64,000 nt of DNA from Asterochloris sp. CNOR1 (taxonomy: Eukaryota > Chlorophyta > Trebouxiophyceae > Trebouxiales > Trebouxiaceae): NCBI GenBank assembly GCA_963969365.1, contig OZ017746.1:3596001-3660000 (forward strand), read 5' to 3'. Below are positions 1 through 64,000 of the stretch, one piece after another. The position numbers and the translations under genes were made by a program. The notes below the pieces were generated by a model, which was not told the origin of the DNA, ran no database searches, and was given only the letters and a program-made list of their open reading frames with translations. How positions within the stretch are numbered: position 1 is the stretch's first letter; the number at the start of each line of letters is the position of its first letter.

Positions 1-3000
1 GCTATCATTGTGATTTTATTCCGCTTGTTGGGTGTTTCTGCGAAGCACTTGAGTGAGGATGTCTCGACGACAGTCTCACAGAAGGAGACCACAGGGTCGG
101 CCACCTTCACCTCCACCTCTGCATACAGCTCCCGCAGGTCCTGCAGGGCAGGCAGGAATCAGATGAGAGCCATCCATGGCTGCGTACACATACGGGCCTC
201 CCTGACATGTCGCAGCCAGTCTGCGGGCTGGCTCCTCCCCACCTTCATGAGGCTGTCCAGGTACATCTCGCCTGTACCCAGAATGGCATGCTCGCCAGAC
301 TCCTCCACCTTGGTGATGGCCAGGGGGTAGCTCTTGTTGATCTTCCTCAGACCTTCCACCTGCACAGCAGCCAGACACCTGCTCAGCTCGAGGCAGTCCA
401 GATGGCAGGCAGGTCGACACTGCTGCTGTGAGTGCCCTCTGATGCCTACCTAAAGCAGGAGAGCACCCAAATTTTGCTGATATTCTAGAACAAAGGCAGA
501 GGGTAACTTCTGGCGGCAGGCAACACAGCTGAGGTGTGTGGATTACTTGCGCCCCATCACCCTCATCTGCAGTATGCTGCCCCAGGGCAGTCGCTGCAGA
601 GGGCTGCAGGTGGAGCAAAGCGTACCATCTTAGGCAGCTCAGAGGGGTTCAGGGGCTCTGTTGCAATCTTCATGACGGACTGTGTCTGGAATTGCAAGGG
701 TCTGAAGATATGGACGTCATAGTCTGTCTGGTCCGGGACCACAGTGGCAGTCTTGGTGATGGTGGCATCGATGCCCTCCAGAAGGACCAGGTTGCCTGCA
801 GCACAGAAGCCGCACACATCTCAGCAACGACCATGCAGCAAGGGGCCCTGTCTGCGCTTGAGCTACTGCCATGCAGCCCAGCCCCCAGGTCAACCAAGAC
901 GCAGCATGTGCAACAGCAGGCTAGGGGCCATGCGGGCTTGCGGGAACCTTGTTGGACAGCACAGGCAGGCGCCCCCAGTGGTGGACGCAGCTGCCTGAGG
1001 CAGGAGCGCCTGAACACGTATGCAGCACAGGACCAGTCTGCACTTCTGCAAATGCCATGCAGAACGTAATCAAATCCGGCGCGCAGCATGTGCACGCCAC
1101 AAGGCAGCAGGCCGAGCGCATGCCAGCTTGCAGACGCCCCATCAGACGCCACAGGTAGGCAGGCACCACGAGCAGGCACCCCCACTGGCACCTGCAGCTG
1201 CCTTGGCCAGAGGCACCCGATAACGCGCCTGGTAGACCCAGGTGGCTGTCACAATGGCAGTGGCGCTGTCCTCCTCATCCTCAGGGGTAAAGCCCTCCCC
1301 CAGCACCCTCACCTGCAGGCAGCCAGGCCTTGAAGGGCAGCTTGCTGGCAGCGTCAGGTGCAGGTTACAGGGCAGCTCTGCACGGGGCAGACAAACAGCT
1401 GGCTCAAGTCTGGCCACGCTGTGACGAGGACGCTACAAGGAGCAGCAGCTGCTGCGGGGCAACAGAGTCGATGCATGGTGACAGGCCCAGGAGAGCAGGT
1501 CTTCTGGAGCGCAAGCCTGGACATGCGCAAGTAGTTGTCACAGCACATGCCTTGTCGCCAGGTTTGACAGTGCCACTGAAGATCCTGCCAAAGGCGTCAA
1601 ACGAGCTGACATCTGGCTTGGGGAACAGCTTGGCGATGTGAATCAGCAGCGGCCCTTTGGAGTTGCAGCTGATCGCATGGCCCACGATCTCATCGTCCTG
1701 GGGCCCAGTGTACAGCCGCCTGACCTGCAGCAGGGCGCACCATCCAGGCATGGCAGCCAGCTCCTGGGAACTGGAAAACACCTTACTCCACTGCAGTCCT
1801 CCGGTCAAGCACTCCCACCAGTCACAGAATAGGTCCGAGCATGAGCTAAAGAGGCGCTGGTCAGCTGACACTTGCGTTTGCAGTGCCTCCAGGTGTCATC
1901 TTTGCCTGCTTGTTTTGGCTGGCATTTTGCACCAATTAGCAAAGCATTCTTAGGCCAGATATGGCCTAGCAGGTGTCCAGGCACCCACCTTGGCCTCCTG
2001 GCCTGCATGACTGGAAGGAACATGCTGCACCAAGAGGTCCACCAGGCCGGTTGCTGTGCCAAAGATGGCGCAGCAGGCGTCCTTCAGGAAGGGCTTGATG
2101 TCCTTGCGGAAGGCAGACGGCTTGAGGGCTACCCCAAACTCGTCCAGCATGCGCTTGACCACGCTCTCATGCTCGCCTAACACCTGCAGACCATGCAGGC
2201 AGGTGCATGACTGCAGCTGCAGATGATTGCATGCCTTGAGGGCTGCACAATCGCTACAGGGCGAGTGCAGTCAATGACAAGACTGCTGAGGGGTGTGATG
2301 CCCAAGCTCTGGCTGGCATGCGCGTGGCCGCACAAGTATCTCACTTGCAGAGTGCAGCAGGCGCACAGCTGCCAGAGGCATACTTCACCTGGCTAAAGAT
2401 CTTGTAGAGGGGCTCCAGCACAAATTGCACGAAGGTGCGGCTGGAGCCAGGCCCAGTGGGCGACTTCTTGAACTTGCGCGTGTCTGGGTTGAAGTACACG
2501 TCCCCCCACAGGCGCCTGTGCACACATGAAGGCACACAGTAACGGACCAGCATGGGTTGACATGGGAGGCTCTAGGCAGCAAGACCTGCAAGACTGTATT
2601 CTCACACAAGCACTTCTGCATTCTGTCGGCAGTCCCTAGATGAGCCGTAGGCTGCACAAATGTAAGACTCTGCCCTCAGCCCACCTGGCAAACTCCTTGT
2701 GGTCCACAGCCACGCCATACACATCGCAGTAGAGCTTAGAAAAGGACTCCAGGGTGAACGACCATCCATACAGGGCTGAGGAGAAGGCAATGTTGCCCTT
2801 GATGGGGTCCACCTGCAGTAGCAATGTGGGTGTAAGTATCGCCGACTGCTGTTGAGCCAGCAGTGCCAAGATGCATGTACCTAGGCTGTGGATCAGGCAG
2901 CTGTGAGGGGGGTTTGAGTGCTGTTGGGCTGCAGGCAGCAAGCTCAAGAGCAGAGCAGCATTGTTCTGACCTGCAGCTTCTCTTCCCCGCCGCCGTGGGT

Positions 3001-4900
3001 GAATATGAGGGCGTTGATCTCGTCAATGATGTGGCGGATCTTGAAGTAGGCATCCCCTGGCGGGATTTTCAGCTCAGTGATCAGCCTGTCCACCTTGCTG
3101 ATCATCAGGCTGATGGGCAGCCCCTCCTGGCAGGCCTGCTGAATGGCCTGCAGAGAGGAGGACAGGGTGAGCAGTCCGCACAGTTGCAAGCACGCTGTCC
3201 AGCAGCTGCACAGCAAAGTATCAGGGCCACAGCACAGGGGGGCGGGAGAAGCACTCAGCTCCGAGGGTGTAACAGCTTTTGTGAGGCACATGCTGGAGAT
3301 GTCAGGCAGGCTTCTTGCCAAGCAGCCCCTGCTGGAGATGTCAGGCAGGCTTCTAGCCAAGCAGCCCCTGCTGCCCACCTTCTCGGTAACCAGCATGACG
3401 CCCTCCACTGCGTCCACCACCAGCAGCACGCCGTCTGCCAGGCGCATGGCTGCCGTCACCTCATCATTGAAGTTAATGTGCCCTGCAGGACGATGGCAGT
3501 GTGAGCCCCAGCTAGAGAATGCGACGACACTGCTCCGAGCCTGACAGCACTGACCTGGCGTGTCCAGCAAATTAACCAGGTAATGCTTGCCCGTACTGCC
3601 AGGCAGCACCAGGGACATGGGCATCATCTTGAGGCTGATGCCCCGCTCCTGCTCGTCCACTCTGCAAGTCACATCGCATCACATTGCATCGATCTGCTGC
3701 GAGCGGGCTGGCGCTACATAAGCCAGCACCCAAGCTTGCTGGGGAGCTCACCTGGTGTCTGTATAGCGCATGGGCCGCTCATTGCTACGCCACTCATACT
3801 TCAAGTCATGGGTCTGCTCCACAAGCATGTCCATCAGCTGCAGGGCAGCCCATCATGGTGTTAAGGCCCAATCAGAGGTCACTGATTTGAGTCAAGCCAA
3901 GCTATTGGCGCATGTATGGCTCACTGGCGAACACAGCAGTCATGTAGCTAGCCAGGATGTCACCACTGCAGCTGTCCAGCAGTCACAGTGATATGTGGCC
4001 TCACCAGCGTCTTCCCGTGGTGCAGGTGGCCCACGACAGCCACGTTTCTGATGAGCTCAGGGTTGCCTGTAAGCCCAGCCAGAAACTCATTGCTGTAGTG
4101 GGTGCGCAGGGGCTCCTTCTCTATATTATCAAAGTTCTTCTGCTTGATGGGCGCAATGATGGGCACCTCCAGGGGCTGGGCGTCCTCCTCCATCACCAGT
4201 GTCTCTGTCTCCTGCCACAGCAGCAAACAGGGCTGTAAGGTGGAGGCGCAACGGGAATTGCTGTGACATCTGCACCCGTGCTGCAGCCCTGGACACGCCT
4301 TGATCAGGACTGCGACACAGAGTAAGTCCTCTGCCATCAACAGCCCACAATGCCACAACAGTTTGAGGCTGTGCTGCAAAGTGAGCATGGCAGCAAGCAG
4401 GCCTGCAGTCCTGGCAGCCTTGCTGCAGGCACAAGCGTATATGTTCTTCGGACCCACCTTGCCGTATACCTCCTCTGCAGTGGGGTAGTACTTTTTGTCC
4501 TCGTGCAGCACCACAGCAGTCTCCAGGTTCTCCTCCTGCTCCTCATCCTCCTCCATGGGCACACCGTCAGCCTCATCCCCTGCAAATGGTGCTGTCAACA
4601 GGTGACCGCTGTGTGAGACTTGCTGGGACAGATTGCAGTAACGCCTCAAGGGGAGCTGGCATGCCTGTCATGCCCAGCCGCCTGTTGGCTGCCTCCTCAG
4701 CTGCGTCCATGTCCAAATCGTCCTCAGGCGCATCCTGCTCCTCCTGCATACAGTAGCCATGCCATCGGTGACACAGCACACGGTGCAGGCGTGGCCTGAT
4801 GCTACGCAGGCCACAGCATGTCTGTCATCTGCACCTCATCACTGTCTGGCAGCTCGGGCCCAACATAGTTCCCAAACTCATCATAGAGCTCCTCATCCAT
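1..4900 (-). CDS. SNU114: U5 snRNP GTPase Snu114/EFTUD2 (CLO/GFL), 3' end outside window
   Basis: EF-2-like GTPase of the U5 snRNP that controls the Brr2 helicase during spliceosome activation and disassembly. The start at 4900 opens with [17 protein letters not shown], the family's conserved N terminus. Exon 1 is 4835-4900; an acidic region follows (about 4743-4500). G1 is GHLHHGKT near 4020-4045, then [10 protein letters not shown] (about 3630-3660), DTPGHINF split by an intron at 3483-3554, and SKVDRL near 3090. Later exons match EF2 domains [15 protein letters not shown] near 1715, YDVHIFRP near 700, [12 protein letters not shown] near 260. At the left edge the frame still reads [17 protein letters not shown], so the last roughly 200 residues lie outside. 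Introns are many and short. The G4 motif has Ser where most members have Asn. Identification is secure; minor exon edges are not. Confidence 0.93.
3148..3378 (-). other. Intron of SNU114, 231 nt, stopless and a multiple of three
   Basis: It separates the exon ending VMLVTEK from the exon starting AIQQACQEG. The donor reads GTGGGC and the acceptor CTGCAG on the minus strand. Homologues join these two peptides directly, which supports removal. Read in frame it would add 77 residues with no stop. It contains the 39-bp tandem duplication listed separately. Confidence 0.8.
3292..3369. repeat. 39-bp tandem duplication inside a SNU114 intron
   Basis: Two adjacent 39-bp copies, 3292-3330 and 3331-3369, begin gctggagatgtcaggcaggc and differ at one base. 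They lie wholly within the 231-nt intron, so they change intron length by a multiple of three but not the mature protein. Confidence 0.95.
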
Positions 4901-5115
4901 GCTGCCTGCAGTTGCACCCCCTGGCGCCCACTGCTGTCAACAGCCAAGCTAGGAAATGATTGTTTGTGCTATCTGCTGCGAGCACTTCCCGATCTATTGG
5001 GTGTCTGGGCTCTCCGAGGTTCAGTTGACAGCTCGAGCTTGACTTAGACGGAGCTAGCGGGGATCTGAGCCGCAGAGCTGATGGACTTGACCAAACCTCT
5101 GCAAGAGACGGTAGG

Positions 5116-5664
5116 TCAACAAATGCCAGTTCCACCGCCTGACTCCTCCAGAATTCGTGCACAACACTTTGTGCAGAACAGATCCCAGGCACTGCTGCCA
5201 GACCCCTGCCAATCACATGAAGACGATGATGCAGGGAAAGCGTAGCTGCAGAAGAGACACACAAAGGGGAGCATGCACGCGACACCCAGTGCTGTCTCAG
5301 CTGCACCCCAATTGGAGCTGTCTTGGGAGGCAGTAGCATGCAGCAGCCCTGGTGCCCTACTGCTGGCCAGCTAGATGCATCAGTTTTAAAGTAAAACCAC
5401 TCCTGGGCCGGCAGAAGACATTCATGCCAGACACTCACACGGCGGTCCACAGGTGGGTTTCACCACCTCGCTTGGTGTGCATGATGGCCAACTGACGCTG
5501 TAGGAGCTGCGCTGCCACAGCATTGAGGTCCAAACACTATGCTGTCTGGCCCTGTGGGTGGCTCTGTGCGTGCCATGCTCAACCCCTGGCAAGGACCCAG
5601 CACCCACATCCTTGCAGGACCATGCCTGCAATACTGCTGCAGCCCGCAGCCAGGCAGCTGCCAT
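5116..5664 (-). CDS. Possible small protein of unknown function
   Basis: A tentative three-exon model of about 95 residues. Exon 1 starts at the ATG at 5664 (MAAAWLRAAAVLQAW) and splices in phase, GAT|GTGGGT to CATAG|TGT, into LDLNAVAAQLLQRQLAIM followed by HTKRGGETHLW (about 5440-5535). A GTGAGT donor then joins a last exon near 5116-5247 that ends at a TGA at 5116. The middle exon looks like real protein (amphipathic, helix-like, not low complexity). I do not recognise the family, the last exon's frame is not independently supported, and the ATG is a guess. It lies on the same strand as SNU114, 215 bp upstream of its start. Confidence 0.28.
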
Positions 5665-6165
5665 TGCAGGGCGCTGCCTTGTTTGATCTGAGCTCCAATA
5701 GGCAGTGTACAGCTTGCACATGGTTCAGCAATGGGGTTCAGCAACCACAATTGAGCACCAATGTTGCTGAGGTGCAGCATCAGCTGAGTGGCAATCCCTG
5801 AGGGCGCCCATCGACCCCTGTGACATGGATGGGGACGCTTGCCCACGGCTTGCTCCCTGCTGATGTGTAGACATGCCACTGCTTGCGGCGTCTCTGCTGC
5901 CCATTTGCCATGCGCTGCCAGTCATGTAGGACTATCCACACCATCAAATGTTCTGACCACTGTTGGGTACTGTGGGGTCTGCCAGAGCTCTCAGTCATTG
6001 CTCTGAAACCACCACTGGTATGCAACTCGTTGCTGCTGCCTGTTCCTTATTGTTGCGTGACGACGACACCAGACTCAAGCACCACCAGGGGCCGCTCTTC
6101 ACTTAAGCTTGTGCCATGTCGGTGAACTGAGGAGGCTCATATAGCTCAAGAAGCAACGCTGCAAG
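5665..6165. other. Intergenic region upstream of the CTL gene
   Basis: About 500 bp between the tentative small gene (minus) and the transporter start (plus). No conserved coding segment, RNA gene or repeat is visible. It should hold the promoter of the transporter, but no clear TATA box was seen. Confidence 0.5.
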
Positions 6166-9100
6166 ATGGGCTGCTTTGGCCGCAAGAACAAGGCAGACCC
6201 ACAATTCAATGAGGTATGGATTGCAATCAGGCATTTGTTGGACATGCTGTTGAACAAAGGTCAGACATCACAAGCTTGCTGCACGTCCCCCTGCAGGCTA
6301 TTGCAACTAAAAGACGCTGTCGGGATGTGCTGTGGCTGATCATCTATGCAGCATTTTGGGGCGGCATGTTCTACGTCGCGGCTGAGGCCTTTACCAAGGG
6401 CAAGTGCTTTGTTTCAATCGCCACCCACACAGCACAGCCCCAGCCTCACAATCAGAGTCGCCCTTTCGGTTGCAGGCAACCCGGAGCGTCTGCAGTATGG
6501 CATTGATTCGTATGGCAATCTGTGTGGCAGCGTGAATGACTGGAATGGGACCGCGGGGCCTGACCTGCGCAATGCTACCAAGCTGTACTACCTCAATCCC
6601 CTGCAGCTGCTGAATCCCAGCACCATCTACACAGCACAGAGCATCTGTGTCAGCAGCTGCCCCACCAACACCAGCCTCTGCAGCATTTCCAACTTCCCTT
6701 GCTTAAATGGCACACAGTACAGGTGTGCTCCACAGCCTCCGGGTGCGCTGCCCTCCGGTGCGACGGCCTGCCAGCCACCAGTGCACAGGTGCACAGCTGA
6801 CTGTGTGCTGCTGCAGGTGCCCCTACTACCGTAATGCCCTGGGCAGCGTATATGGCAGCCTCTCCAATGTCTCAGAGTACAGCACAGAGTACTGGTCTCA
6901 GCTGGAGAGCACCAACCTCAACAGCAGCCAGTGCGGCACTGCAGCCCTTGCCAGCTTTCCGGAGAAGCTGCGTGCGTACTTTCTGCGCAACACCACCAAT
7001 CCCTTGTGCGGGGACTTCCTCCAATTCACGAGCCAGTACCCTGGCAAGGGGCCCTGCTACCCTGTGCTGGTGAAGACAGTGGAGTACTTCAACAGGTAGG
7101 GCTGGCATGGTGCCCTGCAGAATGGTGCAAAATGGAGTCCTCTGAGGCAGGCCATGCAGGTGCCGACAGCAGCTTTCCCAAGCTAAGGGCTGGGGATGCT
7201 CAGGGCTGCATATACGCTCACGGTGCAGCCTGAGCATTCCTTGCTGCCTGTACCTGCCTGCAGGTGCTTCCCCACTTTTGATGATGCCCTGACAGCCGAC
7301 ATCATCAGCTCTGTCACTGGCAGGAGTGCCAATGTGTCCAGTGCCCGCTCCACCTTTGCCAGCACCTTCAATAAGCCAGGGGCACGCCTGCAGCGCTACA
7401 TTGCTGACATTTACAAGGGCATTCTCATCATCGTGGCAGCAGGTGGGTCATGCCGCGAGCAGCTGTGTGCGCCAGCAGCCTGAGCGCATGTGCAGCTGTC
7501 CTTTTGGGCAAGGTGGGAGCCACCGCAGACGTGCTGAACACCCTGGGGACCTGCTGTTTAAGCAAGCAAGAGCCACAGGAGCAACACGTGCTCCCTGACC
7601 ATCTGCTGCAGGGCTGGTGGCAGGAGTGGTGCTGTCTTTGATATGGATGCTCGTGCTAAGATATGCAGCCGGTCTCATGACGTGGGTTGCTGTCTGGGCA
7701 GCAAACCTGCTGTTTGCCCTCTGCACCCTGCTGTGCTTCATGAAGGTGAGGCTCGCTGGGCCCCCAGCCTGCTGCAGTGCCCAGTCCATGGGCTGGACTG
7801 TGGCCTCTGCTGATGAGGTGCTGCTTGCAGTCTGGCACACTTGGAGGGGCAAATCGCTTCTTTGCTGTGGGCAGCGAAGCAGCCACACAGCTGGCCAGCT
7901 ATGAGGACCCTAGCGCATCTGACAGGAAGGTCTGGAAGGTTGCTGGCTACATCGTGCTAGCCCTGACAGCCATCCTCATCCTTGTCACGCTGGTCATGAT
8001 CCGCCGCATCAAGGTGAGCTGCCTTCTTGTGTGCATAGCCTGTGCCTCCTGCGCAGGGCTGCCCTGGCTGCCTGCAGGCGTGCAACGTGCTGAACAACGT
8101 GATGTGTCCTTGTGCGTGTGCAGGTGGCTGTGGCGTGCATCAAGGTGTCCAGCCAGGCAGTAAGCTGCATGCCCAGCATCCTTTTCTTCCCCATCCTGCC
8201 CTTCCTCATGGTTGTGTGCCTGGTCATCTACTGGATCTGTGTGGCTGGCTACCTGTACTCGGCAGGGACCATCAAGCCCACCTACCAGGACACCAGCAGC
8301 GCCACCCTCCTCAGCATTTCTGTAAGTCTGCAGTCGCCTGCTACACGCCATGCGTCTGCCTGCTGTGAGGGCAGTGCCCCTTTTGACAGCCGCTGAGCAA
8401 TGCCGAGACCACTGCCCTGGAGGCAAAATGCATGTAGGCCACCTGCAGGCGTTGTTTGACAACTCCAGCGGCACAGCAGCCCCTCCCCCGCCACCTCCAG
8501 CTGCCAACTCGACCACCAACTTCACAGATGCCGAGTGTGCCAACAACCCCAACTGCTACTATGCCATCGACTGGGACAAGAAGCTGGAGTACCTGTTCAT
8601 ATACCACTTTTTTGGTCTGCTGTGGACCAACCAGTTCATTGTTGGCTTTGGGTGAGGCCTGCTGTAGTGTCATGTGTGCCCCTTGCGTGCAAACTCTTGC
8701 CACCACCTAAAGCCAGCTGCTGCAGCATACTGCAAGCCCCTGCTGCTGATGAAGGGCTCCCTTGTGCTGCAGATATGTCACCCTTGCAGGGGCCATTGCC
8801 CACTTTTACTGGACTCGGGGGGACAAAGACCGCATGCCCAGAGCCCCTGTGCTGCTGGCCATGTGCAACACCATCAGGTGGGTGCATCAGCCGGGTCGGC
8901 ACTGTGCTGCACGGGCCATGTAGGAGTGCTGTGTGAGCACCAGCATCTCACAAACCCGTGAAGCTGACGTGCCAGCACTCATGCCTCCTGGCCTAGCTCT
9001 GCAGGTACCACCTGGGATCCATTGCCTTGGGTTCACTCATTGTGGCAATCATCCAGTTCATCAAATACCTGCTGGCATACCTGGACAAGCACTCTAAACA

Positions 9101-10054
9101 GTGGCGCAACAAGGCCGGCCCAGCAGGCTGGGTGCTCAAGTACCTCTTCAAGTGCCTCATCTGCTGCGTCTGGCTGCTGGAGAAGATCATGCAGTTTGTA
9201 AACAGGCAAGCCGCCCAGCTTGCGCTTACAGTCATCAATGCAGGCCCCATGGCCTGCCTGCTTTTGCTTCAAGGTGCCACTGGTGACCCTCCTCTGAGCT
9301 GCAGGAACGCCTATATCATGGTGGCAGTGCATGGCACAGGGTACTGCACCTCAGCAATGCACGCTGTCAAGCTGCTGGTCATGAACGCCTTGCGAGTGGT
9401 GGCTGTCAATGTCATCGGGGACATCCTCATTTTTCTTGGCAAGGTGAGGCCAGATGCTGGAGCTGTGCACTCCTTGCCACGCACGTCCTTTTCCGCAGTT
9501 GGCACACGACCTGCCCTGGCCTGCAGCTATCAGTCTGTGCAGCCTGTGGCGTCATCGCCTTCCTGATGAGCGACCTCAGCTACTACACCAATGCAGACAA
9601 GTACCCCAGCACATACCTGTCCAGCCCACTGCTGCCTGTTATCCTGTCGGCGGCAACAGGCTACTTGGTCGCCCAGATGTTCTTCAGCGTGAGGCACTGC
9701 TTTAATCCAGTGCTGAGCGCACACGGCCCTGTGCAATTGCCAACCACGCACCTGCTGCAGGTGTATGAGATGGCAATCGACACCATCCTGCTGTCTTTCT
9801 GTGAAGACAGCGAGTCCCATGGTGGCACGCCACAGTATGCACCACCGCTGCTGCTCAATGCCATCGGCCAGGCCAAGCTGGCAAAGCAGTACAAGGCTGA
9901 GGCCAAGCAGCACAAGGCTGATGCCAAGGCGGCAAAGAAGCAGGCGTATGCCGACAGAGTCAACACAAAGCAGATGAAGGCTGGCAAGGGCCAGAACTCT
10001 CAGTTCATTACAGCAAGCTCTGGCAACAGCATACCTGCCATGGCCAACATCTGA
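6166..10054 (+). CDS. CTL: Choline transporter-like protein (SLC44/CTL family)
   Basis: Polytopic membrane protein of the SLC44/CTL family, proposed to carry choline or related substrates across plasma or organelle membranes. The ATG at 6166 gives MGCFGRKNKADPQFNE, then an intron. Exon 2 carries a cytosolic stretch and the first membrane segment (DVLWLIIYAAFWGGMFYV). A large extracellular loop follows, rich in Cys and N-glycosylation sequons (about 6475-7095). Later exons hold a run of hydrophobic helices. Family signatures are present: FFGLLWTNQF (8600-8650), YHLGSIALGS (about 9005-9035), NAYIMVAVHGTGYCTSA (about 9305-9350) and NALRVVAVN. The C-terminal tail (about 9870-10050) is soluble and Lys/Ala-rich. 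Substrate cannot be judged from sequence. The gene converges on MAGO, stops 184 bp apart. About 12 exons. Confidence 0.92.
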
Positions 10055-10118
10055 TGCGCTTTCTGGCCCCCCTGGCATGCATCTGCCTGGGTCTGTCATA
10101 AACAGCATTTTGCCCTGA

Positions 10119-10123
10119 TTACA
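10119..10123 (-). terminator. Probable poly(A) signal TGTAA for MAGO
   Basis: TGTAA on the minus strand, 115 bp past the MAGO stop. TGTAA is the standard chlorophyte polyadenylation signal. It falls between the convergent CTL and MAGO genes. Confidence 0.55.
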
Positions 10124-10237
10124 TTCAAGTTGTTCGACGAGGGGGCTAGCACACACCATGAGCAGACCACAAGCTCAGGCAAGATTCATGTCCAGTCACT
10201 TCTGCTGCCTGGCACAGCCCTGCCAGGCGCCTGCTTG

Positions 10238-11639
10238 TCACCGCTGAATCGGCTTGATCTTGAAATGGGCATTGATCAGCGAGAAGACCAAGCACTTGAG
10301 ATCCTGAAACCAGAAAGGGGGCCAGGCATGAGTCAATTGAGCTAAGGACAGGCATCTCAGGCCCCTGAGTGGGTATGTCTCTGGTTCCACTGCGCGGTTT
10401 CAGCTGTCTGCATGCAGACCAGTGAGCACACACGGCAATGGATGTCCTACAGGGGCCATTGTAGAAGCAGTTGACAGCCTGAGCATGCAGTCAAGCTGCC
10501 TCCATGAGGTGACCAGCACAGATCAGAAAGGCTGTCAAACCCCACCTGGACAAGGTAGTAGAAGATGCGCATGCCATCAGGGTCCTTGCTCGTCTGCACC
10601 TGCTGGATAGAGCCCAGCTTGGTGGTGCAGAAGGAGATGTGCTCCTGGCCCAACACAATCTCAAGCTCCTGGCGCCCCACCCGGTCAGGGGCCGGCCACT
10701 CATTGTCATCCTCCTTCATGATCTACAGGCACAGGGTGGCATCATGTGGGCTTATGCTGCACACACTGCGGGGTGGCAGATGATATGTGAATGAGACCTC
10801 AAGACCCCTGTAGCAGCTATCCACTGCTGGGACGGAACTATCCTGCCAGTGCTGCAGTTTTGCTGCGAGGCTTTACATGTGGGTCAAACTGCACACTGCT
10901 AGGCAGCCAACGGCCAGACGGCACTATTTAGTGTGGTTGTGAGGCTCAGCTTTGCACGATGCTGGGCAGCCGACCTCCGCCCGCGTCCCTGCGGTGCAAT
11001 TGTCAGACCAGGCCACGATGCAAGGGTCCAGCTGCGCCAGAAGGTTGCAGGCGGGACAGCCAGTCTGTGCTTATGCCATGTGGGTGTGGGGGCCCCCCAC
11101 ACACAGAGGAATCCACTCGAGGGGTCAGGCTGCACACTGCCAAGCAGCCAACTGCCAGCCAGGAGGATGTGACCAGACCTCACAGTTTGGCATCAGCTGC
11201 GCATCTCTGCAGAGAGCACACTTCGAGCAGGGCTAACCCTTCAAGCAAGGCTCACCTCGCTCTCATTGATGATGCGCTTCAGCTCCTCCAGCACGGTCTT
11301 GGTGACAAACACCTCCTTCCGAATCATGGTGTCGTTCTTGTACTGTGAGTTGTTGGCATACCGCAGCTGCAGGCAGGCAGCGCAGATGTTCTCGAGTCAT
11401 GCCTTGCTTCGCTTCTGCTGGCAGCAGAGAGGCAGCAGCTCTGACACACACCTGGCCATTGCTGCGAAACTCCATCTCGAGGAACTCGTGGCCAAATTTG
11501 CCCTTGTGCCTGCACAACGTGGGGCTCCACATTGTCAGCAGGGAAGTGACAGACACCAGCAGCAGCACCAGGGCAGCTTGGAGGCAGCAGCTCACCCCAC
11601 ATAATATCTACAGTAGAGCTCCCCAGGCGGCACGGCCAT
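10238..11639 (-). CDS. MAGO: Mago nashi, exon-junction-complex core protein
   Basis: Partner of Y14/RBM8A in the exon junction complex, which is deposited on spliced mRNA and acts in localisation and decay. The ATG at 11639 gives [15 protein letters not shown], followed by [15 protein letters not shown] (about 11470-11510), [12 protein letters not shown] and [19 protein letters not shown] (about 11260-11365), then [19 protein letters not shown] (about 10630-10690) and the terminal exon [19 protein letters not shown] ending QR-stop at 10238. Length is about 150 residues, as in plants and animals, with unusually high conservation. Five exons. It is head-to-head with HEMA (434 bp between start codons). 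Confidence 0.96.
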
Positions 11640-12073
11640 GACCCCTGTCCTGCAGCAGGCAGCACTGCTGTTGTGGACACAAGCTGATGCCTCTGATTGG
11701 ATCTTGAGTGCATATCTGCAAGGGCATACCCTCTGATCAGGCGCTGCAGGAGTTCCTGCTTGAGGAAAAGGAAGTGTGCGAAGGTCTCTCTGGGTGCCTG
11801 CAGCAGTGCCAGACACTCTTGATGCCATGCTCTGCAAGGAGACATGGAGGGATGCTGTGTGGGAGCCCAGCAACATCATGCCTGTAGCTGGCACGGCTGA
11901 AGCAGTCCTTCTGAAGGCCGAGGTGTCAGGAACAGGCACCCAGACTTGGGCAATTAAGTAAGCGCTGGGGCAATAAGACGAACAACTTGGGACTCTGGCC
12001 TGGATAATTGGCAAATCTCGAGCCACGGTGTGGGCTTGTCTCCAGGAGCCCGTTCTCTGGCACACTGTTCCAG
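11640..12073. promoter_or_regulatory. Shared 5' region of MAGO and HEMA
   Basis: The two start codons face away from each other across 434 bp. No conserved coding segment is visible, and the open frames here look like chance. It must contain both promoters or one bidirectional promoter. No convincing TATA element was found. Confidence 0.55.
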
Positions 12074-14557
12074 ATGGCTCTTCACCAGCAGCATGCGCTG
12101 CCGAGCACATCCTGTCCCTTTCTGAAAGGCAGCCGGCTATTGCCTACCTCTCCACGCGGTGCTGACAGCTCACGCAGGGGCAGGCGAGACCTGCGAACCC
12201 ACGCTCTGACAAATGTGAAGCTGCCAGCAACACACAAGGAGGCTAGTGAGCGTGCTCTGGAGCAGCTGAAGGCCTCCAGCAGCCTAGGAAATAGTGAGTG
12301 CATGGCTGCAGTGCAGGGTGCTGTGCAGGGCCCTGCTGCACACGTGTGTCGCATGCGGCTGCTGGAGGTGTCAAAGCAATCCTTCAGGCCTGCTGGGCCT
12401 GAGCATGTCTTGGCTCTCTGCAGGATATGCAATGGAGAAGAAGAGCAGCATCATTGCAGTTGGCTTGACAATAGCACACACCCCAGTCGACATCAGGGAA
12501 AAGCTGTCCATCCCCGAGGTGAGGTGGCAGCTGGCAGGGCCCTGCATGCCTGCCAGGCACCAACAGCAGCGTACATGAGCGTTCCTGCATGCTGTGATTG
12601 CTGATGCCACGGTGGTGTCGGCTGCAGGCGGAGTGGCCACGTGCCATTGAGGAGCTCTGTTCCTTCCCTCACATTGAGGAGGCGGCAGTGCTGTCCACCT
12701 GCAATCGTATGGAGCTGTACTGCGTGGGCCTTTCTTGGCACAGGGTGAGTGGGCTGGGTGCAGCATTGCCCCATGCTAGCTTTTTACTCACTGAATATTT
12801 GTCTGCTCAGTATTGATCACCCCCTTCTCTGCTGCAGGGTGTCCGGGAGGTTGAGGAGTGGATGTCTCAGACCAGCGGCATCCCCCTCAGGGAGCTGCGC
12901 AAGCACATGTTCTTGTTCAGGGATCGTGACGCCACCGCTCACTTACTCAGGTGATTGCAGCAGCACCTAACAGTGTGGCCTGGTTGCCATGCATGAGCAC
13001 CCGTCCCGCTGCCAGACTCATGCCACTGGGTCCCTTTCTGACCTTTGCACTGTTACATGCAGGGTGGCTGGCGGCCTGGACTCCCTTGTCATGGGTGAGG
13101 GCCAGATTCTAGCCCAGGTCAAGCAGGTCCACAACGTTGGCCAGAACTGCGCAGGCTTTGGGCGGCACCTGAACAGCTTGTTCCGCCAGGCCATCACAGC
13201 TGGTGAGTGCAGTCACCAGCTTTGCCCATCCGGTGCCCAAACCCTGCTGCAGCATACTTTCCATGCTCCCCTGCTTTGGCTTCTGCTGTTTCTTTGGCCC
13301 GCTCAGCTGCACCAAGCAATGCAGCTGCTCCTATCTGTGTGAGCTCCATGACATGATCTGACCAGCCAGCTTGACCACCTTCGTCTGTGCTTCTGCAGGC
13401 AAGCGTGTGCGTACTGAGACCACCATCTCCTCTGGCGCTGTCTCGGTCAGCTCGGCAGCAGCAGAGCTCGCGCAGCTCAAGCTGCCCAGCCACAACTTTG
13501 CAGATGCTAATGTGTGCATCATCGGCGCTGGCAAGATGTCCAGGCTGCTGGTCAAGCACTTGGCCAGCAAGGGCTGCAGCAGGGTCACCCTGCTGAACCG
13601 CAGCCTGGCCAGAGCAGAGCTGCTTGCAGGTGGGTGGCCAACCACTGCACTTTAGCAGCTGCATGTGATGCAATTTGGTGTCTGTGCCTCACATGCTGTT
13701 TGCCTTGCATCCTCAAGCAGGCCTGGCTGCCTGCATGCACATTCAGCCTGTGCAGACGCGTATTGCTTTGCACCTGGCACCAAAAGCAACTACTCAATTG
13801 TGTCACCTGCCTGCTGCATGTCTTCCTTCCCAGCTTTGTGTTCCTGACGGCACAGCATCGCCAGCCGTCTGACACGGCCCCCAATTCCTGCCCTGCAGCT
13901 GAGTTTCCTGATGTGGCCTTCGACATCCGCCTTATGCCAGAGCTGATGCACTGCGTGGCTGCCAGCGACTGCATCTTCGCAGCCTCTGGCTCTGAGCACA
14001 TCCTAATCTCAGCAGCTGACTTGGCCAACATGGGGCCTGCCTCTGAGGCTGTGGGCGGCCTGCGCCGCTTCTTCGACATCTCAGTCCCCCGCAACATTCA
14101 CAGCAACATCAACTCCCAGCTAGAGGGGCGAGCCCGCGTTTTCAATGTGGACGACCTCAAGGAGGTGGTGGAGGCCAATAAGGAGGCCCGCAAGCAGGCA
14201 GCTGCCGAGGCAGAGCTGCTGCTGCGCGAAGAGCAGCTGGCATTCGAGTGCTGGCGGGACGGCCTCGCCACCGTGCCCACCATCAAGGCCCTGCGCAGCA
14301 AGGCCGAGTCAGTGCGCGCCCTCGAGCTGGAAAAGGCTCTCAACAAGCTGGGCGACGGGCTCACCAAGAAGCAGCTACGTGCTGTCGAGGACCTGAGCCG
14401 AGGCATCGTGAACAAGCTGCTGCATGGCCCTATGACAGCCCTGCGGTGTGACAGCAGCGACACTGCTGCCCTCAGTGAGACCTTGGCCAACATGGAGGCT
14501 CTGGAGCGCATGTTTGAGCTGTCCCAGATAGAGCTCAGCCAGCTGGTGCAGCGGTGA
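12074..14557 (+). CDS. HEMA: Glutamyl-tRNA reductase, plastid
   Basis: Reduces glutamyl-tRNA(Glu) to glutamate-1-semialdehyde with NADPH, the committed step of plastid tetrapyrrole (chlorophyll and haem) synthesis. The ATG at 12074 opens a Ser/Arg-rich transit-like N terminus (about 50 residues). Then come [18 protein letters not shown] (about 12455-12515) and the catalytic-cysteine motif STCNRMELY (about 12695-12722). [19 protein letters not shown] follows (about 13070-13130), then [19 protein letters not shown] for NADPH binding (about 13520-13570), [12 protein letters not shown] (about 14065-14100), and a C-terminal helical domain to the TGA ending at 14557. An upstream in-frame TTG is not needed. 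All key family residues seen are present. Eight exons. Confidence 0.96.
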
Positions 14558-14762
14558 TACCCCAGTCAACCACATGTGCCACTAGAACAGCTGCCCTCCT
14601 CCCTGGATTGCCCTCAGTCTGCCACATTCTCAGTGAGCACACTGTTTTTGCCTATCTTCATGACCCCTAGATTGAAGGGGTGTCACCTTTCAGTCACCCA
14701 AACACTGTGTGCCAAATATTTTTCGTGAGGAAACCCGAGACTGCAAATTTCAGATGAAAGCT

Positions 14763-14767
14763 TTACA
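14763..14767 (-). terminator. Probable poly(A) signal TGTAA for the UBX gene
   Basis: TGTAA on the minus strand, 69 bp beyond the UBX-gene stop at 14836. Strand and distance suit a chlorophyte polyadenylation signal. Confidence 0.6.
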
Positions 14768-14835
14768 CTTGATGCTTGCACTAGTCATAGTGATGGTACA
14801 GCACCTACAAGGGGATGTTGGGCAGCACAACCGAG

Positions 14836-17813
14836 CTAATCACGCTCCAACAGGACAGCCTCTTGCTTGGCTGTGACCAGCCCTGAGGAGCTGAGGCTGC
14901 CTGGGGTGCTTTCCCTGTAGCGCCGCCGTGGGAACTGTGTGACCAAGCTGTAGCTGCCTGGTTGAATGTCTTGCCCCTCTGACTGCAGGTCAATGTAGTC
15001 GAACAGACTGGCCAAGGGATTTGTGCGCCTGAACCTGCAGCACACCATGCTTCAGACCCTGTGTAGAGGTCAGCATCGCCTGCCAGGCAGCAGTATGCAG
15101 CAGCAGCGCACCTGCGGCGCATCCTGCTCCCACCAGGCAGGCGGACTTGGATCTCAACAGCCTCAGGGTCTGCTGCATCTGGCTCGTCAGGTAGGCCCTG
15201 CCTCTTGCGCTGCAGCATCTGCTCTAGCTGCTGCTGCTGCGCCGCTGCTGAGGCTGCAGCCTCAGCTACCTGCCTGGTGGCCGCCTCCTTTGCCTCACGA
15301 GCAGCTCTTGCCGCCTGCTCTGCTGCTGCCTGCTTCTGCCGGTCAGCCTGCATCAGTGAGCCAGGAGTCCCTCAGCAGCTTGTCAACAGCCAGCATGACT
15401 TGGCAGAGCAGCACACATGCCTTCGACCCTGCAGTGCAGCAAGCAGGACATGCCAAGGGAACACAGCTGCTGCTCAATGCCGCACACTTGACAGGTGCCC
15501 ACCCTGAGGGACTCCTCGTACGCTGCATCCTGTTCTTGCCGCACCACCCTCCCCGCCTGAGCCTGAGGCGAGCTGGTGGTCTCTGCAGCTGAAGCCTCAG
15601 CCGCAAGTTTGGGGATGCGGCCGGCATAGGGGACGCCCAGCATGGCAGCCTCCAGCATTCTGCAGGGCATCAGCAGCAGTCGGATCACAGGCAGCCAAGT
15701 AGTCGAGCAAGAACTCGCCAGCAAGATGCTGCGAATTGCAGACTGAATGATAGGCAGAGGACCGGCAGCTTGAGCTGCTTGCATACACAGCGCATGCTGC
15801 TGGCTCTTGCAGATCCAGACAGCTCAGGCAGGCAGCAGGCACCTGGCTTCCTCCAGGTTGATGCCCTCAGGCAGCTCCATGGAGTCAGGCCTGTCCATAG
15901 CGCCGTTGACACCTCCGCCTGCATGCTGGAAGGCTGCTGCTGCCGAGGGGCCCATCGCGGCCACACCGCCCCCTGCCATGCCAGCAGCCATGGCAGGCGG
16001 GATGTTGATGCCCATGCGCTGACCTGCAAACCCTTTTGCAGGCCTCATTTCTACAAGGCAGGCCACACACAGTGGTGCCACCTCCCGAGCAGATTGCATG
16101 TGCTGCACTGCAGCAGGGAGCAGCAGATCGCAGCCCAGCAGGCAGCAGCCAGGCTCACCTATGGCCTGCAGGTCATCAGCTGTGCGCCAACTGGCAGCGC
16201 CTTGGGCCTGAGACCTGGCCTGTGGACGGCCTGCATGCGCAAAGGGGGCGTTGATATCAGATGGAGCCTCAGACCTCATGCAGCGCCAGCAAGTTGTTCA
16301 GGCAGCAACAGGTCCTTGCAGCCGCCGGAGCCACTCTGCCCCTGGAGAAGCAGGCTGTGCAGCGGGGCTTGGGAGCACAGGAGTCACCAGCCCACTCGTC
16401 AGCCTGCACAGCTGCCAGGGAGGCTGAGGCCTGTGCGCTCTCTCGATGGCGCTGGAGCACCTCCAAGTCATCCTCCTCGTCAGGGGTCATGAAGGCGTCG
16501 TCATCGTCTTCACCAAGATCCATCTGCATCAAGCGGTCACTGTCTAGGCCGAGTCTGCATTGCAATGGCCCTGTGCCCCATCAGATACAGGCACAGCTGA
16601 GGCTCAGCGACACGCAGGTGCGTCATGCTCCGCCAGGGGATCACTGCCAATGAGACAAGGCCCCACCCGAATGGGGCTGCTTGCCAGGGCAGCTGCACGA
16701 GCGCTCCGTTGCCTCAAGCCACCACCTGCAGCCAGAAACGAATTGCAGCTACTGGCTGACCACAGGCTGCCTGCTCCGTTTCTTGGATAGGACTTCGCTG
16801 AACAATCTGCAGCTACTGACTTCCATGCAGTGCTGCTGCTGAGCCAGAGCAGCCCTGCTGGTGGGCAGCTTGGTAAGCACAGCAATCTTGCAGGCCAGCC
16901 CACCTGTGGTCTGCATGGACTCCGCCAAAGCACGCTGCAGAGCTGCATCCTCTCCATCCAGGGCAGCCATCTGCATACCAGCACGGAGGCTCTGCCTGCA
17001 GACTGGTGCCTGGCGCGCTAATGCGCAGGGGCAGTCAGGGAGCAAGCCAGCCAGCAAGCAAGGTTATAATGTAAGATGGGGCGTCCCGGGCGCTATTCCA
17101 TGCTGCATCACGTGTGCTGGGGAGCGTGTCCTCACCTGTGCGTGGCTGGGAGGCGCAGTCCCTTCACATGGACTCGTGCCAGGGATGGCGCTGAGGTCCA
17201 CCAGCTCAACAGTGTCGTCCACGCGGTGAGCTGCAGGGCCGGCCTGGGCAGACCGGCTGGCTGCCGCAGCTGAGGTGCCACCCAGCCCCTGTGCAGTTGG
17301 GGCGCCTGCGTGCCCCACTCCCCCGCTCTCCATGAAGAAGGTCACTGACCTGAGCAAGGCAGGCCACCAATGAGGCCTTGCGCACGTCCTACTGCCGCCC
17401 AAGCGATGCATGGCAGCTGGTCTGGGTGAGCACTGTCCAGTCCAAGAAGCCGCGATTGTGAAAGCTACAGCATGCCAAGCCCGCTGGGCCAGCTACACAT
17501 CCCCCTGACCTGTCCATGTTCCACCCATGAGCATCCAACACGTGCTCGGCAGTTGCATGGTCTGCATGCCAAGATGTACAGCCTGAGAGCGTTGAACACT
17601 TGAGCTGCAGAGCCTCAGACCTCTATCATGCAGGTCACCGCAGGCATGTCTGGCCTCCAAGTGTCATGCCTTGAGCAACACACCTGCACCAGTGACAGTG
17701 CTGAACATCTCCAGCTTCTGCTGCTGGTCACTGCTCCTGCCCCATGCGACTGCATCATCCAGCTCCCCTTCATGCTGCTCAGTGTCAGCATAGTCACTGC
17801 TGGGGTCAGACAT
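14836..17813 (-). CDS. UBA-UIM-UBX domain protein (PUX type), CDC48/p97 adaptor
   Basis: Adaptor linking ubiquitinated clients to the CDC48/p97 segregase. The ATG at 17813 (MSDPSSDYADTEQHEGELDD) leads into a split UBA-like domain: QKLEMFSTVTGA (about 17690-17730), HATAEHVLDAHGWNMDR (about 17520-17570), then SVTFFMESGGVG (about 17320-17350). A UIM-like helix, DAALQRALAESMQ, lies near 16910-16950. An acidic region (about 16450-16540) and a Gly/Ala segment follow. A long Ala/Gln/Glu coiled coil (about 15200-15350) precedes the C-terminal UBX domain (EIQVRLPGGSRMRRRF to AVLLERD). The UBX domain keeps TQFPRRRY, containing the FPR loop that contacts p97. Domain order resembles Arabidopsis PUX7/8-type proteins. 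It is head-to-head with the ALDH gene. Confidence 0.85.
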
Positions 17814-17982
17814 GCTGATCTGGCTGTTGTTGTAAAAGGGGGCTCATGTGGCAGCGGCAGCTGCTCACTGTATAAGGGGGCGGTAGCAGGAGTGCCCAGC
17901 CCAAGAAGGGAAAGCAGCTTGAGTTGTGTCTTCTTTCTTTGAACATCACACTATTGCCTTCTGGCAGTTTCCCCACTCAGCT

Positions 17983-17989
17983 TATATAA
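17983..17989 (+). promoter_or_regulatory. TATA box upstream of the ALDH gene
   Basis: TATATAA, 75 bp upstream of the ATG at 18064, inside the 250-bp divergent spacer between the UBX and ALDH genes. The position suits a core promoter with a short 5' UTR. Confidence 0.55.
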
Positions 17990-18063
17990 GAGCCAACCTT
18001 GACACTTTGGAACCCTGCATTCAGAGCAGCTGTGCTGGGTGGACAACCCAGACAGTGATCAGG

Positions 18064-21000
18064 ATGTCAACTGTATGGAGAGCTATGGGGTCAGGGAGTG
18101 GGCCTCTGCTGGGCTTTCTGTCTGGTGCTCTCACTCCTCTCAAGGCTAAACAGCCCCAGCAACTCACCCCTCGGCGAGGTAAGGATGCTGTTAAGCTGAG
18201 CATGCTGCTTACCGCTGTGCACCTACACGTCAAGCCCGCTCTGCGGCAATGCAGCTCCTCCTCCACAACAGCCCACCAGCCTTCAGCAGATAGAGCAGAT
18301 CCTGAAGGGCTTAGACGGCAGGAAGAAGCAGTGGGTGGCGCTAGGATGCAAGGAGCGGGCCCATCTGCTGCGGGAGTGCCTCAGCAATTCCATGAAGGTG
18401 GTTTGGCTGCCTGTTGGCAGGCTGAATTCCTCTAGACACGCGCTCTGTAACGTCAGTCTGCGCTTCATGATGTCATCACAAAGAGAGGAAGCTCCAATGC
18501 TGTGCTGTGTGAGCATGTAAGTCGACGTTGCAGCGCTTTGTGCTCCCTCTGGACAACTGCAGCCAGACAGCCCAGGGCTGCCTGCAGGTGGCAGAGGCAG
18601 CGGCAGAGGAGTCAGCCAAAGCCAAAGGCAACCTGTTTGGAGAAGAGCTGTGAGCGCTTGCATCCAGGCTGCCGGGCAGCAGAGCAGTGCTTTCTGTCCA
18701 ACACACCCTCTGCGTCACCAGCAGGGCCAGCTGCCGCTTCATGCGGCCGCACCACCCCAATCCCTGCTGTGCTGGGACTGAAGCTCTGTCTGGCCGTGCA
18801 GAGTGGGATGGGTGCCTGTTGTCACCCTGATCAGGGAGCTGGCAGAGGCCATGGAAGCTGATGGGCAGCCCAAGCCCTTTGCCGTGAAGACACGTCCAGA
18901 TGGGCAGAAGGTGGTGGACGTCTGGCCTCTGGGGTGGGCGCAGTCCTGCCCAGCCCCAGCAGCCCATCTGGCAGCCTTCCTCTTGCCTGGCTTGAGGATT
19001 GCACCCCTCACGCTGGCAATCCAAACCATACAAAGGCGTGACAGCTGTTCTCCTGTTGCGCTGCAGGGTGGAGGGGATGATCTATGGGGGCTTCAGGGGC
19101 GACGTATGGATCAAGCCGGGGGAGGAAGCCACTCAGGTGCAGCATGCCTGCCTCACGGTTGTCACAGATCAAGGTCATCTGCATGACTTGGTAGTCACTG
19201 CTTCATGTGCTCACGAAGCAACAGCGGGCCGCTGCCAGACAGCAAGCGTGTAGCAGGGCAGACCAGTTGTGTGCTGTTCACAGACCCTCCTCTCCTGCTC
19301 GTCCAGGGCTGCCTTTACCGGGAGAAGGCCAAGGGGAAGGTATCCCCTGGGGCTGTCTCCCTGGTCCTGGGGGCTGGCAACCAGCTCCCTGTGGTGGCGG
19401 GCGACATCCTGCACAAGCTGGTCCTAGAGGATGAGGTGGTCGTCTGCAAGATGAACCCGGTGAACGAGTATCTGGGGCCCCACATCAGGTGTGCTGGACC
19501 GGGGTGAACGGCTGGGACAGGTCTGTACACAGTCAGCACCAAGAGCTGCATGCAGCGGAGGTGCCCCGCACGGGGTGCCACACCTGTTGGCTGCCTGTCT
19601 AGCTGCAGCATTGACCACATGTTTGGTCAGTGGACATCTGAGCTTGCAGGCCTCTGGGGAGTGCTGCGCATTGCTGCGCCACCAGTGGTCTGCAACACAC
19701 TCTGAGCACCCAGCCAGCTGCACAAGAGCTCATCAGGTAGTTCAAGGGCCAGCTCACGGCTGCTCAGGCAGGTCTGAAGGGAGTGCACAGCGCTGTGCTC
19801 CTCTCCCACATCAGCCCAGCGTCCATCTCCTGCAGACGTGCCTTTGCTCCCCTGGTGGACGCTGGCTTCCTGGAGATTGTGTATGGCGGGGCAGAGCAGG
19901 GTGCCTTCCTGGTCAGCCACCCCACCGTGAAGAGCATCCACCTCACTGGCTCGGCAGCCACATATGATGCCATCGTCTGGGGCCCTGGCAAACCCAAGGT
20001 CAGCCCTGGGGCAACACACTGCCCCTTATGCGTTGTTGCTGCCCTGAGTAAGAATGCAGCAGGGATGGGCATGGTGTTGGCACCTCCTCGAGCAGCTGGC
20101 TTGCCAGGCTCCAAGATGCATGGGGGCGGGGCTTGTTGGTGGTGGCACCTCAGCCAGCTGGCTCTGTCAGATCCCAGCTGCAGCTGCAGCACTTCTTCAG
20201 CTGTGCCCGTCCTGGCACAGAGGTCTGCCGCCTGCGTCCGCGAGGGCAGCTGCCCTGCTGGTCTCACACCTGGCGCTGCTGCTGCAGACTGGCACACCAG
20301 CCCTGACCAAGCCGGTGGCAGCAGAGCTGGGGTGCGTGACCCCCTGCCTTGTGGTGCCGGGCGGGTGGACCCAGCGGGACCTGGAGTACCACGCAGACAA
20401 CATCGTGTCAGCCAAATCACACAATGCTGGGCACAACTGCCTGGCAGCTGAGGTCATCATCACCGCCAAAGACTGGCCCCAGCGGGAAGCGTTCCTGGAT
20501 GCCCTCAGGTGGGGCCCTGCTTGGAGCCCTGCATGCGCATCTGCCTGCTGCTACACAGGGTGTCACATGCGCTGCTGCACCAAGCCTGCTGCCGTTCAGC
20601 CTGCCAGGTCCCAGTTTCCCAGCTGCTTGTGTCATGAGGACTCTGCTGTCCCCAGCATAGGCCCTCAGAGGCAGGTTGCCCAGGAATGGTGGCAGCAAGC
20701 CTGTCCTGGCTGCCCCTGCAGGCGGCGCCTGGACAGGGAGCCTCAGCGTGTGCCCTGGTACCCTGGCAGTGATAAGCGCCAAGCAGCCTTCCGCCAGAAG
20801 TTTGCAACGGCGGAGGCCCATGGCAGCGACCAGGCTGTGAGGCATGAGGGCGTCAAGGCAGCTCCCTGGCTGCTGCAGGCAGGCCTGTCCCCCGACAAGG
20901 TGGGGAACACCTTTGTGAAGCCCAGGTTTCGCAGGCTGACACATGCAAGCCAGACCACCCCTTGACCTGCACTTGCAGGGCCCATTGATGCTTTTCCGAC

Positions 21001-21931
21001 CACAGAGCTCGCATGACTAATGGTGTTTTCTGCCACCTCATGGCCGTGCAGCAGCCAAGCCTGGACCCTAATGTGCAGGTGGACCTGTCCACAGAAAACT
21101 GGTGTGGTGTGCTGCAAGAGGTGGCCCTCCCTGGCACAGGGGCAGACCCGGCAGCCTTCATGGACCAGGCTGTGGCCTTTGCCAATGACAGGATCTGGGG
21201 CACCCTCTCCTGCTGCATCTTCGTGCCAGATGAGGTGAGCCTGCCTGGCTGAGGCCAGGGGGACATGTGCAGCCCCAGCTTGTCCAGAGTCCTGTCTGGG
21301 CTCTGACTGCATCCTCTCCGATGCACCTCCACAGATGCTGCTGTGCCATGCTGAAGGGCCAAGTTGGTGGGCTTTGAGCCCATCTGCATCAGGACCAGTG
21401 CTTGAAGTCACAGCACCTAGGGTGTGCTGCTGCAGGTGCAGAAGCAGCACCCCCAGGCTTTTGACAGGACCATTGCCAACCTGAAATATGGGTCAATCAA
21501 TGTCAATGTGTGCAACATCATTGGGTATGCGGTCAGCCGGCTGACTTGGGGAGCTTTTCCAGGGCACACAATGCAGGTCAGGCTTGAGCTGCTGTTCAAA
21601 GTTCAAACAAATGCATCCTCACAGCTGAGGCTGCAAAAGATCTGGTTTCCGCTCATGCCAAGCCAGTTGCTGTGGTATGCCTTCTGCTTATAACTTTTCC
21701 TGGCGACTATGGCAGGACATCGGGTCAGGCAACTGTGCCGTCCACAACTCCATGCTGCTGGACCACGTACAGAAGTCAGTGGTGTATGGCCCCTGGCAGT
21801 ACCCCCTTACCCCTTTCACCTCCTCACAGAACCGCAACCTGGTCAATCTGGCGCATGGCTCTCTTGCCTTCTTTGCTCGTCCCAACCTGGCAACTTTGAA
21901 TGCTGCTGCCATTGCAGCCTTGATGGGCTAG
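18064..21931 (+). CDS. Aldehyde dehydrogenase superfamily protein, divergent bacterial-type clade
   Basis: Putative NAD(P)-dependent aldehyde dehydrogenase; substrate unknown. Conserved blocks in order: LQQIEQILKGLDGRKKQW (about 18285-18340), GMIYGGFRGDVWIKPGEEA (19075-19130), VVVCKMNPVNEYLGPHI (about 19440-19488), HPTVKSIHLTGSAATYDAI (about 19920-19975), LTKPVAAELGCVTPCLVVPG (about 20305-20362). The last contains the ELG glutamate expected of the general base. Next is AGHNCLAAEVIITAKDWPQR (20425-20485), where the Cys is the likely nucleophile although the usual GQxC context is lost. ANDRIWGTLSCCIFVPDE and the C-terminal block ending AAIAALMG follow. Layout matches a roughly 550-residue clade known mainly from bacteria. 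Exon 1 is uncertain: MST joined to PTSLQQ fits best in frame, and the longer reading of exon 1 does not splice in frame. Confidence 0.82.
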
Positions 21932-22064
21932 CCGGTTCATTGTTGGACAGTCAAGTGTCTCTGAGCGATTGCTGCATGGTAATAATGTATGCCTGGATTT
22001 TGCAAAGCCGTTGCCAGCAGTCAGAGTGTCCATTTGGCTGGACGCATGCCATTGAAGCAATACC

Positions 22065-22069
22065 TGTAA
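22065..22069 (+). terminator. Probable poly(A) signal TGTAA for the ALDH gene
   Basis: TGTAA on the plus strand, 134 bp after the ALDH stop at 21931, in the short spacer before the convergent unidentified gene. Confidence 0.55.
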
Positions 22070-22188
22070 CGTCCGCAACCACTGCAACTGGTGGTACAGA
22101 ACTGACTTTTTGGAGTCTTTGGGCCACTAGCAAGCCACTGTATGGTGGTGTTTGTCAAGTATCCAGTCAGTACAGCGGTATGGTCAGC

Positions 22189-23758
22189 TCAATCTGCAGT
22201 CTGCCCTTGCAGCTGCAGTGAAGACAGGGAGGATGCTGCCTTGCTGGCATTGCCGCTGCCGCTCCACTCCAGTGCAGCAAGCTGCACAGCGCGAGGAGTT
22301 GCGTTGGTCATGGTCTGCCTCACCGCAAATTCGCACAAGGCAGAGGCTGGGATCACCGAGGGTGGAGCGTAGCCTGAGGCTGAGCAGATGACTCACATCA
22401 GAATCGCTTGGTAGCAGGGAAAACGGATCCATCTTAGCTGGCACGGGAGTCTCCGCCTGCCCTGCCTGCTCTACGCTGGCTGCAGACGTGGGCATCACAC
22501 TGGGCAGGTGAGTGCTGCTCAGCTCTGGCTGATGCGGGGTCGGCGGCTGAGCAGCAGCAGTGGTGCTGCTTGCGCCCCCTGCTGCAGCTGGGCTGAACAG
22601 AGGCGGGCCTGCATCTGGCGTCGAATGCGGGGCCAGTGAGTCGCTGTGCGTGCGCTTGCTGTCAATTGACCCCTGCACATGAGCAGGCCCTGGGCAGGGC
22701 TGCCGGAGACAGCAGTTGCCCTGAGAGCTTGCAGGGCAACGCTGCCAGCAGCAGGCAGGATCTCCAGGCCTGCAAGATGGGCACCAAGCACAACTCAAAG
22801 CCAACCTCCAAAGACACTGCCCCACTCCCTGCCCCCCCAGACGCTCTGGCAGGCTCCAGCCCCGCAGGCACGCTGTCCGCAGAGCTGCCTGCCTTAGACA
22901 CCACAGAGGCCGAAGAGGCTCCCAGATCAGGGTTCAACTCCCGGAAGACAGCTGCCACAGCTGCTGCCGTGCGGGGGGAGGTCTCAGAAATGCCCTGCAC
23001 AGGCAGCAGCCAGTAAATACAAGAACGAGCTGTTTGGCGGCATTCAGCAATACAGGACTGAGAGCGGCTGAACCTGATAGCGCTGCGCTGCAAAGGCGCT
23101 AGATGTCTGTGCACCTCAGGTGTGGTGCACATCTGTGCCGGTGGCCCCATTGCATCTGCTGCCCCAGAGGCGCCAGCCTCTCCATCACCATCGAACCACC
23201 GCTGCAGGGCTATCTCCACCTCCCACTTGCAATGTTGCAGCCTGCAGGCACGCGAGCAGTACTCAGTGGGGGCTCAGCCCTGCAGCCAACAACATGGCCT
23301 CGTCTGCCATTCAAAGATGCATAGTCTGCGGCTTACATCTGCTGGCAGACTTCGGTTGGCTGCTTTGTTACCGCCCTGCAAGCAGTGCAGCACCCAGTTC
23401 AATTTGTTGTAGAGCACTAAGCATGCGGGGGCGACCAGCCAGCAAGCAGACTGGTCTTTTGCAAGCAATGCTCTCATCATGCTGACCTGAATTGCTTCAG
23501 CTTGTGCAGCCTCTCCGCCTTCTCAAGTAGCACAGCTCGCTGGGGGTCAAGATCAGCAGGGCTCCCTGGGCTGTGGACGGCTGGTAGGATCACCGATTGC
23601 TCAGTATCCACCTCCAGATGTTGTCTTTGCATCGAAGAGCGCAGCCGGTTGTCCTGAGAGACAGGTGTCTGTCGGGCAGCCATGACGTTTTTGCAGGTGG
23701 TGTAAAATCTCGAGTGGCGGGCTGCTGTTGACTGAGGGCCGCTTGCTTTGACTGGCAT
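22189..23758 (-). CDS. Unidentified protein with possible UBA-like segment
   Basis: I do not recognise this protein. Exon 1 (from ATG 23758, MPVKASGPQSTAARH, or the internal ATG at 23683, MAARQTPVSQDNRLR) ends LEKAERLHKLKQF with a GTCAGC donor near 23490. It splices in frame to LQHCKWEVEIALQRWFDGDG (about 23195-23245); the W-E-V-E-x-A-L-x-x-W-F pattern recalls helix 3 of UBA-like domains. Later exons give GISETSPRTAAAVAAVF and a long Ser/Thr/Pro/Ala-rich, probably disordered stretch (about 22395-22670). After a GTGAGT donor the last exon, LAALEWSGSGNASKAA, ends in a TGA at 22189. The start lies only 16 bp after the CCDC180 stop on the same strand. Confidence 0.5.
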
Positions 23759-23774
23759 GCCGAGATGGCTTGAC

Positions 23775-26700
23775 CTAACCCTTGTTCATGGTGGTCATGT
23801 AGCCTTTCCAGCGCTGCACATTGGCTGCCGCACTGGTTAGGGCTGTCTCCAGGCGCTGCTTACTGATCATGACGGCTTGATGCAGGTCAGCTGTGAGATG
23901 CTGCACTGCAACTTTGTGGGCCAGGATTGCTGCACACTGGGCAGTGGCTGACATGCCGGTCACGATCTCCTCCTGCATGGCTGCAAAGCTGCCTGCTCCT
24001 ATTGTGGAAGGTGCAACTTTGGCTGGTACTGGCTTTGCTGCAGGCTTGCCAGCCACAGGTGCAGGTGTAGCTGGTGCCTCCAGGCCATAATTTGCTGCAT
24101 CACCTGCACTCCAGCCAAGGTCCTGCACACCACCAGACATGTTGGTGACTCAGCCCTTGAAAGCAGCTGGTCTCCTGCACAAAAACCAGTACAACTGTCT
24201 GCACCAAAGCCATGCGCAGTGCTCACCGTAAGGCTGACTGCTGGCGGTGGCAACGTCCACTGCATCTGGCTGAAGGGCCTGGCGACAAGCTCTGAGGCAG
24301 CGCCAGCTCCACCCTTGGCCCCCTGGACACATGCAGATCTCAGACCTTATTTGCAAATGCAAGCAGGCAGTTGCAGCATTGTGGCGCTCTTGACAGCAAC
24401 TGCCAGCTGCAGCATCAGGTGCTGGCTCACTGGAAACATGCTGCACATGTGCTTGCGCCCTCAGAGAGCATTGCTGAAATCCAATGCCCGACCTTGGCAT
24501 CCTTGGCAGCTGCTGGCTTGGTCGCTGGGGCGCCCTTTGTGCCACCGCCCGCCTGTGCCTGATCGCCATATGCTGCAGCGTTGGCCTGTGCCAACTGCTG
24601 CAGCTGCTTCAGGTTTCTCCGTGGCATTGCCCTGCAGTGGAACAAGCTCCACCAGCCTTAGGCAACAAAGGGTGTCCTTGTCTACAGGTACGGACTCCAA
24701 TATGACATGCTGCGTGATGGGCAGACTGTCCTGTAGCACCATCTTTAGATGATCAAGCAGTTGAGCGCAACCTGGGTGGCCGGGCAGCCCAATCGCCGGG
24801 GCTCAGCCCCACCTCAGTGCCTCCTCAGCACCTGGCGAGGGCACCAGATCGCCAGGCATCACGCAGCTGTCCACCAGTTGCACCAGCACCCTTGCCAGAT
24901 GCACCAGCCTAGCCCTGGCGGCGGGCCCCTGCCCCTCCAGCGCTTTCAGGGCGGCTGCTGCGTGCTCCCTGGCCAAGGCAGCAGCTGCAGTGCTGCGCTG
25001 CTGCTCTGCCTCATCCAGAGTGGCCAGCTCAGCCTGCCTGCAGGGGGGCCACACGACTGCTGGGCACCCCTAGAAGGAGGCTGCAGGGTGCTTGCACTTG
25101 CATCCGTCAACATGGAATGCGCTGGTTGCTGTGCAGCTTGTCATGCAGGGTGGTGGCTGTCAGCAAGGCGCTTTGCAGTTTTGTGCCTGAGCCACTTAGG
25201 GCTTCAGGTGGAAGGGCCACCAGTGGTCCCTGTGCTGGGCTGCTGCACCCGCTGCAGAGCCACATCACCGATTTGGATGCGCCAGGCTGGGGTGCAGGCC
25301 CCGCTTGTGTAGCAGGAACTGACGGCTCAGGTCCTCATGGCGCGCCAGGAAGGGGGCATCCAGGGCAGCCCGTTCAGCTGCAGCCTCCTGCAGCTCATGC
25401 TCAGATAGCGCATGGGTGGCTGCACCTGGCAGGCGCTCCAGCAGACCCTGCAGAGTGACTACCTGCAGGGCAACACACCTGGTCATGGACCCAGACAGCT
25501 TCTGCATGCTGTGCCCAACTGTGCTGAGGGAAGCCATGTCTGTGTCTGAGACCAATGGTTTCAAGGACAAAGTGCTGCATGTAAGAGTTGCATAGATATG
25601 CAAAGCATGCAGAAGTGGCAAGCAGTGCCCCACCTGCACATGCAGCTGGCTGACGGCGGCGGAGACATGCTGAGCCAGCTGCTCTTGCAGATCCTGCAGG
25701 ATCTTGTGGTTGAAGGCCACCAGCTCTGGCAGCGTGGGGGGGATTCGTTCGGGACGGGTGATCAGGCCAGCCAAAGCCTGCAGCAGGGCAGTGCATTGCC
25801 AGCATCATTTGAATGGGCTAGAGGCGCTGAAAAGAGACGAAGACCACTGTTTGCCACATGTCAGCTGCGCATGCGCTGCAGCTGGACGGTGCGCATGCAG
25901 CGACAATGACCTATGGCAATCTGTCAAGGCTGCAATGCTCCAGACTGACCTCTCCACCTGCACCCTTCTTGACAGCAGGGGTACTTGGCTTGCTGGCAGT
26001 TCCTGGCCTGGCTGCAGCCTTCTGTGTGCTGCCTGCAGCAGGGGGCTTCTTCCCTGCTGCGGCAGCAGCCTTCTCTGCTGCCACTGCCTGCTCTGCCAGC
26101 ACCTTGTAGAAGTCAGTGACCACGCCCGCAGTTGCTGCGTCACAGCTCTGAATGGAGACTGCAATGCGCTGCTCGATGGTGGTGCCATCTGGCGCAGGCT
26201 GATCAGGAGCAGCGCCACCTGCAGACAGTGCTGCTGGTCAGGCAGGGCAGAGATGCACCAGATAAGCATGGGAGACATCTGATGGCCACATGCCCTCAGG
26301 TCGCAATCAGCCCAAAGAGCCCACACATCAAGGGACAAAGTGAGCATGCAGAAGACAGCTTGGTACATGTGGACGACCCAGGCCACATCAGACTGTGCCT
26401 GACCTGCTCCTGGAATTGCAGCGGCGCCTGTCTCCCCTGCCTGCCCTGCCTGCCCTGCTGCCAGGACAGCCACATCCACCTCGTCTGCAGGCACCTTGGT
26501 GGCCAGCGCCTGCAGGCTGAGCGCCCGTCCCAGGAGGCGGCGCCTCACTCGGTTGCAAGTCTGCAGTAGCTCCTGGCACAGGGCCAAGCCTCCACTCTGC
26601 ATGCAGCAGGGCAGCCGCGAGCTGTGGCTGCAGTGCTGACGTGGACCGACTGAAGGGCTGCTGGAAGGATGCTGGACCTACCAGTGGCCACAGATCCTGA

Positions 26701-29700
26701 CAGCTAGGCGGCATGTTGGCGTGACTGAAGGTCACATAAGCTCAAAGCAGGGATGTACCTGCTGAGGTCCGAGCAGCTCCTCCAAGCGGGTCAGGTCTAC
26801 AGCAATGTCTGCTGCCACTGCGCTGCTGGCATCAAACTCCTTCTGCGCAGTCTTTCTGGCGCCGTCTGCAGAGCAGACCAAGGCCTTCTCGTCACCAGTT
26901 GCTGCCTGCTTGCAGACATGGCATCAGCACTCCGTAGGCAACAGTGGGAACGTTTTGAAGGATCACAGCACCCTGGTGGCCAATGACAAATGGGGCGGGG
27001 CAGGAGCAAGTAATCGGGCCTCGTATGCATGAAAAGGCCTACCTATGGCTCTGTTGAGGGCCTCAATCAGGGCCAGATCCCGCCTATGTGGTGGCAGAGC
27101 TGCCACCAGGTCTGACAGGGCGACATCTGCCCGCTGCAAAACGGCGCGCTGAGCAGCCTCCACATGTCCCTGTTGCTTCACCCTGTACACAGCAGCCAGC
27201 TGCAAGCACTGCATTGGACTACTCCACCGGGTGCAAAGCTGGCAAGGCCAACTTCTAAGCCTCCAGCAGTGCATGCAAACTGTGTCAGAAACCATGTGCA
27301 GGCGCCATGGCATCCACGCTGTGCCTCCCGAGGAAACCCCTCGATGGTGCCGACCGCACCTGGTGTCCTCAATGGCAGCCTCCAGCTGCGCCAGCTGCTG
27401 CTGGAACCGAGTGATGCTGTCAGGCGCGAGCCTGCCGCCCTGCTCAAACGGCACAAAGGTCTCTGCCGCAAACTTGGCAGCCACGCCCAGCAGCTTTTGG
27501 ATGCTGGCTGCACTGGCCTCCAGCTGCCTGGCAGCCATTGCAGTGACCTCCTTCTCCAGCTTCACCTGGACAAAGAGCTCTGTGCATTGTAAGAAGCAGC
27601 CTGCAGACTGAGCCGCGATGTGGCAGACTGTATGTGCCTGGCAGCCTGCACCCTGATACAAACAGAGGGGCATGATCCCGCACAAACAAACTCGTTGAAG
27701 CAGCTCTCTTGTGCCTGGCACCCTCATGCTGCACTCAGCAGGTATCTGATCACCCGAAAGGCCTCTGCCTCACGCTGCCTGATCTCCAAAAACTTGACGC
27801 TCTGAGCCCCAAACAGCAACTGCTGCATGCTCTGCAGGTGGTCCACCAGCTTGATGTTGCTGGCCTCGTCTGCAGCCGCTGCTGCCAGAAAGTCCTTCTG
27901 CTGAGCCGCCAGCGCTTTGGCCTGCAGGGAGGCCGGCGTCGAATAAGTCCAGGGGCAAAGGGCATTTGATTGTGCGAGAACAAAGAATGGTTAGCCTACC
28001 TGAGCCGACTGGCATATAGCACGCACTTGTGCCTTGGCTTGGACAGCAGAGCTGTTGCAAACACCTCTGCAGCAAACTTCGGCCTCACCTGGCTACGCAT
28101 GAAGAGCTCCATGCGGCGGCGCTGAGCCACCAGCTCCACGGAGCGCGCCTGGCGCACCTCCTCTTCCACCTGGCCAGCACGAGGTCTGCACCCCGAAGGA
28201 CATCAAAGTTGCTGCTCAAGGTGGGACGCGGGGTGTAAGTCGGTGCCAGGAAGGCAGCTGGGGCCACTGATGATGTGCATGCTAATCCGTGGGCAGGAAT
28301 GCAAGCATGGCTACATAATTGGGGCAATATCAAACTCAGTTTGACTGGTTGCTTGAGTGGCTGCCGTGGTGCTTGTGCTGCATGGCAGCAGGCAGGCAGC
28401 ATGGAATGGGCAAGCAGCTGAGTGAGTTGCTGTGGGTAGCCGCTGTGATGTGGGATTTCACATAGCATGCGGCAGGGAGCATGAGCTGGGGCCCCACCTG
28501 TGGGTGTGCAGACGCCCCTCCAGCTCCTCGGTGACCCTGACCTCCGTGTCAGCACACCATTCATCTGCAGCCGTCTGGGTCTGCTCTGTGAAGGACAGCA
28601 TGTCCTGCAGGAAGCGCACCTGCACCAGCCAGGGCACATGCTTGAAGTGCCTCACAGAGCCTATGTCTCTTCCTGCTAGTGAAGACTGACCCCTGGATGC
28701 TGTGGCAGCACGCAGATGCAGGCACAGGCTTGGCCTGCACATGAAACAAGATCTTGCAGAATGACAGCTGCTGCTGTGTCTGGCTGGTGGCAGTTTCTGA
28801 AACCCCGCACCTGCATTGCCAGCAGATGCGCCCGCATCTCCCCCTCTGGCAGCTGCTGGTGCCCCCACAGGGGCTGCCCATCAGCAGCTGCAGCTGGTTT
28901 ACTGAGCCTCTCAGCCCTGACAGCTGCTGCAGCCTGTGCCTGCTCTGCCTCCGCTGCTGCCTCTGCTGCAGCTGCAGCCGCCGCAGCCTCAGCAGCGGCT
29001 GCCTCGGCAGCAGCCTTGCTGCCCTTGGGGGCTGCCTTGGCCTTGGCTGCAGGTGCAGCAGCAGTGGGGGCAGCCTCTGCAGCAGGCTCCAAAGGGGCTG
29101 CAGCCACAGGCTCTGCTGCTGGCTCGGTTCTGGCATGTGCCTGCTGGAAGACATCCTGCTGGGTGACAAAGTCTAGCCCCCGGTGAGAGACCAGCACATG
29201 CTGCACCTTCAGGGCTGCTGCTGGCTCTGCCTGCTTGCTCTCAACTGACGCTGGTGATGCTGGTGCCCCTTGCTGGTCTGCATCTCCAGGCGAATGGTCT
29301 GCAGCAAGGGCAATTGCAGATATGAGCTTCAACTTTAATGATCCAACAGACTTTCTGCCCCTTGTTGGCGCAATGCTTGTTGAACTGCAGACAGCAACAT
29401 GTGGTGACTGCCACCTGCCAGGCAGAGCAATGTTGATGTCCTGGTGTCCAGGCAGCTGCAGCTGTGCAACTGCAGTACCTGGCACAGCTCCGCCCTGAGT
29501 TGGAGCTGAAGGTTGTGCCGACACGCACAACAGTGCACAGAGATCCTGCTGATACGCTGCATTGGCAGCCTGGACACTCTGCGGGTGCTGCCTCAGCATG
29601 GCCACCTGTCCGCTGTGCACGCCACGATACCCAGCCTCAATGCTGCAGGGCACCAGGGGCAGACAGAGTCAGCCAGCCATCCTGATATAGCCTACACCAA

Positions 29701-32700
29701 GGCAACAACGATTGAGCTGCAGGCGGTGTCATCACTACAGTTCGGCAAATGTCAACTACACAATTGCACCAGGTTTGACAATGGGGCTGCCGGCAGGGCC
29801 CTCACCTGTCTAGCACCTGCAGTGCTTCAAGCACTCGCTCATCCAGCTGAGCCTCAGAGGCTGCCTGGGTGACCACCGTCACAGCAATAGCAAAGCTGGC
29901 CTCCCTGTCTGCATCGCTACTGTTGAAGTCCTGCACAACAGCCTGGGTCACAAGAGCAGAAGACCAGGCAGCTGTGAAGCCCGCTGCCACAGCAGGCAGC
30001 TGATGCTTGGCCAGGAGACTATGAGCGTTTCAGCCAACAAGCAGCTGGTACTCCAATTGAAAGGCCAGGACTGGCAGCTTTGCACTCGACATGGCAGCCA
30101 GACAGTGCCCCAAAGCAGCACCCCTGCACTCTGCCAGCAGCGGACTGTGTAGACATATCAATCAGCGCCCCACCTGCCGCAGACTGTCCAGGGTCTGGCG
30201 CAGACTGCGCTCTAAAGCCTCGCTGCCTTCCTTGTGGTCACAGTGCAGCTGGGCCACCTGGTGGCACAGGTGGGCCACTGCCGTCACACCTTTGCCCCAA
30301 CTGGCTGCCTGCTGCTCGAGGAACATGTGGGTGTGCTCCAGTAGCTCCTGAGCTTTGTCTGCCCGCTGCTGCATCACTGGGAGGCAGGTGCTGGCCAGCA
30401 GCTGCTGCAGCTCAGCCTCAGGGTAGCCACCGCAGGCCCTCACCTGCAAGGCACAACTATGTGATCAGGCTCACTGCTCAGCCTAGGCGTGCATGGGATG
30501 CCAGAAGGCAGCAGAAGCAGTCAATGGTCACTGATTACAACACAAGTCTTGGTTGATCTTCAGCAAGATGCCAACATTGTGCTGCCACATCATCAGCGCA
30601 GCACTTACCTGCTCTTCAAGCAGCTGCAGGGCTGCCTCAGCTGCCGCCTGCAGCTGCTCCTCATGTTGCTGCAGCTCCTGCTGGACTGCACTGCGCTGTG
30701 TGCGCCAGTCCTGCAGGATCTGGGATCCTGCTGCAACCCAGGCAGCTGTCTGTGCCCGGCTGGTCCCTGGCGGCAGCAGCTTGTCTGAGGCCTGAAGGTG
30801 CCCCACAAGAGCCTGCATGAATGCCACACCGGTCAAGCAAATTCGAAGCAAATGTGGTCACGCCAGACATGATCCTGCTTTGCATGGGGCCAGGCCTGAA
30901 GCCGGGCCAGCTTACCAAAAAGGCTGCCTGCTGAACTTCCCGCAGCCTTAGATACAGCTGCAGACGCTCCAGAGTCTCTGCAAATTCAGGGCTCTGAATG
31001 CGAGCATTGAACGTCTGCATGGCATGCTGCGTCCTGAGAGTGCGCCAGTTCGCAAGGGCCTTCTCCCAGCGTGTGAACCTGACTGCCTCAGCGTCAATCT
31101 CTGCCAGGCGCAGCTGCCGCACCAGGTCTGCATACGTTCGCCTGCAACAAGCAGACCTTGCTAGGCTGATGCTCCCCAGCTTGTGGTGGCACACAGCAGC
31201 ATGAGTAAACGTGCAGCACCGGGGCTCCTGCTGCACAGCAACAAAGCAGCTGCAACAGAAGTGAGCAGCCGGCTCAGCCTCTAGCATGCTGAATGTGCCG
31301 CAGCCCTGAGCCTTGCTGAGCCCAGAAGCTTGACGCAGTGTGCCAATGCTGTGGTTGAAGGGGCCACCTATTTCTCAGCAAGTCCAGGTTGACATCCAGA
31401 GCCTGCTGCTCCACCAGCCTCTCCACGTCCCCAGGCGACACGTGTGCAATATCATGCAGCGCATGGGTAGCTTCCAGCAGGGCTGCATCCACTGTTGCAC
31501 GCCTCTGCGCCTCTGCCTCCTGCAGCAGAGGCAGTCACATCCTGGCAGCGATTCGTGCAGGCCTATACTCAGCTGCATGTCTTCAGGTGGCTAGGCTAAC
31601 AAAGCGCACCTCGGTGCAAGGAGATGGCTGCCTCTGCTGCAGGGGTCCTGTCGGATCTCATTTCAAATAGACTCTTACCAAGCATGTTGGGCATGCATCT
31701 ACAACTCTTCTTTGGTGCCCACAAATGCGTTCCATCCGTGAAGGCAACAGCCTGATAACATGAGGCCTACCTCCAGGCATGCACGCATCTGGTTGATGGT
31801 CGCCAACCGCTGAGGGGTGTGTGCAGCCACAGCCTGCCAGATGCCGTGCACCTCAGCCTCCTCCAGCTCCATGACCTGGACAGTGCAGGAGCCACTGCAC
31901 AGCGCGCCAAAGCAATAGTTGCTGCACAGTCGCACAGCAGACGCTGCACATCAAGACAGTCTAAACCAGGCTGCGAAAGCTGGTAGGGCGCATGGAACCA
32001 GGTGGCTGCTGCAGCAACATGTGGATTATTTTGAGCCTGCTGCCTTGTGCCCGGTGCAGCAAATGCACACAAAGAAGGTGAGTGGATCTGGCTCACCCTG
32101 TCCTTGGCCAGCTGGGCCATGACCGCCTCCAGGGCATCGTCATCAGCAGCCAAGTGCTGCTTGCAGGCAGCAGCATACCCGATAACAGCCTGCTTCAGGG
32201 CGCCGTCTGCAGCCTCCCTGCGCGGCCAGCGGGGATCTTCAGCAGCTGCGCATGGAGATGCCTTGGTCCCAAAGGGCCGCAGGACGAGGGGCAGATTGGC
32301 AGTCTAAAGCTCTCAGGGGGCAGAGTGCTGTCTGCCAAGCTGCACACCTCTGCTGCAGGCAGGTTTGCAAGGCTGCTTCATGGCGCCGGCGCCTGCTCTC
32401 CAGCATGGCTGCGATGCCCCGGGACGCATGCTCAGGCCACCTGCACTGGGCAGGCGCGCTTGTCGCTTAAGACTTCTGGACTGCATGGTGTGCAGGGGTC
32501 CTTCACTGAGCGTGTTTCAATGGATGTGACCTCTTGGACGCTCGCTGTCATTGGGGTTTGGCTGTCGAGCATGCAGGGGGCACAGACCTGAAGTGGGCCG
32601 CATGGATCTTCTGCACGTCTGCATACAAGCCATGCACCTCCTGCGGTGCCGGCTCTGCAAAGTCTGTGACGTCAGGTCTGAGAGCATGCTCCGGCTCTGC

Positions 32701-32970
32701 ATGTGAATACTTCTGGGGTGTCTGCAGAATAAAGGTGGCGTTTGCCCGAGCAGTGTTGCCATTGCTGTAAATATAAAGCTTTGCCACTGCTGCGACAAGG
32801 CTCTTCACCTGAACCTTGGAGCCAGGGGTAGGACTGGAGCTCCGGCTGCGGTGATGCGCCAGAGCATGGAGAAGAGACTGACCAGGCAGTTGCTTCCCAG
32901 GCCTTTCCACAGGGTCTGCATACAGCCTCCAACTTTGAGCATTGCTCTGGTGCACTGCCTCCTGCACCAT
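23775..32970 (-). CDS. CCDC180: CCDC180-like coiled-coil protein (DUF4455/DUF4456)
   Basis: Large, mostly helical protein matching CCDC180, a cilium/flagellum-associated family whose mechanism is poorly known. The ATG at 32970 gives MVQEAVHQSNAQSWRLYA. The N-terminal DUF4455 region is recognisable over successive exons: ESRRRRHEAALQTCLQQR (about 32345-32400), the exon at 31770-31895 (EVHGIWQAVAAHTPQRL), VERLVEQQALDVNLDLLRN (about 31375-31430), RRTYADLVRQLRLAEIDAE (about 31085-31142), RWEKALANWRTLRTQHAM (about 31020-31075) and SDKLLPPGTSRAQTAAW. This order and the Trp/Leu spacing mirror human CCDC180. An Ala/Glu-rich segment lies at about 28900-29110. The C-terminal part (25300-25760, 24800-25040, 24660-24742) ends RWKGYMTTMNKG-stop at 23775, again like CCDC180 tails. 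About 25 exons; several middle exon edges are unresolved. ATG 24140 is internal. Confidence 0.7.
28900..29110 (-). repeat. Ala/Glu low-complexity segment within CCDC180
   Basis: A GCA/GCT/GAG-rich stretch encodes an Ala-dominated run with regular Glu (AAAEAAAAEAAAA-type) and Lys/Ala before it. It predicts a long single helix or coiled coil. Codons are mixed rather than one repeated trinucleotide, so it is not a simple microsatellite. Confidence 0.75.
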
Positions 32971-33292
32971 GGCTGCAATTCTTCCTATTGCTGCCCAGCA
33001 GATGGCCGAATTTTGCTTTTGCTTTGACCTGGTCTATGTTCCCGCTGCTTGGCGCCCGCCTCCATCCCGATCACTGCTGCAGTAAAGCTTGGCAGGGGAG
33101 CTTTAGGTGGGGGGCCGCCTGCTGCTCTGCATGGCCATGTCGCTGTGCAGCCTGATGCTCTCAATGCTGCAAGGTCTTGTCGCAGGTGCATCACCTGACA
33201 GTGCTGCAACACCCTTGAATGATCGTCGCAATTGCAGGGGCTGCTCTTGAGCGCAATGCAGTGCTAACACAACACGCACCACGATAGCAGCC
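32971..33292. promoter_or_regulatory. Divergent 5' region of CCDC180 and TMEM230
   Basis: 322 bp between opposite-facing ATGs at 32970 and 33293. No conserved coding segment and no clear TATA element were seen. It should hold both promoters. Confidence 0.45.
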
Positions 33293-33730
33293 ATGCTGTC
33301 ACATCAGGAATCTGGTGTCCCTGAGGACTTCAGAGTCTATGGCCAGACAAGTACAGAGACCCCTTGGCGCTCCATCTACCTCGCAGCTGGCCTTCTCATT
33401 GCTGGAGTCGTGCTGCTGTTTACTGGTATCGGCCTGTGGGCTACTGATCCTGATGCACATGGTAGGCCCTGGTGCACAGGCCCCTGCTCTGCTCGATCAG
33501 AGTGCCCATCTGTTGCACATGCGATGGGCCTTCTGATGCAGTGCCCAGGGCTTCCAGAGTGTGCAGGGAGTGCACTGCGCAGCAAAGCATCCCAAATCTG
33601 CTGTGCAGGTCTTGTTCTGTTTGTGCTGGGCCTTGTGATCTTTGTGCCTGGCGCCTACTTCTCTAGAATCGCCTACTACGCTTACAAGGGCAGGGAGGGG
33701 TACAGTTTTGATGCCATCCCAAATGTCTAG
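33293..33730 (+). CDS. TMEM230: TMEM230-family two-span membrane protein
   Basis: Small endomembrane protein family implicated in vesicle trafficking in animals. The ATG at 33293 gives MLSHQESGVPEDFRVYGQTS, then PWRSIYLAAGLL and a first membrane helix (AGVVLLFTGIGLW). An intron at 33462-33608 (GTAGGC to TGTGCAG, 147 nt) separates DPDAHG from LVLFVLGLVIFVPGAYFS. The family signature RIAYYAYKGREGYSFDAIP precedes the stop at 33730. The spliced protein is 96 residues with a short lumenal loop, as in the family. The intron has no in-frame stop and is a multiple of three, so an unspliced message would still translate with 49 extra residues. WDCP-like starts 163 bp downstream on the same strand. Confidence 0.9.
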   Translation: MLSHQESGVPEDFRVYGQTSTETPWRSIYLAAGLLIAGVVLLFTGIGLWATDPDAHGRPWCTGPCSARSECPSVAHAMGLLMQCPGLPECAGSALRSKASQICCAGLVLFVLGLVIFVPGAYFSRIAYYAYKGREGYSFDAIPNV

Positions 33731-33893
33731 AGGTACAGTTGTGACAATTGCAGGCTGCAAAATCAGCATGCTGAAGGGCCAGACGAGCTGCCATGCGACC
33801 CCTGCAGTCCCTTGCATGGCATCTGACTTGCATGGCCCACTGACCTCTCTGTGAGCCTGGCAAGTCACACATTCAGATGAGGCTGCAGAGCCC

Positions 33894-36192
33894 ATGCTGG
33901 ACCAGCAACAGCAGGCTGGCAGTGCCGCTTGGCAGCAGACCTCCAGCAAGCTGCTGCATGCCGTCAGCCTGCCAAGCTCGCTTAATGCGGCCCCACCCGA
34001 CAAGCGACCTGCTAAGCTGCTTAGCACCGCGGCCCAGGACGGCTGGCTGGCAGTCAGCACGGGCAGGAGCCTGTGGGGTGGTTGCATTGAGGCGCCTGAC
34101 AAGCTCCACCTGAGCAGGTATGCCTCCAGTCGTTCAGTCCACAGTCTGCAGCAATGCAGGACACTTTAGGAACCTCAGCTTGTCAGCAGCGGCTCGTTCA
34201 ACAGCTAAGTCCCTTCTGCATGATCGCAGTTCACCACGCCATGTGTGTGCTTCCTGCAGGCTTGACTGGCCAGGGTGGCCCATCACAGGGCTGACCCTTA
34301 GCAAGGCGCCGAGCAGCTCCCCCAGCCTGCTCGTGCTGGCAGACTGCACTGCAACCATTGGACAGCTTCAGCCAGCTGCAGAGCCCAACCCTCAAACAGA
34401 CCAGCGTGCCTGCAGCTGGGCATTTCACACAGCTGACCCGGTGCCGGGGGCACCCTGTGTTGCAGCGGCTTGGCACCCTCAGTCTCCCCATATTGCCGCT
34501 GTTCTGGCTGGCAGGGAGGTCTGTATCATCATGAATGGCAAGCCTCTAGCTGCGGCCAGCCAGCCCATGGATGCTGAGGAAGCGCCACCACTGCTGATGA
34601 CCAGGATCACAGCAACCCCAGAGGTGCCTGCATCATCAGGGCAGCAGCCCTGCCTCGCTTGGGCCGGCCTGGGGCGGCAGCTGATTGTCAGCTGGGGCAC
34701 CTACACAGAGCTGCTCACCTGGCAACCTGACAGCAGGGCCCGTGTGAGCACCGTGCATCTGTCCAGTCCAAACCTACACCCTGGCAATGGCTGCCATGCT
34801 TGTTGTGCTGCTTGAGCTTCATGGCCTGCTGACTCACCTCATTGGCTGCTCAGCAAGAGTCACAGCTTCACTACATGTATAGCACCAGGCCCGACATGTG
34901 ATCCTCCTTGCCTCACAGGAGGAGCTGTGGCAGACCCTGCTGACCCAGCCAGCCCGGCACGAGCTGTTGGCAGGCGAGTCAGGCTTTGTGGCCATGGCCA
35001 CCACCAGCTGGGGCGAGGTGCTGGGCACAGTTGCTTCGCAGCTCGTATTTCTGGAGGCAGGGGAGCAGCAAAGCACCCAGCAGTCATCAGCTGACTCAGA
35101 CGATGCCTCCGTCGGTGCTCTTAACAGCATTGGGGCAGGCAGTGCTGCTCCTGGAACAGGCGGGCCCCCCTTGGCAGGCCCAGAGGCCGTCCCTGCCAGC
35201 CAGAGTGGCACCAGCAGCATCAGGCCCGCGCCAAGTGACGGGACAGATGGCGACGTGGTGGATCTGCGGGGCAGGCTGCACCATGGTGGACCTGCGGCCA
35301 GCACGCAGCAGCTGCTGCTTCGCAATGCAGAGGAGGTCTCTGTGCCCAGCATGTTCCTCCTTGGCAGCCAGCAGGCAGCAGAAGCTCAGCAGCAGCAGTG
35401 CCTGGAGCAGCAACTGGGGCCGGCTGCGATCTCAAGCAGAGGCTGCTCAAAGCTGTGCCCCGCCAGAGTCTGCCTCATGCTGGTGAGGCAGGCCGCAGGT
35501 CCCCGCAGCCATGCCACAGCGGAGTGCGAGTTCCTGCTGCCAGATGTGCTGGAGGTGAGACTGTGCAGCATGGCAGGCCTGCAAGGTGTAGGGCCAGCCA
35601 GCACGTTTTGCTTGCTTCCTTTATGGTCTTAGGCACCAGCAGCACTTTAGATACACAGCGGCAGCTGTGTTCTGGCGTGCAGGTGATGGAGCGCACCGTG
35701 GTGGTCACCAGCAGTCACTTGCCCGGCCTGGTGCTGCTTTATGGCATCAGTGCTGGCAGCATCTTTTCGCGACGCCGCCTTGCGCTGGAGCCTTCGCCGG
35801 CTCTGCCTCTGCTTGGCTTTGGACTCCTGCTCCATGCGGTCCAGCAGCCGACTGGGGAGCCCTATGTGCAGCTCTTAGGCCTGGAACTGACCCCAGAGCA
35901 CTGCCCAGAGAGCACCAGCAGCATTTTTGGAGGAAGGAGCCGAAAAGCAGCTGTCACGGGGACTGGACAGCAGCTTGGTCTGTATGACCTGGGCGTGCTG
36001 GAGCTGGAAGATGCAGCAGCACACCTTGTCCAGCCTGTCGATTCTTTGCTGGCACTCACACAGCTGGCAACGCTGTCTGCACTGAGCCAGCTGCAGCATG
36101 TCAGCAGCCTGAGCAGTTTGCACTTCTTGAGCACCTTGAGCACACTGTCCTGTCTGAGTGCCCTGAGCATGCTATCAAAGCTATCCGTGTAA
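33894..36192 (+). CDS. WDCP-like beta-propeller protein with Leu/Ser-repeat C terminus
   Basis: Resembles WDCP (WD repeat and coiled-coil-containing protein); function is unknown in algae. The start at 33894 (MLDQQQQAGSAAWQQ) is uncertain. Propeller-like blocks: LDWPGWPITGLTLSKA (34260-34310), CVAAAWHPQSPHIAAVLAGR (about 34455-34515), CLAWAGLGRQLIVSWGTYTE (34650-34710), ELLAGESGFVAMATTSWGE (34960-35020). A Ser/Gly/Ala-rich linker follows, then CLMLVRQAAGPR and VVVTSSHLPGLVLLYGIS (35695-35750), whose order parallels human WDCP. Then comes a segment with SIFGGRSRK and a tail from 36055 with Leu at nearly every third residue. Four or five exons; stop at 36192. The family call rests on remembered similarity of block order, not an alignment. 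Confidence 0.5.
36055..36189 (+). repeat. Leu-Ser-X tripeptide repeat tail
   Basis: The last 45 codons of the WDCP-like gene read as repeats of Leu-(Ser/Thr/Ala)-X: LTQLATLSALSQLQHV, then SSLSSLHFLSTLSTLSCLS, then ALSMLSKLSV. Leucine sits at nearly every third position. Codons differ between units, so the protein pattern is under selection or old rather than a fresh DNA slippage product. Confidence 0.85.
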
Positions 36193-36592
36193 AGGCTGTC
36201 CACAGTCTGGATGGCATGTCATCATTGGTATTGTACAACAATGAATGCGCTGCTGTTTCTAAGCTGATGAGGGCTGATTGCAGAGTAGCAATACTAAAGC
36301 AGAGCCTTGGGGGTTCATGGTCATTCAGGTGCCGGCCGGAATGAGGGGCCCAGCCGTACACTGGGATTGCGACGTTGAGATCCACCGTATGTGTGTTGTT
36401 GACCATCTGTTGCTGGCTAGATGAGAGTGATGCTCAAGCGCGCTTGCTGTTGACATTTAGAATAGCCCTGTGGGCTCAGAGCTCTGGATTGTCCTGGCCC
36501 TGAACGGCTATACAAGCTCGTGTCTGGCTGGCTCTCGGTCAATACAGTATGCTCAGCTCCAGTCATTGAGAGGTGTTGGCGGTTAGCATCGG
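36193..36592. promoter_or_regulatory. Intergenic region upstream of the modular LRR gene
   Basis: 400 bp with no conserved coding segment. A TATACAA motif at 36509-36515 lies about 78 bp upstream of the ATG at 36593, similar to the TATA-to-ATG distance at the ALDH gene. It is a weak TATA candidate. Confidence 0.35.
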
Positions 36593-39500
36593 ATGGCCAC
36601 ATGGCTGCTCCTTGTCGTTCTGCTAGGCTCCCAGACAGTTGCTGATGGACTTACAAGGCCAGATGACGGGCCCCCTTCATTGGGGGGCCAGCCGGGCTCT
36701 AGCTCAGCCCCTGCACCCTCAGATAGCCCTTTCCTGACACACCGCTTGCCTCATGTGCCCATCAATATCCCCACGTCAAGCCTTGTCCCGGCCCCATGTG
36801 ACCATTGCGGGGAGCCACACTGTCTAAGCTGCAGCAATTGCTTTGCTGAGGCCGCTCAGCAGGGCGATGTGAGGGTGCAGGAGTACCTCATGCGCAATGA
36901 TGCCAGCCAAGGCGCCGTAGTGAGGCTCAGCCTGGAGGTGGGACAGCCAGCTGCAGCATGGCACCCTGCTCAGTGCTGAAGCAGCGGAGTGTCGATCAGC
37001 AGGCCGATTTGGTGTGCCTGTGTCACATGCCAATCGCACAAGGCCAAGCTTAGGCGACTGAGCAGTCACAAACCTGCTAAGCCCCGCACAATCATAGGCT
37101 GAATCTGCGCTGACTCTGAGCTCGTCATTGCAGATTGCTGTGGACGAGAAGTGTCCAGTCCAGAGTATTAGTCTAAAAATTAAGCAAAAGGCCAGCTGGT
37201 GGCAGCAGCATGCAGCGCCTCTGGAGGCTGGGGAGCCACGCTTTGTGTCGGACTGCAACACACCAGCTGGCACGGCTCCAACTGGCCTGGACAACGTCCT
37301 CCAGTGGAGCTTGACGGGTGGGTGATGCCAGCTGCACACCGCAGCCTGAGCAGCCAATGTCGACCATTCCTATTGCTCTGCACCTGCAGGATCTGCCTGC
37401 CTGATGCACAGCCAACATCAGGTCCAGCAGCCCCTGCCAGTCTGTCACATGTGAAAGCTTAAGGCACAGCATGTTTTCGTGCTATAGACACAATTCACTC
37501 GTCTGCAGGGCCCCCTGCGCCTGCGACACCTGCGTTCACAACACCTGTGCCCGCGCCCTCAGGACCAACATCAGGTGCACTATACATTTTTGATGTTGAA
37601 CAGATGATCTTTGGGCCCAAGGCCACGCCCTTGTTCTTCAAGCACACCGCAGCGGCCACAACTGACCCTTGTTTGGCTGCTGCAGTGACACTGTACAACC
37701 TGTGCAATGCCACCTCAGCAGTTGACATCGACACAACCCTCACTGTCCCTGCCGACTGCTCCTGCTTCGACGTCACCCAGTCTGGCATACATGGCATTTC
37801 CTATAATGCGGACCCCACTCTGGTCACCCTCTTCCAGGGCTCGGGCTGCCAGGCCAGCAATGCAGTCCCTGCTGCCGACAATGCTCAGTGCTTCATGGGC
37901 CACTACGAGCGCCCGGCCACAGATGCATACTGTGACAGCTTCTGTGGCAGCGACCCCGCCCTGAGCAATGGGCTGTTCAGCATTAAGATCTGCCCAGGTG
38001 AAGCTGCCGGCCACCCTTCCTGCCCAGCAGCACACTGTAGAGACTGGGCTCTGCCATGCCTGAGTTAGGCTTTGTCAAGTCTCAGGTCAGGCCAGGACAT
38101 CTGCATGCAACTATGCAGGCAGATGCTGCTGCGCACAGGTCACGAACCATGCCCTGGCCTGCTGTGGCAGGCGCAAAGCGCAGTACAACAGAGCCAGTAT
38201 GAGGCCATCTGACAGTGAGCTGTCCCTGCTTGTGCAGGGACACCACCACCTTCAGAAGGTCAGTTTGCATGACTAAGCCTGTGCAGCAGCAGCCCTGCGT
38301 CGTGCTCACTCCTCCAGCGAGGCAGGGTGTGGCTGCTAAAGCAGTGTGTTGCTCCGTTACAGCTCCTGCTGTGAAGGAGTGGTCCTCGTTCCTGACAGTG
38401 CTTGCCTGCAGCTACAGAACGCCGCCAGCTGAAAGAAGCAGACCCCAATTCCGCTCGTGTCCCCATGAGCAAAGTTCCACCCCCAGGTGACCAGCTTCTG
38501 AGTTGCTTGAAAGTTGCAGCCCATCTGCAATGAAGGCCCCGTGATCTGCAAAGTCCTCAGCAGGAGGCTGGCCTGCCTGCAGCTGCACCCGGTGTCTCTG
38601 CTGCCCAGTCATTGTTTCAAGCTCAGCCTCCCGTCTGACTGCTTGCCCCATGACTGCACTGCAGTGCCACAGGACGCTGCAGGCAATGTCACCTTCTCTG
38701 TGCTGCTGATGGATCTGGACGAGGCAAACTGCACTTCCACAGTGGAGGCTGCCATCCTGGCGGCCATCGAGGACGCAGCAGGCACTAACACCACCACATC
38801 AGTAAGCTTCAAGCCTTACAGGTGCGGCCCTTGCTTTGAGTGGCCGGCGTCCCAGCATCATGCAGCCAAGACCTGCACCAGCTGCCTGCTGTAGGACTTG
38901 CCAGAGAAGTCAAGATGCATATTCTGCACGGCTGGAGCACAGGCAGAGAGCAGACCTGAGAGCATATGTGAGCCATGCTGCGTGTACCACCCGCCAGCCA
39001 CCCCACCAGCCAGTGCTCGACGCAAACTGGTTTTTTCCTGGCAGGAATGGGGACGATGGCAAGCCAGAGGGCATTGCTGTGCTGGCAACCACCACCCTAT
39101 GGTCGGCTGAGCAGGCTGAGGAGCACCGCGAAGCGTTCTCACGGCAGCTGCAGCAGAGTTCGCGCTTGTGCGGCATGCTGCCAGGGCACGAGTGCAGCAG
39201 TCTGAGGCTGCTGTCCCTGAACGGTGTCTGCATGGAGGCATGCAGTGAGAGCAACTGGTTGCGTGGGGACGATGTCCAGCCCTCTGCGCTTTCTTGGTGC
39301 GAGGTGCCAGACCAGGCATCAGGTGGGCTCACCTGGGCCTGTGTGTGCAGGCGTGCAGGTCTGCAGCTCTGCCAAGCAACAGATGCAGGCTAGTGACAAG
39401 CCTGCTGCAGGCTGCATGAGGGTTCCTTGTCGTTTTGAAGCTGCAGCCTGTCTTGCGCGTGATTTGCTGGAGCATACCTAGCCTGTGAAAGCTGCTCAGC

Positions 39501-42500
39501 TGCAGGCAGTCCTGATGTGCAACTCCTGACTGGGCTGCCCGCAAAGTTTTGTCAGCGATGGTCATGCCGCACATGCACTCAGCTGCGGCTGAAATATCTG
39601 CTGTGCATCTGTGGAAGTGCTGATGCTGCACCTGAACTCAGCTGTAGCCAATTGTCATGATGCAGGGTACCACCACATCATCCACTACGTGCGCTGGTAC
39701 GAGGAGTGGTGGGAGGAGGATGACAGGTGAGGTCCCTGGCTGCTGGCCTGCCTTGCTGTGTTGTCACCACCACATTCTGTGCTGCACTAGCTGCTGGCTG
39801 GCTTGCTGCTCTGCTGCTCCTGCTTTGCCCCCATCACCCAGAGTGCATGCAGCACAGCCCTTTCAAAGTGGCTGAATCATCACCATTGCATGCAGCTGCT
39901 GGAACTGCCAGGAGCTGGTTGCTCCTCAGCGGGAAGCTGCTGCTGAGGTCCAGGTGGCCTGGAGAGGCAACTTTGCAGCAGGCGATGTCTTTGCTGGGCC
40001 CCAGGACCTGAATCTCGTCGATCTAGACCAGCAGAGCATTGAGCTGGACGCCATTGAGGATGACGAGCCTGCCATCATGTGAGGGAAATCATGCAGACTG
40101 CATTTGACAGGCTGTACCATTCTCCTCTGCTTCGTTTAAGGTCCGAGAAGCGGCAAGCCTGCTCACACTATTGGTGCTAGTATCTGCTGCACCTCCTCCG
40201 GCCTCCACTGCCCTCTTTACTTATTGAGTCCTTGTTCGGCTGCAGGTACATTCTTACCACGGCCTGCGGGTGCAAGTACGGCTACCTCCTGCGCTGTGAG
40301 GTGCTCAGCAAGATGGAGTGGGACTGGCCATGCCTGCCTAAACCCCAGGGAGGTGGGTTCCGCCGTACCTCTGCTTGTGACTGGCTGTCTTTGTGTCTCT
40401 TCCCTAACCTGTTGTTCGCAGCAATGCCACATAATTGTTCTGTGGGGCAGGCCCTGAGCAGCCACGCAATGCTGTGGGACACTTCAAGATCAAGCCAGAC
40501 CCTCGATGAAAGCTGTGCTGACAGGTCGCCGCAGCTACCGCCAGCTCACATTGCTGGCTGTCTTGCCCAGGGATCATCACGACTGCAGTCGCTCACGCCC
40601 AGCACTGTGACTCGCAGGCTGCGAGGGTCGCAGCTCTCCTGCTGGGCAGGGCTGGCGCAACGGCTTTGGGCACCTGATTCCCACATGTGAGTCACTGGTG
40701 TTGCATGCCAGCTGCTACTTGCCAGCTGCTCCTTGCCAGATATGTTATTTCTAAAGCCAATGAGGAGCATGTAGCAGCCTGGAGGATCATGTGCTGCTGC
40801 AGGCACCTCCTCCCCCCTCTATGTGCCGAGCAACCCGACAGGCTCCACAGCTGCGCCAGACACAACGCCTGCTTACATGCCGAGCAACCCGACAGGCTCC
40901 ACAGCTGCGCCAGACACAACGCCTGCTTACATGCCGGGCAACCCCACAGGCACGACAGCTGCGCCAGGATCAACGCCTGCTTACATGCCAAGCAACCCAG
41001 ACGGCTCAACAGCTGCGCCAGGCACGACGCCTGCCTATATGCCGAGCAACCCCACAGGCTCAACAGCTGCGCCAGACACAACGCCTGTAGCCTCGTCAGC
41101 CGGAGGCTGTGCAGCAGGTGCAACTTACTCGCTGTCCTTTCTGTCAACTTTGTGTGGCTTTGTCCAACAGCGCCAGCAGGCCTCACAACACATCCTCCCT
41201 CTCTGCAGTTCCAGTCACGCTGTACAACCAGGGCGACAGCACATCAGCATTCGACTTTGGTGCAATCATCAGCGTGCCAACTGACTGCATGTGCCATGAC
41301 ATCAGCCAGTCTGGCACCTCTGGCGTGTCATTCAGTGCTCCTCCCGGAGCCACAGTCACGCTGTACAAGGACTTTGGCTGCCAGCCCAGCATGGCATTCT
41401 TGGCTGAGAATAATGCCCAGTGCTTCAATGGGAACCACGAGCTCCCCTCAACCGACTCCACTTGTGACAGCTTCAGTGCCAGCAGCTTGCAGGCTGCTTC
41501 ACTGAACGACAAACTGCACAGCATCATGATATGCTCAGGTAAGCCTGCTCACTCATGCTCCTGCTCACTAGCAAAGGCCTTGTACTGATACCATGATGCT
41601 CAAAACCTGTCCTGTGCACGGGCAGCTGAGCAACGCTATAAGGGCAGACGTCTCTGCCGTGCTACAAGCCAAGTACTGGAGCTGGCAACTTTGCTGCTGT
41701 TAGTGCTGCAGAGGGCTGCATTGGTGATACCCCAGAGGCTCCCACACAGCCTCCCAGCTCACAGAACGCCACTCCACCGCCAGGCCCCTACATGCCAGCC
41801 CTCCCAACAGGGTCCACTTCAGCACCAGGTGAGTGACTGGTCAGAGCCAGCACAAGCACAGCAGCCAGGTCAGCTCTGGCTGGCACACTACATATGTGCT
41901 CAAGTCGTCACATTGCCTTTCCTCTGCAGGGTCCTCAGTGGCTACGCCCACAACAACTGCTGCGCGCCCATCGATGACATCAGGTGCAACAAGGTGTTTG
42001 GGGCACCCAAAGGCGTTCACTGTCCTTGGAGGCCATTGACTGGCTACCACACTCACCCGTGGCTGTGCTGCTGCAGTGACACTGTACAACCTGTGCAATG
42101 CCACTTCAGCAGTTGACATCGACGCAACCCTCACTATCCCTGCCGACTGCTCCTGCTTCGACGTCACCCAGTCTGGCGTGAATGGCATTTCGTATAATGC
42201 GGACCCCACTCTGGTCACCCTCTTCCAGGGCTCGGGCTGCCAGGCCAGCAATGCAGTCCCTGCTGCCGACAATGCTCAGTGCTTCATGGGCCACTACGAG
42301 CGCCCATCCACAGATGCATACTGTGACAGCTTCTGTGCCAGCACCCCTGCCCTGAGCAACGGGCTGTTCAGCCTGAAGATCTGTCCAGGTGAGGCTGCCA
42401 GGTGCACTGCGCTGCCCAGCTGCCGGGCGGAGGCTGGATGTGGCCTCTGCCAAGCCTGCGTCGGCTTGTGCCTGTCGACCCACAGTCGCCGCCTGGCTGC

Positions 42501-45421
42501 AGGCACAGTGACGTGCCCCAACCCAACAGCTCTGCCAGACAGGTCTCTGCCAGATATCATCAGCGACCTGCCGGAAATCAGCGTCAACATTGAGACCAGC
42601 ATCACCCTGTCAAACAGGATGTGCGGCATCACCGAGGTAGGCAGGCGGCTTGCACTTCGACAGGCAAGAGGTGGCTCTGAGTGGCAGCTGCTCAAGAATA
42701 ACTCAGCGCTCTGAAAGCTGCACCTGAGTTCCGCTGTGTGGTGCAGGCAGCTGTGGCCCCCAGGTCAGGCGCCCTGGCAGGCGACATGTCTGTCACACCC
42801 GGCCTGGGCATCACGTTTGACACTGGCTCAGCAATGGTGGGGCATGCCATGTTTGTGATCTGAAGCACGTAGCTTGCTGCAGCTGCCCTGCTGCAAGGCT
42901 TCTTGGTCCTGTTCTGCTGCACTTGCCTGTGGGGCGGAGTGCATCAGCACAGAAATGCCTAGCACCCAGCCTGCTTCTGGTATTGAGCTGCCCTGTGTCC
43001 TCCTGCCACGCAGTTCGCCATGCTGAGCTGATCTTTGCCGGCCTATCTGTACTGCCCCATGCCTGAGAAGCTGTGCTGTGTCTCTAGGTGGCGCTGGAGC
43101 TGCATGCATCGCTTGCGCCTGGCTCCTACATGGGCACCCTGGAGGTTGACTTCATGGCCACTTACAGCGCATGTGTCGCCAAGCACTACAGGCAGCTGGT
43201 GGTTACACAGGCCATTGAGACTGATGACAACATCCAGGCCGCTCTGACTGCTGCCTCATACAGCAACGGCACTGTGATTCTTACCTTTGGGGTTGACATT
43301 ACACCAGGTGAGACGATGGACCTTCGACAAGTGCTGTGCGCCCCTGCAAACGTGGCATGGTATTTCTTGCCATGCTCGAAGGGAGAGAAACTGTTGAGGG
43401 AGCCCTTTGTCCTGCTGAGTACTGCCGCCTCGGCTCGGCGGCTGATTGCCAGTCTTGTCGCCTCTGCCTTGCAGCTGAAAGCATGGACAGTACTTTCCGG
43501 GCCCTCTTCCAAATGAAGCAGCACATCGACCCCTTCCGGCAGCAGCTTGCCTGGGACCCCACGCAGATGCCTTGCCACTTTGAGGAGGTCACTTGTCACA
43601 ACGACACAGGTAAGAGCTGCGCAGGGCACCCAGGCAGCGCTCCCAGGCACGACAGCACTGCGGCAAAGCTCCGCGTGCTCTGTGTGCACAACACAAGGCC
43701 TGGCATTGACGCCCCCAAGCTGGCATGCAGGTGCTATGATCTCTTTCAGTGTGGCCAGCAAGGGTCTCTCAGGCCGGCTTCCAGATAACTCAAGCATCTG
43801 GGAGTCCTTCTCTGAGGTTGAGAGCCTGGACTTCTCAGGCAACAGCCTCACGGTGAGAGCTTTGCGCCAGCTGCTTTCCGTTGCTTTTAGCTGGGCAGCA
43901 GGCCTATCTTGGGACAAGCAGTGCATTTCTTCTTTACCTGAATGAGAGGCGCATGTCAGCAGCTTAAGTGCAAATCCCCACCTGCCACAGCTGGCATGTT
44001 ATCAGCTCAAGCCCACCACTAGGATTGCATGAGCTGCAGGGGAACTTGCCCACAAGTCTGGCAACGCTGCACAGGCTGACTTCCCTTCACTTCGGCAGCA
44101 ACCAGCTGTCAGGCATCCTGCCGCGTGCATTTCTGGTGAGCACGTGACAGCAGAGTGGCCTCCCTTCATGGCACCCCTGGCTCCTGACCCCGGAGAGCTT
44201 GCTCTGCAGTGCAGCCCTCACCGCCCAGTGGGCCTGCCACTCGACTTTGCTTGCAGGCTTCGCCCGCACCGTGCTCACTGCTCAAGCTTGATGCATCTGC
44301 AGGCCCTGCCAGGGTCTGCAGTCATCAACCTGAGTGACAACCAGGGGATGTGCGGCGGAGTCCCAAGGCCCCTGGCCAACAAGCTCAGCCTGAGCCGCAA
44401 CGTGAACAGCTTTGCCACTCCATGCCTGAACAGCCCAGTCTCGTTCTCCCTGGCTGGTGCGAACTTTGTGGTCCTCAAGCTGGGCTCTCAGGTGAGAGCT
44501 TGCTGGACTCCCTGCTTCAGGGCGCCCAAATCTGTGCACTGGCTGCTGGCACTCAAGATCACGATCGCACCATCTGCTGCACCAAGCCCCGGGGTGCTGC
44601 CAGGCTGCTGCAGCACCTGCTTCTGCCACTGGTGCGGCAATGTCACCTCTGCTCAGCAGTACATAGTGCTGCGTGGCTGAGGCATTGAGGCTTACTGCCA
44701 ACTGCCAGCCATGCTGAGCTGTGTGCCCTCCCTTGTGCAGGACCTGTACACAGCAGCCCCTGCCCCTGTGGGCCTGGAATACTTTGATGCCACCGACTAT
44801 GTGTATACACAGGGGACGGCGCCATCATTGGGAATTCTGCTGTTGAACGACGTGGCATTGCCAAGCGCTGGCACGTGAGTAGTTCCTGAGCTGGCGGCTA
44901 CCTCAGACTGACTGCAGCCTCTGATAGACAGGGACGGTCTGACTGTGCCGTGACACCAGTAGCAGGCAGCTGTGCTGTGCCACCGGTAACAGGCAGCTGT
45001 GCTGTGCCACCGGTAACAGGCAGCTGTGCTGTGCCATCGGTAGCAGGCAGCTATGCAGACATGGCACAGTAGCCAGGCACACAGCAGCCAGGCACACAGC
45101 AGCCAGGCACACAGCAGCAATGACAGCCCTAATGATGCAGCTGACTGCATCATCACAGCTGACTGCAGCTCTCCACTGAAATGAACACGCCCCTCAGCAG
45201 CCACAGCAGTCATGCAGGCTATGTGCTGCTGCTGCCTCAGTTGCATGGCAGATGTACCTGCACACCGTCTTCAGCTGTTGTGGCGCCCTGCTTGCAGATT
45301 CACACTTGCTGACTTGCTACTGGGTCACGTTACCTACTCCAGAGGCAGCTCTGCCACCTCTGGCACTGATGTCTTTGACATTGAGCGGACAGCTGGCAGC
45401 ACAGGTGTGGCACAAGGCTGA
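36593..45421 (+). CDS. Secreted modular Cys-rich LRR protein, novel repeated module
   Basis: I know no exact homologue. The ATG at 36593 opens a signal peptide (MATWLLLVVLLGSQTVADG). Exons supported by matching splice phases: 36593-36937, 37134-37317, 37509-37574, module 1 37686-37997, 38412-38486, 38665-38821, 39045-39322, 39666-39726, 39896-40078, 40246-40352, repeat exon 40803-41117, module 2 41209-41538, 41711-41830, 41930-41983, module 3 42077-42388. Further exons run from about 42503 to 45421. Modules are about 104-110 residues with 6-8 Cys. Past 43480 lies an LRR N-cap (LAWDPTQMPCHFEEVTC) and short LRRs (LDFSGNSL, LHFGSNQLSGILP, INLSDNQGMCGGVP). No membrane anchor or kinase is visible, so it is probably extracellular or cell-wall. 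Two adjacent genes cannot be excluded, but the phases join throughout. Confidence 0.65.
37686..37997 (+). other. Module 1 exon of the secreted protein (phase 1-1)
   Basis: A 312-nt exon flanked by phase-1 introns. It encodes VTLYNLCNATSAV, PADCSCFDVTQSG, VTLFQGSGCQASNA, DNAQCFMGHYE and AYCDSFCGS, ending KICPG. It has eight cysteines. The two VTL(Y/F) strands followed by Gly-Cys suggest a compact beta-sandwich, possibly Greek-key, but no family assignment is claimed. Confidence 0.7.
40820..41090 (+). repeat. 54-bp (18-residue) coding tandem repeat
   Basis: Five units start at 40832, 40886, 40940, 40994 and 41048. The unit is approximately NPTGSTAAPDTTPAYMPS, with variants NPTGTTAAPGS and NPDGSTAAPGT. 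It fills one phase 1-1 exon (40803-41117). Pro, Thr, Ser and Ala dominate, which suits an extended, perhaps O-glycosylated wall-type linker. A related sequence (PYMPALPTGSTSAP) recurs in the exon 41711-41830. Confidence 0.9.
41209..41538 (+). other. Module 2 exon (diverged copy, phase 1-1)
   Basis: A 330-nt exon flanked by phase-1 introns. It keeps VPVTLYN, PTDCMCHDISQSG, VTLYKDFGCQPS, NNAQCFNGNHE and STCDSFSAS, ending MICSG. It has six cysteines: the Cys of NLC and the last Cys of CDSFC in modules 1 and 3 are both missing here. Confidence 0.7.
42077..42388 (+). other. Module 3 exon, about 94% identical in DNA to module 1
   Basis: A 312-nt phase 1-1 exon. I count about 18 differences from the module 1 exon. 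A block of 113 bp (42193-42305) is identical to 37802-37914. It ends KICPG like module 1. The preceding Pro/Thr linker exon (41930-41983) parallels the one before module 1 (37509-37574). Confidence 0.85.
44935..45118. repeat. Two intronic minisatellites
   Basis: Within the last intron of the secreted LRR gene. About four units of 27 bp, of the type ccaccggtaacaggcagctg plus gtgctgt, run from about 44950 to 45055. Three exact units of 15 bp (agccaggcacacagc) lie at about 45070-45115. Units are contiguous with no unique spacers. Confidence 0.85.
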
Positions 45422-46282
45422 CCTTGGTGAGCAGAATGCAGCAGGTCCTGTGCAGTGCCACTAAATTCCTATGCCTGAGGCCTGCAGGGGCTGGCAGCAG
45501 CTTGGCAGAGATTCACTTCATCATAAAGTCGTGACAACAGTCCTGCATTACCCACTGAAAAGAAGTAGTGACCACCAATACCCTCCAAATGTGAATGCAC
45601 TTGATATATGACAACCCATGCAACATACGCACTTGGACAGCCAGGGACAAGCTGGGGACTCTTACATACTTGTGTGGTCTGTGCGTGCGTTTGAGGTGCT
45701 TATTCTTGTCTGACGGGCTAAGCGTGGTTGACAGTGCTGCTTGATTTGTGCAACCATAGGCACTGCAAGTTGGGAAGCTGAAAAGTGGGAGCACTGCTGA
45801 AGGAGCGCAATGAATCTTCTGTGAAATTTTGACTGAGGTGTCCTGCGCTCCGCCAGGACTGCCAAGCTCGGCAGCGCACGGCCGCCTGCTGACGGGATGC
45901 CTCACACTTGCTGTGGGGGATGGCAGAACTTGGCCTGCAGGCCACGCCAGCACCGTGACGCAGCAGCCCAAGTTGTGATCTAACAGCGCGATCACAAGAT
46001 GGGAAAGAAATCTGGTGTGGGGAACAATGATGGCAGCTCACCTCAGTGGTCAGGTTCTTGGAAACAGGGTCAATGCCTGCATGTCAGAGAACGGCAGAAT
46101 GCATCAGACAACAGTCTGACAACGATACAGAACCAACAGCAGCAACTAGGACTTGCAACACAGCATGCCCAACGGCTGGCTGGGCGGGGCAGGCACCTAA
46201 GCCGACTTTGCGCAGAATGGGCTCATGCTGTATAGCCTGCTGGGCCTCAGCCACAAAAACTGCACAGCCTGGTGCGAAGCGC
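45422..46282. other. Convergent intergenic region between LRR gene and GT60 gene
   Basis: About 860 bp of presumed 3' UTRs and spacer. The open frames here (for example 45513-45995, minus) lack any recognisable or conserved-looking peptide. A minus-strand TGTAA at 45662-45666 could serve the GT60 transcript but is 617 bp past its stop. No RNA gene or repeat is seen. Confidence 0.5.
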
Positions 46283-49200
46283 TCAGTATGCACCTGCATA
46301 GTCCCAATACTGCTGCAGCGTCCTCTCCTGGCCCATGCCATAGTAGCTGTAGCTGAACTCCGACTCGTCTGTGTCTGTGGGCTTCAGCTCATGATCAATA
46401 TTGAGGATGTAGCGGGCACGGGCATTGCTCTTCTGCTGTACATGCCACCAGTCCTCAGGCCTGTCCCCGTAGACGTTGGGGTTGTCCTTGCGGTTATAGT
46501 GGTGCCACACCTGCAGGGAGGCACGTCCAACAGTCAAGGGGGCAGGGGCATGCAGCAGGGGCATGCATCCAGCAGGCCCAAGCAGGCATGCGCCCTGCGC
46601 TGATGTTCAACCCCACACACTTACAGCAACACATGCAGAGGTGCTGGCAGCATGCTTGTCAAAGCAGCAACTTCTTGACAGGCGTGCCCTCGCAATGTGG
46701 AGGGCTGGTCCTCTGCTGTCACAGTGCAGGCAGCGGTGGTGGCAAGGCGCTGGACATGGACGGTGTCAGGGGTGCAGAGCAAGAGCATGCTGCACAAAAT
46801 TGTGAGCAGGTGATGTGCAGGGACGTTGTGTGCTCACCAGGTTCTCATCTGGGCTGAAGATGTCATAGCCATGGGTCCACATCCTGGCAGAGTGCAGGAT
46901 CTCCTCACCCACAAACATCATGTCAAGGTTAGGGTCTGCAGTGGGAGCAGGCCTCCAGGTCAGCGCACGGTTCTGGTAGAATCATGGCCGCAGCACCAGC
47001 CTGAGCACAGCACAGCAACACAGCACAGGGGCGCAGCACAGAAGCGCATGCCTTTGCGCACCACTCACCAAATGGAACCTCCAGCAGGGACTCTCCAGGC
47101 GCAAAGATGAAGCCTGCCCCTGCAGCATGGCAGCGCACAGCTGGGCAATGAGCTCTGGTGGCTCGAATTTGTGCAGTGCACCTTGTGCTGCGTTCACGCC
47201 TCTGCAGGCAGGAGGTGGCACTCCCAACACAGGTTCCAGCATGGATGGGGCTCCACAGCAGTGGCTGCAGCAGCCTCACCTGTGAAGGGAGTGGGCATGA
47301 ACTGCCCAATCTTGACATCATATGCCAGGGGAGCAAAGGATGGCAGCTTGCTGCCTTCATCCCAGTGGGACTTGCAGATGAGGACGACAGCATTGCCCTC
47401 CTGATCCCAGGAGGGCGGGTAGTGGCTCAGTGCACACTTTTTGGACGGGCACCTGCACAGCACATGAGCAGGCAGTCCAACCCAAGAAGAACTTATTCCA
47501 TACTGCAAGCAAAGAGCTGCATGTGCAGACACCAGGCCTTGCGCAGACCACCCCTGTGCTGCAGTGGCCTGCTGCGATGCGCCCCAAGCATCGCTGGCAC
47601 AGCAGCAGTTGGAAGGCACTCAAGACACCAGAACAAAACAGTGCCGGCTTCTCATGAAGGGGGTGAAATGGAATTGTGGCTACCTTCAGCACGTTCCAGC
47701 CCTGTTGGCACTGGGCCGATGCACAACAACCTGGCGATGTATCAAGCACACCTGGAGGATGTCAGGCAACAAGCGCCCCACCTCTTGTACATTTCAATGA
47801 CCCGATCATCCCACCCCTCCACAAGCTTGCTGTGGCTGTCGATCTGCATGAAGTAGTCCTCATTCTTGAACAAAGACGCTGCTGTGTGGCGGGCCACGGT
47901 GGGGCCTTTGGCCTGCAGGGGCACACAAATCATTTCAGCTGAGAGGGGCCATGCAGAGCTCATGCTGCAGAGGCACTGAATGCCTGCTGCTGTGTTCTGT
48001 GCTGGCTGGGGTTGGCCCGGCGCCAGAACGGCTCTGCTGTTAAGGCTAAGGGTGGAGGCTGCTCACCACATGCCTGCTGAAGTGCTGCCCGCAGCTCAAT
48101 ACAATGGCAGCAGGCCCAGACATCCTGTGCTGTGCTGTCTGCAGGCCTGGCATTGCTGCCCTGTGCTGAGGTCTGCTGTCAGAGAGCGATTGCACCAGCT
48201 TGTCCCTGCTGAACTGCTGGCTGCTGGTGCTAGAATCACATGTCTGTGGTCTACCGCAGACCTCCCCATGCAGTGCGCTGCCAGCTGCGAACCTAGAGTA
48301 GACTTTGCAGTCATTAAGTAAGGTCGTACAACGGCGCACACCATGCAGCAAGGCAGAAAGCTGGTAGGCACAGGCAATGCTGTGGCTTCTGGACATCCAG
48401 ATATTGTGCAGCATGTCTCACCATGAAGTAGGGAACAGTGACGACCTGGATATTCCCGCTGTTAGGGGTCTCCCTGGTCACGCAGGCCTCATGTGGCAGC
48501 TTGATCTGCTGGACCACGGCCGCATGCACACGCTCAGGGTGGCTGGCGTTCAGCATGAGGCTGTGCAGGGTGTCGCTGCACTCAGGATCCCTGCAGGTGG
48601 AAGCAGAAGGTGCAGACGAGCCTGGCTGAGGCTTGCACAGGCCAACAGTAAGGGGAGACAGCTATGTCAGGCTGGCCTCTAATATGTGGCTGCTTCTGGC
48701 AGGTCTGGCATGGGCACAACCTCAAGCCTGTGTGGGTGGATTGTGCTTGTCGATCTGGCAGGCAGCATGGTAAGGCTGCCACATGGCTGCCTCACATGAG
48801 TGGCTGCTGCTGAGAAGTCTGATATGATGCACAACCTGCCTGATCAATCATAGTCAAGTGACCAGTGCTGGCAGCGCTGGCAGGGAGCAGGGCGCTCAAA
48901 TGGCTGGTCACAGTGGCATGGCTGCTGCTGGCAGCTTCAACAGCAAACACAAGCTTGGCTGGCTCAAGTGGCTGCTTGGATGCTCATTCCTGCTGCTGTG
49001 CCCTGCAGATGCAGCTCCTGGCAGCACAACATGGCAGCTTAAGACTCACCTGTAGCCTGCGATCGATACAAAGATGGTAGGCAGTCGTGCTTTGGATGCA
49101 GCTGGTGGCTGTGCAGCCTCTGGCTCTGGCTCCCGCACTGGTGGCTGCTGGGGCGCCTGGGCAGCCTGCAGGGCCTGCTCCTCAGCTGTGCGGGGCGTAG

Positions 49201-49721
49201 AGGGAATGCTGGGCGTGAAGCTGGGGTCAATCATCTCCGACTCCCGTAGCGTGCGGGTGTGGGGCTGCTCCACCAGGGGTTCTGGTGCCTGCCGCCCCTG
49301 CACGCAGGACAGCTCAGAAGGTGTGGATACGCATCATATGACAGCAGCGTGTGGGGCAGTGGAGCACAGCCATAAAGCAGAATGTGTATGCTCAGCAAAA
49401 CATGCCTGCACAGGGCACCTGATGCAGAACTGTGCAGCGTTTAAGCTCAGGGGGCGGACCGCAGGTGGTCCCTGCTGGAATTGATGCCGCCACAATTCAA
49501 ATCTCCTGGCCGCTGCAGCTGTGCACCGACAATGCTGTGCGAGACAGAACTCCCAAAGTCAAGCAGGACCCTGCCATAGAGACACCATGGCACATGCTGC
49601 CCGCCAATGACACAATCCTCACGATTACCTGCCAGAACACCACTCCCAGCATCAGCAGCATTGTTAGGCAGGCCAGCAGGAAACTGCTGGGTTTGCCATC
49701 AATCTTGACATTCAACTCCAT
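46283..49721 (-). CDS. GT60-family glycosyltransferase (Skp1 GlcNAc-transferase-like)
   Basis: Matches the GlcNAc-transferase family that includes Dictyostelium Gnt1, which adds GlcNAc to hydroxyproline of Skp1; the algal acceptor is unknown. The ATG at 49721 gives MELNVKIDGKPS and a membrane anchor (FLLACLTMLLMLGVVFWQ). A Pro/Gln/Glu-rich stem (49080-49300) leads to LPTIFVSIAGYR, then DPECSDTLHSLMLNASHPER (48530-48595). VPYFM joins AKGPTVARHTAASLF, and NEDYFMQIDSHSKLVEGWD holds the family metal-binding-type acidic motif (about 47810-47865). AGFIFAPGESLLEVPFG, VGEEI and WTHGYDIFSPDENL follow (about 46845-46925), then VWHHYNRKDNPNVYG (46465-46510). The end at QQYWDYAGAY-stop (46283) is slightly uncertain. 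Type II topology suggests the secretory pathway rather than the cytosol. Confidence 0.82.
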
Positions 49722-50007
49722 GCTGAGGTGCTGCTCAGCAGAGGTCACAGGCCCTCTGGCTAGGCCTTCAACCCTGTGGCGACCAGGTACACGTAGCGGC
49801 TGGCGTCGCAAGGTGAGGCCTGCTGCCTGAGGGTGGGTAAATGCTGGCACAACTCCAGTGGCGGGACCTAAATGAATAAGAAAATGTCTGGACCCTGCCT
49901 GGCAAGAGCGGTTCTGGGGCCGATGATCCCCTGATGGCTTGCATAGGGCCTGGATCAGCCCTGGGAATCGCTGCATAGACAGGCCCCTCTCATCAAGGGC
50001 TGCAACC
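49722..50007. promoter_or_regulatory. Divergent 5' region of GT60 and FkbM-like genes
   Basis: 286 bp between opposite-facing start codons at 49721 and 50008. No TATA element was recognised. The upstream end of the second gene is itself uncertain, so the spacer may be shorter or longer. Confidence 0.4.
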
Positions 50008-52123
50008 ATGCACCTCATGAATACATGTATACTGCTGGGCATGGCAATGCGGACAGGGGAGGTTGTTGCAATTCCTCTGCGAGACCTGGAGCAGTCTGGT
50101 TGCTTGGAGTTCAGAGTGAGCTTATTCAGCACCTGTCTGTCTTCTGACCCCCAGCTATGCACAGGCCAGATGATGGCAGCTTGCTCAAAGCTCCTGTGCA
50201 TCATCCTGAGCAGAACAGGCTGAACGCACCTGCAGCGCATCACACAGCACATGTAGCACTGCCGGAGCCGGCAGGGCAGGTTGCTGCCAGCCAGGCATGT
50301 CACTGTCAGGCTGCCCCAAGTTTTTGTTTGCAGCTGATCTGAATGTATTTGCCTCACTGCCATGCAGGAGTATCACAGCAGCGCATGGGAGCAGCGCTGG
50401 CTGGCCGATGTTGACAATCTGCAGAAGGACGCCTGCAATGCCATGAAGCAGGACGCAGAGCTGGGCAAGCACTGGGTGGAGCAGGCCCATCTGGCACATG
50501 AGAGCAATTATCTGCCAAACAACTCCCTCTGGAGCTACTTCGAGTATGCAAACGCCTGCCACGAGGGGCAGCACCTGTTCATTCCCATTGAGCCACTCGT
50601 AAGCAGCCCTAAACTTGAGCACACCTGTGATGATGCAGTCTGCAGGAGTGGTCTACTACACAGTTGCCATGTACACTCTATGCTGGCCTGCCGACAACCC
50701 TGTCCTGCCTTCAAGGTGCAGCCGGCATTCCAGGCTTGCTGCTGTGACTGGCATGCCTCATCAGCAGAAAGGTGGGACCAAAGAAGCTAAGGTCAATGCA
50801 GCTGAGCCCCTTGCGGACTCAGGACCTGCCACATCCTTCAGCCGCTGCACCAGCTGCTTCCTTGCAGCCTGCTTCACAGATGTCCTCACAGCCTTCTTCT
50901 TGACATTGAGACTCTGTGCAGCTGGTGCCCTGCAGGTGGGACTCCTGCGACACCCTTTCGGTCACCCTGACTGCTTCATTGAGGACTACTCTGATCTGCA
51001 CATTGAGAACCGGTCCTACGTGCTGCCCATGCCGCTGTCCTCGCAGCTGAGCAGCCGCATCTACCCCGGCAAGCGCTACCTGATCGAGGCTGGCTGCTCT
51101 AACGTGTATAATGGCTCCCTGGAGTGGTTTGTTGGTGAGGCCTGCCTGAGATGCATGTCTCTGATTTGGTCAGTCCGTCAGGACGGTCAGCTCACAACTT
51201 GCTGAAAGCTGCGTTTCCACCCACATGTCTAGGAAAGGAAAATGCGTAGGGCCTGCTTCGCATGTTCTCAAAGGTCAGCTGTGTCTGCTCTGCCAGCACA
51301 TGAGGGCTCGCGCCTGTCGTGAAGCATGCCTCATGTGCATGTGCATGTGTGGTCCCCAGCATGGCTGGCCAGCTGCAGCGCATGTCTGAGGCCTTTCATA
51401 TCTTTACCAGACTGGCCCAAGATGTGCATCAGACCTGCTGCTGCAGATGCTTACCAACAGCGTGGGTTTAACTTTGATGAGATTTGGGCTTGGGAACTAG
51501 GCGCAGTCGACCCCACCACCTTCTGGGCGTCCATCCCTGACCACATTGTGCCTAAACTACATTTCTATAATTCTGGAGTGGATGCTGACTTTAAAAGTCC
51601 AGCAAACCCTGTGAACATCATCAGGTATGGTGGACAGGGCAGGCTTGTCTCGTCTGCTGCAACTCTGCCGATTAGGTACACTGATGCCTGCCGACTGCTT
51701 GTTGGCACTGCCCTGCAAGCTGCAGCATGCTCTGCAGGGACACTGCACAGCCAGGAGACTTGTTTGTAATGAAACTGGTGAGTCCCTTGCAGCGGCTGAT
51801 GGCTGCTGCGTGACGCTGTGCAAGCACTGCCCCTCTATGAAACCGCCTTTCAAAGTGTGCTGCCAGCCACTGTTCAGTCCCAGGACCACATGACTTGCCT
51901 GCAGGACATCGACGCAGAGTGGCTGGAGCAGGCCATCATGTCTGCGCTTCAGGAGCATGGCCTGCTCGGCCACATTGCAGAGTTGATGTTTGAGCAGCAC
52001 TTTAGCGGCACGAAAGAGATGGACAGACATTTTGGCTCAAATCTTGCCACAAATCTGCCTAAAGTACTGGACAATTTTGTTTCTCTGCGCCGGCGGGGAG
52101 TCAGGCTGCACTACTGGCCCTGA
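50008..52123 (+). CDS. FkbM-like putative methyltransferase, function unknown
   Basis: An algal/protist-type protein that I can only place near FkbM-like SAM methyltransferases. Exon 1 (ATG 50008, MHLMNTCILLGMAMRTGEV) splices in phase 0 to EYHSSAWEQRWLADVD (from 50369), which ends FIPIEPL. The next exon starts VGLLRHPFGHPDCF and includes YPGKRYLIEAGCSNVYNG (51063-51115), like an FkbM SAM-binding start. The next ends NPVNII (about 51624). A tiny exon (51738-51775, DTAQPGDLFVMKL) joins DIDAEWLEQAIMSAL, restoring the KLDID motif. The C terminus RRRGVRLHYWP stops at 52123. The tiny exon was found by splice-phase logic. Exon 1 is the weakest part. Confidence 0.6.
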
Positions 52124-52613
52124 CACAGCAGCTGAGTTAGACACCTATTGAGCTGTCTTTTCGGTCGCTGTAGCCCCCTGGGAACCTCATGAACTGCTTG
52201 TTGCCTCACTGAATGGTGCCTTGAACATGCTCAGAGCCATTTAAGTTGTGTTTGAGTGACCAGTACTGCCATCGGCTGGTGATTACACCCTGCCTTGCAT
52301 GTTGCCACCCCTTGCATTTTGCTGGCAAACATCGGCGCGTCAGCAGGTGACTTTGGCCTCAGGGATGAATGCACTTTGTCCACTCTCTGGTGCTGGCCTT
52401 TTTGGTCGCCCAGACTCTTGGTGAGATGTCTTCTGTACATGACAGAGGACTTGCTGTTTGGTGGCAACATTGTGCTGTCAGCTGCGTTGGTAAGGGGGCT
52501 CAGCAAGCAATTGAAGGGTAGCCAGGTTTGACCATACATGTTCATGCACAGGGCATGGACCGAGATAGGTCAGGCTTTGGAGATCTTGCTGTGAGCAGCG
52601 CCCTGTCGGTCCG
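52124..52613. other. Spacer between FkbM-like gene and kleisin gene
   Basis: 490 bp in a tandem (+/+) arrangement. No conserved coding segment, repeat or RNA gene is evident, and no TGTAA or TATA box was noticed. It must hold the 3' end of one gene and the promoter of the next. Confidence 0.45.
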
Positions 52614-55600
52614 ATGTTTTTCTCTCACGATCTGCTGTCGAAGAGCAGCCCTCTGGCAGCGATCTGGTACACATAAGGAGTTCCCTCCTTCTGCCTGGAA
52701 ACTCCACTGTAGCCCTGCCTAGCCCCTGACTTCGTGAGAACAATGCAGGCTGGCTGCGAATGGCTCAAAGATGAACAAGAGGAAGGTGATGGGCGTCAAC
52801 GTGGTCGAAAGCTGGTGACTTGATGCTACACAACAGCTTGCAGAGGGCCCATGTGCAGCTGTGGCCCACTCTGATGCCTGACTTAGCACAAGTGAGCATC
52901 AGGATCATACTCTGCGCCCCTCGTGCAGCAACAAAATCATCCAGCCAGATGTGGCGCAGTCCCTCAGGCTGGCGGCCACTCTCGTGAATGGCGTGGTCGT
53001 CGTTTTCAACAGACAAACCACCGTTCTGATTGGTGAGCAATGCAGCATGCACTTGATTGCTCCCCCCTGGCGCAGCCTCACAGCACCTGCTTGCACTCAA
53101 ATGAGTGATTGCAAGGTGGCAGCACACTGTCCCGTGTATCTGGGGCGGCTCAGCAGATGCACTCTGCACGCTTGAAATGCACTTCTGACACTGAGGTGCA
53201 TGCCCGCCTGCAGAAGACTGCCGGCAGGTCATGGTGAGTCTCACTGTGCAGCACGAGCTCAGCAGTAGTCTGGGTTTGCCTGGATAAGCAGCTGCTGACA
53301 GTGACACCACCTGTGTCTGTACAGTGCAAGCTCCAGGCTGCTGCTGTCAAGGCCCCTGCAGAAGACATAAAGCTGGCCAAGAACAGGGAGAAGGCGAGGT
53401 CAGAGGCCTATAAGCTCGCACATTATGCTTGCATTGATTGTTTTCATGTTCTGATATCAGCAACGGCCTGAGCACCTCTGCGCTCTAGCTGCCTGTGCAT
53501 GAATACAGAATCAGCAGTACAGTGTTCGGGGCCAGTGAATCCCAGTGAGAGCTGTAGCTCCTTTTTGAAGCGTGAGGAGTTCCCAGCAGTGCTATGCTTG
53601 CACAGTATGGCTGAACACAACATCGAACAGGCTGGCGCCCTGCTGCAGGGTGGATGCCATCACCCTGCCTGAGGTGGTTCTGGAGAATTGGGCCCACTTG
53701 GCAGACATGCCTGTCACCCAGCTGGACCTGGCAGCGCTGGCTGAGGAGGAGCCCATGGTGAGTACTGGCTAGTGCTGGCTTCTGTGTCTGCAACTTCAAG
53801 GGGTGTCTGCCACAGCCTGGGTTATACCAAGGCAGGCCCACAGCAGTACCAAGTGTCCAGCATGCTGCTGTAAAGACTTGCGGAGAGCATTCACCTTGCT
53901 GCTTGGGCATGCAGTAGCTGCCCAGCAACACGCCCGTCTAACTGTCGTGGCACAAGTCACGACACAGCAGGCCTCTTTGCAGCACTTTCGCTGATCTTTT
54001 GCTGCAGCCCAGCCATCTGATGGTCCTGAGCTCTGCTCCCCCTGGCAGCCCTGGAAGTGACCGCAGGCTCCTGGCACCGCCTGTACACCTCATGCTGGAC
54101 GAGTCAGACGTCTTCATGAACCCCCTCTTTCAGTGAGCAGACGCAGCAGTGCACGTAGCAGCTGGGTTGACATCGCACTTAACCCCTGTCCTCGCCTGTG
54201 GCTAAGGTATAGTGCGCTGTCGAGCCTACAGCACTAGGGCTCAGTACTGTCGTTCTCTCAGAACGGCCAGTTGCCTCCGCGTGCTCTCAGCAGGCCTTGC
54301 GCAGTATGCACGAGCCTCAACCTGGGCAGTTTGGGCGAGCGCACCGCTTGCACATGTGCCCTCAATGCCTCAGGTCCTCACTACGGGGCCCACTGTGCAG
54401 CTTGCAGGGTGACACCTCCTTGCCGCCTTTTCAGCTGACTCAACTGTCTTTCCCTGAAGGGATGAGCTGGACATAGCAGGCAGGCCAACCTTGGGCATCG
54501 GTTTGTCTTTGCCTGAGGTCCACGGGTGCCTGTGCCTGCAGGGACGAGCCAGAGACTTTTGGTGGAGGATTTCAGAACGAGATGGACATGCCAGGCGCAG
54601 CCTCCGCAGGCCCTGCAGGGAAGCCAGAAATGGACTACAACCTGGGGGGCTATGATGCCTGGGACGCGCCAGAGGTGCCTGAGCAGTTTGGAGATGTGGC
54701 AGCAGATGGTGGGCCGCCGCCTGGGGCGGATGACCCTGCACTGGCGATGCAGGCAGGCGCCAGTGCAAAGGAGTCTGACAGGGCACCTGCTCAGCACAGT
54801 GAGTCAGCACTGATTTGCTTCATGGAAGCAGATGCCCAATTGAGGCAGCATGCGCCAGCTGAAACAGCAATGTTGCCTGATGTAAGCTTGAAAGGGGCCA
54901 ACATACTGGGGTCGAGCTCTCCCCGAGGTGTACCACTGATGCAAAAATGCCTAGTCTGGCCCATTGATTTTCAATTCCTGCAGGCGGCCAGATGGATCTG
55001 GTAGCCATGCTGGCAAGCGAGGAGGACACTGCACAGCGTCAGCAGGCACAGCAGTTGCACGACGCACCAGCCAGGCAGGCACAGGTGTGACTCACAGCTG
55101 AGCAAGACAGGGTACAACCCCTGAGCTCATACAGGTCAACCAGTCCATCCCAAGCTTGCCAGTCATAAAGGGAAGCCCCAGTCACCTGTCTCATGTGCTT
55201 CTGCTTTGTCTTGATGGGGCCAGAGCATCACAGTGGCACACTCACTGTCCAGGCAGCCAGTGCAAAGCCAGTTGCATACTGCTGCAGGCAAAGAGCAAGA
55301 AGAGGAAAGCTGGCCCCAATGTGGACGAGCAGGTTAGGCTGGACCAGAAGGTAAGGGGTGCAAGACTATCACGCTGATGCTGCCAGGCCATGATCAGCTG
55401 CAGAGCTTGAAGGATGTGCTTGGACCCCTGGGGCCCATGACACAGCTCTGACAGCCTGCATCTGGACAACATGAACGCAGCACAAAATCCTGTTACTTCA
55501 CTCCCTGCTGGCACCTGTCAAGCTGCACCTGAGGCACTGTGGGCAGCTTACCATTCGATTCTGGAACATTTGCATGCACAGCCTGACCATGCTCTAGCTG

Positions 55601-58600
55601 ACAGTGGTTGGCAGCAGTCTGTACTGCAGCCCAAGCTGCAGAGCACACCCTGCAGCACAGCCGTGCATGAATGCCTCAAGCTCAGCAGCATCCCAGCTCC
55701 TGGTCCCACATGCTGCAGGTCTTCAGGGCCTGGCTCTCAGACACCAGCGAGACAGTAACATTTCGGCCAAAACGCACCTGCCTGGCAGACATCGCCAACA
55801 CACTGCCGGCAGATGTAGCACGCCAGGTCAAGCCACTGACTGCCAAGCAGCTGCTGACAGCCAGCCCTGCCACAGCAGCTATGGGGGGCTGGGAATACTG
55901 CCCAGAGCTGCTGCAGCTCTTTCACGATGCCATTGCCCACAAGCCAGGTGATGCCCCGCTTTGAAAGCATGCACAGCCTGTTGACAATACTGTCATGCAA
56001 GGTGGCACGGGCTGCCTGCTGCAGCACTGGGTGCTGCATTGCGCTTCTGCCGCCAATGGCAGTGCCCAGAGCTGCTGCAGCTGTTTTATGACACCATCGC
56101 CCCCAAGTCAGATGATGCACTTCGTGGAAGGCCAGATGTGCTTGCTGAGAGCGTCAACTCTGAGCAGTGAAGTGGAGTGTGCAGCCACACATCCGTGATG
56201 TGCGCAGCCTGACATCCCCGGCTGCGCTTAGAGTTGGACCCACTCAGCATCACATGCTGCCTGCAGCCAGCAAGGCCAACAACAACTACCTCAAGGTGGG
56301 TCATTTCGACAGCAGCATGTGCAGCAGGTGCACTGACGAGTGCAGCTCCTGCCTGCAGGGCCCAGGCACCCTGCCTCGTCGCCAAATCCTGCCTCTCTGG
56401 AGCAGCAGGAGGCTGGAGCAGCGCTGGATGCTGGCATGCATGGGGCCACGCCCTACTATGACGGCCTGGATGAGCTGGGTGGGGGCTACGACCCAGGTGG
56501 GTGGACACCAGCAAACGCTGCACAGCCAGCCCGAGGGATGCACACAGGTGTTGAAGGCTGAAGGGTGCTCATGCCTGCGTGCTTGGCAGCAGCAGCCCTG
56601 CCTGCTGCAATCATAGCACTGCCAATGCTCACAACAGTTGCAGTTGTCAGAGCAGCATGGCATCAGGGCTGCCCTGCATTCAGCTTTTCATGGAGGTAGC
56701 AGATCTGGGACGCCATCCGCAGGCTCTGCTGCATATGCCTGCTGCATATGACTTCAGCTTCTACCACATCTGCTTTGTCTGCCACACTCAGGGTGTCGCA
56801 TGCTGCCTGCCGCAGGCAACATGGAGGCTGACTTTGCGGTGGGAGTGGACGCTGCTGGCATGGCGCTGGAGGATGTTGAGCCAGAAAGGTGCAGCACTGC
56901 TTCCCTGTCTGGCATGGCCTTGGCTCTCTCCCCCCACGCCACCCCTTCCCAAGGGTGACTGCACTGTTCTGGAGCCACAAACTTCAGCGTGAGCACTGGG
57001 CTCCCCCCAAATGATGTGCCAAGCACCATTTGTATTTTGAGCAAGAGGTGGCTTCAGCTCTCAATGCACAAACAAAGCTGTCAGTGTGGCTGGTGTGCAG
57101 GCTGAGGAGGGAGGTCACCCCAGCAGCCATGAACGCGGAGCAGGCGCTGCAGCTGGGCCTGACTCCTGGCTCCAGCACCTACTCAGGTAACATCTGCTGG
57201 CCAACCACTGACCTGCGCAGCTGACAGTGAAAGCCTGAATTGGGCCATGACGCTGCCTGCATCGCCCTGGGCAGCAGAGTCTGATAAGCCTAGCTTGAGG
57301 ACAGCTCAGCAGGGCAGGAGCCAATGCCTGTCGTTCTTGCACATGCTATGGTCCAGTGCGGAGCACGTGACTCAGCCTGCCTGATCTTCTGCAATCTCTG
57401 ACTGGCTGTGCAGCCACAGCACCTATGGACTCACTGCAAACGCAGGCCTGGAGCATTCCCGGAGGCAGCACAGCAGCATGAGGCTGGAGCCTGGCTCACG
57501 ACCTGGAGAGTCTGGGAGGTCAGCTGCTGTACAGTGGCTGCGTCTTCACACCCACAGCTGCAGTTCATTGCTTATCCGCAATGTCTTGCTAGACTAACCA
57601 TAGCCGCAAACAGCCAACAGCCTGCTCTTGGTCCATCAGTGCTTGGTGCTGCTGTCCTGACTGTGTGTCCTGTACAACAGCTGGGGTATGCTCCCACAGA
57701 CTGTCAGGAGTAATGGCACTTGGCTGCCACAGCTCATATGCATCGTCTGCAGGCGACATGTTGCCTAACCCTGCACAAGTACCATGTCAGGCCAGCAATC
57801 TGCCTCAGCTGCCATATGCCTGCCTTTGTCTGCCCTTGGGCGCTGCAGCCAGCATGCTGGACCATGCCATTACAAGCCTGCCAAGCTGCTTGGGCAGACA
57901 CGCTGATGGCACCTTCATGCTCCTGCAGACCCTTTCAGGCCGGCTGCCTGAGTGGACTGCCATTCTTTCGCTCATGAGGGTTCTGCTGCACTTACTTCAC
58001 CTCAACTCAACAACTCTCCCCACAGCATCTGTCTGGCCCGCGCAGTGTCCCAGTGATGCACTGGCTTCTTTGACCATGCCTTGAAGTCTCATCGCTCCCA
58101 GAGGTGCCTGCTGATATTTTGGCATGCAGGCCCCCTTCTAGGCGCACCGCTTGCCCAAGCAGCTCGCCTGCTGCAGAAACTTGACTTACAAGGGTACTGC
58201 TGCCTCGCCCTGCCTGTGCGTTGACCCCAGCAGGCATGCCCGGCCCCTGCAGGTCCTCCCAGGGGCGCTGCCTGCCCAACGTGAATGAGATGATGGACGG
58301 AGTTCTGGACGAGGCAGGCGAGGTGCAGGAGCGCCTGAGCAGCCTTCTGGGGCCTCCAGAAGGTCAGAACCTGCACTTGGCTTCCCTGCAACTGGTGGCA
58401 GGCTGTTGTTCAGCAGTCACTGCAGGCACAGCACGAAAGGCACAGCGCCTCCTGGAAGCGTCACAGCCGGGTGTCTGCCCTGGACATGCACCCTGTGCTA
58501 AGAGTGCTGTGCTGGTGTGCATCTGTCGGCATCGTCCCTGCCACTGTTGGCATTACCCGTGCCACTGCGCATTGAACCAAATGCACTGCGCTCTTTTGCT

Positions 58601-59323
58601 GATTGATGCAGCCAAGCACAAACTTCCCTGCCCATGCTGCGAGTGTGTACTGTGCCTGTAGGCCTGACCGCCTCTGAGCTGCTGGAGGAGAGTGCCCGCC
58701 CGACACCAGGCCATGCTAAAGTGTTACTGCTGCAGAACGCTGCAACAGCCAGGGTCCTCAGGTCAGCCACGGTGCTGGCCAGCCTGCTGCTCCTCTCAGG
58801 TTGCCCAAGTGCTTGAAATGCCTGTCTGCCAGACTGTTGCTGCCCCGGTTGAATGGGATCGCACTTAGTGCTCATTTCGAAGGCTGCCTGCTGTCCCAGG
58901 GGTCTGCGCGAGAGATTTGCAGAAGAGCAGGAGCGGCAGCAGGTTGAGGTTGTCACACTGAGCCTGTTTCGCCTGACCAGAGGGCAGACGCGCATCCAGG
59001 CGGCTCGCCTGTTTTACCAAGTGTGCGGTGAGCATGATGCCTGCATGTCTGCAGCAGCATCATGAGCTCGAGATGCGGCAAGGTGTCCCCAGTCCTACAC
59101 TGCTTGGCTGTGTGCGGGCACTTGCGCTACCAAAAGAGTTCTGTCTGCTTTGGTGCACCTGCCAACAGCCAGGTCTGGCCTAACTGAATTGCTGCCAACA
59201 GTTACCTCCACTCTCAATGCTGCAGTGGTCTACAGCAACGATTTCATCAAAGCCTCGCAGGCGGGGCCATACCATGACATCCTGATGCGCCAGGGAGTGC
59301 AGTTCTCTGAGGCCTCAGCCTGA
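52614..59323 (+). CDS. RAD21: Cohesin alpha-kleisin RAD21/SCC1 (or REC8)
   Basis: Kleisin subunit closing the SMC1-SMC3 ring in sister-chromatid cohesion. The ATG at 52614 gives MFFSHDLLSKSSPLAAIW, which splices to LAANGSKMNKRKVMGVNVV (about 52750-52800). A GTGACT donor then joins NKIIQPDVAQSLRLAATLV and NGVVVVFNRQTTVLIG (52928-53031), covering the N-terminal SMC3-binding domain. KLQAAAVKAPAEDIKLAKN follows (53327-53395), then ITLPEVVLENWAHLAD (53660-53705) and an acidic, Gly-rich middle with DEPETFGGGFQNEMDMPG (54540-54600). FRAWLSDTSETVTFRPKR is near 55725-55780. The C-terminal winged-helix region is ELLEESARPT (58675-58700), LFRLTRGQTRIQAARLFYQV (58965-59025) and VYSNDFIKASQAGPYHDIL (59229-59285), with the stop at 59323. 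RAD21 versus REC8 cannot be decided. About 18 exons; middle ones are tentative. Confidence 0.85.
55899..56118 (+). repeat. Tandem duplicated segment inside the kleisin gene
   Basis: A segment of about 55 bp at 55899-55955 (encoding YCPELLQLFHDAIAHKPG) recurs at 56062-56118 (QCPELLQLFYDTIAPKSDD) with scattered substitutions. The first copy ends in a usable donor (CCAG|GTGATG). The equivalent site in the second copy is changed to CAGATG. Confidence 0.8.
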
Positions 59324-59462
59324 GTGCACCTGAGGGTGTGCAAGACCAGGACCAACGCTCACAACCGTGTATCACCAAGCCACTTTCCATGTCCCAAGCC
59401 CAGAGCTGGGTGCCAGCCTTCCAGAGCTCCAACATGAGCATTGAGCTCAACATGATGTATAC

Positions 59463-59486
59463 ATGTGCCTGTACATACAGGCACAT
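59463..59486. repeat. 24-bp near-perfect palindrome
   Basis: Arms atgtgcctgta (59463-59473) and tacaggcacat (59476-59486) are exact reverse complements around a 2-bp centre. It could form a short hairpin in either 3' UTR or be a binding site; no matching element is known to me. Confidence 0.8.
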
Positions 59487-59687
59487 TTCGATTTTCCAAA
59501 TATATGGCCAGCCTGCTGGACTACTACAGCAGACCACCAGCAGCAAGTGATCAGGCCTATGAACATGATGTCCAGCAACATACAGGCAGCCCAGCTGCAA
59601 TGCATGGCGCCATCATGTGATCTGGCACATGTTGCCAAGTGCTTCCAATCTAACGCTTGCACACAGGTACCTCTCCAATTAGCTGTT

Positions 59688-59692
59688 TGTAA
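59688..59692 (+). terminator. Possible poly(A) signal TGTAA for the kleisin gene
   Basis: TGTAA on the plus strand, about 365 bp after the kleisin stop. This is farther than for the other genes, so it is less certain. Confidence 0.4.
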
Positions 59693-59872
59693 CTACAGAA
59701 CCATGCTGCCAACGTCTGCCAGTGAGTGCTCAACACACGTCCAACAAATGAGTCTGTTTCCGGGACAGGTGATATGATGCATGCATGTGTTGTTTCTGTC
59801 CAGTCTGGATTCCTTTGACAAGGCTTCATTCAGGGGCCAGTTCGTACTGGGTAGCTGGATTTTGCAGGTTTG

Positions 59873-63950
<4,078 letters not shown>

Positions 63951-64000
63951 GCTTGACAGACTGTCAAGCAGAAATCAGCCTGATCTGTGATGATTTATTG

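Follow-up and report, generated by a model that had tools for sequence, protein, structure and literature searches.

A candidate secreted protein with three Cys-rich modules on class 1-1 exons and leucine-rich repeats in the green alga Asterochloris sp. CNOR1

A window of 64,000 nucleotides of Asterochloris sp. CNOR1 (contig OZ017746.1, positions 3,596,001 to 3,660,000) was analysed, and a single gene was modelled on its + strand at positions 36593-45421. It comprises 25 exons and 24 introns and encodes 1386 residues in an unbroken frame; the introns are of the GT-AG type in all 24 cases. An in-frame stop codon at 36584 lies upstream of the ATG at 36593 and the gene's own stop codon ends at 45421, so that the two gene ends of the original prediction proved exact. 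The neighbouring open frames, judged by eye, end at 36192 on the upstream side (+ strand) and at 46283 on the downstream side (- strand), leaving space for a separate gene at 36593-45421. Because the splice sites of the 25-exon model had been chosen by eye, an independent codon-usage check was run, in which each exon was scored against the two other frames of the strand after training on the remaining exons (leave-one-out), exons 4 and 16 being scored without their near-identical sister exon. The assigned frame was preferred in 23 of 25 exons; another frame scored higher in exons 5 (21 nt) and 15 (54 nt). The gene is made up of the following parts (LRR, leucine-rich repeat).

36593..36937, + strand: exon 1, start codon, signal peptide-like N terminus (hydropathy peak from residue 2) and 5 Cys
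37134..37317, + strand: exon 2, remainder of the N-terminal region; no other match below E 1.5 in the genome search
37509..37574, + strand: exon 3, Pro/Thr linker of class 1-1, from gene model and composition
37686..37997, + strand: exon 4, module 1, 104 residues with 8 Cys, class 1-1
38238..38486, + strand: exons 5 (38238-38258) and 6 (38412-38486), short linkers of class 1-1
38665..40352, + strand: exons 7-11, central region without family assignment, about 262 residues with 12 Cys
40803..41117, + strand: exon 12, linker of class 1-1 with five 54-nt (18-residue) Pro/Thr repeats
41209..41538, + strand: exon 13, module 2, 110 residues with 6 Cys, class 1-1
41712..41983, + strand: exons 14 (41712-41828) and 15 (41930-41983), Pro/Thr linkers of class 1-1
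42077..42388, + strand: exon 16, module 3, 104 residues with 8 Cys, class 1-1; DNA 94.6% identical to module 1
42503..43307, + strand: exons 17-19, region without family assignment
43475..44491, + strand: exons 20-23, LRR N-terminal cap-like stretch and leucine-rich repeats, from Pfam and PDB alignment
44741..45421, + strand: exons 24-25, C-terminal stretch with sub-threshold Cadherin_3 likeness, and stop codon

The lengths of introns 11 (450 nt) and 24 (423 nt), the longest of the gene, might indicate that two adjacent genes, one for a module protein and a separate one for an LRR protein, had been read as one. This is considered very improbable, as the frame stays consistent across the 24 introns, intron 11 has modules upstream as well as downstream of it, and from module 3 to the LRR exons the four intervening introns measure 110-251 nt; nor was a signal-like start noticed on casual inspection past exon 1. 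Under the single-gene model, the hydropathy of the protein (means over 19 residues) was highest at residue 2 (1.48) and next highest near residue 1331 (1.38). The maximum at residue 2 supports a signal-like start where a signal peptide had been predicted, and judging from the same means the protein probably has no strong membrane span.

Pro, Ser and Thr together account for 51-71% of the residues in five of the 25 exons, i.e. linkers 3, 5, 12, 14 and 15, all of which are of class 1-1, as had been claimed for the Pro/Thr linker exons. Exon 6 is of class 1-1 too, but holds merely 32% of these residues. The repeats of exon 12 form a tandem array at 40803-41093, and exon 14 carries one unit similar to them. 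The central region, which was absent from the original prediction, gave no match in NCBIfam, PHROGs or viral contigs.

The three modules of 104-110 residues were found as predicted, each on one exon between phase-1 introns (exons 4, 13 and 16). At the protein level, module 2 is 50% and module 3 92% identical to module 1, and the genome search recovered the modules within the gene at E values of 1.3e-24 and below; judged by alignment identity and these E values, they are true paralogues. The number of Cys is even in every module, six of them being invariant across all three. The two additional Cys (positions 7 and 87 of module 1) are both present in modules 1 and 3 and both missing from module 2, and this joint presence or absence predicts an extra disulfide in modules 1 and 3. 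VTL(Y/F) opens both halves of every module, and the end of module 2 reads LNDKLHSIMICSG.

The module had been left unassigned to a named family, and no significant match was found in the Pfam, NCBIfam, PHROGs, PDB, phage, plasmid, viral and prokaryote sets. Pfam, searched with each module (HMMER filters on), and NCBIfam, searched with all three, gave nothing at E up to 10. No match was obtained in PHROGs with modules 1 and 2, in phages and plasmids with module 2, in viral contigs with the modules, or in prokaryote contigs and PDB sequences with the module profile. Module 2 alone matched one PDB sequence, an outer membrane protein, at E 1.4, which was taken as chance. A confident match to a known family was thus looked for and not found. 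As far as these databases reach, none of them being a general eukaryotic protein collection, the suggestion that the architecture is undescribed holds. In the literature searched, no account of such an algal module was found. Within the alga's own genome (56,383,464 bases, 56.4 Mb, 21 contigs), three matches were obtained at E 0.001, all inside the module gene; the search scores the best candidates only (5 and 4 here), so distant copies could escape it. A fourth match, obtained with module 2 at E 0.077 (L019), appeared by eye to be a coiled-coil gene and was dropped. The N-terminal region (next match E 1.5), the central region (next match E 0.165) and the C-terminal stretch likewise matched the module gene only.

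Because of the VTL(Y/F) starts of the module halves and the NDKLHSI end, the crystallin Greek key was tested. The module might be a double Greek-key domain of the beta-gamma-crystallin type that has diverged, in which case module 2, unlike modules 1 and 3, would carry a calcium-like N-D-x-x-x-S motif; we hold this as a tentative possibility, clearly below an even chance. The yardstick comprised 11 rows, two of them bovine gamma-B domains and the other nine archaeal and in part repeats of one another; the archaeal rows were drawn from the 7 genomes that gave a match among 294, and HHalign retained 7 of the 11 rows. Against these rows the three-module profile scored 20.2, with the last 23 module columns placed on the end of the Greek-key motif. 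This score was reached by none of 200 column shuffles (maximum 15.6), of 35 other protein segments and of 40 separate shuffles, nor was it reached by the reversed profile. The score of module 1 alone was also reached by 0 of 200 shuffles, whereas for module 2 alone 4 of 200 shuffles did so; module 3 alone aligned at a different place. HHalign, however, gave the module/crystallin pair a probability of 7.5% over 23 columns, compared with 91.0 and 97.7% for two crystallin-crystallin controls. PF00030 was included in the Pfam search that, up to E 10, returned nothing for the three modules; it had no match in the alga's own genome and matched 2 of 14 control genomes. The internal two-fold repeat of the module was not significant (P 0.35 and 0.14). 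The crystallin calcium motif has the consensus (D/N)(D/N)xx(S/T)S; by eye, module 2 reads NDKLHS, which fails at the fifth place, and modules 1 and 3 read SNGLFS. What the module may share with the beta-gamma-crystallin family (PF00030) is a Greek-key end strand, while it differs in having no significant sequence match, six to eight Cys and a longer second half. Structure prediction of the module, proposed earlier as a check, yielded no fold: AlphaFold gave a pLDDT of 44.4 for module 2 alone and of 40.6 for module 1 with three rows, and neither model was usable. A Foldseek search with the model of module 2 returned 114 matches at E up to 10 (best 0.97), those among the best 50 of the 114 being mostly dUTPases, an outcome read as meaningless. 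The Greek-key hint of the original prediction is reflected in the weak signal at the last strand, but neither in the internal symmetry test nor in the structure models.

Comparison of modules 1 and 3 shows 17 base differences over 312 positions, with a dN of 0.044 and a dS of 0.103, the latter value depending on six synonymous differences. In ungapped ten-base windows moving outwards from exons 4 and 16, the numbers of identical bases were 10, 5, 5, 2, 2 and 3 on the 5′ side and 9, 5, 3, 1, 2 and 3 on the 3′ side, so that identity drops to five of ten or fewer from about 10 nt beyond the exon on both sides. MAFFT alignment of the flanks gave 58% identity upstream (134 of 231 aligned, linker included) and 56% downstream (61 of 109). 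A gapped global alignment of the introns, at 85-87%, was set aside on account of cheap gaps. The introns beside the two modules scored above all of 500 mononucleotide shuffles each, but a stricter all-pairs control removed most of this signal. After trimming of the splice consensus, intron pair 3/15 ranked 103 of 276; pair 4/16 ranked 1 of 276, its raw score being tied with that of an unrelated pair. With a dS of about 0.1, one would expect neutral introns of equal age to be about 90% alike, which introns 4/16 and 3/15 are not. Introns being unlike and exons alike, exons 4 and 16 would last have exchanged sequence in an exon-sized event. Either gene conversion between diverged copies or late insertion of a single exon may account for this event; the two appear about equally possible, with conversion at most slightly favoured. 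The loose likeness of the linkers, a comparison made without a control, suggests an older duplication.

The phase statistics were calculated from this gene alone: phase 1 occurs in 14 of 24 introns (P 0.010 in a binomial test against one third), class 1-1 accounts for 10 of 23 internal exons, where shuffling of the gene's own phases gives a mean of 7.6 (P 0.054), and symmetric exons of any class number 14 of 23 against 9.3 expected (P 0.019). With 10 class 1-1 exons against 7.6 expected, the 1-1 pairing would be mostly a product of the phase-1 excess. Exons 4, 13 and 16 each coincide with a module and have phase 1 at both ends, as class 1-1 modules do. Modules and linkers thus lie on the class 1-1 exons that are described as a hallmark of exon shuffling in the available part of PMC8001218. 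Classical shuffling, in which the module would have arrived from another gene via intronic recombination, is nevertheless judged improbable. No second gene with the module was found in the alga's own genome, where its three places all belong to the module gene (best candidates scored), and recent intronic recombination should have brought intron sequence along, of which none is clearly shared. As a variant of shuffling, an old transfer may have taken place from a source that has since been lost. The module matches are confined to one gene, which demonstrates copying inside the gene; transfer between genes was not seen. Of the exon shuffling originally proposed, the copying of class 1-1 exons within the gene was hence retained and the movement between genes was not. 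Exon duplication with late homogenisation is the best reading of the exon and intron sequences and appears to fit them better than shuffling.

The predicted LRR domain passed the Pfam cut-off in exons 20-23; it is not terminal, however, as about 100 residues without family assignment come after it. With the exon 20-23 piece, LRR_1 scored 29 bits (cut-off 20.6) and LRR_8 29.2 bits (cut-off 27), and with the full protein LRR_1 remained over its cut-off (22.6 vs 20.6) while LRR_8 fell under it (26.3 vs 27). Two repeats pass Pfam LRR_1 and about four can be recognized by eye. The LRRNT_2 cap reached 18.2 bits against a cut-off of 20.7; the piece aligned to the plant receptor GSO1 over query residues 10-149 of 163, from the cap-like stretch on. 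Searching the PDB with it gave 136 distinct sequences at E <=0.001. The plant LRR ectodomains GSO1, SERK1 and BAK1, among the best 60 of the 136, have in common with it the cap-like stretch and LxGxLP repeats, whereas the algal protein has no kinase match in Pfam and no clear membrane span, and its LRR lies downstream of modules and linkers. In exons 24-25, the Cadherin_3 / CSPG repeat (PF16184) stayed at 12.7 bits against a cut-off of 25.5 (E 0.13), and a genome search with PF16184 gave no match anywhere, controls included. Nine PDB matches of the C-terminal stretch, at E 0.34 or worse, were taken as chance. Intron 24 holds a minisatellite of 27-nt units at 44943-45050. Pherophorin (PF12499) was not among the Pfam matches of the protein, and its genome search was silent, as it was in 14 of 14 controls. 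A green-algal origin of the DNA is suggested by its composition, by the style of the introns and by the plant-type LRRs.

The LRR part also had weaker matches elsewhere in the alga's own genome, the best at E 3.9e-9 in region L033 (G000:C10:2733500-2743400). On the minus strand of this region, a signal-like start, LRR frames and then a Pro/Ser-rich frame of more than 700 residues were observed, perhaps representing one LRR-extensin-like gene. When the full protein was compared with L033 by tblastn, the LRR match was not recovered and only an unrelated match at E 0.78 was obtained, so that the presence of secreted LRR plus Pro-rich proteins in this alga is at most likely. L035 gave no tblastn match to the full protein. 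In L034 (G000:C14:1093500-1103400), secreted-looking LRR frames were followed by GGA(I/V)-type repeats, which we take to resemble bacterial Pmp-like beta-helix repeats. LRR-extensins and LRR plus Pro-rich chimeras are a known class of wall proteins. With these, the product of the module gene shares the combination of an LRR with Pro/Thr-rich tracts in a single protein of secreted appearance; it differs in that the linkers are short and broken up by Cys-rich modules and that the LRR is on the C-terminal side.

On balance, the locus probably contains one gene, whose product would be a cell-wall or matrix protein that is secreted and probably glycosylated, whose module copies arose by exon duplication within the gene and whose modules 1 and 3 later became alike again. 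In such a protein, the three modules, beta-rich and disulfide-bonded, would be kept apart by Pro/Thr linkers, and a partner would be bound by the short LRR of plant type towards the C terminus. The copies would arise when a class 1-1 exon is duplicated, an event that does not disturb the frame, and a later exon-sized copy or gene conversion would make modules 1 and 3 alike again. Secretion, glycosylation and the disulfides of the modules are predictions from the sequence; the analogy to LRR wall proteins leads to the guess that the protein functions in adhesion or recognition. The product is best read as an orphan glycoprotein of the LRR plus Pro-rich kind, belonging to the extracellular matrix or serving in recognition.

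It is also conceivable, though we rate it as rather unlikely, that the module represents a new green-algal extracellular domain family whose class 1-1 exon cassette multiplied in an organism that is probably unicellular, the copies being kept alike by exon-bounded gene conversion. If true, this would be a counter-example to class 1-1 modular assembly as a metazoan affair; the available part of PMC8001218 asks why Metazoa alone show exon shuffling. As far as metazoan class 1-1 shuffled modules are described there, the algal module has in common with them the coincidence of exon and module, phase 1 on both sides and the (predicted) extracellular location, but it occurs in one gene only. The module finding alone overturns nothing. 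In a different alga, Trebouxia sp. A48, with a genome of 69.1 Mbp, 53 of 103 predicted secreted proteins were without functional annotation, according to the available part of PMC12712428. Algal secreted proteins are poorly annotated. With its three copies and clean exon borders, the orphan module is a good structure target, and the gene would be useful to test class 1-1 exon copying in extracellular proteins outside animals. Elsewhere in the window, at 2944-4667 on the - strand, frames resembling a spliceosomal GTPase were observed, presumably Snu114/EFTUD2.
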